Shown: piece by piece, positions 1 to 47,404 of the stretch | Layout of the letters: each line of letters opens with the position of its first letter | How positions within the stretch are numbered: position 1 is the stretch's first letter | Virus record (IMG/VR): IMGVR_UViG_3300037247_000717 | Span: 1-47,404 of that record | Direction: 5' to 3' (one strand) | DNA: 47,404 nt | Source of the DNA: a virus | Made by a program: the position numbers and the translations under genes | Notes under the pieces: model-generated | Database searches by the model: none | What the model saw: the letters and a program-made list of their open reading frames with translations, nothing else | What the model was told of the DNA's origin: nothing

Positions 1-1184
1 TTGGCCAGGACGTGGACTTCCTGGACTGTCTTGCCCCGTAGCCACGCCTTGCGGGCCTTCTGGTAGCCCTTGGAAGTACTGTATTCACGGGGGTTTATGC
101 GAAAGAAGGGGTTGTCGGCCTTCACCTTTTGTATCCACCGGCGGGCGTCCGGGGTCAACATATGGTGGGTGTAGTCGATGGGCACGTCGGCCAGCTCACC
201 GAACCGGATACCCTCAGCCCACTCCATACGCTTGACGGCATCTTGGGCTTGGCCTGCCCGCTTGCCGAGGTGGCGGACCTGCTCTGGTAGTTCAGCCAAT
301 GCTTCAGGGGTCATCCGTCGTTCTGTAGCTTCAGTAATCGCGGCCTTCACCTGGTCAAGAGGCTGGCCGGTCTCTTCGGCTACACGCTTGGCCCCCCGAT
401 CCAACAGTTCATCCAGCTTGCGGGCCTGGAGCTTGCTCTTGCCCACGATACTGGCCTTGCCCTCAGTAACCAGAGCGTCAATCATCCTGTCAACGGCCTG
501 ATCGCCCGTCTGGGCGCCAGTGTCGAACACCTTGCGAAGCGTCTTAACGCCGGGCGCCTTGCCTATCAGCAGGCGCTTGGCGAAATCCTCAGCCTTGACC
601 ACCCCCTTGCCGATCCTGCCAGCCTGAGCTTCCAACTGGAATGCCCGTGAGAGTAGCTCAGCGGCCCGCTGTGGATCGCCAGCGGTCAAAGCCGCCTTGG
701 CCCCGGCCCGAACGCGCCCAACGGCTCTAGCGGCCTGTGCGGGCTTGCTGACAAGGCCCAGTAGCCATAAGGGATCGGCGGCAATTTCGCCTGCCAGCCC
801 CATAATAGTGGGTACATCTTCGGGGCGGACCTTTCCTTCAACAGCCCTGATAGCCTCGATCATTTCCGGCGGGTAATCCAACTGCTCGGCAGCGGGAGCC
901 CCCATAAGGTTCGCCAGATTGGCCAACATTTCCTTGCCGGTGGCTTTCTGGCCGGGCCTGCCCGCCAATGCCCCCCTGGTGTGTGCACCCAGATAATCCA
1001 GCTTCTCCCCAACGAACATCACCCCGCCCAGAAGCTGGTTTAGCAAATCCCGGCTGTAGTCGTCTTTGAGACCTTCGGCAATCTGGCGCTCCAGCACCTT
1101 CTGGCGGGCCCGGCGCTCGTACCTTGACCGGCCGGACTGCAACCGCATTTGAGGAAGCGACGGTGCTGAAATGCGCATTGGCAT
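1..1184 (-). CDS. Large virion (ejection-type) protein, N-terminal part, runs off the left edge
   Basis: The frame is open from an ATG at 1184 to the window edge (394 residues seen). It starts six bases after the stop of the gene at 1188-2081; a second ATG lies two codons in. The protein is rich in alanine, arginine and charged helices and shows no signal peptide or enzyme motif. It lies at the end of the late unit after other virion genes, the usual place for large internal or ejected proteins of podoviruses. The last residues seen (GKTVQEVHVLA) resemble the stretch that precedes an FFETDP motif in large phage virion proteins, and the fragment at the right end of the window opens with SFFETDP. 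I infer that both fragments belong to one protein of about 900 residues. Confidence 0.75.
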   Translation of the reverse strand, partial: MPMRISAPSLPQMRLQSGRSRYERRARQKVLERQIAEGLKDDYSRDLLNQLLGGVMFVGEKLDYLGAHTRGALAGRPGQKATGKEMLANLANLMGAPAAEQLDYPPEMIEAIRAVEGKVRPEDVPTIMGLAGEIAADPLWLLGLVSKPAQAARAVGRVRAGAKAALTAGDPQRAAELLSRAFQLEAQAGRIGKGVVKAEDFAKRLLIGKAPGVKTLRKVFDTGAQTGDQAVDRMIDALVTEGKASIVGKSKLQARKLDELLDRGAKRVAEETGQPLDQVKAAITEATERRMTPEALAELPEQVRHLGKRAGQAQDAVKRMEWAEGIRFGELADVPIDYTHHMLTPDARRWIQKVKADNPFFRINPREYSTSKGYQKARKAWLRGKTVQEVHVLA

Positions 1185-1187
1185 CGG

Positions 1188-2081
1188 CTACTGTCCTTGA
1201 CTAGGTATCGCACCCACGCCGGCGGCGGCTTGACGGGCCAGTTCGGCCACGAGCAGTTTGATGTTCTCTTGTGCCTCCGGCGGCAGAAATCGGCTAGCTA
1301 TGTCGGGCAGGTACTGTAGGGCATTGAGCTGCGCGATCGCGTTCTGGTCACCCTCTTTGGCCTGTCGCAACAGTTCGGCAATGATGGTTGGCGACCAATC
1401 CTTCGCCATGCCCAGAATCGCCATCGGGTCTTTGATATCAAAGTCTGCCGGCATCCCCGCTCGCGACGGGTCCGGTATCTTCAGCATGGCCCGCGCAGCG
1501 TCCCGGCGGCTGACAGCCCCCTCTGTTGGTGGTCCCTCTTGGCCGACCGGCCCAGTGGCCAAGCCAAATAACTGCTCCTGCCACCGCTGCTTCTGCATGG
1601 CCGCGTCGGGCTGCATACCCAGCAGCAAGTCCTTGATGCCGCCCCCTACGTCCTTAGCCGCACCCCAGAGCCCGCCGGCGGTACGCGCCCCGCGGTCAAA
1701 CTGGCTGCTGGTGATCTCCTCTTGGAGCGCCTGCCGGATCAAATCGGCGTTCGGGTCAGGCTGACCAGCCCTGTCGGCCCGAGCCGTCGTCGCCGCCGTC
1801 TGTGCCTGCCGCTGCCCTATAAGTGCTTGTAGAGCCTCTAGTTGTGGTCCCTGCATCTGTCCTTCACGTTCACCGGCCTGGCGCTGCATGGCCAACTGAT
1901 CTTCCTGCATCTTCATCTGCCGGATCATCATGAGCACTTGCATCAACTTGTCCGTACCGGCGCTGATTGCTGGCGCCACGTAGCCAGGACCAGCTCGCGC
2001 GGTCGGTTGGGGAGCTATGCGACGTTGCGGGCCTTGGGCCTGCATTATCATCTGGGCCACTGGGTTAGTCATCGTAGACAT
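1188..2081 (-). CDS. Putative internal virion protein, Q/A-rich
   Basis: 297 residues. The ATG at 2081 is preceded by AAGGTGAGAT. The N-terminal third is rich in glutamine, methionine and alanine with long amphipathic helices (about residues 45-105); the rest is helical and contains a DPSRAGMPADFD stretch. There is no signal peptide and no enzyme motif. It sits between a glycine-rich small protein and the large terminal virion protein, so a role as a minor internal or DNA-ejection protein is likely. That is inference from position and composition only. Confidence 0.7.
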   Translation of the reverse strand: MSTMTNPVAQMIMQAQGPQRRIAPQPTARAGPGYVAPAISAGTDKLMQVLMMIRQMKMQEDQLAMQRQAGEREGQMQGPQLEALQALIGQRQAQTAATTARADRAGQPDPNADLIRQALQEEITSSQFDRGARTAGGLWGAAKDVGGGIKDLLLGMQPDAAMQKQRWQEQLFGLATGPVGQEGPPTEGAVSRRDAARAMLKIPDPSRAGMPADFDIKDPMAILGMAKDWSPTIIAELLRQAKEGDQNAIAQLNALQYLPDIASRFLPPEAQENIKLLVAELARQAAAGVGAIPSQGQ

Positions 2082-2095
2082 ATCTCACCTTACCT

Positions 2096-2446
2096 TTAAT
2101 AGTAGCGGACGAGGCCAGGCGCCCCGCCACCACCACCGCCACCACCGAGAAGACCGCCAAAACCACCACCACCGCCCAAGCCCAGCAATCCCAAAGTAGC
2201 CACATCCAGCCCAGTGCCGACCCACTGGCCAACCTCAGCCTTCTTCTGGGCCTCTTTGCGCTGCTTTTTCGCTTCCTTCTCCCGTCGCCGTTCCAGCATC
2301 CGGTCGAGCACGTCCATGATGCCCTGACTGGTGATCTGGGTTGGCCCCAGTACCCCGGCCGCCTGAAGCTGCATCATCTGGCTGGTCAGGTCCTGCATGA
2401 TGCCAGCACTTCGACCGTACCCCGGAGAGTTTCGTATGACGCCCAT
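2096..2446 (-). CDS. Small glycine-rich virion-associated protein
   Basis: 116 residues. The central part (about 45-70) is a highly charged helix (RRREKEAKKQRKEAQKKAE); the C-terminal third is a run of glycines broken by leucine and phenylalanine, ending VRYY. The glycine run explains the CCACC-rich plus-strand sequence near 2120-2190. Its neighbours on both sides look like ejection proteins, so a small structural or membrane-active partner is plausible. No family was recognised. Confidence 0.65.
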   Translation of the reverse strand: MGVIRNSPGYGRSAGIMQDLTSQMMQLQAAGVLGPTQITSQGIMDVLDRMLERRREKEAKKQRKEAQKKAEVGQWVGTGLDVATLGLLGLGGGGGFGGLLGGGGGGGGAPGLVRYY

Positions 2447-2449
2447 GAT

Positions 2450-3286
2450 TTAACCCCACATTCCCTGGCCGGGCATAAACATACCCAGCATCTGCATTAT
2501 CATGTTCTGCTGCATGGCCTGGTTCTGCTGGCCGGTCGCAAATTGCGATGCTTCCAATACTTGCGGCATCAGTTCGCCCGTCATGGCCATTTCAGCGGCG
2601 CCGGACGGATCGTAGGTAGTACCCATGTACGTATCGGCGATCATGCCAGCGATGTTGGCGCCGAGATTGCCAAACTGCTGGCCTGCACTATATGCCATGC
2701 CCTTGGCCTGTAGATTCTGCTGCTCGCGGGCGATCTTGGCCTCCCGTATGTTTTCGAGCGTCGCCGCCTCCTGGGCGCTGGCTGCCCGCTGTTCGAGTGC
2801 CAGCCGCGTACCGCTATCCCCCTGGCCACGCTGAGCCAGCGATCGGCCTATGCCGTATTGCTGACCGCGAAGCTGCTGGGCACCCTCCTCACGAATACCC
2901 GTCTCCATCATGCGCTGGGCCTGATCGGACCACGCCTGCGGATTGGCCATCCAATCACTAATCCCACCCTGGAGCTGCTGCATGAAGTCGCCGCCCTGAA
3001 AGCCCAATAGGGCGTCGAGAGATTGTTGGCGGGTATGCTCCAGCGCCTGCCCGCCGGCAACGCCAAATACGCCGCCCGGCTGTTCGTATTGCTGCTGCCA
3101 AACATCCGGGTCGATACCGCCCGGCCGGTTCTGTTGCGAGACCGGCCCTTGGCCCCGCCCCAGCGTCCCCGGCCCGGTCAATGCCTGCTGCTGGCGATCG
3201 TACCGGTCTCGAATGGCCTGATTCTGGGCTGGTGTCAAATGTCGGCCGGTGAGCCCCGCTTGATCTGCTGGATGTCCGCCTGCCAT
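2450..3286 (-). CDS. Putative ejection/internal virion protein, Q/M-rich
   Basis: 278 residues from the ATG at 3286, which has AGGAG six bases upstream; a GTG at 3289 is possible. It is rich in glutamine, methionine and glycine, with predicted helices throughout, an IREEGAQQLRGQQYGIGRSL segment near the middle, and a hydrophobic C-terminus (MIMQMLGMFMPGQGMWG). Composition and position between the tail hub block and the large terminal protein fit an internal or ejected virion protein. No enzyme motif is visible. Confidence 0.7.
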   Translation of the reverse strand: MAGGHPADQAGLTGRHLTPAQNQAIRDRYDRQQQALTGPGTLGRGQGPVSQQNRPGGIDPDVWQQQYEQPGGVFGVAGGQALEHTRQQSLDALLGFQGGDFMQQLQGGISDWMANPQAWSDQAQRMMETGIREEGAQQLRGQQYGIGRSLAQRGQGDSGTRLALEQRAASAQEAATLENIREAKIAREQQNLQAKGMAYSAGQQFGNLGANIAGMIADTYMGTTYDPSGAAEMAMTGELMPQVLEASQFATGQQNQAMQQNMIMQMLGMFMPGQGMWG

Positions 3287-3309
3287 CACTGTCTCCTAAA
3301 ATCTCAGGC

Positions 3310-3762
3310 CTAAACAAAAGCCACTTGTGTCGATTCGATCCGGCCCACTACCAATACGTTCAACCAGAAGAGCTGGGCGCTATTCTGTTCAATGTTGATA
3401 ACCGCCTGACCGTCGGCATCGGTCACAAACTCTTGGTACTTCTTATTCGCCATCACCTGCCGCATCCCATAAGCATCACTATAGCCGGCGATGTTGAAGT
3501 TGACGGCGGTGGTGCTGGGCGCCACGTCGGGGTTCACCGCCAACCAAGCCTTGGCCAAGAACCGCCCCGCCAGATTAGTTCCTTCCTTATCCTGTACTTG
3601 AACGACGACCTGCCGGATGTCACCAATCTGCTCGGTAATGCTGACGAACTTGACAAAGTGTTCCCGATCTTGAGTGTTAAGCTGTTGCTGCAATCGGCGT
3701 ACCGCCCGCTCGGTAAGTACATCCGGCAAACCAGCGCTGACTTTCGTTGGTTTTCCGCTCAT
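3310..3762 (-). CDS. Tail-associated structural protein, unknown
   Basis: 150 residues. Its ATG overlaps the stop codon of the hub gene by four bases (ATGA). The C-terminal 100 residues look beta-rich (alternating hydrophobics, for example VVVQVQDKEGTNLAGRF and FWLNVLVVGRIESTQVAF), which would suit a small immunoglobulin-like or appendage-binding domain. No family was recognised; coupling to the hub gene suggests a tail component. Confidence 0.65.
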   Translation of the reverse strand: MSGKPTKVSAGLPDVLTERAVRRLQQQLNTQDREHFVKFVSITEQIGDIRQVVVQVQDKEGTNLAGRFLAKAWLAVNPDVAPSTTAVNFNIAGYSDAYGMRQVMANKKYQEFVTDADGQAVINIEQNSAQLFWLNVLVVGRIESTQVAFV

Positions 3763-6125
3763 CGTCGTCCTATGACCCCCATGTCCAACTCAAAGCCTAA
3801 TATCCGCGTCAGGGCTGGAGTCCCCGATGCGGCAAAATATATACCCATTCGTTGTGCATAGCGCCCCATATGGATCGGTCTAGTGCGGGCGACAGTCCGA
3901 CTGAGCACTCCGCTTCCAGCAATGTTCGCATCGTCTTCCAAGAACCAGCCGGTCGCCATCGAGGCCCCAGTAACCGCTGATACTGCTACCAGCGGTGTGC
4001 AGTAATGAAAGCGCTTGTACTGGCCCGCCATGCCGTAATCGCTACGTGCACCTTTCCACCACCAACTAACGCCAACGCCCGAATCTTTGACTACCGTATC
4101 ATCCCAACCGCCCAGCACCCCGACGGTCCCGTCCGCCCGCCCGAAGTACAGCACATCAGGTGCGTCACTGCGCGCCCAGCAGGTGGCCTCTAAATCCCAT
4201 TTGGTCCACGGCCCTGGCGCCGCAGCGCTCTCCTCGCCATAGTGGTATACCAGCACAATATCGTTTTCAGACGCCCCACTGGTCCGGGCGCTGAGCAGAT
4301 AGAACTTACGGTGCTGATCGTTAACAGCAGTCATCCACTTAAACTGGGTGTTATCCAGCGTCGCCCAAGTGCCCGTTATCTCTTCGGACATAAGAATCGC
4401 CCGCTGGCCATCGAAGCGGTACACGCCGTTCTCATCAGCGAAGTAGACGAAGTTGCCGATAGCCACCACGCTACCGTGTGCCACACAGCCAGTGCCCGGA
4501 ACGGCGGTAATGAAATCACCGGCCAAACCAGGCTCGCCGACCTGCACTACAATCGAGTTGTCGGTAAAAATGACCAACTCGCCAAAGGCGGGGATGATAG
4601 CCTTGACCTCGTATCCGACGCTGCCACCCATGTCATTCCAATTAACTGCCGGGACCGATTCGGGCAAGTCCGGCTCGCTGAAATAGACCCGCGTGGGGAA
4701 CTCGGTGAACTTGTAGTACATTCGGGTTTGATGCCAGACACACAATTCTGGCGTACCCGGCAGGCTGTCGTTGTTCTCACTAAGAAGCCCGTCCTTAGTT
4801 TTAATCACATCGCCGTCTGCCACACTATCCGTGTATTGGCCTGCAAAAGTGGCTGTCGTAACAAGATGGTAGGCAGTTTCCCCATCGCTCACCTTACGAC
4901 GATAGACACCCATCAGATCACCGTGAGCATTGGCGTTAGCGGATATTAAGAGGTCCACGTCCTTGTTGGCTATAGCGGCTACCTGTGATGTATTGCTAGG
5001 ATTCGACTCGTAACTGGTCTTGGAATCAATGACCGTCACGCAGTAATCATACGTACCGCTCAAGCCAGTACCGTCACCGGCGCCGACCGACGCCAAGACC
5101 GGCGGTATCAATCCGACTGGACTAGCAAAGGCCGTCGTATAGCGGAACATAGTGGTCAAGGCGTCGGCGGCGTAGAGCCGATCGTTAGCCACCGCAAAAC
5201 TCGGCAGCACATCGGCTGTATCGTTGCCGTGGAGCTGGGCGAACGTGCTACCGTCGAGCTTGTGCATGGCTCGCTGGCTGCGGACAAACACCGTGGGAGA
5301 GCCATCTATCTTGGCGTTGTAGAGCCCGAAGATGCGCCCCGCCGTGGTGCTGTAATCGAAGCTGGTGCTGTCGAAGCCGTAGCTTGGCGCTACCGTAGTA
5401 TTCTCTGCTTCTAAGAGCAGTGCCACGCGCGCTGTGGTCTGAGTATGTGTGGCATCAAGATTAAAGGCGATTTGCTGTAAGGAGTTCACGTAGCCGCTGC
5501 CCCAATAGAAGGTACAACTGAACTGGCTCGTCGCGGGCTGTTCAACCACGGCCCGGCAAGGGATGGTGCCCACTATAGGATCGGTGGTCTCGCTTTGCTT
5601 TTCAGCCCCGCCATATTGGATGTTGGCGTAGCCTTCGGTGCTATCGGTGTGCCGCAAACGGAAATCAAGAGTCCATGCCTTGTTTGGTGTAAGGACTGAG
5701 AATATACAGGTAGTCTGCACATCGGTATCCAGAGCGCTAGCCGGTCCAATTACCTCCCATTCAAAGGTCTGAGTTGGCGAGACTTCGTGCATATGGAACA
5801 AGCGGGCGAAGGTTGCGTCAGCTTCGGCCGATAACTGGTTAGCCGCTATGAGTAACGGCGGCGGATACCCTGTACCGTAATATTCCCAGTTACCCCCAGC
5901 AGCGCCATTGGTCCGCGTGAACTTGTCCGAGTATCCGGCCACTGGAATAGCCGCCGTAGTATTTGTCACTGTATAGCCCGGCCGACTCTCAATGGCCCCG
6001 GCCCGAATCACTACGTTGTTCAAGTCCGCAGCCCACGAAGGATCCAACTGCCGCCGGTCGGCATTATCATTGAGCCCCCGGAAAGGCCCGTGAAACCGGA
6101 ATATCCTGGCCAGGTTCCTAGGCAT
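3759..6125 (-). CDS. Large tail hub/nozzle-like protein
   Basis: 788 residues. It opens with PFRGLNDNADRRQLDPSWAADLNNVVIRAGAIESRPGY, a start typical of phage proteins that define open reading of tail nozzle or stabilisation proteins, followed by repeated beta-strand segments (FVRSQRAMHKLDG, YFADENGVYRFDG) that look like beta-propeller blades. It follows the adaptor gene with an eight-base overlap, as in P22-like tail modules where gp4-type adaptor precedes gp10-type hub. A hub or nozzle role is inferred from architecture and order; direct homology cannot be tested here. Confidence 0.7.
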   Translation of the reverse strand: MPRNLARIFRFHGPFRGLNDNADRRQLDPSWAADLNNVVIRAGAIESRPGYTVTNTTAAIPVAGYSDKFTRTNGAAGGNWEYYGTGYPPPLLIAANQLSAEADATFARLFHMHEVSPTQTFEWEVIGPASALDTDVQTTCIFSVLTPNKAWTLDFRLRHTDSTEGYANIQYGGAEKQSETTDPIVGTIPCRAVVEQPATSQFSCTFYWGSGYVNSLQQIAFNLDATHTQTTARVALLLEAENTTVAPSYGFDSTSFDYSTTAGRIFGLYNAKIDGSPTVFVRSQRAMHKLDGSTFAQLHGNDTADVLPSFAVANDRLYAADALTTMFRYTTAFASPVGLIPPVLASVGAGDGTGLSGTYDYCVTVIDSKTSYESNPSNTSQVAAIANKDVDLLISANANAHGDLMGVYRRKVSDGETAYHLVTTATFAGQYTDSVADGDVIKTKDGLLSENNDSLPGTPELCVWHQTRMYYKFTEFPTRVYFSEPDLPESVPAVNWNDMGGSVGYEVKAIIPAFGELVIFTDNSIVVQVGEPGLAGDFITAVPGTGCVAHGSVVAIGNFVYFADENGVYRFDGQRAILMSEEITGTWATLDNTQFKWMTAVNDQHRKFYLLSARTSGASENDIVLVYHYGEESAAAPGPWTKWDLEATCWARSDAPDVLYFGRADGTVGVLGGWDDTVVKDSGVGVSWWWKGARSDYGMAGQYKRFHYCTPLVAVSAVTGASMATGWFLEDDANIAGSGVLSRTVARTRPIHMGRYAQRMGIYFAASGTPALTRILGFELDMGVIGRR

Positions 6126-6771
6126 GATAGCCCCAATACGTCTCGCGCGTCAGGTTCACGTACTCCGGCTCCGCGTGTTGTCGTTCAGCTAGATCAGTCA
6201 CCATATCGTTTTGCTGCTTATTGAAATCATCCCGCCAGTTCACGGTATCTGGAGCATTCCGGCTACGGAGCAATCGCCAGGTGGCACCAGTTACCACCAC
6301 ATCGTGATAGTCAGCCGGTATCCCGTCGAAGCTGGAGCCCGTGGCACTCACATCGAGTACCATGAACCCAAAGTCCATAGCAATCGACATAGCGCTCGAT
6401 ACGCCCATGAAGTGGATGTTGGTGCCCTTGAGATAAGCCCGCATACTGCGAACGGTGCTCAGATTCCCGTAGCGGTAATTATCCTGCTGGCGCCAGTCGA
6501 TCAGTCCTACCTTGGTGGGCGGGTCAACGTCCGTTCGCTCCAGATACAGGACTTTCCGAAAATCCGTGGGCAGGGCGTGGATGGTAGAGCTGGCCGAGAC
6601 CGCAAAGGTGCTCGTGGTGACGAAATACCCTTCATCGACCTGTTGGATGGCCGCAACGACGGTATCCTTGGCCCCATTTAAGGCGCGGTTCAGCCGTGTA
6701 TCACTATACACATCCTGATTCGCGTCATCCAGGTTGAATAACACATTGGTCCGCATTGTTTCCAGATTCAT
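6118..6771 (-). CDS. Head-tail adaptor (gp4-like connector) protein
   Basis: 217 residues from the ATG at 6771 (GGAAGG eight bases upstream); nine more upstream codons are open but lack a ribosome site. The form is that of phage adaptor proteins: short N-terminal helices (MNLETMRTNVLFNLDD, DTRLNRALNGAKDTVVAAIQQ), a beta core with a LPTDFRKVLYLE segment, and C-terminal helices. It overlaps the upstream gene by 47 bases and the hub gene by eight. In P22-type assembly this protein closes the portal and receives the tail. Confidence 0.75.
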   Translation of the reverse strand: MNLETMRTNVLFNLDDANQDVYSDTRLNRALNGAKDTVVAAIQQVDEGYFVTTSTFAVSASSTIHALPTDFRKVLYLERTDVDPPTKVGLIDWRQQDNYRYGNLSTVRSMRAYLKGTNIHFMGVSSAMSIAMDFGFMVLDVSATGSSFDGIPADYHDVVVTGATWRLLRSRNAPDTVNWRDDFNKQQNDMVTDLAERQHAEPEYVNLTRETYWGYHA

Positions 6772-7315
6772 GGAACACCTTCCCGGTATGTAGACCAATA
6801 ACGATACGTTTACCCGGCCGACGGGGCTGCCGTTGCCAGTTTAATGAGCGGCGACCACGGACGACGTATGTATTCCATTCCTTGTCCGCGTCTGTCAGCA
6901 TATCCGTCCAGTCCCGCTCGGCCTTGGCCTCAATCTCGGCCACTTCGATATCCTCTTGCCGCCAGAACCGCCGCAGACCCTCGGCTATGGTCCGGGTGCC
7001 GTTACGGGTGATGTCGATCTTCTGAAGATGCCGGATCAGCCAGTCGCCAGGTACGCGAGTAAACTCCATCACCAGCGCTAGCTTGCCGCTGGGGAGTTTC
7101 CGCCACAGGGTCCACTTGCTGTGCCGGGGCGCCCATAGCAACTCCAGATCGGGGTCTTGCCGCCGTAGCATCTTGGCCACCTGCGGATCGGGCTGCCGAC
7201 TCGAAATAGGCAGCTCGTTGCGGTAGGCCGTCATGGGTAAACGTGGGGGCAAACCGCGCTTTTCCCGTGCGCGGTTCGCCACCCGTCGTCGTTCAATTGC
7301 ACTTGACCAACGCAT
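6725..7315 (-). CDS. Conserved-looking phage protein of unknown function
   Basis: 196 residues, very basic. The ATG has GGAGG upstream. The middle contains LWAPRHSKWTLWRKL and a helix-rich acidic/basic section (RRFWRQEDIEVAEIEAKAERDW). It lies between the beta-helix protein and the adaptor in the head-tail module and overlaps the adaptor gene, so it is probably a minor head or connector component. Function not recognised. Confidence 0.65.
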   Translation of the reverse strand: MRWSSAIERRRVANRAREKRGLPPRLPMTAYRNELPISSRQPDPQVAKMLRRQDPDLELLWAPRHSKWTLWRKLPSGKLALVMEFTRVPGDWLIRHLQKIDITRNGTRTIAEGLRRFWRQEDIEVAEIEAKAERDWTDMLTDADKEWNTYVVRGRRSLNWQRQPRRPGKRIVIGLHTGKVFHESGNNADQCVIQPG

Positions 7316-7326
7316 AAAGCCTCCTA

Positions 7327-8649
7327 CTAGCCACCCGCAATCGTTGCTCCGTCCGTCAGCCGCTGGAAGATCATGTAGAACACGGCCGTCCCGCCACTGG
7401 TAAAGTCCTCGCCGGATGCCTTGGCTAGCAACTTCTTGCCGGTCAGTAGCACCGTCTGCGAGCCGAAATCCGTGCCATCAGCGGTGTACATATCGGCATT
7501 GGCGTTAGCAGCACAGCCCACGCCGGTTTCAACCAATGATATGATCGGACCGGCGCCAAGTGTGTTATCGCTGTGAACCTCCAGCGTGGCCCCGTTAGCG
7601 GCCGAATCCCATTCCGTGCTGCCGTTCTGGACGATAACATTCAGCAGCAGCAGGGTTCCGGTAGAAGTACCTGTCAGATCAACGCCGCCACTGACCACAG
7701 CACTCTGGGTCAGTGACTTGCTGACCATGAAGATGGTGCCGACACCCTCCGGCGCCCCGACACTCGACATGGCCGTGTTGACCGCATTGGCGTACTGGTT
7801 CTCGCCGTAGGTCAGACCCGTACCGGTGATACCTACCACACCAGCCTTGGCACCCATGACGCGATTGCCCTCCACAAAACCAGTCGAGCTATTGTGGAAC
7901 GCAATACCCAGCCCAGCGCCCGTATCGATGTTGATGCACAGGTTATCCTTAATCAAGATGTTCGTGCACGCCGACTGAGCCCCGTCAATGATCTGGGCGC
8001 TATAGTCACCAAGGAAGAAGTTGTTGGTGATCACCAGATTGTCGCACTCGCCCACGATATCAACACAGCTCGTAGCCCCGCCGGCCAGACCGCGATGCTG
8101 ACAGTTGTTGATAGTCACATTATCGCACAAAGTCGTGAACTTGATGGCAATGAGGAACTCCTTATTAGAGGCTCCATCCACAATGATAATGCCATCCAGA
8201 ATCGTACCATCGGCCACAGCGCCCAACGTGATAGCCGCCGCACAATCGTCGATATCGCTGACCAGCTTGATATGCCTGACGGTATTGCCCTTGGTGATGC
8301 TCAGCGTCGAGCCCGTCGCGGTGTAGGTGAACGTCGGCATATCGTACTCGGTCTGGCCGCACCCAATGGTCGCCACGCCCGACTTATTCAGCGTGATGTC
8401 ACTGGCCCCAATGTTCTCGGCGTGCAACGGCGCCAGCAGAATCCTGTCACCCTTATCGTCGTTGCACATAGCCATCGCCGCCGCCCACGATTTGAGCGGG
8501 TGCGACTTGGTGCCAGGGTTACGCTGGTCATCGCCATTTACGGAATCTACCCACAAGGTAAGACCCCAAACAGATGCCACCCCAAACCCACCCGCAATCT
8601 TCGACGGGTCGATGTCGGCATCGCCCGCGATATTTCGATCACGAATCAT
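7327..8649 (-). CDS. Right-handed beta-helix protein, possible capsid decoration or spike
   Basis: 440 residues with AAGGAGG ahead of the ATG. Residues about 100-290 are a ladder of short strands with regular turns (VTINNCQHRG, LVITNNFFLGDYSAQIID, ILIKDNLCINI, GFVEGNRVMGAKAGVV), typical of pectate-lyase-like parallel beta-helices. The N-terminus (WVDSVNGDDQRNPGTKSHPLKSWAAA) matches the usual opening of such repeats. It sits directly after the capsid gene, so decoration of the head is as likely as a tail spike. No catalytic residues can be named. Confidence 0.75.
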   Translation of the reverse strand: MIRDRNIAGDADIDPSKIAGGFGVASVWGLTLWVDSVNGDDQRNPGTKSHPLKSWAAAMAMCNDDKGDRILLAPLHAENIGASDITLNKSGVATIGCGQTEYDMPTFTYTATGSTLSITKGNTVRHIKLVSDIDDCAAAITLGAVADGTILDGIIIVDGASNKEFLIAIKFTTLCDNVTINNCQHRGLAGGATSCVDIVGECDNLVITNNFFLGDYSAQIIDGAQSACTNILIKDNLCINIDTGAGLGIAFHNSSTGFVEGNRVMGAKAGVVGITGTGLTYGENQYANAVNTAMSSVGAPEGVGTIFMVSKSLTQSAVVSGGVDLTGTSTGTLLLLNVIVQNGSTEWDSAANGATLEVHSDNTLGAGPIISLVETGVGCAANANADMYTADGTDFGSQTVLLTGKKLLAKASGEDFTSGGTAVFYMIFQRLTDGATIAGG

Positions 8650-8708
8650 AGTTACAGCCTCCTTAATAGTTTGCCCCTGGCCGTAGCCAGGATACTGGTT
8701 TCAACATC

Positions 8709-9893
8709 CTACACATGGGCCACGTGCGTTATCACCGCCGACTTCGAGCAGTTCTCACTGCCCAACTGGTGATACTTGTAAAGCACCGCCTCATAAGCGT
8801 CCTTGCCGCTGATCCGAGCCAGCACCGCACCATCTTCGTCCATCCACGACCAGTCGCTCATCTCGAACATGGTGAGCGTACTTTCGTCCAGGAAGTAGAT
8901 GCGATTGTCCGGCGCGTCTTTGTCAGTAACGATCGGCACCCCGTTGATGGTCAACGCCTTGAACCCGCCGTCCAGGTTCATGATGTTGTCGTTATACCGA
9001 CGATCAGACACCAGAATGTCGCCATACTTCCGGCGGATGGCATGATTGGTCAGCCCGAGGCTCGCCTCACCGTCGTTGATGTCGATCTCATCCAGAGCTT
9101 CCTGCATCAGATCGGTGGTCAACTCGCGGTTAGTGTCGGCCGTCAAGGACACAGACTGCCAGAAATCCTCAGTGGTGCGGTCGATGTTACCAAAGTTCAC
9201 CACCTGCTTGCCCGGATTAGTATGCGATACCGCCGCGTCCAGACCGTAAATCTCCAGGTTCCGGTTGCCGTGACGGTACACCGCATGGTCGGCGCTACAC
9301 GTAATGGCCGCAGCAAGTGTGAACGTGCTGGCCCCCTTATTGATGGAAACTACCGCAACGCTCGTAGCCACTTCGGTCCCGTCGGTGGACTTCTCGATGT
9401 CGATCTTCATCCGAGGCCGAATGTGCTTGAGAGAGTGCACCTGAATGACGATCGTGTCATTAGCCGCGATACTCACGCCTGACAACTCGCCACTGCCCGT
9501 ACCCCAGAGCTGACGCTGTACGTCACGCTTGAGGTCTTTCGTGACACCACGGATTTCCGAACTCACGGCCCGGATATAGGCCGCACGGTCGGTCTGAGAC
9601 GCTTTCATCGTTGGGCCGGTTACGGTAATACGACCGTAATTGTACTTGCAGATGTACGTCGCATTATCGTAACTCTGCTCGCCAGCGGTCGGCAAATCAC
9701 CGTTATCCGCCCGGGCGCCGATCCCTTCGTTACGCCCGACGTGCAGAGCCATTACACCCTCTTTACCGCGCAACTCCCCTTTGTTGCGCGAAAGCCTCAT
9801 CAGCAAGACATTCTTCTCAGCGATTTGCTTCCGAATACGGGGAAGGTAAACGGTTTTGAGCACCTCTCCGGCTGTGGTAAGGGTTAGAGCCAT
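8709..9893 (-). CDS. Major capsid protein, HK97-type
   Basis: 394 residues; AAAGGAG precedes the ATG. It follows the scaffold gene, the standard order. The N-terminus (MALTLTTAGEVLKTVYLPRIRKQIAEKNVLLMRLSRNKGELRGKE) and the C-terminal RIYFLDESTLTMFEMSDWSWMDEDGAVLARISGKDAYEAVLYKYHQLGSENCSK pattern are those of phage major capsid proteins of this group. It would form the icosahedral shell. The family assignment is from pattern and position; confidence is high for the role. Confidence 0.88.
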   Translation of the reverse strand: MALTLTTAGEVLKTVYLPRIRKQIAEKNVLLMRLSRNKGELRGKEGVMALHVGRNEGIGARADNGDLPTAGEQSYDNATYICKYNYGRITVTGPTMKASQTDRAAYIRAVSSEIRGVTKDLKRDVQRQLWGTGSGELSGVSIAANDTIVIQVHSLKHIRPRMKIDIEKSTDGTEVATSVAVVSINKGASTFTLAAAITCSADHAVYRHGNRNLEIYGLDAAVSHTNPGKQVVNFGNIDRTTEDFWQSVSLTADTNRELTTDLMQEALDEIDINDGEASLGLTNHAIRRKYGDILVSDRRYNDNIMNLDGGFKALTINGVPIVTDKDAPDNRIYFLDESTLTMFEMSDWSWMDEDGAVLARISGKDAYEAVLYKYHQLGSENCSKSAVITHVAHV

Positions 9894-9958
9894 ATCACTC
9901 TCCTTTGCTCTAGTTAGGCCAGCCGGTGAGCCGATCTATAGGTTATCGCAATAATCTC

Positions 9959-10750
9959 CTAGTCCATGTCCGCTTTTTGCACCAACTCCAAAGCCTCCTT
10001 GTCCGCTGTGCCATCATTCAGATCACTGGCCTTGATTTCACGGACTTCACCACCTCGCGCAGCTCCGCCGCCAAGCTGACCGCGCGTCTGGCCGTCTTTG
10101 ATCTTCTTTTCGACCCAGTCGCTTTGCTTTTTGCCCGCCTTCGTCTCCACGAAACTCGTCATCCGGTCCACCGCTTCCTTGTAGGCCGTGCCAACGGATT
10201 TGTTCTGGTCCCGGCGGATCGCCAGTAAGACCCGCTCCTCGATCTCACGTTGTGCAACTTCGTCATCGCGGGTGAAGTCGTACTTCGCCGCTTGCTGGTC
10301 GAGCGCCCGCTGCACCTGAGTACCGATCAAGTCCTGCTCTCGCAGGCCCTCCAACTTCTCAGAGCGGGCGTTAGCATCCTTGGCTGTCTGCTCCGCCTTG
10401 GCCAATCGCTGTTCGAGCGCAGTCAGGGTTCCCGCTTCGGCCTCAGCTTCTTGCTCGGCTGGTTTGGCTGGCTCTTCCTGCTCTTTCTGCTCTTTCTGCT
10501 TGGTGGCAGCCGCCCGACCCTCCAGCACCTCCATGCCCGCCCGCATCAAAAATGCAGCTTCGTCGCGGGTAGGTTCAATACCACGACCTTTATAGTCGAA
10601 TTGCTGGCCTGGCTGCTCGCCTGGCTGCTGAACCTCGGCTTGCTGGACTTCCTTCTGGCCTTCCTGCTGACCCTCAGCTTGGCCCTTCTCCTCTTTGCCA
10701 CCCTCACCGCTCCCAGGGTCCACTTGTTCTTGACCTTCTTGTTCAGGCAT
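9959..10750 (-). CDS. Capsid scaffold protein
   Basis: 263 residues, strongly acidic and lysine/glutamine-rich, lacking cysteine. The first 70 residues are low-complexity E/Q/G/K; residues about 105-215 are coiled-coil (LTALEQRLAKAEQTAKDANARSEKLEGLREQ); the C-terminus is charged and could bind the capsid. It is placed between portal and major capsid genes and has AAGGAG before the ATG. All of this is the standard form of a phage internal scaffold that guides procapsid assembly and is then lost. Confidence 0.85.
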   Translation of the reverse strand: MPEQEGQEQVDPGSGEGGKEEKGQAEGQQEGQKEVQQAEVQQPGEQPGQQFDYKGRGIEPTRDEAAFLMRAGMEVLEGRAAATKQKEQKEQEEPAKPAEQEAEAEAGTLTALEQRLAKAEQTAKDANARSEKLEGLREQDLIGTQVQRALDQQAAKYDFTRDDEVAQREIEERVLLAIRRDQNKSVGTAYKEAVDRMTSFVETKAGKKQSDWVEKKIKDGQTRGQLGGGAARGGEVREIKASDLNDGTADKEALELVQKADMD

Positions 10751-10761
10751 GCCGGTTCTCC

Positions 10762-12867
10762 TTAACCTTCTTGCGGCGATTGCTCGCCTGCTCCTGGCGG
10801 CCCCGCCGGTGATGGCATCAACGTCGCGGGGTCTACCCCTGCCTCTTGGGCCATAATTAACGCTTGCTGCTGCTGTGCCAGTGCAAGTTGGATTTGCGGG
10901 CGAACGGCCTCCGCAGCCGCCATAGCCTCATGGCCCCGCCCATGGACTTCCAACTGCTTCTTGATCTCGTCCTCCAACTGCTCGTATTCGCTGCCACGCC
11001 GATACTCGTTCAATATCTCCATGTGAACGTCATGCCGCTCGTACCGTTCGGGCGCTATCTCCATCCCTTGGACTATAAAGCTGATCTCCATCAACTGCCG
11101 ACTGCGATCCAGCGAACCCTCGGCCAGCAGCGTCTGGGCCTCGCCCATCCCGATCATCTGTATAATCTGCCGACGATGCTGCTGCGGATGCAGAATCCCC
11201 CGGTCGATCATATGACCCACAAACTCAATGGTGGCCGTCTTGCTCATCGGCAACTGGCTGAAGGTGTCAGCCGTCACGTCGAAATAGCTGACGTTCGGCT
11301 TACCGGCGTTCTCGCCACTCAACTGCTCGCCCTTGAACCACTTGGTCTCGACTACCCTATCGTCGCCGATGATCTTGACCAGACGATCTTCACTTACGTT
11401 TTCACTCAGCAGTTGCAACAGGAACCCGCCCAGTTCGCCGACTGCATAGTCCATGCTCTGGCCGGTCGGCCCCATATCCCGTTGGTCCCCTTCTTGCAGA
11501 GCTGTGATAGCCACACCGCTTTTCAGCCCCGGCGGTGCCTTAGACTGGGTAACGTCGTGCTGGGCAGCTACATCCTGGATATCCCGTCGGTCCAGATCGA
11601 GCATGTTCTGCACATAAGACGGTATGGCCGGCGGAGTCACCATTTCCGGCTTGAGCAAAGGGCTACCGCTCCAGTAAACCTTCTCACCCGGTTCGCTGGT
11701 CCAGGCTACCTTCAAAACCCCAGCACTCCGGTGTATCAATACTTTCGGCTTACTCATCATGTTGCGGTTCTCGACCAATTGGCTGCGACCCTTGTTGTAT
11801 TCGGCCTGGAGCGGCTTGATATTATCCACCACGGACATGCCCCAGAACTGGCCGGGAATCGGCAGTTGCTTGAGGTGGAAGAATGGCTTGTATGGCTTCT
11901 CATTCCGGCGATAAGGGTTCGGTCGCGGTCGCACCAGCAGCTTCTTGCCTGCCACAATACAGGTCAGGCCCGTCGGGAACCCCTTAACCGGCTGAGTCCA
12001 CAGTTCATGGACCAACACCCCGCCGGTTTCGTCTTCGGTATCGCTGGTGCCCATCATGGTTTCCAGCCGCCGTTGGACGTAACCGGGCCGCGCGTCGTCA
12101 AGATCGGGGTCTACCTTCTTCCCATACTCCATTTCGACCTTGCCGGGATCATGGACCTTGCTGTGTAGCAGCCACGGCGCGTCCTGCACGTTCAGCGCAC
12201 CGCCGCCGACATCTATCTCAAACGGTGAGACGACCTCAATATCGGCGTCGCCTAGATTTGCCCCTATCTCGTCGGGCACCGTCTCTTGGGCGCCCAGGTC
12301 CAACATGCTGCGCAGTTTATCGAACATCCTCTCTTGCTGGTCCCCATTCGCTTTCGCTAGATCGTTCGCCTGGAATGACAACGAGCCACCTGCCTGGCCG
12401 TCCCAGGTACACTTGAAAAACGAGTTGCCGGTGATAACCATCCAGAACACGGCATCCATCAGTTTGGGGCTCATTTCCAGGTGGCGCCAATACCCGATCA
12501 GCACCTTGTCCGCTATACGGGACACCTCGATATCCTGGGTATCGGCAGTAGCCGGAGTCACCGTCCAGATCGGCTTGGTCCGTAGCAGCCGGGCCACCTC
12601 GGTCCGCACGTAAGGCATAATCAGGTTACAGACCAGCCGCGCCCGCCACTCCGGGGCCGGCGGGTCTTGGAACAGCCCATGCGCTACGCTCCATTCGCGG
12701 TACTGCTCACCCCGATACCAAAGGATGTTCTGGAGCCAGCGGCGCTCAAGCTCTTCCTTGCGTCGGTGCTGGGTTTCAGCCTGCAAGGCGACGAAATCCA
12801 CCACGTCGGTTGGGTTGGTCCAATCGACCTCATGGAAAGCCTGCGATCTGGTTTGTGTAGAAGCCAT
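10762..12867 (-). CDS. Portal protein, P22-type
   Basis: 701 residues, the usual size of P22-like portals. The N-terminal region reads NLIMPYVRTEVARLLRTKPIWTVTPAT followed by DAVFWMVITGNSFFKCTWD, a pattern seen in this family; the middle has QFWGMSVVDNIKPLQAEYNKGRSQLVENRNMMSKPK, the helical clip/stem region. The C-terminus is a long glutamine- and alanine-rich helix and tail (QIQLALAQQQQALIMAQEAG), like the barrel helix of P22 portals. The dodecameric ring would sit at one capsid vertex as DNA channel and terminase dock. Confidence 0.9.
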   Translation of the reverse strand: MASTQTRSQAFHEVDWTNPTDVVDFVALQAETQHRRKEELERRWLQNILWYRGEQYREWSVAHGLFQDPPAPEWRARLVCNLIMPYVRTEVARLLRTKPIWTVTPATADTQDIEVSRIADKVLIGYWRHLEMSPKLMDAVFWMVITGNSFFKCTWDGQAGGSLSFQANDLAKANGDQQERMFDKLRSMLDLGAQETVPDEIGANLGDADIEVVSPFEIDVGGGALNVQDAPWLLHSKVHDPGKVEMEYGKKVDPDLDDARPGYVQRRLETMMGTSDTEDETGGVLVHELWTQPVKGFPTGLTCIVAGKKLLVRPRPNPYRRNEKPYKPFFHLKQLPIPGQFWGMSVVDNIKPLQAEYNKGRSQLVENRNMMSKPKVLIHRSAGVLKVAWTSEPGEKVYWSGSPLLKPEMVTPPAIPSYVQNMLDLDRRDIQDVAAQHDVTQSKAPPGLKSGVAITALQEGDQRDMGPTGQSMDYAVGELGGFLLQLLSENVSEDRLVKIIGDDRVVETKWFKGEQLSGENAGKPNVSYFDVTADTFSQLPMSKTATIEFVGHMIDRGILHPQQHRRQIIQMIGMGEAQTLLAEGSLDRSRQLMEISFIVQGMEIAPERYERHDVHMEILNEYRRGSEYEQLEDEIKKQLEVHGRGHEAMAAAEAVRPQIQLALAQQQQALIMAQEAGVDPATLMPSPAGPPGAGEQSPQEG

Positions 12868-12874
12868 AGTCTAC

Positions 12875-13153
12875 TTATCCCGCCGACGAACGGTTCCTCT
12901 CCTGCTCGATCCGCGCTTCCTCTGCATCACTCATGCCGCCATACTCCTCAACCTCATCGCCCTGCCCTGACTGGACTGCGGCGACGGCAGTGTATTCAGC
13001 CCAGGTCTTGGTCATCACCCTGTTCATGATGTCATCGAGCATACGCTGTTGAAGCTGGAGTATCTTCCGGGTCTGACGCTGGAGGTACACACAGGCGCCG
13101 AAACCTACGCCTAGCCCTAATACCAACATGCCGGTCCCGTAGATTAGAATCAT
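12875..13153 (-). CDS. Small single-pass membrane protein
   Basis: 92 residues. Residues about 2-24 are hydrophobic (ILIYGTGMLVLGLGVGFGACVYL) and form one membrane helix; the rest is a coiled coil (TRKILQLQQRMLDDIMNRVM) and an acidic tail. It lies seven bases ahead of the portal gene. Proteins of this form next to lysis genes can be spanin-like or holin-associated, but no family was recognised. Confidence 0.65.
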   Translation of the reverse strand: MILIYGTGMLVLGLGVGFGACVYLQRQTRKILQLQQRMLDDIMNRVMTKTWAEYTAVAAVQSGQGDEVEEYGGMSDAEEARIEQERNRSSAG

Positions 13154-13156
13154 GCC

Positions 13157-13414
13157 CTACTCCTCACTCTCGGCCCAGTCCTTGGCCATTCTGCCTATGA
13201 AAGCGCCCGCTATAGACGGCTGGCAGTCGAATCGTATGGTATCCTGACACTTACGATCCGGCCTCCGCTCGCCACCGATGAGCAACAGTACCGGGCCGTT
13301 GAAACGCTTTTTGATCTCGCCGTAAAGCTGATTGACCGTGGCGAATTCGATACCAGCCAGCACTCCGGTAGGATCAATGTCGAACTCGGTGGATGGTACT
13401 GTGCCAAAGTTCAT
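13157..13414 (-). CDS. Small protein of unknown function
   Basis: 85 residues, acidic, alpha/beta-looking (LYGEIKKRFNGPVLLLIGGERRP), with two cysteines. It starts four bases after the membrane protein at 13419-13619 and is followed four bases later by the next gene, so it is part of the same transcript. No motif was recognised. Confidence 0.55.
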   Translation of the reverse strand: MNFGTVPSTEFDIDPTGVLAGIEFATVNQLYGEIKKRFNGPVLLLIGGERRPDRKCQDTIRFDCQPSIAGAFIGRMAKDWAESEE

Positions 13415-13418
13415 TGTC

Positions 13419-13619
13419 TCACCCTAACCGTTCGACCAAGCTCTTGGCCGCCTTTTTCAGATCCTTGCCGCCCCAGAGCAACACCACCTTAACCAGCCAG
13501 CGTGGCACCTCTGCTTTAGTGCCAATCGCCATGCCGGCGATGCCCAGGACGATGAACGGAACCGCCCAACGGTTTGAGTTCACTACCCAGCCAACCATAA
13601 ATCTGATTACGGTTCCCAC
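13419..13619 (-). CDS. Small membrane protein, possible holin
   Basis: 66 residues from a GTG at 13619 preceded by TAGGAGCT, the favourite ribosome site of this phage. Two hydrophobic segments (about 7-34 and 42-52) flank a short basic turn, and the C-terminus is basic (KDLKKAAKSLVERLG), a form common among phage holins. It overlaps the upstream lipoprotein gene by 13 bases. The lysis role is inferred from form and from the adjacent lipoproteins and XhlA-like gene. Confidence 0.6.
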   Translation of the reverse strand: MGTVIRFMVGWVVNSNRWAVPFIVLGIAGMAIGTKAEVPRWLVKVVLLWGGKDLKKAAKSLVERLG

Positions 13620-13777
13620 GGATAGCTCCTATCCGGCTCATCGGCCGGTTGCGATGTCGCGGCCCCGTCGGGCTGGGGCAAGTCGAGTACCACCCGATGC
13701 GTCAGGGTGCAGCTCAACAAGCCCCAGCCCATCAACCAAGCGATACACATCCCAAGACAGACAACCCAGCGCCTCAT
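13607..13777 (-). CDS. Small lipoprotein, Rz1/spanin-like candidate
   Basis: 56 residues. Its ATG overlaps the stop of the upstream lipoprotein gene (ATGA at 13777). Signal peptide: MRRWVVCLGMCIAWLMGWGL, then a lipobox LLSC with the lipid-bearing cysteine at residue 23; the mature part is proline-rich and short. This is the build of outer-membrane spanin subunits. It overlaps the next gene by 13 bases. The role is inferred from form and context. Confidence 0.6.
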   Translation of the reverse strand: MRRWVVCLGMCIAWLMGWGLLSCTLTHRVVLDLPQPDGAATSQPADEPDRSYPWEP

Positions 13778-14049
13778 TCAATATCCTCGTCCGTTGGCTT
13801 GAACACCGCCGAGATCATAAACACCGAACTATTACGAACGGTTATGCCCTCAAAGAAACCTATAGCCAGGTCCGGTTGGATTACGCCGGTGACGGTAACT
13901 ACTCCGCCAGCATCCCGTAAGGCCTTAACCGCTCCATCAAGCGCTGTAATGCCAACATCTACCTGATCCTGCGTCATGCTCGCACAGCCGGTCGCCATGA
14001 ACGCCAGCCCGACGAACATCAAGACCATCACCAAGACGCGAGCAATCAT
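13774..14049 (-). CDS. Lipoprotein of the lysis block
   Basis: 91 residues from the ATG at 14049; this start gives a proper signal peptide (MIARVLVMVLMFVGLAFMATGC) with the lipobox ATGC, whereas the longer frame would bury it. The mature part is a small domain (VDVGITALDGAVKALRDAGGVVTVTGVIQPD). It overlaps the preceding small frame and the following lipoprotein gene by start/stop overlap. Two consecutive lipoproteins in a lysis block suggest envelope action, but the function is unknown. Confidence 0.65.
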   Translation of the reverse strand: MIARVLVMVLMFVGLAFMATGCASMTQDQVDVGITALDGAVKALRDAGGVVTVTGVIQPDLAIGFFEGITVRNSSVFMISAVFKPTDEDIE

Positions 14050-14165
14050 AGCAAGCCCCCCACCAGATCGAGTAGGCCCACCAGGGGTTGCAGTTCGACG
14101 CAACCTTCGACCACCTGGACACCCAAGCCCGCTGCCAATAAACTCAACTTCGTCAACATAACCAT
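14046..14165 (-). CDS. 39-residue hydrophobic peptide
   Basis: A short frame (MVMLTKLSLLAAGLG...) that starts at 14165 with AAGGAG six bases upstream and ends in a TGA that overlaps the ATG of the following lipoprotein gene. It fills the space between the XhlA-like gene and the lipoprotein and could be a small membrane peptide or a translational-coupling leader. Only position and ribosome site support it. Confidence 0.4.
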   Translation of the reverse strand: MVMLTKLSLLAAGLGVQVVEGCVELQPLVGLLDLVGGLL

Positions 14166-14176
14166 CAGCATCTCCT

Positions 14177-14413
14177 TCAATTGAGCCAGGCGGTCAACGC
14201 AACCGCCGCCAGTGTCACTCCGAGATACACAACCTTCTCCGCCCAGAAACTACGTCGCCCTTGGTGCTTAGCCAAGTGCCCATCCAGTCGGTTGTCTACA
14301 TTACGCACCGTTTCGGTCAAGCCCACGCCGCCATTACCGGTAATCAGTTTCATCAGTTTGTCCTGCCCCTCCTCCAGCCGATCCAGCGCTTCCTTGATCG
14401 TTTCAAGCGTCAT
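14177..14413 (-). CDS. XhlA-like holin-associated membrane protein
   Basis: 78 residues. The N-terminal 50 residues form an amphipathic coiled coil (IKEALDRLEEGQDKLMKLI, VRNVDNRLDGHLAKHQ) and the last 20 are one membrane helix (VVYLGVTLAAVALTAWL). This is the build of haemolysin XhlA-type proteins, which associate with holins in phage lysis. It heads the lysis block and is 10 bases downstream of a fibre-like gene. Confidence 0.65.
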   Translation of the reverse strand: MTLETIKEALDRLEEGQDKLMKLITGNGGVGLTETVRNVDNRLDGHLAKHQGRRSFWAEKVVYLGVTLAAVALTAWLN

Positions 14414-14423
14414 GGTGTCATCC

Positions 14424-15185
14424 TTACCTCTCCTGCCAAACGGTCAAGTAATCGACACCTAATGTTTCCGCGTTATTAGTGCCATTTTTCAGCAGCAGAT
14501 GCAGGTACATATTGTCGTCCAGGCCGCTGATGACGATGTCGACTATAGGGCCGTATACAAAAGCCCCCTCACCGTGCTTGACGTAGGGTCGCAACTTGCC
14601 AGTTACGCCGTCATTGGGATCGTAATCCCACCCCACCACGTCCCAGGTGTTATCCGCGTAGGTTCCAAACGTGACAACGCTGCTCTTGTTAGCACCGTTG
14701 CTGCAAAGGAATGACCACACGCTGGCCATTGTCCCATTGGTTTCAGTGATAAACAGGGTGGCCCCATCATATGTTTGGTCATTTGGGCCAGCACCATCGT
14801 CATCCAGGGCATCGCCTGCTGTAAAAGACGATAAGCTAATACCGAAACTCGCACCACCCGCCTTGGCCAAGCGCACCCTGGATTGAAAGCTGAGGCGTTT
14901 ATTGGTCTGCATTCGCCAACTGTTATGCAGCGAATGCAGGCAGGCGTCATCGGTATCGTGAACATGGCTTGTCAATTCTTCCACGCCACAGAGATCGTCG
15001 GTGTTCGCTTGACTGGAAGTGTGGTGGGCGTTCAGAAGCCAATCATTCGTCAGATCAACGTTGTTGAAAAAGTCTTCGTGGAATATGCTGACCAGATGAT
15101 CGGGCAGGGAGCGAGCGAGAACTATCCGATGCGGCGCCATCCGTCGCGGTATCTGCAAGATGGTTTCACGCGCAGTCTCGGTCAC
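14424..15185 (-). CDS. Lectin-like jelly-roll virion protein, copy B
   Basis: 253 residues from a GTG at 15185. It is a paralogue of the next gene upstream (15188-15952): both share the opening IP...LP.HL.S..H.DF, a central TYDGA.......G..ASVWSF segment, DNTWDVVG.DYDP.DG.TGKL.PYV, and the ending VDY-TVWQER. The fold looks like a concanavalin A-like beta sandwich. It is probably a surface or fibre component that binds carbohydrate; substrate unknown. Confidence 0.7.
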   Translation of the reverse strand: MTETARETILQIPRRMAPHRIVLARSLPDHLVSIFHEDFFNNVDLTNDWLLNAHHTSSQANTDDLCGVEELTSHVHDTDDACLHSLHNSWRMQTNKRLSFQSRVRLAKAGGASFGISLSSFTAGDALDDDGAGPNDQTYDGATLFITETNGTMASVWSFLCSNGANKSSVVTFGTYADNTWDVVGWDYDPNDGVTGKLRPYVKHGEGAFVYGPIVDIVISGLDDNMYLHLLLKNGTNNAETLGVDYLTVWQER

Positions 15186-15187
15186 GC

Positions 15188-15952
15188 TTATCGTTCCTGC
15201 CAGACCGTGATGTAGTCCACGCTGAAGGTCTGGGCTATCGCATCCTCAGAGCTGTTCTTGAGGGCCAGGATAGCGTACATCATGGCGTCCAGGCCGCTGA
15301 TGGTAATGTTATGCGGAGCGCCAAACACGATGCGTCCGCCATTATGGGAAACGTATGGCTGCAACTTGCCGGTCGTTCCGTCATAGGGGTCGTAATCGAA
15401 GCCCACCACGTCCCAGGTGTTGTCGGCGAATGTGCCAAGGGTGGTCGGGGTATCGACCGAGCCATTAGAACCTACGAAACTCCAAACACTCGCCGCTGTA
15501 CCGGCGGCCTCAATTCTATACACAAATGCGCCGTCGTAGGTGGTATCAAGTGGCCCTAACCCGTCGTCGTCTAACAGGTTGGCGGCTACGCTGCTGCCCA
15601 ATCCCATCAAGAGACTGGGCGCCTGCCCGGCGGTGAAGTCGCACTTGACGCGAGCCTGGACGCTCAGCCGCTTGTCAGCCTGCATCTTCCAGTGCGGGTA
15701 CTTGGTGTGAAAGATGTTTTCAAAGCTGGCTGTAGCGTCGGTCATGATATTGACCACGCCGTTCAAGTCGCTGGCGTTGGCTTCGGTGGGTGAACCGTCG
15801 GCTACACTGGTCCATTCGTTAGTCTGATCGGCTAGATGAACAAAATCGTGGTGGTATCTGCTGGCCAGATGAATCGGTAGTTCTCTGGCAGGCAGCCACA
15901 GCGTCTGCCCTTTATCTATCTGACCGACTGGAATACTCGTCGCTTCTGGCAT
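15188..15952 (-). CDS. Lectin-like jelly-roll virion protein, copy A
   Basis: 254 residues, GGGAGCTG before the ATG. It is closely related to the gene that follows it (see the shared segments there), so the pair arose by tandem duplication and diverged. The sequence is beta-rich with repeated aromatic-glycine turns and has no signal peptide. The same N-terminal IDKGQTLWLPARELP style opening also occurs in the deacetylase gene (LTIPRRMTGQTIE), suggesting a shared attachment segment to the virion. Likely a receptor- or glycan-binding decoration. Confidence 0.7.
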   Translation of the reverse strand: MPEATSIPVGQIDKGQTLWLPARELPIHLASRYHHDFVHLADQTNEWTSVADGSPTEANASDLNGVVNIMTDATASFENIFHTKYPHWKMQADKRLSVQARVKCDFTAGQAPSLLMGLGSSVAANLLDDDGLGPLDTTYDGAFVYRIEAAGTAASVWSFVGSNGSVDTPTTLGTFADNTWDVVGFDYDPYDGTTGKLQPYVSHNGGRIVFGAPHNITISGLDAMMYAILALKNSSEDAIAQTFSVDYITVWQER

Positions 15953-15953
15953 G

Positions 15954-17429
15954 TTACAGCTCCCACCTTAGTTCATTGGGCAGTATGCGGCCGTACAATT
16001 CGATCGGTGTCACCACCCGGTAATTATTGTCCGATAGGTAATCGAACAGGTTGATGAAATCCGCCGTATCCGGCGAAGCACCCGACGCCATGTTGCAGGT
16101 ATGCGTCAACAGATGCAAGACGCCGCCGTTGGTATGGGCGTGATGACACCAGGTTCGTATCTTGCCGTTGGTGGTAAAATCAGCGGCCGTGGTAGTCACA
16201 CCGTTACGATACTCGCAACCCCAACCGCGCGGATAGGTATTATAGCGGTGGACATTATTCGTCCCGCCCGAATGAGTAGCGAAGCTCTGTACGAAATAAT
16301 CCGGCCCGACGGTCTTAAACGCGGCAGTTTGGTTATGATCCCTAGCCAGATAAAACCGGGCAGCCGCTTCCCAGTTCACGATACCGTATTTAGGAGCATT
16401 GTCATACCAGTGCTGCAATAAACGCTCCAGATGACCCCGTAATCGGCTCTCGCTGTAACCGCTGATGTCCGTACCATCGTGCAATACGATCCCGTGTCCG
16501 GCTTCGGATAACTTGGCCAGTTCTTCCCAGGTGCAAGAGGTTCCGCCGGTAGCAGTCGTCCCACTGATATTCAGGACTTCCGGTGCCAGCGTCAGCCGGA
16601 TGCCGTAGTGCTCAGCAACGCGCGCCAGTCTAAGGGTAGCATCCTGTATGGTGTCATCTATCCACATACATATGACCCCATTGTTGGGGCCAAGCGTCAT
16701 AACGTCGGTGAACCAGATTTCGTCGATGCTGAAATCAAAGACGTTGGGGTCGTTGGTATCGGCATCTTCGATCTTGACAGCAATCACACCTAGGGCAATA
16801 TCTGTGTCATCATCCAGGTTCAGATTGCTGCCGAAACTCTCGCTATCAAGATACAGGTTCGCCGACAATACATAACGACCAACATCGGCAAAATGAGTGT
16901 TGCTCAGCGTCCAGCGAAACCTCATCTTGTCATTGGTCAACGGGATAGCGCCATTGGTGATAGCGACTTCGAGATCAATAATTACGGCGGTCGCACCACT
17001 AAGGCTGGCATTGTTGCGGAACCGGATGTGAATCATCTTGTTCCAGTTGGGCAAGGTGATAAGCTGACCGGAACCGACATAATGGCTGGCCCGTACAGCG
17101 CCAGTAGCCGCCGCCTTGGTCATCTTGATAGCTTCGGAAGTTGTCCCATCTACGTCGCCGCCGGTCCAGCGATAGGTCGATTCGATGCCCACTACATCGC
17201 CAGCGCCTTCACTGCTGAACTCTGCCCAGTTGTCCGGGTCCATAGTGTCCGACCGCACCTGGGCATCGCCCATACCCGTAGCGTCCCAGATTAACTTGTG
17301 CTTGGCGTCCACGTTCTCGGCGTCCACCATGCGCTGAATGACCGAAGTGGCGTTAAACAGGTGCGCCGTCTCTATAGTCTGGCCGGTCATGCGCCGGGGA
17401 ATTGTCAGTTTATAGCCGTCAAGACCCAT
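15954..17429 (-). CDS. NodB-type polysaccharide deacetylase fused to a beta-sandwich domain
   Basis: 491 residues. Residues about 40-230 form a carbohydrate-binding-like jelly roll (HIRFRNNASLSGATAVIIDLEVAI, DEIWFTDVM). The C-terminal half has the order of a NodB domain: VICMWIDDTIQDA (the Asp-Asp of motif 1), then a GHGIVLHDGTD segment in place of the GHEIG-H-x3-H motif 2, and LLTHTC near the end (motif 5). The second motif-2 histidine appears replaced by aspartate. Such enzymes remove N- or O-acetyl groups from surface polysaccharides; on a virion it would act on the host capsule or peptidoglycan. Confidence 0.7.
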   Translation of the reverse strand: MGLDGYKLTIPRRMTGQTIETAHLFNATSVIQRMVDAENVDAKHKLIWDATGMGDAQVRSDTMDPDNWAEFSSEGAGDVVGIESTYRWTGGDVDGTTSEAIKMTKAAATGAVRASHYVGSGQLITLPNWNKMIHIRFRNNASLSGATAVIIDLEVAITNGAIPLTNDKMRFRWTLSNTHFADVGRYVLSANLYLDSESFGSNLNLDDDTDIALGVIAVKIEDADTNDPNVFDFSIDEIWFTDVMTLGPNNGVICMWIDDTIQDATLRLARVAEHYGIRLTLAPEVLNISGTTATGGTSCTWEELAKLSEAGHGIVLHDGTDISGYSESRLRGHLERLLQHWYDNAPKYGIVNWEAAARFYLARDHNQTAAFKTVGPDYFVQSFATHSGGTNNVHRYNTYPRGWGCEYRNGVTTTAADFTTNGKIRTWCHHAHTNGGVLHLLTHTCNMASGASPDTADFINLFDYLSDNNYRVVTPIELYGRILPNELRWEL

Positions 17430-17438
17430 TGTGTCACC

Positions 17439-18002
17439 TTATAGCGCCATGCCTGTCTGAAACGCCCGTCGGCTCAACATCGAGACCGCCCGTCGATTGC
17501 GCGCTAGGTAGAACGCTACATTAATATTGCTACCCAAGTCCTTACTTCCGTAGGCGAGGATCCGATTACCGCCGCTGGCGTTCGTGCCCATTACCGCGCA
17601 GTCCAGCAGTTCGGCTGTGCCGCTTACCGCCAAAGTCATACTGCCAAAAATCCGCCCACCCAGGACAATCAGTCGTCTGGCAATGGTGCAGGCTGACGGC
17701 TGCAGGTTGCTATTGCCCCGCATCTTGCAGTCTCCGCCGATGGTCAAGGTTCCGATGCTCACACGAGTGATACTGCCGCCGGCCCGAATCTCGCAGTCCC
17801 CACCGACCGCCAGCGTCTGACTGGGCAAGAGAATCCGGCCGCCATCGACCAGCAGCGATCCGGCCTCGCCGCCGGGTGCCGCCACGTTGACCGTATGGCC
17901 CGCCAAGACGATTACATGATCGCCGCTGCCCGGCGTACCGCTGCCCGACCAGGTAGCATCGTCCAGCCAGTTGCCCGTCCCTACGCTGGTATAAGTGGCC
18001 AT
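17439..18002 (-). CDS. Surface protein with G8/adhesin-like beta-repeat
   Basis: 187 residues. It opens with TGNWLDDATWSGSGTPGSGDHVIVLAGHTVNV, a sequence style found at the start of beta-helical surface adhesins, then continues in short repeated strands (LLVDGGRILLPSQTLAVGGDCEIRAGGSI, LTIGGDCKM). Cysteine-containing turns recur at a spacing of about 25 residues. It sits in the fibre/surface block next to the lectin-like and deacetylase genes and is probably a host-binding or decoration protein. Confidence 0.65.
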   Translation of the reverse strand: MATYTSVGTGNWLDDATWSGSGTPGSGDHVIVLAGHTVNVAAPGGEAGSLLVDGGRILLPSQTLAVGGDCEIRAGGSITRVSIGTLTIGGDCKMRGNSNLQPSACTIARRLIVLGGRIFGSMTLAVSGTAELLDCAVMGTNASGGNRILAYGSKDLGSNINVAFYLARNRRAVSMLSRRAFQTGMAL

Positions 18003-18020
18003 TCAAGTCGTTCGCCCCGG

Positions 18021-18596
18021 CTACAGCGCCCTGCCAATCACCAGCGCCTCTTCGGCATCGCCCATATCAATCTCAGGGTAATGCCACGCGTGGCCAGTCA
18101 GGTCTATCCGCAAAACCGAGCTGCCATTCGTGACGACGGCCACTTCGTAGGGCGCCAGCGCGTTGGTGATGGTCAGCGTATCCGCCTCGAAATACGTGGT
18201 CCCGGTCGCCAGACTAGTCGGATGGGTGCCAGTCTCCCTGGCCCCCAAGATAACTGCCACATCCATCAACGGCAGACCGTGGCCGTTCTCCGGCCAGGCA
18301 ATAATGCGAGCTGCATATGTGAGGTCTGCGACCGTGGTGCCGAAGAACCGATAATTCCACATCAACGCCCCGCCGATAGGCTGTGGCCCACCGATAGTCG
18401 CATTCCAGTCCGGCTTATTGGAGAAGGCGAAGTCAGTGATGGCACTATCGTCGGTCGTCACCCCCATGCGCAGGGCCAACGGGACCATTATAATATCGCG
18501 AAGTAGTCCACCGGTTCCGGCCGTGTTACCCCGGCTCGGTACCGGGCTCTTCTGCATCGACCGGGCTATCTGGCTGCTCAGACCCTCTAGTGGCAT
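18021..18596 (-). CDS. Virion surface-block protein of unknown function
   Basis: 191 residues. The ATG has a strong GAGGAG upstream even though that site lies inside the end of the radical SAM gene (71-base overlap). The C-terminal 100 residues look beta-rich (FEADTLTITNALAPYEVAVVTNGSSVLRIDLTGHAWHYPEIDMG). It is the first gene of the surface-protein block and immediately follows the modification cassette. Family not recognised. Confidence 0.65.
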   Translation of the reverse strand: MPLEGLSSQIARSMQKSPVPSRGNTAGTGGLLRDIIMVPLALRMGVTTDDSAITDFAFSNKPDWNATIGGPQPIGGALMWNYRFFGTTVADLTYAARIIAWPENGHGLPLMDVAVILGARETGTHPTSLATGTTYFEADTLTITNALAPYEVAVVTNGSSVLRIDLTGHAWHYPEIDMGDAEEALVIGRAL

Positions 18597-19755
18597 GATT
18601 CAGCTCCTCAAAATGGCACACGTCAGTAATGGCCGGACCGTCATACGGCACCAGCTCATCAAGGCCGAAACGCTTCTGATACTGAGGCGTCGGCCCCTCG
18701 CAAATGGGTCGTAGTGCGCAGTCATCGCACTTTTCATTGGCCCTATCGCGAGCGATCCGGTCACATATCTGGCGGCGGAACGGCGCCCGCTGGTCACTCG
18801 GCGGCGCCGGTAGACGCTGAGTTGATTCTAAGGCCCACTCCCAGGGATCGTGCTGACCCTGGTAAAAGCCAATACAGTTTCGCTCAAACCCGCCCGTTTT
18901 AGCAACACAAAACGGGAAATACCTGACGTTTACTTCCCAACCCTTTGCCTCTAAAGCACTTATGGCAGCCGCCAGGGGACCAACCAAGTCCTTGCCCTGA
19001 GCCTGAAAGTCGATGACCTCCTTGCCGTCCCAGGCGTGGAAGGGGTTGAACTGTATGAAGTTACAGACAGTGGGCGGGAAGTTGTCGGCCAGAAACCGGC
19101 CATATGCCGGTAGGCATTCCAGGTTGGTCGAGGTCAGCGTGCAGTTGAAACGGACTGGCTGGACGCACTTCTGGGCTCCGATAACAGTACGACTGAATGG
19201 GTCATGCGCGAGTGCATGACCTGGTTCTGCTTTTCCCTTTCGACGAACAAGGTCGTTGTGTTCTTTTTCCAAGCCGTGTAGCGAGACCAACCAATCATCC
19301 AGCCCGGCATCCTCGATGCGAACTGTGTAGCTCTCCTTGCCCAATCGTTGCCCATGCGTGATGACCGTGGGAGCCAGCCCGATATTCGCACAATGCCGCA
19401 CCAGCTCCGGCAACTGGTCGAAGATGGTCGGCTCACCCCCGCTGATATCGGTAGCGGTCAAACCATAGTACCAGCACTGCCGATTGGCGATCATCATCAT
19501 GGTCGGCAGGTCGTAGAACATCTTATCAGGCAGGGTGGCGTAGTAGCAGAACTCGCAGTCCATATCACAAGGCCCACCGGCATTGCCCATGAACAGCCAG
19601 CCGCGCTCGGTCGGTTCACCGTGAGGGCGGAGAACGGGTCGCCCGCTTGCGGGTTTTTGCCTTTTTGCACTTGGCGACTTTTTTCGTTTCGGCTTTTTGT
19701 GGACCCTTGGCTTGCCGCCTGAAGTGGCGCGGGTCGTCGATGATTTCGCCGTCAT
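18526..19755 (-). CDS. Radical SAM enzyme (second of two)
   Basis: 409 residues from the ATG at 19755, which has GGAG five bases upstream; an in-frame ATG at 19590 would avoid the overlap with the upstream gene but lacks a ribosome site. The cluster motif is C-x3-C-x2-C (CDMDCEFCYYA; cysteines at 63, 67 and 70 of this start), followed by DISGGEPT, the SAM-binding GGE. A C-terminal cysteine set (CIGFY..., KCDDCALRPICEG) looks like a SPASM-type auxiliary cluster region. Such enzymes use a 4Fe-4S cluster and SAM to make a radical, often on peptides or sugars. The basic 50-residue N-terminal extension overlaps the end of the upstream radical SAM gene in another frame. Substrate unknown. Confidence 0.82.
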   Translation of the reverse strand: MTAKSSTTRATSGGKPRVHKKPKRKKSPSAKRQKPASGRPVLRPHGEPTERGWLFMGNAGGPCDMDCEFCYYATLPDKMFYDLPTMMMIANRQCWYYGLTATDISGGEPTIFDQLPELVRHCANIGLAPTVITHGQRLGKESYTVRIEDAGLDDWLVSLHGLEKEHNDLVRRKGKAEPGHALAHDPFSRTVIGAQKCVQPVRFNCTLTSTNLECLPAYGRFLADNFPPTVCNFIQFNPFHAWDGKEVIDFQAQGKDLVGPLAAAISALEAKGWEVNVRYFPFCVAKTGGFERNCIGFYQGQHDPWEWALESTQRLPAPPSDQRAPFRRQICDRIARDRANEKCDDCALRPICEGPTPQYQKRFGLDELVPYDGPAITDVCHFEELNHATRGSEQPDSPVDAEEPGTEPG

Positions 19756-20776
19756 AGGACTCCGGCCTCCATTTGGGGTGTATCTCGACATATATCTTGC
19801 TGCTGCCGTCACATATGTTCACCAATGAACACTTCTCGCATTCCGGGTGGCGATGACCGCAGCCGATGCTATTTCGCAGGCTCCAGAAATTGAAGAAGGC
19901 GTGGGCGAAGCTCTCCGCCCATACCCCGGAGCGCGCAGCCTGTAGCCATAAATCCATAATCGTTGCATTGGGCACATTTGCATAGGCCCGCACGTCCCAC
20001 TCCAGTGGATCGTAGACGATCTGCGGATAATTGGTAACATGTGATTCGAGCCCTTTATACCCACAGAACGGCACATATCGCAGGTTGGTGGTGATGCCTG
20101 CCTTCTCGTAGGTCTCGACGAACTCGCGCACGTAGGGTAGGGCCACGTCATGCCTGACCACCAACTCCGATGCCTGCGGCGCCCGTTGCAGCCAACCGGC
20201 CAGCGGATTGAAGTTGATGATATTATGGTTGGTCGGTGGATGTTGCAGGTAGGCCAGATAGCCAGCCAGTTCCGGCAATCCCGGCGCCGACAGGGCAGTC
20301 AAGACAGTATTGGCCCGCCAGGACTTCTTCATAGCTGTCAGGGCTTGAATCAACCGCGACCACGCGTCGTCGGCCGGTTGCCGGGTCATTGCCCCGTGGG
20401 TCTCTTTGGTGCCGTGGATACTGACCAGCCATTCGGCAACACCCGCCTTTTCCAACGCCTCCACCTTCTGCGGCCTGACCAGCCCGTGGGTTATCAGGCA
20501 CAGGGGGATGCCCAGTTCAGCCGCGTACTCCGCTATCTCGATGATGTCCGGGTGCAGGGTGGGCTCGCCGCCGGTGAAGTCGCACATGGTCAAGTCGAAG
20601 TCTTTACGGAAGCGCTTGAGCCGAACCTTGATTTCAGCAACCGGCATCCACTTCCGCGCCTTGCGATCCTCGAACCGATGGTAGCACATCAGGCAGTCCA
20701 GGTCGCAGCGATGGCCCACGTCGATACAGCCGCGTCTGGTTACACCGTCAAGATCGTTCAGGTCAGATAAGTCCAT
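19616..20776 (-). CDS. Radical SAM enzyme (first of two)
   Basis: 386 residues. Residues 24, 28 and 31 form the C-x3-C-x2-C motif (CDLDCLMCYHR), followed by CDFTGGEPTLHP (GGE motif) and a C-terminal cysteine set (CGHRHPECEKCSLVNICDG) like SPASM-family auxiliary cluster ligands. The tail is a lysine/arginine-rich extension. It resembles its downstream neighbour in the core (both have a SIHG/SLHG segment after the GGE and an NFNP segment), so the pair may be paralogues. Its start overlaps the stop of the sulfotransferase-like gene by 14 bases. Likely modifies a peptide, sugar or cofactor; target unknown. Confidence 0.85.
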   Translation of the reverse strand: MDLSDLNDLDGVTRRGCIDVGHRCDLDCLMCYHRFEDRKARKWMPVAEIKVRLKRFRKDFDLTMCDFTGGEPTLHPDIIEIAEYAAELGIPLCLITHGLVRPQKVEALEKAGVAEWLVSIHGTKETHGAMTRQPADDAWSRLIQALTAMKKSWRANTVLTALSAPGLPELAGYLAYLQHPPTNHNIINFNPLAGWLQRAPQASELVVRHDVALPYVREFVETYEKAGITTNLRYVPFCGYKGLESHVTNYPQIVYDPLEWDVRAYANVPNATIMDLWLQAARSGVWAESFAHAFFNFWSLRNSIGCGHRHPECEKCSLVNICDGSSKIYVEIHPKWRPESYDGEIIDDPRHFRRQAKGPQKAETKKVAKCKKAKTRKRATRSPPSR

Positions 20777-21419
20777 ATCGTTCTCGCCAATCAGGGAACC
20801 AGCGGTTCATATGCGGCCCGGCGTGTTCCATGATGTGCTCCCATTGTTCATCGGACCATTGCGGTATACCCAGCTCCTGCAACTGGTTTTCCCAGGGAGC
20901 AGGAATGGGGTCATATCCCAGCCATCGGCATAACAACGGTACTTCCGCAGCGTAATCATCAACCCGGACAACTCGCCAGAGACGGGCCGGTATTTTAGCA
21001 AACTCCGTTTCCGCCATAGCGTTACATGCAACCCAAAACGAGACGGCCTGCTCAAACCGCGTTGTCGCTTTGGGGTGAATCCCGAGCGCCTTATTCCATT
21101 GCGGCAAATCACCAAACGTAGGCATAGGGCCAACCATTGAGCGCACCGTTTGCACCACACTTCGCAGCAACCAGACCAACTTACATTGCGGATATACGTC
21201 CCGAATAATTCCGAGAAGCCAGGGTAAATTACCGCCGCTGCTCACTGCATCATAATCCCGACCCCAGTCGGTAATAATCTCTCGGGCACGAGCTAAATCA
21301 GGTCGATGTCCACCCACCGGGATATTCGGCTGGTGGACAGCGCGCAGTCCTAATCGCTGGAATAGTTGCCATGTACTTAGTGTCGCCGAACGGCCAGTTC
21401 CAAATGCAATAACCTTCAT
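20763..21419 (-). CDS. Sulfotransferase-like protein
   Basis: 218 residues. The N-terminus MKVIAFGTGRSATLSTWQLFQRLGL matches the PAPS-binding loop (FGTGRSGTS-like) of sulfotransferases, followed by a VWLLRSVVQTVRSM segment like the 3'-phosphate site (LLRDP..SM). It would transfer sulfate from PAPS to a hydroxyl, typically on a sugar. It overlaps the methyltransferase stop by four bases and is one of a chain of glycan-tailoring genes. Confidence 0.75.
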   Translation of the reverse strand: MKVIAFGTGRSATLSTWQLFQRLGLRAVHQPNIPVGGHRPDLARAREIITDWGRDYDAVSSGGNLPWLLGIIRDVYPQCKLVWLLRSVVQTVRSMVGPMPTFGDLPQWNKALGIHPKATTRFEQAVSFWVACNAMAETEFAKIPARLWRVVRVDDYAAEVPLLCRWLGYDPIPAPWENQLQELGIPQWSDEQWEHIMEHAGPHMNRWFPDWRERYGLI

Positions 21420-21955
21420 TTCTTATGCACCCACCACACTGCATCACCAGCCGTCTGAACGGCATCGCCATAGAGGGCATCGACTGCCGGCTTAACATCA
21501 TGATGGGCCGACGAACCGTAGTCATGTCCGGCTATAATTCCTCCGAATTTTACTCGCAACCCCCACTCACGAGCGTCATGTTCTATGAACGGCTTACTGT
21601 GATTGGCGTCGATAAAGACCCAATCCAACGATTGATGCGGGAAGATCTTAACCGCCTCTTCCGAACGCATATGAAGATGCACAAAGCGCAGATTCTTCTT
21701 TGCCACGGCAACGGCACCATTTAAGCCTTGTGAAAGTTTATCGCGAGAACAGGCGCTGTCTTTTCCGCCCCCTACCGCTGCGACAAACTCTAGATATTCG
21801 ATAAACGGGTCTACACCCCACACGGAACATGACGGCATTGTCAGATAGGTATTTATGCCACCACAACCGAGGATGCCTATTTCGGCGCCAACCGTAGCCC
21901 GACCTTGAAAATGCGCCATGAACACCTTTTTAATTTCTTCCGCAAAGCCCGCCAC
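21416..21955 (-). CDS. Class I SAM-dependent methyltransferase
   Basis: 179 residues. GRATVGAEIGILGCGGINTYL holds motif I (VGAEIG), SVWGVDPF the acidic motif II, and LDWVFIDANHSKPFIEHDAREWGLRVKFGGIIAGHDY the form seen in the Methyltransf_24 group that often works on sugars of glycans. It shares start/stop overlaps with the glycosyltransferase on one side and the sulfotransferase on the other. Likely O-methylates a glycan; acceptor unknown. Confidence 0.75.
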   Translation of the reverse strand: MAGFAEEIKKVFMAHFQGRATVGAEIGILGCGGINTYLTMPSCSVWGVDPFIEYLEFVAAVGGGKDSACSRDKLSQGLNGAVAVAKKNLRFVHLHMRSEEAVKIFPHQSLDWVFIDANHSKPFIEHDAREWGLRVKFGGIIAGHDYGSSAHHDVKPAVDALYGDAVQTAGDAVWWVHKK

Positions 21956-22803
21956 TACAACTCCTCCGCCACTTCAAAGACTCTCTGTAGTCGTTTCTCG
22001 TAACTGTGATTATGTGCTATATTGGCCAACCTGCTGCCGCGTTGGCGGGCTTCGGCCGGGTTCTTCAAGAGATGGTCGATACGATCAGTCATTTCCTGCA
22101 CCGTCTTATAGATCAGTATCGCATCGCCAAAGAGTTCAGACTGCCCTTCAGCGCTGTCAGCCACCAGCGCTGCTCCAGCAGCAGCGGCCTCGAATACTCT
22201 CATGTTGAGGTCGCCGGCCAGGCTCTTGTTCCATGCTACCTTAGCCCGGCTATAGATACCGGCCATATTCTCGTGAATGTATCCCGCTCCGATGGCGGAG
22301 TTCTTGCCGTATCGCCGTGACAGCAAGTGTGCCATCCAAGTCCGCTCGGCGAACAACGGGTTCAATGAAGTAGTTAGCACGCTGGCTACGTCAATGTCAC
22401 GTTGCTTGTTGGCCGACGGATAGAAGAACGCCGCATGGGGCAGCCATTCGACTCTCGTTAGATTGTGCTCGCCGGTCAGTAACTCGACCACGTTCTTCTG
22501 ATGGCAGAACACGAAGTCGGCGGCCTTGGCCTGTTTAATACGATCAACTCCGTCGGGCACGTGCATATCTTCGAGCATGTAGATCAGGGGTCGCCAGGTG
22601 GCCGGAAACGGAAAGTCGAAGCTATCGTCGAGGCGGACATACACATCGCAGTCCGGTTTCTGCATGGGCTTGAACTGGTGGGGTCCGACCTGTTCCATAC
22701 AAAGAACGATGGAATGCTGGGGGTAAGCTTGACGGATCACCCATTCCCAATACGCTTGGTAGTTATCAGGCCGGGTCGCTTGATGTATCAGTCCGAGCTT
22801 CAT
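21955..22803 (-). CDS. Glycosyltransferase, GT-B fold (CgeB-like)
   Basis: 282 residues from the ATG at 22803 (TGGAGAAT upstream). The N-terminal domain has a TWRPLIYMLEDMHVPDGVDRIKQAKAADFVFCHQ segment; the C-terminal domain ends with LNMRVFEAAAAGAALVADSAEGQSELFGDAILIY, the nucleotide-sugar-binding pattern (E-x7-E-like with FE and LF) of CgeB-type glycosyltransferases. It overlaps the small cysteine-rich gene upstream by 38 bases. Likely adds a sugar to a virion glycan or host surface glycan. Confidence 0.78.
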   Translation of the reverse strand: MKLGLIHQATRPDNYQAYWEWVIRQAYPQHSIVLCMEQVGPHQFKPMQKPDCDVYVRLDDSFDFPFPATWRPLIYMLEDMHVPDGVDRIKQAKAADFVFCHQKNVVELLTGEHNLTRVEWLPHAAFFYPSANKQRDIDVASVLTTSLNPLFAERTWMAHLLSRRYGKNSAIGAGYIHENMAGIYSRAKVAWNKSLAGDLNMRVFEAAAAGAALVADSAEGQSELFGDAILIYKTVQEMTDRIDHLLKNPAEARQRGSRLANIAHNHSYEKRLQRVFEVAEEL

Positions 22804-22972
22804 ATTCTCCACACCAATCCTCTTCTTGGGTCAACGCCCAGACGGTAAAAACACTGCCAGGCCGGCGCGGCGTATTGCATGGCATGGGATAGGGTGAGCG
22901 ACGATGGCACTCGCCGGTCATACTTCCGTCGGTGTCCCACCAGCGACAGGAACGGCAACATCGGTCACTCAT
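22766..22972 (-). CDS. Small cysteine-rich (zinc-binding) protein
   Basis: 68 residues. Cysteines occur as CCRSCRWWD, GECHRRSP, PCNT and WCGEYE, a pattern of a small zinc-binding phage protein. It sits between two glycosyltransferase genes, overlapping each by a few bases. The reading frame has an ATG with AGTG-type upstream sequence and no strong ribosome site. Function unknown. Confidence 0.55.
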   Translation of the reverse strand: MSDRCCRSCRWWDTDGSMTGECHRRSPYPMPCNTPRRPGSVFTVWALTQEEDWCGEYEARTDTSSDPA

Positions 22973-23813
22973 AGCTAATCGCCACTCCCATTGCCGTCAG
23001 CTTCTCCTGCCCCCACTTCTTCACCAGCTTGGCATGGTTGGTCTTCAGTAGTTCGCCAAAGTCGAAGTTCTTGGTAAACGTGGCGCTCATATCGTGGTGC
23101 ACGTAGATGTCAGATGACAGCGCGCACTTATAACCAGCCTCACGCAGACGTAACGAGGCGTCGATATCTTCTGAGTTGCCGGGCTCGAACCGTTCGTCCC
23201 ACAACCCGCGCGGGTCGGCTATCTTGGCCATCGCCTCTTTGCGGTACATGCAGGCGAAGCTGATAAGCCAAGGTACGAATATCGGCCCGGTCTCACCGTG
23301 GTCGCCGCTCTTATGATTGATCCATTCCTTGAGGTAGGTCTCCGGCACTTTGAATATCTGCTGGTAGCCTGCCACACGGTCGCTGGTAGCACCGGCGGCG
23401 CCGACTATGGAATCGTCGAAATGCTTCATCCAGCGTTCGAGCCAGTCCTTATCGCCGTCGGGGATGCGGGCGTCGTTGTCGAGGATCAGGATGAACTGGG
23501 CGGGCGACAGATAGGAAAGCATGAAACCTACGTTGGAGGCGCGGACAGCGCCCATGTTGGTGGGCAAGCATACATATTGGATACGTTCATCATACGGATA
23601 GTCCACGCCCATAGTGTGTGGCACCCGGTTAATCCACAATGTTGTTAACTCGTTAACCGGCGGCGTATTTTCGACCACGGTGAGACGATACAAACTAGGA
23701 GTAGTATTCTTGATAATGGACTCTACACACACCTCAGTCATTGCGGCCTCTTTATAGCACCGCACGATAATGTCAACCGGGTACTTGCGACGCCCGAACG
23801 GTTCAGTTTTCAC
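22965..23813 (-). CDS. Glycosyltransferase, family 2
   Basis: 282 residues. The GT-A form is visible: VDIIVRCYKEAAMTEVCVESIIKNT at the N-terminus, NMGAVRASNVG, then ILILDNDARIPDG with the metal-binding DxD (DND) and EPGNSEDIDASLRLREAGYKC (ED acid pair and D). It transfers a sugar from a nucleotide-sugar donor with inversion. It overlaps the upstream glycosyltransferase by 11 bases. Confidence 0.85.
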   Translation of the reverse strand: MKTEPFGRRKYPVDIIVRCYKEAAMTEVCVESIIKNTTPSLYRLTVVENTPPVNELTTLWINRVPHTMGVDYPYDERIQYVCLPTNMGAVRASNVGFMLSYLSPAQFILILDNDARIPDGDKDWLERWMKHFDDSIVGAAGATSDRVAGYQQIFKVPETYLKEWINHKSGDHGETGPIFVPWLISFACMYRKEAMAKIADPRGLWDERFEPGNSEDIDASLRLREAGYKCALSSDIYVHHDMSATFTKNFDFGELLKTNHAKLVKKWGQEKLTAMGVAISYE

Positions 23814-24738
23814 AGATCAGCCCTCTCGGCAGTTCAGGGGTAGTAATCCGGTGGCTGGCCGCCACCAGTTCAGATACTGCCGCGTTACGACGCTCCGCAG
23901 CGATCTGGCCATGCGCCCAGTCCATGTAATGGCCGATGTCGAAGCTGGTATCCCCGACGTGGCCCACCTGACAGCCGGTATCAACGTAGACCTTGAAGCC
24001 CGCCGCCTGCACCCGCCGGCAGAAGCTCACGTCCTCGCCCAGAAGGTGAGTGCCTCTACGAGAATCCAAGCCCAGTTCAAAACTCTTGAGCATGATCTGT
24101 CGGGCAATATCGTCAGGCTTGGCGTCATCGGGCCATTCCCGCTTGAGTTGTTCGTCCACCAGCGTCTTGAACTCTTCTTCGATGGTCAATCGTGGCGCCC
24201 GGTCCATATGGAACCACACATCCCCATCGATGGTCTCTTCCTTGACAGCTTCCAGCACGTCACGGCGGATCAGCATGGCACCGGTCCCGACGTGCAGGCA
24301 TTCGATCAATGCCCCCTCCTGGCGGTCCAGGATGTTCAATAGTGGCCAGGTGGTGTGTTCGGCTACCGGGCAGCAGGCGGGCTTGAACGGGTAGCGCCGT
24401 CGGACGGCCGTGGCACCCACTACCCCAACGTCGTGCGACAGGAGCCGGTGCATGATCGACGCTTCCAGCCGATCCATATCCCCATCCACAAACCAGACGT
24501 GCGTGAAGTTAGGCACCTCTTGATAGGCAATGCGAATACCGTCATTGCGGCTATAGGGCAGCAGCGTACCGGCTACCACCACGTAGCTAGCCGCCCCCGA
24601 CGTGCCTACCAGCTTGAGCAGATCGGCAACGCATTGCGGCTTAACCGAATCCCAGACTGACATGCAGAGCACGACCCGATGCTTCCAGTGCTCCATGTCT
24701 TGGGAGCGGGCCAGCAGTTGTGCACGAGTGTTATCCAT
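23803..24738 (-). CDS. Glycosyltransferase, GT-A type
   Basis: 311 residues. FTHVWFVDGDMDRLEASI holds the DxD motif (DGD); VGTGAMLIRRDVLEAV and LLGEDVSFCRRVQAAGFKVYVDTGCQVGHVG hold the acceptor-site and catalytic ED region typical of GT-A enzymes. It is the first clear gene of the modification cassette, following a small frame at 24754-24879. Confidence 0.8.
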   Translation of the reverse strand: MDNTRAQLLARSQDMEHWKHRVVLCMSVWDSVKPQCVADLLKLVGTSGAASYVVVAGTLLPYSRNDGIRIAYQEVPNFTHVWFVDGDMDRLEASIMHRLLSHDVGVVGATAVRRRYPFKPACCPVAEHTTWPLLNILDRQEGALIECLHVGTGAMLIRRDVLEAVKEETIDGDVWFHMDRAPRLTIEEEFKTLVDEQLKREWPDDAKPDDIARQIMLKSFELGLDSRRGTHLLGEDVSFCRRVQAAGFKVYVDTGCQVGHVGDTSFDIGHYMDWAHGQIAAERRNAAVSELVAASHRITTPELPRGLICEN

Positions 24739-24753
24739 GTCACTTTTCCCGTC

Positions 24754-24879
24754 CTACCCTAAAAACTCCGGGGGCGCCTCACCGGCTGGGCAGCCTTCAC
24801 CGCCCAAGACGCCCCCGGCTCTGTCCAACGCGCTTTTCCCGTCCTGTATCGGGCGCCGGTTGTCCCGATATTCGCTCAT
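24754..24879 (-). CDS. 41-residue small protein
   Basis: Starts at 24879 with a one-base TGATG overlap with the stop of the upstream gene and ends 15 bases before the glycosyltransferase start. The sequence (MSEYRDNRRPIQDGKSALDRAGG...) is hydrophilic and glycine/proline-rich. A short repeat, GACGGGAAAAG, occurs twice at 24745-24755 and 24837-24847. Support is positional only. Confidence 0.4.
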   Translation of the reverse strand: MSEYRDNRRPIQDGKSALDRAGGVLGGEGCPAGEAPPEFLG

Positions 24880-25178
24880 CAGTCTCCACCCACCAAAAGG
24901 TCATAGGTCTGCTTGAAGATGTCAGGCTTACAAGGATATTTCTCGCCCTTGACACTAGTAATGATCCAGTCGCCAGGGCAAACAATATGGCCTCCCTCAA
25001 GCGTATCTATCCAGCCATGGTCGTGCATGATGCGGCCGCAGTGCTTGCACTCGTCCTGCCTATCGCATTCTGGCCGACGGTAGTAATCAACATCACGAAC
25101 TTGGCCCTCAACGTATGAGGCGACCTCGAACCACTGCTTTGCTTCAACTGCGATTGGTTTCCTGCGATACTTAGGCAT
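24879..25178 (-). CDS. Widespread phage protein with PGDWIITSVKGEKYPCKPDIF motif
   Basis: 99 residues. The N-terminus (MPKYRRKPIAVEAKQW) and the C-terminal PGDWIITSVKGEKY and PCKPDIFKQTYDLL are the recognisable ends of a small protein found in many tailed phages; a CKHCGRIMHDH zinc-like insertion lies between. The function of this family is not known to me. It lies 11 bases after the terminase gene. Confidence 0.75.
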   Translation of the reverse strand: MPKYRRKPIAVEAKQWFEVASYVEGQVRDVDYYRRPECDRQDECKHCGRIMHDHGWIDTLEGGHIVCPGDWIITSVKGEKYPCKPDIFKQTYDLLVGGD

Positions 25179-25189
25179 CCGAATCCTCC

Positions 25190-26722
25190 TTAATACTCAC
25201 TCCCCAGCCACTGGCTCTCGCCACGCTCCTTTTCCAAGGCCGCCTTCGCCGCATGCACCAGCATCCGATCTTCCATACTGGTAGCCGCCTTGGTCGAACT
25301 ATCCTCACCCCGTCGCAGACGCTCAGCAGCCTTCTCCACATCCGTCGGCTGCTCGTACCACTGCGGATCGTACATCGCCAGGTAACGAAAACAGGACATG
25401 AGATGATCGTCGCGTCGCAGCGGCTCGTCAGCCCGGCTGTGCTGGTCCCGGTCCCTGGTGTCCTGCCGTATGCGATACCGGGTAATCTCCGACCGGAAGT
25501 TCTCCATATCCCGGAACACCTGGAAGCCGGGCTTACCGTCCAGTAGCGGGTCCAGCCACTTGCGGCACTTCTCGATACCGGCGTGTACGCTATTGTCGGC
25601 CGGGCCGCACACCAGATCGTAATCAGTCGCCAGGGTTATGGCGATACCCTCAGTTCCGTCCTGATTATGAGCGTATGAGGCCGGGTCGATCAGCCGTACC
25701 TCTGGTTCGGGCCCACCCTCTTCAATGGCCTTGATGGCCGCTACTATGTCCGACAGCCCCGAATGGCGGCGGATATACAGCTCCCGGTAGGCATAGACCC
25801 GCTTGTTCGGGCCCAACGCCGCCCACAGACAGGCAAAGACCCGGTAGCCTGGATCACATACGAAGAAGCGCGGCCATTCACGGGGTATCTCGAACGGCTC
25901 TATAACCTGCTCAGAGCTGAAAGTCCCGAAGATCAGGCCGGTAGTCCGCCGCGAACGACCCTTGATCCGAACCTCTTTCTCCTCGTCGGACAGGCTGGAC
26001 TGCACGATCTCCAGCGTCCGCTGGTCCAGATGCGGGTTCTTCGAGGTGTCCAATCGGGTCAGGTTGTGATCCCTATCGCCTGACAGGGCCTTCTGTTCTA
26101 AGTCCAATATCCACGGCTCCGAGCGTACCAGCGTACCGGCCAGGATAACCCGCCCGCCGAATTGGATCAGCCGCATCATCAGCTCTTCCCACAACAGCGG
26201 CGAAATCTCCTCGTCAATAATCAGCAAGTGAATGGAGGCTGCCTGCAACCGCTGGCGGGCGCTCTCGCCACCCTCCGCTGAAATCAGGTCCAACTGGGAG
26301 CCGTTGTTCATTTGGATCAATGACGGCATAGCCCAGCCGGGAATGCTGGCACCATATCGCTTGACCTGCCAGTCGGGCAGACACTCTCGCAAGTGATGCC
26401 ATACGCCCTCGTAGAGAGTGCGGTACTCGGCAGACAGCAGCCAGAGCCGGATCGGGGCCTGGGGCGTCTCCTGCCAGCGGTTAGCACACGTCAACCAGGA
26501 AGTAATCTCGTAGGCGGCGGCCATGCTCTTGCCGGACTTGTTACCCCCGAACAACATCCGACACCAAGCCTTAGACTTATGAAAAGAGAGTTGATGATGA
26601 TCCTTGATGGTACTGGGCTTGTAGACGTTAAACGGATGTGAGGCGCGACGCTCCACCTCGGCAATATACTCCTGCCCGCTGCGAAGGTCCGCCAAGTTGA
26701 TGTCGTCCGTGACTCTAGACAC
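25190..26722 (-). CDS. terL: Terminase large subunit
   Basis: 510 residues from a GTG at 26722 with AAGGATT upstream. ATPase domain: Walker A GGNKSGKS at 59-66, Walker B LLIIDEE at 166-172, and AGTL (coupling motif) near 195. Nuclease domain: FFVCDPG with Asp 290 and RLIDPAS with Asp 346, as in RNase H-like terminase nucleases. It drives DNA packaging through the portal and cuts concatemers. The small subunit candidate is upstream at 28631-29137, separated by four small genes. Confidence 0.92.
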   Translation of the reverse strand: MSRVTDDINLADLRSGQEYIAEVERRASHPFNVYKPSTIKDHHQLSFHKSKAWCRMLFGGNKSGKSMAAAYEITSWLTCANRWQETPQAPIRLWLLSAEYRTLYEGVWHHLRECLPDWQVKRYGASIPGWAMPSLIQMNNGSQLDLISAEGGESARQRLQAASIHLLIIDEEISPLLWEELMMRLIQFGGRVILAGTLVRSEPWILDLEQKALSGDRDHNLTRLDTSKNPHLDQRTLEIVQSSLSDEEKEVRIKGRSRRTTGLIFGTFSSEQVIEPFEIPREWPRFFVCDPGYRVFACLWAALGPNKRVYAYRELYIRRHSGLSDIVAAIKAIEEGGPEPEVRLIDPASYAHNQDGTEGIAITLATDYDLVCGPADNSVHAGIEKCRKWLDPLLDGKPGFQVFRDMENFRSEITRYRIRQDTRDRDQHSRADEPLRRDDHLMSCFRYLAMYDPQWYEQPTDVEKAAERLRRGEDSSTKAATSMEDRMLVHAAKAALEKERGESQWLGSEY

Positions 26723-26727
26723 AATCC

Positions 26728-26862
26728 TTATTTCCGCTTTCGAGCCTTGGCCTTATCAGCCTTCACAAACTCCTTGCCCACCTTCTGCGGAATACCCAAC
26801 GTGCTCTTGCCAGCAGCCGCCGCACGCATGGCCCTAGCTTGCTTCTTTGTCTTGGTCGGCAT
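26728..26862 (-). CDS. 44-residue basic phage protein
   Basis: ATG at 26862 with GGAGG seven bases upstream; stop six bases before the terminase GTG. The sequence [20 protein letters not shown]...[13 protein letters not shown] is the pattern of small basic proteins often placed just ahead of phage terminases (resembling the DUF3008-type group). It overlaps the gene upstream by 29 bases. Function unknown. Confidence 0.65.
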
Positions 26863-27643
26863 CAGTAGACCTCCTGTAGTCACATTCGTCACAATAAGGA
26901 AGTATATCCAGAATCAACTGCACGCGCCGACCCATTACCACTTCCGGTTCGTCGGTCGCCTTCATGGGGACGTGTTGAGCATGCCCACACTTGCGGCAAT
27001 AAACCGTAACACCCAGAATGTACCAAGGGGCGTATTCAGATTTCTTGCACGGCTCACTCTCACAAGGGCCGGTGTCCTCGGAGCAGCGGGCAGCGTCCTT
27101 GGCAGATTGCTCCAGTGACGCCGGAGTATCGCAAGGGCCGGCGTCCTCGTTACTTGCCTTGTTTCTTGCGGCCATGACCTCAGACCCAGTGACTAGGCTG
27201 CTACATATTGAACAGGTGTATAGAGCTACATTAGAAGATGCCCGAACCAATTCCCCCTGACAAGAAGAATGGTCATGGTAATCTCGGCAAAAGAGATGGC
27301 GTTCGGCAAGAGCGCTGCGAGACGTAATGAGTTCGCCTTCCAGGCGCTGCACCTTTCTCTCCAGCATGTCCCGGCCAGCGTCACTAGTGCCCCGTGCATA
27401 CTCAGCGTCGGATGCGAAGGGCTTCAGCTTAGACTTCTCCAGCTTCCACAGCTCCCAGCCGGTACTCCGCAGCATCGAGCCTGCAATAGTGCGGATAGGG
27501 GTATCAGGACGACCATTACGATGAACCCATACCTCGTCTTGTGTGCCAACATGGAAGTACCAATGGTCACCAGACGGCCAATGGCTCTGGCGAACACGGT
27601 ACCACAAGGCCATCTGTTGCCACGCCCATCCAAAATTGTGCAT
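26834..27643 (-). CDS. Cysteine-rich protein with zinc-ribbon-like motifs, unknown
   Basis: 269 residues; AGGAGG ahead of the ATG. Residues about 1-60 look like a small WW-rich domain ([26 protein letters not shown]); a coiled coil follows; cysteine pairs occur at [26 protein letters not shown] and YCDECDYR, suggesting two zinc sites near the C-terminus. Within the protein, the AGPCDTPAS and TGPCESEPC segments look like imperfect repeats. Function unknown. Confidence 0.6.
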
Positions 27644-27646
27644 GAA

Positions 27647-27829
27647 TCAGTCCTCCTGCTCGTCTACCGTCCATTCTTCAACGGAGTAACAATTCGGGTC
27701 GCGCTTATTGAGGTGCGCTGCACGCGCTTCACCTAACGCCCTAATGCTGTATATGCCATCGACCATCCACTCACTACCGTCGTCCCCGTCCCCACTCGTT
27801 ACAAGATAGACCTTCGTATACTCAGACAT
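27647..27829 (-). CDS. Small acidic protein
   Basis: 60 residues from the ATG at 27829, which follows GGGGAGG and overlaps the stop of the membrane-peptide gene (TAATG). An upstream in-frame GTG/ATG would read through that peptide gene and is less likely. Sequence MSEYTKVYLVTSGDGDDGSEWMVDGIYS then a basic helix and an acidic end. Function not recognised. Confidence 0.65.
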   Translation of the reverse strand: MSEYTKVYLVTSGDGDDGSEWMVDGIYSIRALGEARAAHLNKRDPNCYSVEEWTVDEQED

Positions 27830-27942
27830 TAAGGCCTCCCCCACTGCAACGAGTGCATGAATACAACCAAACCAACCCATGCCGCAAGAACAAGCAGGAT
27901 CACATACGGTAACCAGGGGAACTTCTCAGAAGACGTGGACAT
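27829..27942 (-). CDS. 37-residue membrane peptide, first gene of the late unit
   Basis: ATG at 27942 with GGAGG nine bases upstream. Residues about 11-30 are one hydrophobic helix (YVILLVLAAWVGLVVFM) and both ends are polar. The stop overlaps the next ATG by one base. It lies immediately after the candidate late promoter at 27968-27997. Function unknown. Confidence 0.6.
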   Translation of the reverse strand: MSTSSEKFPWLPYVILLVLAAWVGLVVFMHSLQWGRP

Positions 27943-27967
27943 GCCGGTTAAACCTCCACAACCAAAG

Positions 27968-27997
27968 CCTTTACCATAGATAACGAAAGGCTGTCAA
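27968..27997 (-). promoter_or_regulatory. Candidate promoter of the late (packaging/virion) unit
   Basis: On the minus strand TTGACA (27997-27992) is followed after 18 bases by TAAAGG (27973-27968). The -35 is a consensus match, the -10 is weak. It lies directly after an intrinsic terminator and 26 bases ahead of the first late gene, which is the best argument for it. Confidence 0.5.
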
Positions 27998-28000
27998 GAG

Positions 28001-28033
28001 AAAAATAAAAGACGTGCCGAAAAGGCGCCCGTC
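28001..28033 (-). terminator. Intrinsic terminator after the 28048-28287 gene
   Basis: Minus strand GACGGGCGCC, loop TTTTC, GGCACGTC, then TTTTATTTTT. The stem has nine pairs with small irregularities and is followed by a U-rich tract at 28010-28001. It would end transcripts coming from the right before the late promoter. Confidence 0.6.
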
Positions 28034-28047
28034 AAGAATGTGACGAG

Positions 28048-28287
28048 TCAATTAACCGACTCTCGATCCTGAACATGCCCGATGTAGGCAGAATGACCAG
28101 GTGGGTTGCCAGTACACAAATCCAAAACCAAGAGCAATTGCTCCTGAGTCAAATCCTTCTTAGACATATCCTGCAATGCCTGCCGTTGCTGAGGAGTGGG
28201 GGGCATCGCCCCCTTACCTACCATATGAGCCTTTAATGACTTGAGTAAGCCCTGTACGCCCTGCTTCTGTTTAGAGTCTAATCCCAT
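28048..28287 (-). CDS. Small helical protein, unknown
   Basis: 79 residues from the ATG at 28287; a TTG at 28323 would add 12 residues but lacks a ribosome site. The body is helical and polar (KQKQGVQGLLKSLKAHMV, QQRQALQDMSKKDLTQEQLLLVLDLC). There is no ribosome site before the ATG; a TTGACA-17-TATTCG pair (28324-28296) would place the transcript start almost on it, suggesting leaderless translation. It is followed by the terminator at 28001-28033. Confidence 0.5.
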   Translation of the reverse strand: MGLDSKQKQGVQGLLKSLKAHMVGKGAMPPTPQQRQALQDMSKKDLTQEQLLLVLDLCTGNPPGHSAYIGHVQDRESVN

Positions 28288-28630
28288 AACAAAACGAATA
28301 AGGCAACGCCAATCTCCTGTCAAGAAGCAAATACTAAGGAAATACTAAAACATGCAGAATTAGTACTTGGGAAGACTATAAGCGATAAGCAATGTGGAGT
28401 AGAAGAAAATAGGGGGGAATCGATGAGTGGGTATATATATAAGAGCATGTATGGGACCCACAGGCACCCATACCCCCTTCCAGGCAGGGCCAGGCGCAAC
28501 ATAATAACCATTATCGGACGGTAGAAACGGGGCTCACAGCCTTAGAATGGCGATTCGAGGGTTATCGGACTGTTATCGGCCCTTGGCAGGTGCACAGCCT
28601 TGGATATGGATTGAAGAGTGCTTGGAATGG
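28288..28630. other. 343-base non-coding control region
   Basis: AT-rich, with no supportable gene on either strand. It contains one copy of the recurrent motif described at 33125-33150 (here 28494-28519), two further TTATCGG copies (28561-28568 and 28571-28578 region), a stretch of TATATATATA at 28432-28442 and a TTGACA (minus, 28324-28319). It is probably a regulatory region between the small terminase-like gene and the gene at 28048. Confidence 0.5.
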
Positions 28631-29137
28631 CTATTGAGCAAGCCGGTCCGCAGGCTGCTCCTCTTGGAGTCGTGCAGCACCAGCCTCAAGGACTATATGC
28701 TCCATCTCTTCAATAGGATGGCGTTCAATCTCTGACGGTGCAGGCAGAGCCTGCTTAGCACCCCCCACAGGCACATAGCCCAGCTTGACCAGCACTTCAT
28801 GGGTCAAGATAGACTCCATCTTGCTGTAAAGCTCCTCATCGCTCATTCGGCGCACGTTGATGTTGATATCACTAGCCTTGGGCAAGATGCTCAATATCAG
28901 CCTTAGATACGTCGGGAAGTCGTCCTGGGCCAGCTTTAGAAGCTTTGACGGCCCGCTCACACGGTTCCACGAGTCTAATAGACTCTGGCGTAATTCCTTG
29001 GCATTGCCAACACGCCTACGATACTCAGCACGCTCCTTGGCTGATTTGGCTGATGCTTGTGCTGCTTTGCTAACTGACGCCAGGTTGCCAGGTCGCTTCT
29101 TCCTATCATCCTTCTTAACTGCTTTATTGACAGCCAT
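28631..29137 (-). CDS. Putative terminase small subunit
   Basis: 168 residues. The N-terminus is very basic (MAVNKAVKKDDRKKRPGNLASVSKAAQASAKSAKERAEYRRR); the core LLDSWNRVSGPSKLLKLAQDDFPTYLRLILSILPKA resembles a segment found in phage small-terminase-like proteins, followed by a helical C-terminus. It is upstream of terL in the same direction. Assignment rests on this segment and on gene order. Confidence 0.5.
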   Translation of the reverse strand: MAVNKAVKKDDRKKRPGNLASVSKAAQASAKSAKERAEYRRRVGNAKELRQSLLDSWNRVSGPSKLLKLAQDDFPTYLRLILSILPKASDININVRRMSDEELYSKMESILTHEVLVKLGYVPVGGAKQALPAPSEIERHPIEEMEHIVLEAGAARLQEEQPADRLAQ

Positions 29138-29234
29138 TTAGGTATCCTCTCATACGATCACATCGAAGCTTATTCTTGCTTGTTTCCCTTGTGTTTTGCG
29201 CTGTCAACTGCCACCACTTTGGCAGTCTAATGGT

Positions 29235-29639
29235 TCAGCCGTACCACTTAGTCACTTTCGCGAATGCCACTCTGATTTCGGGGTCTTCGATGTATGCCAG
29301 CAACGCTTGGTCTGCTCTTGTATGTCGAGTTACGATAGTGGTTTTAGAGACTGCTAGTTCTTCTAAGCTGTGTATTGCTATGGCTTTACGGTCGTGTAGT
29401 TCTTGTTCTAGTTGGGTGAGTTTACGTTGTGCTGCTACCTGTCGGCGTTCAAACTTGCTACGTCGAGAGCCTTTTACTCTAGCTCGTTTGATCTTCCTCT
29501 TGGGTTTAGGTTTCAGTAGCCGCAACGGCTTTGGTGTTGGCCTGGATGGTATTGGCTTGCCTTGCTGCTCGGCTAGTTCTACGCGTCGTTGGTGTCGTAG
29601 GTTGTCGAGTGTTGAGGTTTGGATTTCTGGATCGCTCAT
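29235..29639 (-). CDS. Basic helical protein, possible DNA-binding
   Basis: 134 residues; GGAG eight bases before the ATG. A very basic proline/lysine/arginine stretch (PKPLRLLKPKPKRKIKRARVKGSRRSKFERR, residues about 36-66) is followed by a coiled coil. It is the first clear gene leftwards of the divergent control region at 29848-30085, so a nucleic-acid-binding regulatory role is possible. No family recognised. Confidence 0.55.
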   Translation of the reverse strand: MSDPEIQTSTLDNLRHQRRVELAEQQGKPIPSRPTPKPLRLLKPKPKRKIKRARVKGSRRSKFERRQVAAQRKLTQLEQELHDRKAIAIHSLEELAVSKTTIVTRHTRADQALLAYIEDPEIRVAFAKVTKWYG

Positions 29640-29821
29640 AGGCTATTCTCCTGAGACTTGTTATGAGGCATTCGACCACACCCCACATTGTACCTACGAC
29701 GAGGAGCACCAGCGGATAGGCTTCGATCATGCTCCATATTATCGGGGTTTCTGTAGTCATAGAGGCCTTTGCTTTGCTCCGGCGTCCTGTTTGACTGTTC
29801 CCCCTTTGGGTATCTCCCCAA
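29636..29821 (-). CDS. Doubtful small frame ahead of the basic protein
   Basis: 61 codons from a TTG; the stop overlaps the next ATG (ATGA), which is the main reason to list it. The C-terminal half (MEHDRSLSAGAPRRRYNVGCGRMPHNKSQEN) vaguely recalls an HNH region but lacks the needed histidines and cysteine pairs. The TTG lies inside the candidate -10 of the promoter at 29819-29847, which argues against it; a start at the ATG at 29737 is possible. Confidence 0.25.
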   Translation of the reverse strand: MGRYPKGEQSNRTPEQSKGLYDYRNPDNMEHDRSLSAGAPRRRYNVGCGRMPHNKSQENSL

Positions 29822-29847
29822 TTAGCAACCTCAAACGCCAATGTCAA
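29819..29847 (-). promoter_or_regulatory. Candidate minus-strand promoter of the divergent control region
   Basis: TTGACA (29847-29842), 17 bases, TAATTG (29824-29819) on the minus strand. It points towards the basic-protein gene and the terminase small subunit, opposite to the strong plus-strand promoter at 30086. Confidence 0.4.
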
Positions 29848-30085
29848 GGAAAATCGCTATTGCTTATGCTTACTGGGGTTCCATGTGTTTTCCGGCTGGT
29901 TTCCGACAAATGGAATGTCTGCTTGTGGCTCATAACCACACAAAAGGGGCCAGAACAGGGGCGCCAGTCGATTTGCTGGGCGGAAACGGGTTCTGGTATA
30001 GGTTGTGCTTCCAGTGCTCTTGTGAAGCCTATTAGACGGCTTCCTGGCGATTCCGGGCAGTTTCCGGCTTTTCTTTGAGATTCCC
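29848..30085. other. Divergent intergenic region with GTTTCCG-type repeats
   Basis: No supportable gene. The core TTTCCG or its complement recurs: TTTTCCGG at 29888-29895, GGTTTCCGA at 29898-29906, CGGAAACGG at 29981-29989 and CAGTTTCCGG at 30058-30067, with TTCCGGG at 30051-30057. CAGTTTCCGG also lies inside the spacer of the promoter at 35571-35599. These could be operator sites for a phage regulator. Confidence 0.4.
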
Positions 30086-30113
30086 TTGACATCCTTGGAT
30101 AATGTGATATATT
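30086..30113 (+). promoter_or_regulatory. Strong sigma70-type promoter of the plus-strand operon
   Basis: TTGACA (30086-30091), 16 bases, TATATT (30108-30113). The same -35/-10 pair with 16 or 17 bases occurs at 35571-35599 and 45580-45607. It is 62 bases ahead of the first plus-strand start codon. Confidence 0.8.
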
Positions 30114-30174
30114 TAAGGTGCGAATCGGCAGGGTGTTCCTGTCAGACAATCAAAACTGAATAGGAGCTAGAGCA

Positions 30175-30366
30175 ATGGCCAATCTAATGCTAATCATCGA
30201 GGCGAGACTAGAGGCCCTGCACGATGATGCCCGCGATAAGATGCGGGAAGCCCACCGCGACAGGCTGATCCGCCAGGCCGAATACTGGTGTGGCAAGTGC
30301 GATGCGTACCGGCGAGCCGTGAATGAGGTGCGGGCCGCCATTGCCAAGGCAGACAACCAAACATAG
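30175..30366 (+). CDS. Small coiled-coil protein
   Basis: 63 residues; ribosome site TAGGAGCTAGAGCA before the ATG. Almost entirely one amphipathic helix (LMLIIEARLEALHDDARDKMREAHRDRLIRQAEY) with one C-x2-C (WCGKC) in the middle. First gene of the plus-strand early operon. Function unknown. Confidence 0.65.
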   Translation: MANLMLIIEARLEALHDDARDKMREAHRDRLIRQAEYWCGKCDAYRRAVNEVRAAIAKADNQT

Positions 30367-30377
30367 GAGCTAGACCG

Positions 30378-30560
30378 ATGCGATTAGGAAACACAGATAA
30401 AGCCCGGTTGTTGTTCTCAGACGGGCGGATTGAGCACTACACCGACCAGCGGTTATGTCTGGCGGTGTGGTATGCACTGGCTAAGGGTGTACGGGCTGCC
30501 TTTCGTGGTGCTGGTGATACGCGGCCCGTTTACCCTTGGAATTGCGTAGATAGGAGCTAG
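30378..30560 (+). CDS. Small early protein, unknown
   Basis: 60 residues with the same TAGGAGCTAGACCG leader as its neighbours, placed 11 bases after the previous stop. It has a short LLFSDGRIEHYTDQRL beta-like start and a helix. Small host-takeover proteins are commonly found in such operons, but no function is visible. Confidence 0.6.
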   Translation: MRLGNTDKARLLFSDGRIEHYTDQRLCLAVWYALAKGVRAAFRGAGDTRPVYPWNCVDRS

Positions 30561-30564
30561 AGCG

Positions 30565-30765
30565 ATGGTACACGTTACACTTCTAGATGGCGAGCAGTTA
30601 GTAGCTTACGGTGCTCCGTATCCCCGGGATGGCAAGCGGATCGGCAGCCTCGACAAGCTACAACCTGATCAGCACGCGGTATTGTTTGCCGCCGGCGGTA
30701 AACAGTGCCGTCGCTGGTCTTACGATGCAGAACTAGGACGGGTGGTCGAGACTGCCTCGCTCTAA
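30565..30765 (+). CDS. Small early protein, beta-rich, unknown
   Basis: 66 residues; TAGGAGCTAGAGCG ribosome site that overlaps the end of the previous gene. Sequence MVHVTLLDGEQLVAYGAPYPRDGKRIGSL looks like a compact beta domain. Function unknown. Confidence 0.6.
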   Translation: MVHVTLLDGEQLVAYGAPYPRDGKRIGSLDKLQPDQHAVLFAAGGKQCRRWSYDAELGRVVETASL

Positions 30766-30802
30766 TCTGCCCGTGCAGAGCCGGAGAATGGAGGATTGAC
30801 CG

Positions 30803-31015
30803 ATGGGCAGTAGAGAGCTTACCAACGAACAGGTCAAGGCGTACATCGAAGCGGGCGGTGGCAGTTGTCCGCTGTGTGGGCACACTGGTTTTCACGCCGG
30901 CGATGTAGTTATCGGCGACGCCGAAGCGACCCAAGACGTTCTTTGTATGAATCCTGAATGCCGTATCGAGTGGCGGGACCATTATTCCTTGACGGATGCT
31001 GAACTGCTGGCCTAG
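30803..31015 (+). CDS. Small zinc-ribbon protein
   Basis: 70 residues; TGGAGGATTGACCG before the ATG. The order is a helix (LTNEQVKAYIEAGG), then SCPLCGHTGF and LCMNPEC, a C-x2-C/C-x4-C zinc ribbon, then WRDHYSLTDAEL. It is related in form to the C-terminal part of the gene at 39513-39908 (TPKQVEDYVKDHGAHCPHC...KCDGC). A hairpin (AGCCCCGGC/GCCGGGCT) lies just after the stop at 31014-31034. Confidence 0.7.
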   Translation: MGSRELTNEQVKAYIEAGGGSCPLCGHTGFHAGDVVIGDAEATQDVLCMNPECRIEWRDHYSLTDAELLA

Positions 31016-31083
31016 CCCCGGCAACGCCGGGCTGAACCTTAACCCGCCCGGCGCCAGGGCGTAAAAGTCGGCACAGGTGAACA

Positions 31084-31380
31084 GTGCATATCTTAGACCT
31101 CAAACAAGTGGCCGAGAGTGATACCCAGTATCGTGAGTCTCGGGAGCTGGGCACGTTGCAAACGGTGGTGTTCGTTATGTGCGGGGGCGGCATGACAGGC
31201 CGCTTTGCTGCTGAGCAGCCTGCGGATTTCTACATCGACGACAGGTGTGGACGCCTGCCGTACCGCCGTAAAGACATTATCCAGGCCGTTAGGGTACTGG
31301 CTGCTATCGCGGAAGCACGGGGCCTGGACCCGCACAAGCTACCCAGGCGGCCGGACTTCCACGCTTGCGGCATCTTTTAA
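31084..31380 (+). CDS. Early protein, unknown
   Basis: 98 residues from a GTG at 31084 with only a weak ribosome site (CACAGGTGAACA). Middle VVFVMCGGGMTGRF then an ADFYIDDRCGRLPYRRKDIIQAVRVLAAIAEARGL helix. It ends at the first copy of a 40-base intercistronic repeat. Function unknown. Confidence 0.55.
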   Translation: MHILDLKQVAESDTQYRESRELGTLQTVVFVMCGGGMTGRFAAEQPADFYIDDRCGRLPYRRKDIIQAVRVLAAIAEARGLDPHKLPRRPDFHACGIF

Positions 31381-31415
31381 CTAACCCCGGCCAGGCCGGA
31401 GAAGGAGTAGGAACG

Positions 31416-31754
31416 ATGGCAGATATAGAACACGCGCCGTTACCGTGGCATGTTGATAACCGAGCTTTTGGGGGCTGCGAAACGGATGATAAGCTCAGTA
31501 TATGGTCAAAGAGCGGTCTTGTTGCCATGGCCTGTACTTGCCACGAAGGGGCTGTTAACGCGGAGGATAATGCCCAGTTCATTGCCCACGCCGCCAACTG
31601 CCACGCGGAGTTGCTGGCGGCGTGTAAGCGGGCTGCACCGTGGTTGGGCAAACTAATTGGTGATGGCGGGCACAAGAATGCAGTTTTGCCAAGGGACGCT
31701 ATGCGAACCCTACGATTGGTAGAAGCCGTCATTGCCAAGGCGGAGTCTGACTAA
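31416..31754 (+). CDS. Early protein, small conserved-looking domain
   Basis: 112 residues; the ATG at 31416 has GGAGAAGGAGTAGGAACG upstream, so longer starts through the intercistronic repeat are not used. The protein opens HAPLPWHVD and contains NAEDNAQFIAHAANCHAELLAACKRAAPWLGKLI, a pattern common in small phage proteins of early operons. Function unknown. Confidence 0.65.
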   Translation: MADIEHAPLPWHVDNRAFGGCETDDKLSIWSKSGLVAMACTCHEGAVNAEDNAQFIAHAANCHAELLAACKRAAPWLGKLIGDGGHKNAVLPRDAMRTLRLVEAVIAKAESD

Positions 31755-31785
31755 CCCCGGCCATGCCGGAGAAGGAGTAGGACCG

Positions 31786-32082
31786 ATGACGACTGAAGAA
31801 CAGGAACAAGCGGTAACGCCTGAATATCTCGCCACACTGCAGCATACGCGGGAGAGGATGGGCCTAAGCCACATGCAGATAGAACATCGGCTCGCCCTGG
31901 CTGTTGGCGAACGTGACCGCCTCAAGGCCCTCGTGGCTGAGCTGGTGGGGACGTGTCAGATCAACGATGAAGCGCTCTCTGAAGCTACGTTTGTAGATGG
32001 AGCAGACCGCCGAACGCTTAACTATGCCATTAAGAGATGTCGCGACGCCATCGCCAAGGCCAAGAAGGAGATAGGACGATGA
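31786..32082 (+). CDS. Early coiled-coil protein
   Basis: 98 residues; ribosome site AGAAGGAGTAGGACCG before the ATG at 31786. Sequence is helical (RLALAVGERDRLKALVAELVG and YAIKRCRDAIAKAKKEIGR). The stop overlaps the next ATG (ATGA). The end lies antisense to the extended minus-strand frame at 31864-32385. Confidence 0.65.
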   Translation: MTTEEQEQAVTPEYLATLQHTRERMGLSHMQIEHRLALAVGERDRLKALVAELVGTCQINDEALSEATFVDGADRRTLNYAIKRCRDAIAKAKKEIGR

Positions 32083-32385
32083 CCATGCGAAGCCTAATCG
32101 CTGATATTCTCCTGACGCTTGCGGTGGTGTATCTCCTGCTGCTCTGCCTGCCGGCCGTGGTGCTCTATGGCCTGGCGTGCCTAGTGGACAGGAAGCCGAC
32201 TGCGCAGGGGTATGATGTGTACTGGAACGCCAAGGCCAAGAAGGAGTCCCAATGACCGCCCGCAACCGCTCGACCTCAGTGACCAGTTCGTCCGCATACT
32301 TACAGATCAGGAACTCGCCGCGCCGCATTGTCATTCTGTGCAGCTTGCTCTTGATCGCCCGCAGTCGCCCTTGTGTCATCATCAT
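31864..32385 (-). pseudogene. Minus-strand small gene that has lost its stop at the operon junction
   Basis: A strong ribosome site (GCGAGGAGCGA) precedes ATG-ATG-ATG at 32385-32377, overlapping the stop of the ASCH-type gene. The first 46 residues look genuine (MTQGRLRAIKSKLHRM..., CKYADELVTEVERLRAVI), ending in the VERLRAVI pattern of small phage proteins. After about 32256 the frame continues only as the antisense of the plus-strand genes for another 130 codons with unlikely composition. I read this as a truncated gene joined to the end of the plus-strand operon; the extended product is doubtful. Confidence 0.4.
32079..32255 (+). CDS. Small membrane protein, last gene of the plus-strand operon
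   Basis: 58 residues from the ATG at 32079, which overlaps the previous stop; AAGGAGATAGGACG lies upstream. Residues about 5-34 form one long hydrophobic segment (LIADILLTLAVVYLLLLCLPAVVLYGLACLV) with a polar tail. Function unknown. Confidence 0.6.
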   Translation: MTMRSLIADILLTLAVVYLLLLCLPAVVLYGLACLVDRKPTAQGYDVYWNAKAKKESQ

Positions 32386-33110
32386 TCGCTCCTCGCTATG
32401 TCCGGCAACCTCTTGAATCCGATTACCCATAGCCAGGGGTTCACATCCCAGCCGTAGCCGCGCTTGGCGTTGAGGGAGTCCCAGAGTTCGGCAAAGTAGA
32501 TTCGCGCTGACTGCTCATCATCCCGGCACGGTTGGCCAAGCTCTGGATGTGTGTCACCGACAACACCTTCGGCATGGATGTCAGCGTGCGAAATCTCCTG
32601 CACCCGCTGGACGCGCACGTCCGTAACTTCCAGCAGGATGCGGCTGGCCCAGCGGAACATATGAATGGACGGCTTCCATCGGCCCGCTGTATTCTGCCCA
32701 TCCATAGCAAAGCCGGGGCCCTCCTCCGCCCTAAGGCGCGCACACAACCAGCCTTCGTGAGTGTTACATTCCCTGATTTCGCCATCAGCGCGATACGCTA
32801 TGCACTCACTATCCGGCTCTGTCCAACCCCAGCCAGTCTTCCACGTCTCGCGCACCCACAGCCGGTCGCCGACCTTGCCGTAGGGGCAGTATTCGACCAT
32901 TGACTCCAGCAGTGTTTCGAGGCTTCCAGCAACCAGCTTGCGTGGCCCAAGGCTGATGCGACGGCCATCGTGATGTGCCCACCTCCACGCCTTCCCCATG
33001 CCACTGGACGGCTCTGGCTGCGGCTTCACCACCCGCCGCGTCATCGTCTTGCGGTCGTTGAGGATAGCTCGCACCATCGGGCCGCTGAATATGATGGGGT
33101 GCTCTGTCAT
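32382..33110 (-). CDS. ASCH-domain-like phage protein
   Basis: 242 residues. The N-terminus IIFSGPMVRAILNDRKTMTRRVVKPQP and the segments GDRLWVRETWK and WKPSIHMFRWASRILLEVTDVRVQRVQEIS are the recognisable parts of a widespread phage protein related to ASCH domains, which adopt an RNA-binding PUA-like fold. The biological role in phages is not known to me. It is preceded by the recurrent motif at 33125-33150. Confidence 0.75.
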   Translation of the reverse strand: MTEHPIIFSGPMVRAILNDRKTMTRRVVKPQPEPSSGMGKAWRWAHHDGRRISLGPRKLVAGSLETLLESMVEYCPYGKVGDRLWVRETWKTGWGWTEPDSECIAYRADGEIRECNTHEGWLCARLRAEEGPGFAMDGQNTAGRWKPSIHMFRWASRILLEVTDVRVQRVQEISHADIHAEGVVGDTHPELGQPCRDDEQSARIYFAELWDSLNAKRGYGWDVNPWLWVIGFKRLPDIARSE

Positions 33111-33124
33111 GTGCTCCCTTTCGA

Positions 33125-33150
33125 GCGCAACATAAGATGGTTATCGGGCC
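33125..33150 (-). promoter_or_regulatory. Recurrent intercistronic motif, copy 2 of 4
   Basis: Minus strand GGCCCGATAACCATC then TTATGTTGCGC. The pattern CC-N-ATAA-N(4-6)-TTATGTTGCGC recurs at 28494-28519, 33487-33513 and 34493-34519. It contains a small inverted repeat ATAA/TTAT and precedes ribosome sites of the following genes in three of four cases. It may be an operator, promoter element or RNA signal. Confidence 0.5.
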
Positions 33151-33151
33151 A

Positions 33152-33469
33152 TCAGGTCAACTCGATGCGCGTCATCTTCAACGCGCAAGCAATGTGATGT
33201 TCCAAGGTCGCGCCGGGCGAATCAAACCAGCCCGGCAACAGGGCAATGGCGTTACACGTCACCAGTAACGTGATATCCTTGCGCAAATAGGTCTCTCGCG
33301 TCAGGTCTGTGCGCCCGCCAAAGTTCTCAGCCGGGTTCACCACATCCCATCCCTCAGCTCGCAAGCACTCGGCCGCCGCATGAAACGCCGGGAAGTTGTG
33401 GTCTTCTTTGCCGGTTACACTCATTGGCCCGGCGATGTAGATACGTTTTATTCGCTGTGCTTTCGCCAT
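33152..33469 (-). CDS. DUF4406-type nucleoside deoxyribosyltransferase-like protein
   Basis: 105 residues; GCGAGGACAGCG before the ATG. The pattern IKRIYIAGPMSVTGKEDHNFPAFHAAAECLRAEGWDVVNPAE and RKDITLLVTCNAIALLPGWFDSPGATLEHHIA is that of the DUF4406 group, related to nucleoside 2-deoxyribosyltransferases. It could act on nucleotides during phage DNA metabolism; the activity is inferred from the family. Confidence 0.85.
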   Translation of the reverse strand: MAKAQRIKRIYIAGPMSVTGKEDHNFPAFHAAAECLRAEGWDVVNPAENFGGRTDLTRETYLRKDITLLVTCNAIALLPGWFDSPGATLEHHIACALKMTRIELT

Positions 33470-33486
33470 CGCTGTCCTCGCTCTCA

Positions 33487-33513
33487 GCGCAACATAATGA
33501 TGGTTATGGGGCC
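33487..33513 (-). promoter_or_regulatory. Recurrent intercistronic motif, copy 3 of 4
   Basis: Minus strand GGCCCCATAACCATCA then TTATGTTGCGC. Its ATAA includes the stop codon of the gene at 33504-33749, and it lies 18 bases ahead of the DUF4406-type gene start. Confidence 0.5.
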
Positions 33514-33749
33514 ACCTTGGCCTTTTCGACGGCGATTAGAGCCGTCAGCAATCCGAAACCAGCTAGTATTCCGTCGATTGCAGCAGCGTCGTCGTCACCG
33601 TTGCTGGCCTCAGCGTATTGGGTCAACAATGAATTGAGACTCTCAATCGTGTTGTTCTGGATAAAACGCTTAACATCTTCTTGCGCCTGGTCATGTTGTC
33701 GTTCTAGTAGGATCAGAAATACCTTGTCATCACTGTCGGGATCACTCAT
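33504..33749 (-). CDS. Small acidic protein, unknown
   Basis: 81 residues, with an acidic start (MSDPDSDDKVFLILLERQHDQAQEDVKRFIQ) and a hydrophobic C-terminal helix (AIDGILAGFGLLTALIAVEKA). It overlaps the methyltransferase stop by eight bases. The end could be a membrane helix. Function unknown. Confidence 0.6.
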   Translation of the reverse strand: MSDPDSDDKVFLILLERQHDQAQEDVKRFIQNNTIESLNSLLTQYAEASNGDDDAAAIDGILAGFGLLTALIAVEKAKVAP

Positions 33750-34473
33750 TTCTGTTTATTCCTTCCAACAACTCCCATGCTGCTCTAACCACTGCCGGAA
33801 CCTGCCCGTTGCCAAGGGCTCTAAGTCGGTCCACCCTAAAGGCCACCCCATCAGCCACTCGCGGAATTGCGGTGACTTCTCTAGGTCGCGGCGGCCAAGC
33901 GCCACACACTGATCTTCTAATTTCCGCAGCCCGCCGCCCGGTGTATGTCGTTCTGCTTGCCCGCCGCCCGTTGGCGTCTTGGGCGTCTGCCATAACCCAG
34001 AGCCGGTCTCGCCGGTGAGTAGCACCGACGGCGGACGCTGGTACACAATCCCACGGTCCATCAAACCCGCTCTCGGCCAAGTCGCCGAGTATGGTTCCGT
34101 AGTATTGGTCAGCAAGGAGAGCTGGTACGTTCTCCAACAGGCAGTATCGCGGTCCCACTTCGCGAATGATCCGGATGGTGTCGGGCCACAGGTTGCGGTC
34201 GTCGGCTTCGCCTTGCTGCTTCCCAGCGACACTCCAGGGCTGACACGGGAATCCAGCAGTAACGACATCCACTTTGCCACGCCATCCGCTGCCGTCGAAG
34301 GTTCGTATGTCATCCCAGATAGGGAACGGCGGTAGGAACCCTTCTTCCTGGCGTCGAAGCAAGACCTCTCGACAGTACGGATCAAGTTCAACCGCGCACA
34401 CTGTTTGGAATCCAAGCAGCCGCGCTCCAAGAAGTCCGCCACCAGCGCCTGTGAACAGTGCCAGCTCATTCAT
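33742..34473 (-). CDS. DNA cytosine-5 methyltransferase
   Basis: 243 residues. Motif I LFTGAGGG at 6-13, motif IV GFPCQPWS with the catalytic cysteine at 77, motif VI ENV at 114-116, motif VIII-like THRRDRLW and motif X ALGNGQVP near the C-terminus are all present. The protein is shorter than typical cytosine methyltransferases, with a small recognition region. Likely protects phage DNA from restriction. A second reading frame in the same stretch also looks conserved (see the separate entry). Confidence 0.9.
   Translation of the reverse strand: MNELALFTGAGGGLLGARLLGFQTVCAVELDPYCREVLLRRQEEGFLPPFPIWDDIRTFDGSGWRGKVDVVTAGFPCQPWSVAGKQQGEADDRNLWPDTIRIIREVGPRYCLLENVPALLADQYYGTILGDLAESGFDGPWDCVPASAVGATHRRDRLWVMADAQDANGRRASRTTYTGRRAAEIRRSVCGAWPPRPREVTAIPRVADGVAFRVDRLRALGNGQVPAVVRAAWELLEGINRNE
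33756..34091 (-). other. Second conserved-looking reading frame inside the methyltransferase gene
   Basis: In the frame shifted by one base the last 111 residues read YSATWPRAGLMDRGIVYQRPP, then TGETGSGLWQTP and ending FREWLMGWPLGWTDLEPLATG. These are segments I know from stand-alone or fused phage proteins (TWPRSGM, TGSGLWPTP, EWLMGFPIGWTDLE). They lie exactly across the C-terminal methyltransferase motifs. Expression would need an internal start or frameshift; I do not see a ribosome site for it. Confidence 0.4.
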
Positions 34474-34492
34474 CTAACGTCCTATATTCCCA

Positions 34493-34519
34493 GCGCAACA
34501 TAACAATTCTTATCGGACC
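34493..34519 (-). promoter_or_regulatory. Recurrent intercistronic motif, copy 4 of 4
   Basis: Minus strand GGTCCGATAAGAATTG then TTATGTTGCGC. Its ATAA includes the stop of the gene at 34510-34815, and it lies 20 bases upstream of the methyltransferase start. Confidence 0.5.
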
Positions 34520-34815
34520 AACTCAGCAGTAAGCCAAGGCTCATCCACTTGCCACAAGGCCCAGCCATCAGGCGAAAAGGGGTGATTGCGGTTTATGTGG
34601 TGGAAGCACAATTTACCATCGTAACAAAAGACGCGCGTGTATCGTTCTGGGGCTTCGCCGCGCGGTAAGGCATCGTATTCATCGGCCTTGTCGTTCCAGT
34701 GCGCCAAGATGTCTTTAACAGTGCGACCGCATTTCGCCCCATCGACCAGTGCCGCCTTGACCTTTGCGCGCTCCCTAACCTCCACGCGACCGAATCCCAA
34801 AATAATAGCCATCAT
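34510..34815 (-). CDS. Small protein, unknown
   Basis: 101 residues. The N-terminal half is helical and basic (GRVEVRERAKVKAALVDGAKCGRTVKDILAHW); the C-terminal half reads DGKLCFHHINRNHPFSPDGWALWQVDEPW. It overlaps the upstream gene stop by four bases. Family not recognised. Confidence 0.6.
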   Translation of the reverse strand: MMAIILGFGRVEVRERAKVKAALVDGAKCGRTVKDILAHWNDKADEYDALPRGEAPERYTRVFCYDGKLCFHHINRNHPFSPDGWALWQVDEPWLTAELVR

Positions 34816-35075
34816 TTATCTCCCTTCGGCGGCTTCAGCGTCTCCAGAATGAAGGGCTTGCCTTGCAGGGCTTTGATTAGGTCTACGCGATAGACGTGGA
34901 GGTGCTTCAAACCACGGAGCCCCAGTATAGCTCCAAGCCTCTTACGTGTTATCGAGTCTTCCTTTGGCGCTAGCCAATTCTCAAGGCCCTCGCTCCACAC
35001 TGGTCGGCCACGACTGAGGTAGAAAGCCTTGCCGTATACGTTAACCCACACCACGCCTGCCTTCTGCTTAGCCAT
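34812..35075 (-). CDS. Small basic protein, unknown
   Basis: 87 residues; GGAGACCGATA ahead of the ATG. It begins VVWVNVYGKAFYLSRGRPVWSEGL, ending with a helix RVDLIKALQGKPF. It overlaps neighbours on both sides by a few bases. No family was recognised. Confidence 0.6.
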   Translation of the reverse strand: MAKQKAGVVWVNVYGKAFYLSRGRPVWSEGLENWLAPKEDSITRKRLGAILGLRGLKHLHVYRVDLIKALQGKPFILETLKPPKGDK

Positions 35076-35415
35076 TATCGGTCTCCTTTAACTCCAAGGC
35101 CGTAGCCCATTGGAGAAGAAACTCTGCCACTGGCTCTGGCCTAGTGTGCGGAATGCCGAAATGGCATGGGAGACCAAGCTGTAACGCTGCCCCGCGCAAA
35201 ACCTGGCTATCAGCAACCGCTTCACTCCACATGCGCTGTGCGTTCTGTCCAACAAGGCCGTTAGCCCAATGGCGAAGCATGCCCGCTGCCAGGTCCAATG
35301 CGGAGCCGCTTTCAGCAAAGCCATAAGGCACACTAGCCACTAATGACGCCCCACGGAAGACCGGGCTTCGGGCAACTACCTCGCTCCATAAACGATGTGC
35401 AGTTTCTTTAGTCAT
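35068..35415 (-). CDS. Protein with an internal tandem duplication, first gene behind the structured leader
   Basis: 115 residues; AGGAGATAGAATC ahead of the ATG. Two halves resemble each other: RLWSEVVARSPVFRGASL...AAGMLRHWANGL and RMWSEAVADSQVLRGAAL...VAEFLLQWATAL, a repeat of about 48 residues. It lies downstream of the strong promoter at 35571-35599 and of the leader RNA at 35433-35521. Function unknown. Confidence 0.65.
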   Translation of the reverse strand: MTKETAHRLWSEVVARSPVFRGASLVASVPYGFAESGSALDLAAGMLRHWANGLVGQNAQRMWSEAVADSQVLRGAALQLGLPCHFGIPHTRPEPVAEFLLQWATALELKETDNG

Positions 35416-35432
35416 GATTCTATCTCCTGTCT

Positions 35433-35521
35433 AAAAGTGGCGGGCGCCGGCCTGACGCGAATCGGCAAAGGTGTGGGGGAAGCACCTCTACATAGCCAGC
35501 ACCCGCCGTGATCTCTACTTT
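35433..35521 (-). ncRNA. Structured leader RNA, possible riboswitch or cis-element
   Basis: In the minus-strand transcript GGCGGGUGCUGGC (35507-35495) pairs with GCCGGCGCCCGCC (35451-35439): 13 pairs including two G-U pairs. AAAGU/ACUUU extends the base, and AGGUG/CACCU (35487-35483 with 35473-35469) forms an inner hairpin. The G-U pairs would be A-C mismatches on the other strand, so the structure belongs to the minus-strand RNA. It sits between promoter and gene, with the AGGAG ribosome site five bases after the stem. No known riboswitch class was recognised. Confidence 0.55.
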
Positions 35522-35570
35522 CAGGTTTGTCTGCGTTATATGACATGGCCTCTACCGATCCGCTGAGGTA

Positions 35571-35599
35571 AATATATCACAGTTTCCGGGCTGTGTCAA
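35571..35599 (-). promoter_or_regulatory. Strong promoter of the accessory unit
   Basis: Minus strand TTGACA (35599-35594), 17 bases containing CCGGAAACTG, TATATT (35576-35571). It is the same consensus as the promoters at 30086 and 45580. It overlaps the 3' end of the upstream nuclease-like gene and leads into a 155-base leader. Confidence 0.8.
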
Positions 35600-35997
35600 G
35601 GCGATTCGCCGATTCTTCCGGGTATCCGCCGCTTCCCAAACGTCTGTGGGTTCTTGCCGTACTTGCAGCCGCGAACTATCAAGCTGCATGGTCCGTGCAG
35701 CCGCCACAGCTTCTCTTTGAGCCGCCAAGAGGCCAGCTTGTCCGTCGCCGCACCCTTCACTTCTTCGTACCACTCGCCACTTTTGGTCGAGACGTAGAAG
35801 TCGGGTCGATACCAGATAGGCACCTTGGCGTCGCCCGACAGGTTGATCCGCTCCGGCTGCGAGTCGTAGTTGAGTATCTGCCCTGCAATCCTAAGCAGCC
35901 GTAGCTCGTCGCAACGGACGGCCTCGGCCTTGCTGGGGTGCGAGTGCTCGGACTGGCAGATGGTGCGTTTGGCTCCGTACTTATGCTTGCTCATCAT
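35596..35997 (-). CDS. DUF1064-type PD-(D/E)XK nuclease-like protein
   Basis: 133 residues. KYGAKRTICQSEHSHPSKAEAVRCDELRLLRIAGQI, then PIWYRPDFYVSTKSGEWYEEVKGAATDKLASWRLKEKLWR is the DUF1064 pattern, with the D (PDFYV) and E-x-K (EEVKG) of a PD-(D/E)XK active site. Such phage enzymes probably resolve branched DNA or trim ends in recombination. The start at 35997 overlaps the upstream stop. Confidence 0.85.
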   Translation of the reverse strand: MMSKHKYGAKRTICQSEHSHPSKAEAVRCDELRLLRIAGQILNYDSQPERINLSGDAKVPIWYRPDFYVSTKSGEWYEEVKGAATDKLASWRLKEKLWRLHGPCSLIVRGCKYGKNPQTFGKRRIPGRIGESP

Positions 35998-36344
35998 TCG
36001 CTCCCATCTTCCGGCCAGATCCTCTTAATCAGCTTGACGCTGGTGACGCGGAGGGTGCCAGCCGGGAACCGTTCCTTTTGGGACTTACCGCGATACATGC
36101 ACCGCCATATTTCATCGTCAGTCCCTTCAGGGTCAGCGTCATGAACAAACTGCTTAGCAGCCCTGAGCGAACTAAAGACTGAGAGCCGCGTACCGCCTTT
36201 GGGCAGCCATTCCCCTTTAGGCTTCGTCCAATACAGTGTTGAGTAAGGAACGGCGCACGGACCTTCTACTAACCAGGACCACACTCTACTGTGTTCTTCA
36301 TTACCTTTGCGGCATACTGCCTTAAACGCTTCATTCTTGGCCAT
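35994..36344 (-). CDS. Small basic protein, unknown
   Basis: 116 residues; AAGGAGCAGAACG before the ATG. Tryptophan-rich (SRVWSWLVEGP, STLYWTKPKGEWLPKGG, KRIWPEDG) with an SVFSSLRAAKQFVHDA helix. It overlaps both neighbours. No family was recognised. Confidence 0.6.
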   Translation of the reverse strand: MAKNEAFKAVCRKGNEEHSRVWSWLVEGPCAVPYSTLYWTKPKGEWLPKGGTRLSVFSSLRAAKQFVHDADPEGTDDEIWRCMYRGKSQKERFPAGTLRVTSVKLIKRIWPEDGSE

Positions 36345-36525
36345 CGTTCTGCTCCTTCTCCGCCTGGAGTTCGTCGATCTTGCGCAGCGAGCCTTTCACC
36401 GCCTCCCTCCCAGACGACAGCGTATGCGCCATCAGTTGGTCGGACTCCCTAGCGATCCCATCAGCCATCGCCGCCTCTCTTTCCTCCAGCCATTCCCTCA
36501 GCTTGTCCATATCACTTTTTGCCAT
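36331..36525 (-). CDS. Small coiled-coil protein
   Basis: 64 residues; GAGGATAACG before the ATG. One long charged helix (KLREWLEEREAAMADGI, LRKIDELQAEKEQ). It overlaps both neighbours by 14 bases. Function unknown. Confidence 0.6.
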   Translation of the reverse strand: MAKSDMDKLREWLEEREAAMADGIARESDQLMAHTLSSGREAVKGSLRKIDELQAEKEQNDGQE

Positions 36526-37291
36526 CGTTATCCTCCTGGCCCATACAGTAGGCCGTCGTCAGTTCGGTTATCCGCCGGTGGATACGCTCGTCGAAGAATT
36601 CAGCCATGTACTCCACAGGCAGATTGGCGCTCAGGTCGGTGTGAACACCACACTCATATCTGCCATTCAATACGTCGTAGGTGATGTTCGCCGCCACTGC
36701 CTGCTGGCCTTTACTCAGGTCAGCCAACCCTGCTGCCAGGTCGTCTATGGCCAGGTAGTCCAGCTCGACCAGGCTGCGGACCACGCTGGACTCGGCCTGG
36801 TCGTTCTTGCCCCAGGTCGCTGTCACCTCCTGGCACATAGCCCGCCAGTTGACCAGCCGAGCCGTAAAGCCCCGTCTTGCAGCCGCCAGCGTCCGAGCAC
36901 ACAACATGTGGGTTTTGTGACAGCCCACCGGCCCCCAGAAATACAATGGCCCCTGACCGTGTTCGATGATTAGAGCCGACCAATGACGGTTCAGCCCGTG
37001 GTCGTGGAAGCTTGGCGGCCGACCATGCCGCCAGAAACCTTTATTGACGCCCACCTGCTGGCAGAGGCGGGCCAGCAGTGGGGCCATAGCTGATGGTGCG
37101 GTCAGAGCCACAGTCCATTCATTTCGGCGCGTAGCCCGTTCCGTGCATGTCTCACAGACCTTAATCCCGGAGCGAGGGGCTTCTGGATGTGTCAGCCCGC
37201 AGCCTGGACACAACGGCCAGAAGTTCAGGCTACCGAAGACGCCCACGTTTTGCTTTGCTACCATCCCAACTTCCGCGTTGATTCTGGTCAT
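36512..37291 (-). CDS. DnaC/IstB-like helicase loader ATPase
   Basis: 259 residues from the ATG at 37291 (AAGGGG six bases upstream; GTG at 37297 possible). An N-terminal zinc finger (CPGCG, KVCETC) is followed by an AAA+ domain: Walker A region GPVGCHKTH, in which the usual G before K is replaced by H, Walker B YLAIDDLA, and an RIHRRI sensor-like arginine region near the end. This is the build of phage helicase loaders. It follows the initiator-like gene, as in many phage replication modules. Confidence 0.75.
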   Translation of the reverse strand: MTRINAEVGMVAKQNVGVFGSLNFWPLCPGCGLTHPEAPRSGIKVCETCTERATRRNEWTVALTAPSAMAPLLARLCQQVGVNKGFWRHGRPPSFHDHGLNRHWSALIIEHGQGPLYFWGPVGCHKTHMLCARTLAAARRGFTARLVNWRAMCQEVTATWGKNDQAESSVVRSLVELDYLAIDDLAAGLADLSKGQQAVAANITYDVLNGRYECGVHTDLSANLPVEYMAEFFDERIHRRITELTTAYCMGQEDNDGKK

Positions 37292-38027
37292 GTCCACCCC
37301 TTGCTATCAGTTCCGCCAGGCATCCCGGCATCACGCTCAGCTTGTGGCCTTGCTTGGCTGCCCAGCCTTCTAGCTCCAGGTAGGCGTCCACAAAGCCCTT
37401 GGCAGTGATCAGGTCGTCACCTGCCGCTCGCAGGACCGCTTGAACTGCCCTGGCGTCCTTGCCGCCCTCGTGAGGATAGCCTTGATCATCGTGCTTGGTC
37501 TTCCAGGCTTTGCAGAAGTAGTCCGTCAGGGGTTTGTAGTTCGGGTTGGTCTTCTGCTTCTTGGAAGATGCGTCGGGGCGCGCAGCGCCCTTCTTAGTTC
37601 TTGTTCTTAACTTGTTCTTACTGTTACGTCCCCCCGTGTCACCCAGTTGGGCACATTTTTGGGCTGAGTCCAACGTTGGACTGAGCCCAGATTGGCTCGT
37701 GCCAGATTGACCCCTGTTACTGGGCCCAGATTGGACCCTGTTAGCGAACAAGCCGAGTGGCCCGCCCTGCCACTCGTAAACTGCTGCTTGGTGGTCGCGA
37801 CGGCCCTCACTGACTAGGCGAAACCAGCCGGCCAATATCAGTTCAGCCACAGCCCGCCGAACCGTATTGCGACCCAGCCCTGTCTCTCGTTGAAGCTGGT
37901 AGATTGAGATCGTGACCATATTGCCCTTGCCCTGGCCGACATCCAGCATGGCCCAGGCTACCAGCTTGGCCCTGGCTTGCAGGTCGGTGGCCCGCCGGAT
38001 CGGCTTACCGTCCTTGATGGGGTTCAT
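37230..38027 (-). CDS. Helix-turn-helix replication initiator-like protein
   Basis: 265 residues; GAGGTTCCTGA before the ATG. The N-terminus holds a winged helix-turn-helix (ISIYQLQRETGLGRNTVRRAVAELILAGWFRLVSEG), then a basic low-complexity linker (about 100-165) and a C-terminal domain (YKPLTDYFCKAWKTKHDDQGYPHEGGKDARAVQAVLRAAG). This arrangement is like DnaD-type or phage O-type initiators. It overlaps the loader gene by about 62 bases. The origin may lie in this gene, but I could not identify iterons. Confidence 0.7.
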   Translation of the reverse strand: MNPIKDGKPIRRATDLQARAKLVAWAMLDVGQGKGNMVTISIYQLQRETGLGRNTVRRAVAELILAGWFRLVSEGRRDHQAAVYEWQGGPLGLFANRVQSGPSNRGQSGTSQSGLSPTLDSAQKCAQLGDTGGRNSKNKLRTRTKKGAARPDASSKKQKTNPNYKPLTDYFCKAWKTKHDDQGYPHEGGKDARAVQAVLRAAGDDLITAKGFVDAYLELEGWAAKQGHKLSVMPGCLAELIARGGHDQNQRGSWDGSKAKRGRLR

Positions 38028-38053
38028 TCAGGAACCTCAGCCTCCGTGCTCAG

Positions 38054-38917
38054 CTATGCAACGTGTCGGTGCCCGCCCTTAGCTTCGTGCCATTCTTCGG
38101 CAACCGGCAGACCCTCAAGCGCCCGCCATGCCTTGTGCAAGTCTACCAGGAACCGCTTGACCATGTACCGGATGGCCATGTTGTGCCGATGACCCTTGCT
38201 CACGTCCTTGTAGGTGTCGTGGTGCTCCAGGCGGTGCTTGTAGTCGTCGTAGTGGTCGCGATAGGGGCTCTTGGACCGCAGGAACGACCCGCCCAACACG
38301 CCCAGCAGCTTGGTCTTCAAGAATGGGTTGAAGGTGATGCTCTTGCGGGTCGCTGGCTTGCCGTCCTTATCCTCGTAGTCCACGTCAATCAGGTGCTCGG
38401 CACGTCGGCTGCGCCCTTGGCCGTCCTTAGCTACGTCCAGCCCTGCATACTTCCACAGACTCGACGGGTAGCGGGCGCGGTGGATGTCGATTTCGCTGAT
38501 AATCACCCCAGCCATCGCCGGGCCAACACCCTTGACGCCCTCCAAGAACTTGGTGTAGAGCGGAAAGCCCTTGAGGATATGCCCCAGCCGCTTGAAGTGT
38601 GTCGCTTCGGATTCTTCCAGCGAAACGTACTGGGCCAACAGGCATAGCTCGGTGTAGGTGCTGATTACCTCGTCGCCCTCGAAGTCCAATGGGCGGGGAA
38701 AGGTCTTGACACCATCGGTCAGCTTCTTGAATCGCATCCGCAGGTCCGCCAGCAGCCGTTTGGCTTCGGCGTCGAGTTCGCGTTCAGGCTTAGACGGCTT
38801 CTGGCCTAGTTTGGCCTTGAAGTTGGCGACGATACGGTTGCCCATTTGAATACGGAGCTTCTGGATGTCGTAAGCTCCCCGTACTACTGTCTTTAACTGC
38901 GCTTTGTCATTCTGCAT
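38054..38917 (-). CDS. tas: Tas protein of a TIGR-Tas system, nuclease-less (TasA-like)
   Basis: 287 residues from the ATG at 38917. A start 24 codons upstream exists, but those codons are array units and the true ATG has AGAGAGGAG six bases upstream. The order is a basic helical N-terminus (KTVVRGAYDIQKLRIQMGNR), a helical middle, a helix-hairpin-helix GVKGVGPAMAGVIISEI at 127-143, then LWKYAGLD, a basic insert and a final HNMAIRYMVKRFLVDLHKAW helix at 245-264. The helix-hairpin-helix/YAGL/final-helix order is that of the C-terminal region of IS110-family transposases, related to the Nop fold of box C/D proteins. No RuvC-like DEDD domain and no HNH are seen. With the 36-bp array directly upstream it fits Tas proteins: an RNA-guided DNA binder. 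A simple database hit would call it an IS110 transposase. Confidence 0.88.
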   Translation of the reverse strand: MQNDKAQLKTVVRGAYDIQKLRIQMGNRIVANFKAKLGQKPSKPERELDAEAKRLLADLRMRFKKLTDGVKTFPRPLDFEGDEVISTYTELCLLAQYVSLEESEATHFKRLGHILKGFPLYTKFLEGVKGVGPAMAGVIISEIDIHRARYPSSLWKYAGLDVAKDGQGRSRRAEHLIDVDYEDKDGKPATRKSITFNPFLKTKLLGVLGGSFLRSKSPYRDHYDDYKHRLEHHDTYKDVSKGHRHNMAIRYMVKRFLVDLHKAWRALEGLPVAEEWHEAKGGHRHVA

Positions 38918-39510
38918 GGCACGCTCCTCTCTATTGGGTTTCTCGTAATCAATGGCACGCTTAGGGAGTCTGGTTTTATCTGGCTCCATGGCCCGCTTGC
39001 TAACAGTGGGTTTCTAGCGGCGGGTGGCCCGCTCGTGCGGTCTGGGTTACTGTTTTACAATGACACGCTCCTATATTTTGGGTTCCTAACATGTACTGGC
39101 TCGCTTCGATAGTCTGGGTTTCTCCACGACATTGACTCACTTGCGGTCGTTGGGTTTCTGCCTGTGTTTGGCCCGCTTTGACGCATTGGGTTTCTGATCT
39201 TAACTGGCTCGCTCCTCGTATTTGGGTTACTTCGGTAGCCTGGCTCGCTTCGTGCCCACGGGTTTCTATTTGGCCATGGCCCGCTTGTTGACAATGGGTT
39301 TCTAGCCTTGCTTGGCCCGCTCACCTACACTGGGTTACTCTCGTCTTTTGGCTCGCTTTCAGGGTTTGGGTTTCTTCCATGCTGTGGCTCGCTCGGTGAT
39401 CTTGGGTTTCTTACGGGATATGGCCCGCTTGTCGTGTCTGGGTTACTCATATTATCTGGCTCGCTTGACACGTTTGGGTTCCTAGTTTACATTGACCCGC
39501 TTGTTCCGCC
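38917..39510 (-). repeat. TIGR array: 36-bp units with two repeats and two spacers
   Basis: Seventeen copies of a 9-bp repeat (minus AGCGRGCCA; plus TGGCYCGCT) occur at exactly 36-bp spacing, at 38917, 38953, 38989, 39025 and so on to 39493. Nine bases after each lies a second 9-bp repeat (minus AGNAACCCA; plus TGGGTTNCT). Both gaps are 9 bases and differ from unit to unit, giving 33 spacers. The second repeat is degraded in unit 38953 (plus TGGTTTTAT) and absent after 39502. Repeats vary at one or two fixed positions. The array starts three bases after the stop of the gene at 39513 and ends in the tas start codon, so it is probably transcribed with tas from the minus strand. Confidence 0.93.
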
Positions 39511-39512
39511 AT

Positions 39513-39908
39513 TCATGTAACATGGGTCAGGTTGTAAGTTTCCGTCATCACCCTCGCACAACCGTCACACTTCACTTGTTGCAGCCGCGTACCAACCCCG
39601 TAGGTAGCGCCGAAATTAATAATCCGAGGGGATTGGCAATGTGGACAGTGGGCGCCATGATCTTTAACATAGTCCTCTACCTGTTTTGGTGTCAGTGTCA
39701 TCGGTTTGCTCCTCTCTGCCTTGGCTTTATCGAGGATGGGGTTGACTAGCTTCAGCAGGATGGCCGCTTCGGTTGGCATTTGCTCGTGCTTCTGCATGTC
39801 TGTTGCGTGGTTATGAATTGCCTTGCACACCCCCACCAGCGCGGCGTTGAGGAAGTGCAGGTGGGCAATTTCAGCTAGAAGATCATGGAAACTTCGTTCG
39901 CTCATCAT
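39513..39908 (-). CDS. Two small phage genes fused in frame: helical domain plus zinc ribbon
   Basis: 131 residues. The first 69 form a helical domain (SFHDLLAEIAHLHFLNAALVGVCKAIHNHA). Residue 70 is a methionine (ATG at 39702-39700) with AGAGAGGAG eight bases upstream, and from there the protein is a zinc ribbon (TPKQVEDYVKDHGAHCPHC..., VKCDGC) related to the gene at 30803-31015. No stop separates them, so a fusion and a free zinc-ribbon product are both possible. The stop lies just before the array. Confidence 0.65.
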   Translation of the reverse strand: MMSERSFHDLLAEIAHLHFLNAALVGVCKAIHNHATDMQKHEQMPTEAAILLKLVNPILDKAKAERSKPMTLTPKQVEDYVKDHGAHCPHCQSPRIINFGATYGVGTRLQQVKCDGCARVMTETYNLTHVT

Positions 39909-40390
39909 TCACTCCCTTGTGCCTTGGCGTTGGTGCGGATTATTAGCTGCGGCACTCCCTTATATATGTCAGTGAACTCTTGCCCGCGTACCATCGCCAG
40001 TGCTTTGCGAGTCAAGTATTCGGACAGATTGCCAATCTCCATTCGATCATGGAAGCTACCAAGGTGCTTGTCCTCTGCTTCAGCCCACGCCTCATGAGCT
40101 TCACATGCTTCCACCAGCTCGGTGTTGAGGGTGCAGAGACGCCGGAAGTCGCACTCGCATACCCATCGCCCGTCGATGTGCATCTTCTCGTATAAACATG
40201 CGGGGCACACAGGGCCTAGCTCTTTCGGTCCACAGGTTGAGCGGACCGTTTCGCCGTCTATCCAGGCGATAGCAGCCTGCCTGATTTGCTGGAGCATGTA
40301 ATCGCAGCATTCTCTGCGGACACCCGTGGCCATGTCAGAGATACGATTCAGTGTTGCGCTCGCCGCTTTCAGTCGTTCCATATCCACCAT
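39905..40390 (-). CDS. Zinc-binding protein, unknown
   Basis: 161 residues; AGGAGGTAG before the ATG. A helical N-terminus is followed by CPACLYEKMHIDGRWVCECDF, a zinc site, and a helical C-terminus (LNTELVEACEAHEAWAEAEDKH). The end overlaps the next start by four bases. Family not recognised. Confidence 0.65.
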   Translation of the reverse strand: MVDMERLKAASATLNRISDMATGVRRECCDYMLQQIRQAAIAWIDGETVRSTCGPKELGPVCPACLYEKMHIDGRWVCECDFRRLCTLNTELVEACEAHEAWAEAEDKHLGSFHDRMEIGNLSEYLTRKALAMVRGQEFTDIYKGVPQLIIRTNAKAQGSE

Positions 40391-40461
40391 CTACCTCCTA
40401 TCCCCGCCCCACCCGTGTCAGGACCACTCACAGGCGGGCACGGGGTGACGGTCCGTCGTCG

Positions 40462-40632
40462 TTACGCCGACCTCCGGTCAGCTCTCTTAGTCTTCTTCTT
40501 CGGCTGGAGGCAGCGGGGCTTCCAAGTATGGCCGCAGTTTCCGCACCATGTGGTGGTATAAAACGAGTGCTGCCTAACGGTAAAGTGGCTACTTTTGCAT
40601 TGTGTGCATCCTGGACACCTGAGCTTATACAT
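40462..40632 (-). CDS. Small zinc-ribbon protein
   Basis: 56 residues from the ATG at 40632 (AAAGGATAACC upstream). Zinc ribbon CPGCTQC and WCGNCGHTW are separated by 19 residues, and the tail is basic. An upstream in-frame start would read through a degenerate small frame (MAKID..., then frame-shifted RILDKRDELQAKKKG) and is less likely. It may bind nucleic acid. Confidence 0.65.
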   Translation of the reverse strand: MYKLRCPGCTQCKSSHFTVRQHSFYTTTWCGNCGHTWKPRCLQPKKKTKRADRRSA

Positions 40633-40713
40633 GGTTATCCTTTCTTCTTCGCCTGGAGTTCGTCGCGCTTGTCCAGGATTCTCTTGTGTCAATCTTTGCC
40701 ATCGGTGGGCTCC

Positions 40714-41244
40714 TTAAAAAGGTATATCGTCGTCCTCTATCGGAATAGCCTCTGCCACCTTCGCCACATCATCGGGGGTCAGCTCAAATAGCTGTGCCAC
40801 CCGGCCGTAGACCTTGTTATCTTTCTTGCTCGGCGGACCATCCTCTACGACAGCACCAACCTTGCGGTGCATGAAAATGCCTTCCAGTCTAGGCCAGTTG
40901 CCAACCACTACCTGGCACTGGGCCTTGGCCTTCTTCTCATCGTCTAAGCTCTGAGTCAATTGGATCAGGTTGGCCTCGTTGTACTCCAGGGGCATATTAT
41001 GCCGGGTGTCCTCATCTACGCCGCACGCCTTGGCGAACACTTGCCACGTCCAGAGGCAATTACCCTTGAGCCACAACGCCTGCTTAGTCTTACCCTCAGC
41101 CGCCTGGAGGATGAACTGGACGCCGTGATTGCCACTCTTGGAATTGAAGACTTCTTCCATGCCCGCTATCTGGCACAAGTACCGCCCTTCGCGCAGCCAG
41201 TTATGACCACCGCCCACTGCTTCGACTTCTTCGTCAATGTTCAT
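40714..41244 (-). CDS. DUF669-like single-strand DNA-binding protein
   Basis: 176 residues. The domain WLREGRYLCQIAGMEEVFNSKSGNHGVQFILQAAEGKTKQALWLKGN...WTWQVFAKACGV is the pattern of DUF669/SSB-like phage proteins, and the end EAIPIEDDDIPF is an acidic tip like that of SSB. It is next to the ATPase gene (four-base overlap), the normal arrangement for these recombination/replication pairs. Confidence 0.78.
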   Translation of the reverse strand: MNIDEEVEAVGGGHNWLREGRYLCQIAGMEEVFNSKSGNHGVQFILQAAEGKTKQALWLKGNCLWTWQVFAKACGVDEDTRHNMPLEYNEANLIQLTQSLDDEKKAKAQCQVVVGNWPRLEGIFMHRKVGAVVEDGPPSKKDNKVYGRVAQLFELTPDDVAKVAEAIPIEDDDIPF

Positions 41245-42299
41245 TCCTTCGCTCCGTTCAGTTCGATCTTGCGGGCGTCCTTGACCTTGCCCAACGCCCG
41301 GTAGTCTTCAGGGGTCAATCGTCCACCCGGCTTACGCGGGGAGTCCTTTTGGATCGTCGTCCATAGCGCCTTGAGGCGAGCCACGTCCTCCAACATCAGC
41401 AGTTGGGCCTTGTACTGCTCCATGATGCCGTTGCTCGCAGCCTCTAAGGCCTTTTTCGCTTCGGCCTGTTCGATCAAAACACTCGCATCGTTCTTGGCCG
41501 CAGCTTCCGGTGAGTAGGTGCGCACTGCCCCGCTGCCGTCCATTACGTCGAGCCACGGCTTAAAGGCTTCCACAACCGCAACCCTGGCTGCATCGAGCGT
41601 CTTCTGTTTGCGGAACCGGAAGATGTCTGCTTCCAGGCCCTCGGTGTCGCACTTCTCGATAAACGCCTTGTAGATACCGAACTCCTCAGCGCCCATCTGC
41701 TGCTTGTTCAGTTCCATGCGAATCAGCAGCCCCAGCCCATACGGCGTCTCCTTCTCCGACGCGGCTTTATAGCCCACAATGACCTTCTGTAAAACGCCTT
41801 TGTCGTTGGGGATGTCTTGATACTGGGCACCCTGCCGAAAGGTCATGCCAAGGTGCATCGGCTGGTTGCTCAGATACGCAATGAGCAATTGCCACATCTG
41901 TTTGATGGGCTTCCACTGCTCGAAGCTGTTGGTGCCAGCCTTGGTCTTAACCCAATCGCTTGAGTCTTGCAGCGTACTCCAGGGCACCGACATGCTGTCA
42001 ATAAAACAGACCCCATGCGTGGTCGGGTCAAGGGCCTCAGCCGCCAGCTTAGTATCCTTAAACCCCTCGACGTGTACACGGTCAAAATCGAAGCCAGCTC
42101 TAGCTAGAATATCTGACCGTCCTCCCTGCTCAGTATCGATCAGAGCTATGCGGTGCGGCTTGCCAGCAGCCTTGAGCCGGTTGCTAAGTGCTTCGGCTAA
42201 CATCATGCCGGTAAAGGACTTACCGCTCCCCGTTTCGCCATACAGCCCGAACCGAGCCCAAGTATTCTCTGCCACCGCTTTTTTAAACGTTACCATCAT
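41241..42299 (-). CDS. AAA_24/Sak4-like ATPase
   Basis: 352 residues; AAAGGAGACGG before the ATG. RFGLYGETGSGKSFTGMMLAEAL holds Walker A, VCFIDSMS Walker B. The RecA-like core with ALIDTEQGG and VIVGYKAASEKETPYGLGLLIRMEL is typical of phage AAA_24/Sak4-type ATPases that partner SSB-like proteins in annealing or recombination. The C-terminus is a helical extension. It probably acts on phage DNA replication or repair. Confidence 0.82.
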   Translation of the reverse strand: MMVTFKKAVAENTWARFGLYGETGSGKSFTGMMLAEALSNRLKAAGKPHRIALIDTEQGGRSDILARAGFDFDRVHVEGFKDTKLAAEALDPTTHGVCFIDSMSVPWSTLQDSSDWVKTKAGTNSFEQWKPIKQMWQLLIAYLSNQPMHLGMTFRQGAQYQDIPNDKGVLQKVIVGYKAASEKETPYGLGLLIRMELNKQQMGAEEFGIYKAFIEKCDTEGLEADIFRFRKQKTLDAARVAVVEAFKPWLDVMDGSGAVRTYSPEAAAKNDASVLIEQAEAKKALEAASNGIMEQYKAQLLMLEDVARLKALWTTIQKDSPRKPGGRLTPEDYRALGKVKDARKIELNGAKE

Positions 42300-42634
42300 C
42301 CGTCTCCTTTATTGGCAGCCATTGCCTTGCCTATCTCGAATGCTTCTTCTGGCGTCGGTACACCGTCTTTTGCTTTGCCGAACGCCGGATGCGAACACAG
42401 GAACAACTTCTCGACTCGTATGCGGGTGTCGGTATCCCAGTATCCCGCATAATAGCCGAGGTTTGATCGTTCGGTCGCTTCGGCTTCTGTCCGCTCGCGC
42501 GGACATACGCGCATGGCGTGTTCAACGCATCGCTCGAAATACACATCCGCTTCAGCCTGGTCCTCAATCTTCATTGCTGGCCCGTACTTATCGCCGATTG
42601 TTATCTTGTCTGGAAAGGGTTCAAACGTCATCAT
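42296..42634 (-). CDS. Small phage protein, unknown
   Basis: 112 residues; the same AAGGAGACGG site as the ATPase gene. It contains DQAEADVYFERCVEHAMRVCPRERTEAEATERSNLGYYAGYWDTDTRIRVEKLFLCSHPAFG, a pattern of a conserved small phage protein often placed ahead of recombination ATPases. Function unknown. Confidence 0.65.
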   Translation of the reverse strand: MMTFEPFPDKITIGDKYGPAMKIEDQAEADVYFERCVEHAMRVCPRERTEAEATERSNLGYYAGYWDTDTRIRVEKLFLCSHPAFGKAKDGVPTPEEAFEIGKAMAANKGDG

Positions 42635-43047
42635 CCGTCTCCTTTATCGCTTTCGTCGGCCGCTGCTTCTACTGGTATTGGCTTGCCGCTACGAAGACAC
42701 GTCACAATTTCGTCGATGAGCTTGCAGAGACCAGGGCCGTTATAGTTGCCCTGATCCGGTTGGGCTTGGCCGTCATAGTCGGCGGCTAGACATATGGCAT
42801 TATTGATGCAGGCTTGAAGTTGCTCATTTGCGGATAAGTCACTATCTCCCAGTTCTTGTTTGGGGCCTATGACAAAATCAAAACCGCTCGCAGGGTCCAC
42901 AGGTTGGTTACAACCCGCCTCACAATGAGCACAATGGTCGCCACAGGGCATCAGGTCATCTATGGAGCAGCCACACTCGTCGTTATATAACCCGTCGAAC
43001 TGGTAATCCCTTAACGCCTTCTCTACCATATCCCTGACGTTCATCAT
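42631..43047 (-). CDS. Phage protein with FDGLYNDECGCSIDDLMPCG motif
   Basis: 138 residues from ATG-ATG at 43047-43042, which overlaps the stop of the dockerin-like gene. The N-terminus NVRDMVEKALRDYQFDGLYNDECGCSIDDLMPCGDHCAHCEAGC is a recognisable small phage/prophage zinc motif. A further 55 residues follow. The longer frame upstream is not used because it would cover the dockerin-like gene. Role unknown. Confidence 0.7.
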   Translation of the reverse strand: MMNVRDMVEKALRDYQFDGLYNDECGCSIDDLMPCGDHCAHCEAGCNQPVDPASGFDFVIGPKQELGDSDLSANEQLQACINNAICLAADYDGQAQPDQGNYNGPGLCKLIDEIVTCLRSGKPIPVEAAADESDKGDG

Positions 43048-43304
43048 TGCGGCCCCGTAAAGTTTGCGGCAAACGCCGCATAGTCCTTTAGGTCCACGTC
43101 GCCATCCTGATTCACATCCCAACGCGACAAAAGCCGAGCGCCTGTGATGTATGTACCAGACGGGTCGTAGTCCAACACTAGCACCTGCCCACGGCTGGGC
43201 TCTGGCACCAACCAGCCATTCAGTATCACGCCCGGCTGTGTCGTGGTCGGCAAGTTCGCCCCGATTGCCAGGACTGCCACCAAACCCAAAAGTATCCATC
43301 GCAT
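43044..43304 (-). CDS. Secreted protein with dockerin/EF-hand-type calcium loop
   Basis: 86 residues from the ATG at 43304 (AAAGGAG upstream). Signal peptide about 1-17 (MRWILLGLVAVLAIGANL); the C-terminus WDVNQDGDVDLKDYAAFAANFTGP contains a D-x-N-x-D-G-D-x-D-x-x-D calcium loop, as in dockerin repeats. Short secreted proteins with this ending are typical of Planctomycetota and similar bacteria, suggesting a host-derived gene. Role in the phage unknown. Confidence 0.65.
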   Translation of the reverse strand: MRWILLGLVAVLAIGANLPTTTQPGVILNGWLVPEPSRGQVLVLDYDPSGTYITGARLLSRWDVNQDGDVDLKDYAAFAANFTGPQ

Positions 43305-43320
43305 CGTATTCTCCTTTAAT

Positions 43321-43389
43321 GTGCCGGGCAGGATATGACCCTGCGTCTCCCGCGGATCCACGAGCGCTCTACAATTAAGCTACCGGCAC
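43321..43389 (-). tRNA. tRNA-like element with an aberrant anticodon arm
   Basis: 69 bases. Acceptor GTGCCGG pairs perfectly with CCGGCAC; TA at 8-9; D arm GCTT-AATTGTA-GAGC; T arm GCAGG-GTCATAT-CCTGC with a five-pair stem but a non-standard loop. The anticodon region (CTCGTGGATCCGCGGGAG) does not close into a normal 5-7-5 arm and has no T before the anticodon, so I assign no amino acid. Confidence 0.45.
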
Positions 43390-43393
43390 CTAC

Positions 43394-43530
43394 ATGCCCC
43401 GTGACCAGTCCTCCTGGTTGCCCTGGTCGCTGCTTTGCTACATTTCAGGACGTTCGTTACCCACCTACGCATTGTCCTATAGCGTCCTATAGGCCTACGC
43501 AGGCTGCTCACAGACAGGGGCACGGGGCAT
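43394..43530 (-). ncRNA. Structured element closed by a 10-bp perfect inverted repeat
   Basis: ATGCCCCGTG at 43394-43403 and CACGGGGCAT at 43521-43530 are exact complements 117 bases apart. Inside are a tandem CTATAGGAC repeat and a GACCAG/CTGGTC stem. It lies between the two tRNA-like elements and may be a third, degenerate one or a different RNA; no T loop is seen. Confidence 0.35.
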
Positions 43531-43544
43531 ATTCAGTTGTCAAA

Positions 43545-43661
43545 TGCGGCGGGCCGGAATCGAACCGACGCCTCCGAGCCTCAGCGGGGGCGACCCGACT
43601 GACTGCTCAGTGTGCGACCACAGGACTTGGGTACCCAAGCTGACGCCTACACCGCCGCCGC
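43545..43661 (-). tRNA. Oversized tRNA-like element (117 bases)
   Basis: Minus strand acceptor GCGGCGG pairs perfectly with CCGCCGC, followed by discriminator A; the T arm GTCGG-TTCGATT-CCGGC is canonical. Between them are about 78 bases that hold GTGT/ACAC, GAGC/GCTC and CTTGG-GTAC-CCAAG pairings but no normal D or anticodon arm. It may be a tRNA with an insertion or a tRNA mimic. Confidence 0.45.
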
Positions 43662-43684
43662 ATATTCGCATGGGAAAGAGCTAG

Positions 43685-43897
43685 TTACTCATAGTCAATG
43701 TTCGTCACAAACCTCGTGTTCATCCGGAATGCTAAGACATCGCCTTTCCAGACTGCCAGCCACGTCATGCCAATCTCAGTGTATGGCACAATCCGCGTGA
43801 CGCCCCTCTGGCCAACATGGGCCACCAGTGGCTCATTGTCAGGCCCAGCCCAAGCGAGCTTGATAGGGCGACTGTCTTGGATAATCATTGCCGTCAT
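43685..43897 (-). CDS. Small protein, unknown
   Basis: 70 residues, beta-rich (AMIIQDSRPIKLAWAGPDNEPLVAHVGQRGVTRIVPYTEIGMTWLAVW). It starts 10 bases after the gene at 43908 and ends just before the tRNA-like cluster. No motif recognised. Confidence 0.5.
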   Translation of the reverse strand: MTAMIIQDSRPIKLAWAGPDNEPLVAHVGQRGVTRIVPYTEIGMTWLAVWKGDVLAFRMNTRFVTNIDYE

Positions 43898-43907
43898 CGC
43901 TATCTCC

Positions 43908-44312
43908 TTACTCGCCAGCCCCGGCGAACCAGGGATCGATCTTCACTCGGTCATGGAACTCGTCGAATATGCGTTCGATATCATGGTCACTAATGCAACA
44001 GTAGACCAACCCCTTGCCTAGCATGTCCCAGATATACTCTTTCAGCAGCCCTACCCGCTGGGCCTGCCAGCCGTTAAAGAAGGCGTGGTGTAACGTCTTT
44101 GTTGGCAGGCAATCGGTCGCGAGGTTATCCCAGTGCACATGGATGCCGCGCTCTTGCCGTTTACTCAACCGCTTCTGCCAATCTATCCCTCGTGGTTCAC
44201 GATCCACCCGCCCCCCGTTGGCGTCGGCGTACTTGCCCGCCGCCTCAACCCCCATAGCCCACGCCACCTTTGGCGTCAGCTTAGGGTCATCCCACTTGGC
44301 TTGATTAGACAT
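43908..44312 (-). CDS. Protein of unknown function, tryptophan/histidine-rich
   Basis: 134 residues from the ATG at 44312 (AGGACGATCCCA upstream). Contains IHVHWDNLATDCLPTKTLHHAFFNGWQAQRVGLLKEYIWDML. The ATG lies inside the end of the previous gene. No family was recognised; it could be a small nuclease-like or regulatory protein, but no catalytic pattern is clear. Confidence 0.55.
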   Translation of the reverse strand: MSNQAKWDDPKLTPKVAWAMGVEAAGKYADANGGRVDREPRGIDWQKRLSKRQERGIHVHWDNLATDCLPTKTLHHAFFNGWQAQRVGLLKEYIWDMLGKGLVYCCISDHDIERIFDEFHDRVKIDPWFAGAGE

Positions 44313-44865
44313 TGGGATCGTCCTGACAAAAGATAACACTATCGAGAACTGGAAGCAGGGTAAACACTTCGTTGCAAAAAGCGGCAAGGTCGCGTTCTCT
44401 GGTCGTCAGGAAACTGTGGCCATACGTTGTGTATGCCTCCCTTATGCGCTTAACGCGCCCCCGAATCTCCTTCGCCCTGTTCGGCGGCTCAGGTTCAGGA
44501 GGCTCCTTGCAGTCGTCCTGTTCGAGCAGGTTAATAAGGTCAAACACGCGGGCGTGAAAATAGTCTGGGTAAACAGGTATCGGACGGCCAACGCATGTTT
44601 TCTTTTCTCTTAGAGCACGGCCATAATCGGCGAACGCAGTCCTTGCGACCCTGATGGCTTCCCGAATCCGCTCAGCCTTGCCCGGGGGGGCAGGTTCGGG
44701 GGCGAGCTTAACGCCAAGCTCCAGCGCGAAGAGCACGCCAGCCATCAGGGAGTCCAGGTGCATCTTCACACCATAAACATCCGTCTCGATTTCGCTCTTG
44801 AGCTTCGCGACCTTATTGCGGCGCTCGATAATCTCGTCTGGGGTCAGCTTGTCTGCGTCCGGCAT
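44305..44865 (-). CDS. Coiled-coil protein with an internal repeat
   Basis: 186 residues from the ATG at 44865 (GGGAGGTTGGATC upstream). The halves share similar helices: KAERIREAIRVARTAFADYGRALREKK and RAKEIRGRVKRIREAYTTYGHSFLTTRE, about 75 residues apart, suggesting a duplicated domain. Acidic tail. Function unknown. Confidence 0.6.
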   Translation of the reverse strand: MPDADKLTPDEIIERRNKVAKLKSEIETDVYGVKMHLDSLMAGVLFALELGVKLAPEPAPPGKAERIREAIRVARTAFADYGRALREKKTCVGRPIPVYPDYFHARVFDLINLLEQDDCKEPPEPEPPNRAKEIRGRVKRIREAYTTYGHSFLTTRERDLAAFCNEVFTLLPVLDSVIFCQDDPNV

Positions 44866-44961
44866 GATCCAACCTCCCTTGTATTGTAAGGGGCATAGGG
44901 CGACGCAATACAAGGGGGGGGCGCCGCCCTGGCCCATATAACCGCAGAGCGCTAGTGTCGC

Positions 44962-45138
44962 TCAGTCATCTGCCACCTTAGCCTTCTGGGCTCGCCTTGT
45001 TGCCTCACATTCACCGTGGTACTTACAGAACTTGCCGTTTGGTCCATGCCCCGCCCGTCGGCGGCATGGGCTGCCGTACTTGTATCCCTGCCGCCAATGC
45101 ACTATAGCGATGCAGCGTTTGCGGGACAGTAGTTTCAT
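44962..45138 (-). CDS. Small zinc-motif protein, paralogue B
   Basis: 58 residues. The ATG at 45138 overlaps the stop of the next gene (ATGA). CRRRAGHGPNGKFCKYHGEC is a C-x10-C-x2-H motif closely like CSRKRGHGSGGLYCKQH in the gene upstream, so the two are tandem paralogues. They are probably small zinc-binding phage proteins. Function unknown. Confidence 0.6.
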   Translation of the reverse strand: MKLLSRKRCIAIVHWRQGYKYGSPCRRRAGHGPNGKFCKYHGECEATRRAQKAKVADD

Positions 45139-45317
45139 GGCTTACCTTTCATCTTCGCGTGCTGCTTGCAGTAGAGTCCGCCCGACCCGTGGCCACGCTT
45201 GCGGGAGCACTGGCGTATATGCCATTGATTTGCTCGGAAGAGTTCTTTAACGCACCGCTTGGGGTCTTCGGGTTTCCCTGGGCTAACGCTCGAACGGCCG
45301 TACCATCGCTTAGTCAT
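45135..45317 (-). CDS. Small zinc-motif protein, paralogue A
   Basis: 60 residues with the CSRKRGHGSGGLYCKQH motif at about 38-54; the rest is basic (MTKRWYGRSSVSPGKPEDPKRCVKELF). It follows the AT-hook-like gene by four bases and overlaps its paralogue. Confidence 0.6.
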   Translation of the reverse strand: MTKRWYGRSSVSPGKPEDPKRCVKELFRANQWHIRQCSRKRGHGSGGLYCKQHAKMKGKP

Positions 45318-45321
45318 GGCC

Positions 45322-45573
45322 TCACCCTACCTTCTTCGGCCGACCGCGACGCCGACGATCCGTGGGATACCATTCTTCCAGGAAGTTCCGACGTAACTTC
45401 ACGCCTCTAATATCATTGAAGAGGGCAGCCCCCACTCTGAGGAATATAGCCGCCGCCGCCGACATGGACGGGTCGTGGTACTTGCTTGTAGCTAAGAGCC
45501 TAGCAGCCTCATCGACCGCCTTCTGTGCTCGAATTGGAATCTGCGTGACGTGCAGTCGCTTGTGAATCTTCAT
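45322..45573 (-). CDS. AT-hook-like small protein, first gene of the early unit
   Basis: 83 residues. A helical body (QKAVDEAARLLATSKYHDPSMSAAAAIFLRVGAALFNDI) ends with DRRRRGRPKKVG, containing the RGRPKK core of an AT-hook that binds the minor groove. The ATG lies 7 bases after the -10 TATATT (45585-45580), so the transcript would begin at or beside the start codon: leaderless, with no ribosome site visible. It may be an early regulator. Confidence 0.6.
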   Translation of the reverse strand: MKIHKRLHVTQIPIRAQKAVDEAARLLATSKYHDPSMSAAAAIFLRVGAALFNDIRGVKLRRNFLEEWYPTDRRRRGRPKKVG

Positions 45574-45579
45574 GTTCTA

Positions 45580-45607
45580 AATATACATCAGATTTAAGGC
45601 GTGTCAA
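45580..45607 (-). promoter_or_regulatory. Strong promoter of the early/replication unit
   Basis: Minus strand TTGACA (45607-45602), 16 bases, TATATT (45585-45580): the same consensus as the promoters at 30086 and 35571. It is next to the terminator at 45639-45678. Confidence 0.8.
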
Positions 45608-45638
45608 GTAAAATGTCAGATTAGTTTGCTGGGGGCAT

Positions 45639-45678
45639 AAAAAAGGGCGCCAGGGTCTTTAGTTTCGCCTCGACGCCC
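45639..45678 (-). terminator. Intrinsic terminator ending the noncoding RNA and the late unit
   Basis: Minus strand GGGCG (45678-45674) and CGCCC (45649-45645) form the stem base, followed by TTTTTT at 45644-45639. It would stop transcription coming from the gene at 45885 before the early promoter. Confidence 0.55.
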
Positions 45679-45840
45679 AATCCACAAAAGGGGATTCGTC
45701 TCATTATTATGCCTCTCGATGCCAACTTACTGACCCTGGAAGAGAGGTCATTCCCGTTGCAAAGGGCCAGCCGGCATACACTTAGCTACTTCATGACACC
45801 TGGCCCTCCCTACTGTAGCTCGGCGGTTACTCAACCGCCA
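45640..45840 (-). ncRNA. Candidate structured noncoding RNA with a pseudoknot
   Basis: Complementary pairs, perfect unless noted: GGCGGTT/AACCGCC tetraloop hairpin (45822-45839); AGCTAC 45784-45789 with GTAGCT 45815-45820, and AGGGCCAG 45763-45770 with CTGGCCCT 45800-45807, which interlock as a pseudoknot; CCTCTC 45712-45717 with GAGAGG 45742-45747; AATCC 45679-45683 with GGATT 45692-45696; CCAGGGTC 45650-45657 with GACCCTGG 45732-45739. It has no protein gene, is upstream of a terminator, and matches no RNA family I know. Confidence 0.5.
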
Positions 45841-45884
45841 CTATCGTTAGAGGTCTTTGAGCTTTCTAGTTGAAGTGTACAACA

Positions 45885-47404
45885 TTACTGTGCTTGCTGC
45901 AAGCGGCGTATTCGGCCTGCCTCTGAATGGCCAGGCGGAAGCGTCGGGTAGGCCCGCCTGCTCTCCTTCATCAGACCCTTCTCGATTGCCTGCTCGGTCA
46001 GCCGCTCCACGATTTCCTTGTTGTACCGCTCCTCGGCGTCGCGCACGTTGATGTGCTCCACACGAATACCAGCCAGGAGTTGTAAGACCTTTTGGGTAGT
46101 GGTCTTATCAGCCCGAAGCATCTGGCCTAACGAGCCGGTCAGCCGCGACGTAGGCAACGACCGCTCCAGGCGTCGCACCCAGGGGGCAGCGGTGTAGAAC
46201 GTACCCTTGCGACCCTTGTGGGCCTGTAGATTGATGTGGTCGCGAACCTTCTTGGGCATCTTGGCCCAGAGCGAATTGACGATGTTCTCCTCGCTCACGT
46301 CCCGGCCGGTGCGGAAGCTCCGCCCGGTCGCCATGCTGAGCGGGATTTGTATGGTCGGGGCCGTCAACGCCAGCAGCTTCTCGCCGATACGTTGTACGGC
46401 AGGCAGACCCTTGCGTCCTTCTGGCGAAAAGCTGCCCAAGTCCTCCGGCGACAGGCCCATACTCACCATAGTTCGCAGTTCTGGATCGGCGCCGCGGTTC
46501 AGCTCGAACCACAGCTTGCCCCGATCCCACGGCCGGACCAGCCCTTTTTCCTCTTCGCCGAGGCCTAGGCGGAATAGTGCAGCATGCTTGGCAGGCTGGG
46601 TAATCAGTATCTCCATCTGCCGGGGGATATTCTTCCGCATGAAGGTGTAGAACAGGGTGCCCCGCCGGAAGAACTTCTTCTCGATGGCGGTCAAGTCGGG
46701 GTAGTCGAAGAGCCACTTCTTGGTACTGAAAGCACCTTCCAATGGCGACCAGCCCTTGTTTATCTTGTCAATGAAATGGGCGCCTCTAGCGTTGTTCTCG
46801 GCGAATCTGCCGATTGCCCGCCCCGGTCCTGTAGCCTTCTCGACACCCCGAAAACTAGTGCGGGCAAAGGTGCCAACTTCGCCCATTTGCCCGGCGTCGA
46901 GTATCCCATGTATTTGCATAAGACGGCGGAGTTTTGGGCTACCCCGACCAAGTTGTATTTCCAGCATTTGGGCATAAGGTTTTAGGCTATTGACACCACC
47001 GAACCAATTCATCAGGACGTTGGTAAAGATGTTACGGCCGTGGAACGCGGGAAAATAGCTGGTCAGCCCCACCCGGTACAGGTTGTTGACCTTATCGGCG
47101 AACCCGAAGATACCCTTAAGCGCCTCAGGGTCTTTGATAATCTCTCGAATCTTGAGCACTTCGGCAGCGGCTGCTCTGGGCACCACCATATCCTTAACCG
47201 GCCCAGTCAGCTTGAATTTGCCGGTCGGTGCTAACTTCGTATCCGCCAGATACTTACCTAATGGCAGGGCATCAGTAATGCTCCCCTTGGGTACGGCCAG
47301 GTGTTCGACCACGCCCCGTTGCACCAACGCGCTCAGCCGAGCATAAGCACCGGCCATTACACGACTTGCAGCCGCCTTGCCTGGATCAGTCTCAAAGAAG
47401 CTGC
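45885..47404 (-). CDS. Large virion protein, C-terminal part, runs off the right edge
   Basis: The frame is open from the window edge to a stop at 45885 (505 residues seen; the first ATG at 47357 is internal). It opens SFFETDPGKAAASRVMAGAYARLSAL, then has a hydrophobic HGRNIFTNVLMNWFGGV segment, a middle with FETDP-related helices, and a long basic helical C-terminus (RLTEQAIEKGLMKESRR). No enzyme motif is clear. It is likely the same gene as the fragment at 1-1184. Confidence 0.7.
   Translation of the reverse strand, partial: SFFETDPGKAAASRVMAGAYARLSALVQRGVVEHLAVPKGSITDALPLGKYLADTKLAPTGKFKLTGPVKDMVVPRAAAAEVLKIREIIKDPEALKGIFGFADKVNNLYRVGLTSYFPAFHGRNIFTNVLMNWFGGVNSLKPYAQMLEIQLGRGSPKLRRLMQIHGILDAGQMGEVGTFARTSFRGVEKATGPGRAIGRFAENNARGAHFIDKINKGWSPLEGAFSTKKWLFDYPDLTAIEKKFFRRGTLFYTFMRKNIPRQMEILITQPAKHAALFRLGLGEEEKGLVRPWDRGKLWFELNRGADPELRTMVSMGLSPEDLGSFSPEGRKGLPAVQRIGEKLLALTAPTIQIPLSMATGRSFRTGRDVSEENIVNSLWAKMPKKVRDHINLQAHKGRKGTFYTAAPWVRRLERSLPTSRLTGSLGQMLRADKTTTQKVLQLLAGIRVEHINVRDAEERYNKEIVERLTEQAIEKGLMKESRRAYPTLPPGHSEAGRIRRLQQAQ

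What the first reader, a model, noticed from the sequence alone, without database searches (positions are those of the whole stretch)
38054..39510. TIGR-Tas system in a phage replication operon
Seen: a 36-bp periodic array with two different 9-bp repeats and two 9-bp variable spacers per unit (16 full units plus a half unit), directly upstream of a co-directional gene with a helix-hairpin-helix/IS110-C-terminal (Nop-like) region. Known: TIGR arrays give 36-nt tigRNAs with two spacers and work with Tas proteins carrying a Nop domain, found in phages and parasitic bacteria. Inference: this is a complete phage-borne TIGR-Tas locus, likely expressed early with the replication genes, which could target competing phages, plasmids or host loci through the tandem spacers. 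The array is long, regular and rich in distinct spacers, so it records many targets.
Basis: partly seen in the sequence, partly recalled or inferred. Interest (0 to 1): 0.97.

Follow-up and report, generated by a model that had tools for sequence, protein, structure and literature searches.

The report
Phage TIGR-TasA dual-spacer RNA-guide locus
This phage carries a genuine TIGR-Tas locus (an array encoding 16 dual-spacer guide RNAs joined directly to the gene for their nuclease-free partner protein TasA), a kind of RNA-guided DNA-binding system first described in 2025, and its many relatives show how such arrays change over time even though their targets remain unknown.

Summary
On the minus strand, 39501-38917 holds 16 units of edge repeat (AGCGRGCCA), 9-nt spacer, loop repeat (AGAAACCCA), 9-nt spacer, plus a closing edge repeat. 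The closing repeat runs into the ATG of a 287-aa co-directional gene. The protein passes NCBI's TIGR-Tas model, matches solved TasR and TasH in sequence and predicted fold (Z about 18), and lacks their N-terminal nucleases. It is therefore TasA. Eighty viral relatives (53-69% identity) were pulled; 77 carry a parsed period-36 array, always on the gene's strand. In edge repeats the two predicted base pairs (2-7 and 3-6) are the most strongly covarying columns. So this is a new member of a known kind (Faure et al. 2025). Newer points concern the clade: spacers turn over fast; whole A+B cassettes are gained and lost at internal positions; related pairs recur inside arrays; gene and array often share bases. 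Natural targets were sought in kin contigs, in self, and by five IMG/VR pattern scans. Nothing exceeded chance. The claim that the array 'records many targets' is unproven, and no acquisition machinery was seen. The best mechanism is tigRNA-guided DNA binding without cleavage, expressed within the replication operon.

The parts
38917..39501 (-). TIGR array: 16 units of edge (9) + spacer A (9) + loop (9) + spacer B (9), plus a closing edge repeat; transcribed 39501 to 38917
   Evidence: 33 repeats at exact 18-nt spacing, all 32 spacers 9 nt, period-36 self-match far above shuffles
38054..38917 (-). tasA gene, 287 aa: coiled-coil helices plus helix-hairpin-helix/IS110-C-terminal-like (Nop-type) domain, no nuclease
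38917..38934 (-). junction: last spacer B (ATAGAGAGG) and closing edge repeat (AGCGTGCCA) supply a Shine-Dalgarno-like AGAGAGGAG; the last base of the repeat is the A of the tasA ATG
   Evidence: the role in translation is inferred
37230..38027 (-). O-like replication initiation gene directly downstream (26 nt between the genes; same operon inferred)
   Evidence: phrog_678 E 1.4e-9, phrog_270 E 1.6e-9
36512..37297 (-). DnaC-like helicase loader
   Evidence: phrog_50 E 1.7e-21
39513..39908 (-). 131-aa gene of unknown function whose stop codon lies 11 nt upstream of the first edge repeat; no terminator-like site between it and tasA
40714..41244 (-). SSB-like gene of the same replication module
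   Evidence: phrog_378 E 5.4e-5
41241..42299 (-). recombinase-like AAA ATPase (phrog_1366); the same family lies beside tasA in relative L040

Best explanation
A TIGR-TasA locus of a tailed phage. The array is transcribed with the replication operon and should be processed, as in studied TIGR systems, into 36-nt tigRNAs that each begin and end inside an edge repeat. A TasA dimer should bind the AG...CCA box D/box C ends of edge and loop, so that spacer A pairs with one DNA strand and spacer B with the other over a contiguous ~18-bp site (top strand = spacer A followed by the reverse complement of spacer B, 0-2 bp gap). As no nuclease is present, the complex most likely unwinds, bends and occupies its target, blocking transcription or replication rather than cutting. 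Shown here: array, gene, fold, family membership, edge-repeat base pairing by covariation, conserved gene-array coupling, location in the replication module. Inferred: transcription, processing, DNA binding, and interference with competing DNA as the biological purpose (the least certain step).
For: NCBIfam NF052498 TIGR_Tas 131.5 bits, cut-off 100. phmmer to TasR 9mty E 2.6e-13 and TasH 21kl E 4e-8; family profile E 1.1e-22 and 1.4e-13. AlphaFold model pLDDT 82.6, pTM 0.74; Foldseek's first 11 hits are all TasH/TasR; VIA Z 18.0 TasH and 17.8 TasR, then IS110-family recombinases (ISCro4, IS621) about 12 and Nop56/Prp31-type about 8. Model residues 1/3-287 align to TasH 64-300 and TasR 110-303, so the nuclease part is absent. 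77 of 80 viral relatives have a parsed period-36 array on the gene's strand. In 894 distinct units the top mutual-information pairs in the edge repeat are columns 2-7 (A-T 324, G-C 284, G-T 230) and 3-6 (C-G 754, T-G 54, T-A 52), the two pairs expected from the TasR structure (PMC12045711). Replication or recombination genes lie near tasA in the window and in L006, L010, L040, L071 and L082.
Against: No natural target could be shown. No expression data. The first repeat base is A, not the U of TasR arrays. The terminator said to follow typical arrays is absent here and rare in this clade (6 of 45 downstream arrays against 6.6% of control stretches). In the founding paper a TasR nuclease did not stop plasmid conjugation or phage infection in E. 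coli, only plasmid maintenance (PMC12045711), so an interference role is unproven for the whole family.
Confidence: 0.8

Rival explanations
1. Same machinery, other purpose: the TasA-tigRNA complexes regulate the phage's own or its host's genes, or assist its replication or recombination, rather than attack competing elements.
For: Position inside the replication module in the window and in five examined relatives; no nuclease; exact start/stop codon sharing with the array.
Against: Spacer pairs match their own contigs no better than re-paired spacers: 71 against 61.0 +- 7.7 at up to 3 mismatches (p 0.11), 6 against 3.0 at up to 2 (p 0.06) (an earlier smaller run, looked stronger and did not hold). 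Spacer sets turn over almost wholly between phages with 80-93% identical TasA, which is odd for fixed regulatory sites. Host sites could not be tested, as hosts are unknown.
Confidence: 0.15
2. RNA-targeting box C/D-like particle: the guides pair with RNA (rRNA, tRNA or mRNA) instead of DNA.
For: Nop-type fold shared with box C/D snoRNP proteins.
Against: Much closer to DNA-targeting TasR and TasH than to Nop56/Prp31 in sequence and fold. TasR had no activity on RNA substrates (PMC12045711). No fibrillarin or L7Ae partner was looked for specifically; none appeared among the genes annotated.
Confidence: 0.03
3. The gene is a degenerate IS110-type transposase and the array an unrelated repeat.
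For: Pfam Transposase_20 hit; PHROG 4285 is labelled 'transposase'.
Against: IS110 equivalog model 24.2 bits against a cut-off of 140, while TIGR_Tas is 131.5 against 100. The DEDD catalytic part is missing. Gene and array stay together in nearly every relative found.
Confidence: 0.01

Closest known systems
TIGR-TasA (e.g. Flavonifractor plautii FpTIGR; Faure et al. 2025, PMC12045711)
   Same: Solo Nop-domain protein without nuclease; dual-repeat array with 9-nt spacers and 36-nt period, next to the gene.
   Different: Here the array is upstream and its closing repeat overlaps the start codon; repeats start with AG (or AA) rather than UG; no terminator after the array. No FpTasA sequence was at hand for a direct comparison.
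TIGR-TasR (Thermoproteota TaTasR, PDB 9mty)
   Same: Nop-type fold (VIA Z 17.8), C-terminal sequence similarity (E 2.6e-13), repeats ending in CCA, same two paired positions in the edge repeat, 18-nt split guide.
   Different: No RuvC domain, hence no cleavage expected; box D is AG instead of UG.
TIGR-TasH (Salicola phage CGphi29, PDB 9w04/9vzx/21kl)
   Same: Phage-borne; fold (VIA Z 18.0); period-36 array beside the gene.
   Different: No HNH domain. The paper gives 16 nt of spacer per SpTIGR guide against 18 nt here.
Uncharacterised locus of Microcystis phage Mvi-JY20 (PP438412)
   Same: TIGR_Tas model hit without nuclease and a short period-36 array.
   Different: 29-31% identity; array downstream; repeats TGCGAGCCA/CGAAACCCA; not annotated in the record.
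IS110-family recombinases (IS621, ISCro4) and box C/D Nop5/Nop56/Prp31
   Same: Nop-type RNA-binding fold (VIA Z about 12 and 8).
   Different: IS110 recombinases have a DEDD domain and one bridge RNA; Nop5/Nop56 work with fibrillarin and K-turn RNAs; none of these was seen here.

Membership tests
TIGR-Tas (as TasA) | Array of two alternating 8-12-nt repeats interspaced by ~9-nt spacers | tested here: met
   16 units, repeats 9 and 9, all spacers 9 nt
TIGR-Tas (as TasA) | Adjacent gene for a Nop-domain Tas protein | tested here: met
   NCBIfam TIGR_Tas above cut-off; fold nearest to TasH and TasR
TIGR-Tas (as TasA) | No nuclease domain (TasA as opposed to TasH or TasR) | tested here: met
   287 aa, no HNH or RuvC match; model aligns only to TasH 64-300 and TasR 110-303
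TIGR-Tas (as TasA) | Box C (CCA) and box D motifs in both repeats, with box C/D and inner edge pairs supported by covariation | tested here: met
   Both repeats end CCA and begin AG; in the edge repeat columns 2-7 and 3-6 have the highest mutual information. Box D reads AG/AA, not UG
TIGR-Tas (as TasA) | Array and gene conserved together in relatives | tested here: met
   77 of 80 viral relatives have a parsed array on the same strand
[quoted passage not shown]
   Array runs straight into the tasA start codon; no terminator-like site on the minus strand. The paper calls this only typical and also reports upstream arrays, so it is not used as an exclusion
TIGR-Tas (as TasA) | Processing to 36-nt tigRNAs bound by the Tas protein | not testable with these tools
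   Needs small-RNA sequencing
TIGR-Tas (as TasA) | Tandem-spacer recognition of both DNA strands | not testable with these tools
   Needs binding assays. In silico target searches gave only chance-like matches
IS110 transposase | DEDD catalytic domain and score above the IS110 equivalog cut-off | tested here: not met
   24.2 bits against a cut-off of 140; no DEDD Pfam hit

The most novel reading that the evidence does not exclude
In this TasA clade, TIGR arrays change by gain, loss, duplication and mutation of whole two-spacer cassettes at internal positions, not by CRISPR-like polar capture. In loci like this one, maturation of the closing edge repeat would also cut the tasA leader, giving built-in feedback between guide production and TasA synthesis.
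Probability: 0.35. Interest if true: 0.7.

Novelty: new member of a known kind. Interest (0 to 1): 0.5.

Why it matters
TIGR-Tas is the newest class of programmable RNA-guided DNA-targeting systems, and its natural targets, purpose and the way its arrays gain spacers are stated open questions (PMC12045711). This locus is an intact, compact phage example. Its 80 relatives supply about 800 spacer pairs with enough near-identical arrays to watch them change, which bears directly on how arrays expand. The nuclease-free form next to replication genes suggests experiments in a natural setting.

Tried and rejected
(1) Spacer targets in 2.1 Mb of TIGR-bearing viral contigs, three spacer arrangements, 0-2 bp gap, up to 2 mismatches: no excess over re-paired decoys. 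(2) Self-targets: an apparent excess in 29 contigs (7 against 2.55) shrank with more contigs and stricter masking (6 against 3.0, p 0.06); rejected. (3) Protein-coding targets: some spacer variants read as synonymous codon changes when A is joined to reverse-complemented B (LRASVL/LRLSVL), but mismatches show no 3-nt periodicity overall (p 0.8); rejected. (4) Conserved middle ('seed') of spacers in orthologous units: p 0.02-0.14 depending on the cut-off; inconclusive. (5) Exact pattern scans of IMG/VR with three window pairs and two retained clade pairs gave about 5, 1, 3, 3 and 0 independent contigs. No decoy pattern was scanned and the collection's size in bases was not known, so these are treated as chance-like, not as targets. 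(6) Host: capsid and portal genes are nearest (<35% identity) to Arthrobacter/Microbacterium/Cellulosimicrobium phages, too weak to name a host. (7) Plasmids: no relative of the protein. (8) A first single-sequence scan for relatives found none; the alignment-based scan found them.

Full report
WHAT IS THERE. Read on the minus strand, 39501-38917 is a strictly regular array of 36-nt units: edge repeat (AGCGRGCCA; R mostly A or G), spacer A, loop repeat (mostly AGAAACCCA or AGTAACCCA), spacer B. There are 16 units and a closing edge repeat, 33 repeats at exact 18-nt steps, and all 32 spacers are 9 nt. Period-36 self-match is 0.622 against at most 0.417 in 100 block shuffles. The spacer pairs, 5' to 3' in the transcript, are ATGTAAACT/AACGTGTCA, GATAATATG/GACACGACA, TATCCCGTA/AGATCACCG, CAGCATGGA/AACCCTGAA, AAAGACGAG/GTGTAGGTG, AGCAAGGCT/TTGTCAACA, TGGCCAAAT/TGGGCACGA, GGCTACCGA/AATACGAGG, GTTAAGATC/ATGCGTCAA, AACACAGGC/ACGACCGCA, ATGTCGTGG/GACTATCGA, GTACATGTT/AAATATAGG, TTGTAAAAC/GACCGCACG, CCCGCCGCT/CTGTTAGCA, TGGAGCCAG/GACTCCCTA and TTGATTACG/ATAGAGAGG. 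The 15th loop repeat is decayed (ATAAAACCA).

GENE AND JUNCTION. The 287-aa gene (38917-38054, minus) starts inside the closing edge repeat: AGCGTGCC-ATG. The last spacer plus the repeat reads AGAGAGGAGCG, a Shine-Dalgarno-like stretch. The upstream gene ends 11 nt before the first edge repeat, no terminator-like site lies on this strand, and the replication initiator starts 26 nt after the tasA stop. The array, tasA and replication genes are thus most simply one transcript (inference).

THE PROTEIN. It exceeds the cut-off of NCBI's TIGR-Tas model (131.5 bits, cut-off 100) and falls far below that of the IS110 transposase (24.2, cut-off 140). phmmer finds TasR (9mty, E 2.6e-13) and TasH (21kl, E 4e-8). 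An AlphaFold model from 28 window and locus sequences (pLDDT 82.6) has the first 11 Foldseek places taken by TasH and TasR structures. The VIA alignment gives Z 18.0 and 17.8 for these, about 12 for IS110-family recombinases and about 8 for Nop56/Prp31-type chains. Only the Nop part of TasH and TasR is matched, so the nuclease domains are missing: this is TasA. The word 'endonuclease' in the NCBI family name would mislead here.

RELATIVES. An alignment-guided scan of IMG/VR returned 80 loci with 53-69% identity. 77 of them carry a period-36 array that could be parsed, always on the same strand as the gene. Five metagenome-assembled prokaryote bins also hold relatives, with period-36 arrays beside them; whether those contigs are host or phage is not known. 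After removing near-copies, 13 arrays lie upstream and 46 downstream of the gene. In 17 of the 46 the tasA stop codon sits inside the first, degenerate edge repeat (for example CT-TGA-GCCA). In the window the start codon sits inside the last one; L006 is nearly the same and L040 is within a few bases. Array position changed at least five times by parsimony on the tree, two of them forced by well-supported branches. Replication or recombination genes lie near tasA in L006 (RecT, DHH), L010 (DNA polymerase), L040 (exonuclease VIII, phrog_1366), L071 (primase-helicase) and L082 (helicase), as in the window. In L034 the two flanking genes sent had no match, and L058 has an endolysin-like neighbour.

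RNA EVIDENCE. Over 894 distinct units the edge-repeat column pairs with the highest mutual information of all 36 are 2-7 (A-T 324, G-C 284, G-T 230; 94% standard pairs) and 3-6 (C-G 754, T-G 54, T-A 52; 96%). These are the box C/box D pair and the additional inner pair seen in the TasR structure (PMC12045711). The 2-7 pair alternates between G-C and A-U between loci (AGCGAGCCA and AACGAGTCA), and L007 (AGTGAACCA) changes the 3-6 pair. The cells count sequences, not independent events.

HOW ARRAYS CHANGE. Phages with identical TasA share nearly all spacers, those at 97-99.9% share 28%, those at 93-97% share 9%, and below 93% sharing is about 0.5% or less. Shared spacers nearly always travel with their partner (115 shared as pairs against 6 singly at 93% TasA identity or more). 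Shared units are mostly collinear (76 of 89 steps). New units appear throughout the array with only weak polarity (shared fraction 0.14 at the 5' quarter to 0.31 at the 3' quarter). Related but diverged pairs occur within single arrays more often than in re-paired decoys (at 3, 4 and 5 differences of 18: 8, 16 and 19 against 1.35, 5.2 and 12.7), 23 of 58 of them one or two units apart. This fits cassette-wise recombination plus duplication and mutation. It does not exclude re-capture of related targets. The founding paper calls the expansion of arrays an enigma.

TARGETS. From the reported cut sites in PMC12045711 I worked out the target as spacer A followed by the reverse complement of spacer B, with 0-2 bp between. 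Searches in kin contigs, in each array's own contig and five exact scans of IMG/VR (clustered) gave nothing beyond what chance could give. Codon-like periodicity and conservation of a central seed were not established.

VERDICT. Membership in TIGR-Tas is as secure as sequence and structure prediction allow; processing and DNA binding are untested. It is a new member of a known kind. Worth keeping are the exact fusion of guide array and gene, the constant company of replication genes, and a set of relatives that lets array evolution be watched.

Noticed in passing
L002 4667-4986 (Microcystis phage Mvi-JY20, PP438412, just after XAI95461): Unannotated TIGR-like array (repeats TGCGAGCCA/CGAAACCCA) downstream of a 'hypothetical protein' that scores 193 bits on NCBI's TIGR-Tas model.
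   Followed up: partly
76 Mycobacterium phage records, Gordonia phage Morrissey, Rhodococcus phage Peregrin, Acidianus tailed spindle virus: Proteins annotated as transposase, DNA-binding/helix-turn-helix or hypothetical are distant relatives (25-30%) of the Microcystis phage Tas protein; their flanks were not checked for arrays.
   Followed up: no
L172, L174, L171, L173, L175: Close TasA relatives with period-36 arrays in contigs binned as Hydrogenedentota, Neomarinimicrobiota, Flavobacteriales, Omnitrophota and Spirochaetales MAGs; possible host clues or phage contigs misbinned.
   Followed up: partly
L059 (IMG/VR record 2894657497, 89.8 kb): tasA with period-36 arrays on both sides (3423-3992 and about 5024-5537) in a record whose number looks like an isolate genome's; no near match among GenBank phages. 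A cultured source would be valuable.
   Followed up: partly
window 18526-24738 (-): Cluster of two overlapping radical-SAM genes, a sulfotransferase-like gene and three glycosyltransferases, unusual cargo for a 47-kb phage.
   Followed up: no
window 38961-38997 (unit 15, loop repeat): Loop repeat decayed to ATAAAACCA although both flanking edge repeats are intact; may be a dead guide.
   Followed up: no
L080 5112-6733: Very long, partly degenerate array (about 44 units, many 10-nt spacers) downstream of tasA.
   Followed up: no

What the first reader, a model, noticed from the sequence alone, without database searches (positions are those of the whole stretch)
38917..39510. Exact 36-bp arithmetic and strand logic of the array
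Every first-type repeat starts exactly 36 bases after the previous one from 38917 to 39493, with both repeats and both spacers exactly 9 bases. The two repeats share ends (AG...CCA on the minus strand), giving a pseudo-symmetric unit. Degeneration is confined to the tas-proximal end (unit 38953) and the loss of the second repeat at the distal end, which shows where units decay. One fixed repeat position varies (A, C or T) independently of the spacers.
Basis: seen in the sequence. Interest (0 to 1): 0.75.

Follow-up and report, generated by a model that had tools for sequence, protein, structure and literature searches.

The report
Phage TIGR guide array beside tasA
A bacterial virus carries a TIGR-Tas system: sixteen 36-letter units that should be cut into small double-guide RNAs for one partner protein; the kind was described in 2025, but relatives compared here show how such arrays change (whole units swapped inside, not added at one end).

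Summary
The arithmetic is real. On the minus strand, 17 edge repeats (AGCGNGYCA) start every 36 bases from 38917 to 39493 and alternate with 16 loop repeats (AGNAACCCA) and 9-nt spacers. It is a TIGR array with its tasA gene (38054-38917), a new member of the TIGR-Tas kind (Faure 2025). The protein matches TasH and TasR by sequence and fold, without a nuclease.

Two other loci share this junction, so tigRNA processing could curb tasA translation (inferred). (2) In 1,663 related units, the half-edges at the two ends of one mature tigRNA covary. (3) In relatives, arrays turn over by whole units at internal sites, order mostly kept, neither end favoured. Shared guides fall from 75% to 4% as tas identity falls from 99% to 80-85%. 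The window (nearest tas 68%) shares none.

Decay is not confined to the tas end, and nothing is lost at the distal end. Natural targets remain unproven; a hint that some relatives' guides match homing-endonuclease genes is weak, and its supporting periodicity test failed replication.

The parts
38917..39501 (-). TIGR array: 17 edge repeats and 16 loop repeats of 9 nt, 32 spacers of 9 nt, 16 units of 36 nt, read 39501 to 38917
   Evidence: direct reading of all units; pattern 13 matches against 0 in shuffles
38054..38917 (-). tasA: 287-aa Nop-domain Tas protein without nuclease domain
   Evidence: PDB sequence hits TasR E 2.6e-13 and TasH 4e-8; fold search, TasH and TasR are the top 11; no nuclease in Pfam
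38917..38925 (-). last edge repeat AGCGTGCCA; its final A is the A of the tasA ATG
   Evidence: sequence; same junction in L138 and L122
38924..38932 (-). Shine-Dalgarno AGAGAGGAG of tasA, made of the end of the last spacer and the AG of the last edge repeat
   Evidence: sequence, 6 nt before the ATG; homologues align from this start
38971..38979 (-). degenerate loop repeat ATAAAACCA; the box-D G is lost, so unit 15 is probably inactive
39259..39267 (-). loop repeat AGAAACCCG with a changed box C (unit 7)
39493..39501 (-). first edge repeat AGCGGGTCA, 11 nt after the stop codon of the upstream gene
39513..39908 (-). upstream gene on the same strand, probably the same transcript (131 aa, function unknown)
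   Evidence: open frame; no terminator-like site between it and tasA
37230..38027 (-). downstream gene: O-like replication initiator
   Evidence: PHROG match

Best explanation
This is a phage-borne TIGR-TasA system. The array and tasA are read together from the minus strand. The transcript is cut within each edge repeat into about sixteen 36-nt tigRNAs of the form half edge - spacer A - loop - spacer B - half edge. The two half edges pair with each other (positions 2-7 and 3-6), and a TasA dimer holds the C and D boxes of edge and loop. Spacers A and B then pair with opposite strands of a DNA target of the form spacer B, 0-2 nt, reverse complement of spacer A. TasA has no nuclease, so it most likely unwinds and bends the target and blocks transcription or replication of competing mobile DNA, or regulates it. 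The guide set is renewed quickly by gain, loss and duplication of whole units inside the array. Shown here: the anatomy, the protein family, half-edge covariation and unit turnover in relatives. Inferred from the family: processing, loading, DNA binding. Not shown: targets and biological role.
For: Exact 36-nt dual-repeat array. TasA matches solved TasR and TasH by sequence and fold. Half edges of one mature unit pair in 1653 and 1648 of 1663 related units, against 1631.5 +/- 2.0 and 1635.8 +/- 2.2 in within-array shuffles; all 32 such pairs form in the window. Arrays lie on the tas strand at all 104 tas genes examined. Published behaviour of TasA, TasH and TasR (PMC12045711). Turnover by whole units in relatives.
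Against: No RNA or binding data for this locus. No target found for any window guide: its own genome gives nothing beyond shuffled guides. Unlike the typical arrays of the paper, this one has full edge repeats at both ends and no terminator.
Confidence: 0.88

Rival explanations
1. A TIGR-Tas relic: the array is decaying and no longer makes functional guides.
For: Loop of unit 15 lacks the box-D G, loop of unit 7 has a changed box C.
Against: All 32 half-edge pairs and 15 of 16 loop pairs are kept; tasA is a full open frame with a good Shine-Dalgarno and intact conserved motifs.
Confidence: 0.06
2. An ordinary tandem repeat or a repetitive protein-coding stretch (36 bases = 12 codons).
For: The period is a multiple of three; short open stretches exist (89 aa on the minus strand, 70 aa on the plus strand).
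Against: No frame is open through the array. Spacers are unrelated while the boxes are fixed. Half-edge covariation is RNA-like. Relatives gain and lose whole units with unrelated spacers.
Confidence: 0.01
3. Same system, but TasA serves the phage itself (regulation of its own genome or help to recombination) rather than acting on other mobile DNA.
For: tasA sits in the replication and recombination gene block; the discovery paper suggests bending or integrase help as possible roles.
Against: No match of window guides to the own genome beyond chance; guides turn over far faster than tas, which fits a moving target better than fixed own sites.
Confidence: 0.25

Closest known systems
TIGR-Tas, TasA type (Faure et al. 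2025, PMC12045711)
   Same: Nop-domain protein next to alternating edge and loop repeats of about 9 nt with 9-nt spacers, 36-nt unit, shared box C/D ends, in a tailed phage
   Different: Array upstream of tasA with a full edge repeat at each end, the last one overlapping the tasA start codon; no terminator; box D reads AG where TasR has UG
IS110 recombinase with bridge RNA
   Same: Nop-like RNA-binding domain (Transposase_20), next best folds after Tas
   Different: No nuclease/recombinase domain found, a multi-unit array instead of one bridge RNA
Box C/D snoRNP (Nop5)
   Same: Nop fold, paired C and D boxes holding two guides
   Different: DNA-targeting relatives, no L7Ae k-turn; weak fold match only
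CRISPR arrays
   Same: Works like a stored library of guides that changes fast between relatives
   Different: Two alternating short repeats, two spacers per guide, no adaptation genes seen beside it, turnover without polarity instead of growth at the leader end

Membership tests
TIGR-Tas | Nop-domain Tas protein encoded next to the array | tested here: met
TIGR-Tas | Two distinct alternating 8-12-nt repeats with 9-nt spacers, several units | tested here: met
TIGR-Tas | Edge and loop repeats share box C and box D ends that pair | tested here: met
   AG...CCA in both; pairing kept and covarying in relatives
TIGR-Tas | Truncated edge repeats at both ends and a terminator after the array (typical, not universal) | tested here: not met
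   full edges at both ends, tasA follows directly, no terminator-like site; the paper calls this typical only, so membership stands
TIGR-Tas | Processing into 36-nt tigRNAs bound by Tas | not testable with these tools
   needs RNA sequencing; half-edge covariation in relatives agrees with it
TIGR-Tas | Tandem-spacer DNA targeting | tested here: inconclusive
   no target found for window guides; no excess in related loci
TasR or TasH | N-terminal RuvC or HNH nuclease | tested here: not met
   no nuclease in Pfam; hence TasA
IS110 recombinase | N-terminal DEDD (RuvC-like) domain plus Transposase_20 | tested here: not met
   only Transposase_20 (weak) and HHH in Pfam; fold search ranks Tas proteins first
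CRISPR | Single repeat type and adaptation genes, leader-end growth | tested here: not met
   two repeat types; internal turnover in relatives

The most novel reading that the evidence does not exclude
Phage TIGR-TasA arrays are fast-changing guide libraries whose unit of exchange is the processed 36-nt tigRNA, aimed at coding sequences of rival selfish elements such as homing endonuclease genes; in loci like this window, cutting of the last edge repeat also throttles tasA translation.
Probability: 0.1. Interest if true: 0.85.

Novelty: new member of a known kind. Interest (0 to 1): 0.5.

Why it matters
The discovery paper names the origin, upkeep and expansion of TIGR arrays, and the role of nuclease-free TasA, as open questions. 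The comparison made here gives a first answer on upkeep: whole-unit turnover inside the array, no preferred end, guides lost within a few percent of tas divergence. It also gives comparative evidence, across many arrays, that the mature tigRNA ends pair across two edge repeats. The overlap of the last edge repeat with the tasA start codon suggests a simple, testable feedback.

Tried and rejected
(1) A single-protein search of viral contigs found no close relative of this TasA. (2) Matches of 1,015 and 2,195 guides in 2.0 and 2.4 Mb of related loci: no excess for the expected geometry at any gap. (3) Overlap of targets between different guides in shifted register: no difference between geometries. 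(4) Targets of the window guides in its own genome: one guide with 2 mismatches, about what shuffled guides give. (5) Codon periodicity of guide substitutions: significant in the first 78 clusters, 50 with two or more variable positions; absent in 14 new clusters; pooled values marginal. Kept only as a lead. (6) Guide matches inside 80 HNH genes: no overall excess at gap 2. (7) Seed conservation in drifting guides: substitution positions are even, no seed visible. (8) Array as coding sequence: no frame open throughout. (9) Decay from one end: degenerate units are spread inside 122 arrays (the terminal fifths are low by construction). (10) Many loci returned by the first loose pattern carried single-type GGN-like repeats with an 18-base period, probably coding repeats, and were left out.

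Full report
What is there. On the minus strand between 39501 and 38917 lie 17 copies of AGCGNGYCA (edge) and 16 of AGNAACCCA (loop), alternating, each separated by exactly 9 bases; one loop is degenerate and one has a changed last base. A pattern of four such boxes matches 13 times there and never in 100 shuffles of the window. The array begins 11 nt after the stop codon of the upstream gene and ends inside the tasA start codon: the last edge repeat is AGCGTGCC followed by ATG. The Shine-Dalgarno AGAGAGGAG is made of the last spacer and the AG of that repeat. No terminator-like site lies between array and gene.

What the protein is. The 287-aa product matches the TIGR nucleases TasR (E 2.6e-13) and TasH (4e-8) in the PDB by sequence. 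The AlphaFold model (mean pLDDT 82) has TasH and TasR chains as its 11 best fold matches, followed by IS110 recombinases. Pfam shows only the IS110-type Transposase_20 domain and a sub-threshold HHH motif, and no nuclease. It is therefore TasA. The gene sits in a replication and recombination block of a tailed phage: an ATPase with a weak UvsX match, SSB, then array and tasA, then O-like initiator and DnaC-like loader. Portal and major head proteins and a weak terminase match lie elsewhere. The record is a 47,404-base viral contig.

The repeats as RNA. The discovery paper reports that tigRNAs are cut in the middle of edge repeats and that the two halves pair in the TasR structure. I tested this on 1,663 units from dereplicated related arrays. 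The 3' half edge and the 5' half edge of the same mature unit form standard pairs at positions 3-6 in 1653 units (within-array shuffles 1631.5 +/- 2.0) and at positions 2-7 in 1648 (1635.8 +/- 2.2). Halves of one intact edge, or halves joined the wrong way, show a weaker excess or none. Whole-array variants such as AACGAGTCA (G2A with C7T) and AGTGAACCA (C3T with G6A) are compensatory. In the window all 32 pairs form, four of them as G-U wobbles.

How arrays change. Five scans of viral contigs and one of genome contigs brought the related loci; 236 of them hold a long tas match, some redundantly, and they give 2,363 distinct guides. Arrays lay on the strand of tas at all 104 tas genes examined. 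Close pairs keep guide order but differ by whole units inside: L078 and L178 differ by one internal 36-bp unit and one substitution. L245, L247 and L250 against L249 share the start of the array and a few later units but not most of the middle, although their TasA proteins are identical. Other groups show units duplicated in tandem, or in changed order. Unshared units have mean relative position 0.49, and the shared fraction is even along the array (pairs are not independent). The mean fraction of shared guides falls with tas nucleotide identity: 75% at 99% or more, 32% at 95-99%, 16% at 90-95%, 9% at 85-90%, 4% at 80-85%, 0.3% at 70-80%, none below 70%. The nearest tas to the window is 68% identical, and no window guide is shared. 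Hence the end that gains units cannot be read from the window itself; in the family neither end is favoured. Units duplicated within one array exist (46 pairs with at most 3 mismatches, 5.7 expected).

The start-codon junction. Two further loci, L138 and L122, have the same arrangement of Shine-Dalgarno, edge repeat and ATG. If the edge is cut in its middle, the Shine-Dalgarno is removed from the tasA message. That would be a feedback; it is inferred, not shown, and the paper does not mention it.

Targets. No target was found for window guides. One recurring guide of marine relatives encodes LAHxAYC with only synonymous variants, and its pattern hits an HNH homing endonuclease in frame; two other hits were antisense in unrelated frames. 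One guide of L161 encodes RIExLR, the HNH signature, scoring above all controls. But a general test of codon periodicity, strong at first, failed on new clusters, and matches are not enriched overall. The window guides show no such signal. I treat this as a lead only.

Verdict. The locus is a new member of TIGR-TasA. The value lies in the comparative results on array turnover and half-edge pairing, and in a testable overlap of array and start codon.

Noticed in passing
window 38054-38917: PHROG annotates this TasA family as 'transposase, integration and excision' (phrog_4285), so TIGR proteins in phages are probably widely misnamed.
   Followed up: no
window 33742-34473: Phage-encoded DNA methyltransferase.
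   Followed up: no
window 18526-20776: Two overlapping open frames with radical SAM matches in a phage genome.
   Followed up: no
L312 (minus strand, about 717-736) and guides of L227-L234: A recurring guide read as B-NN-rc(A) encodes LAHxAYC, a motif of HNH/AP2 homing endonucleases, with all variants synonymous.
   Followed up: partly
L161 and L453: Guides encoding RIExLR and YIExLR, the HNH signature.
   Followed up: partly
L128, L213 upstream of the tas match: Open frames read into tas with Cys-rich HNH-like N-termini, probably TasH, using the same AGCGAGCCA edge repeat as the TasA loci.
   Followed up: no
L301-L311: Relatives in genome collections occur only in draft genomes, nearly all metagenome-assembled, of very different phyla, so the host of the window phage stays unknown.
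   Followed up: no
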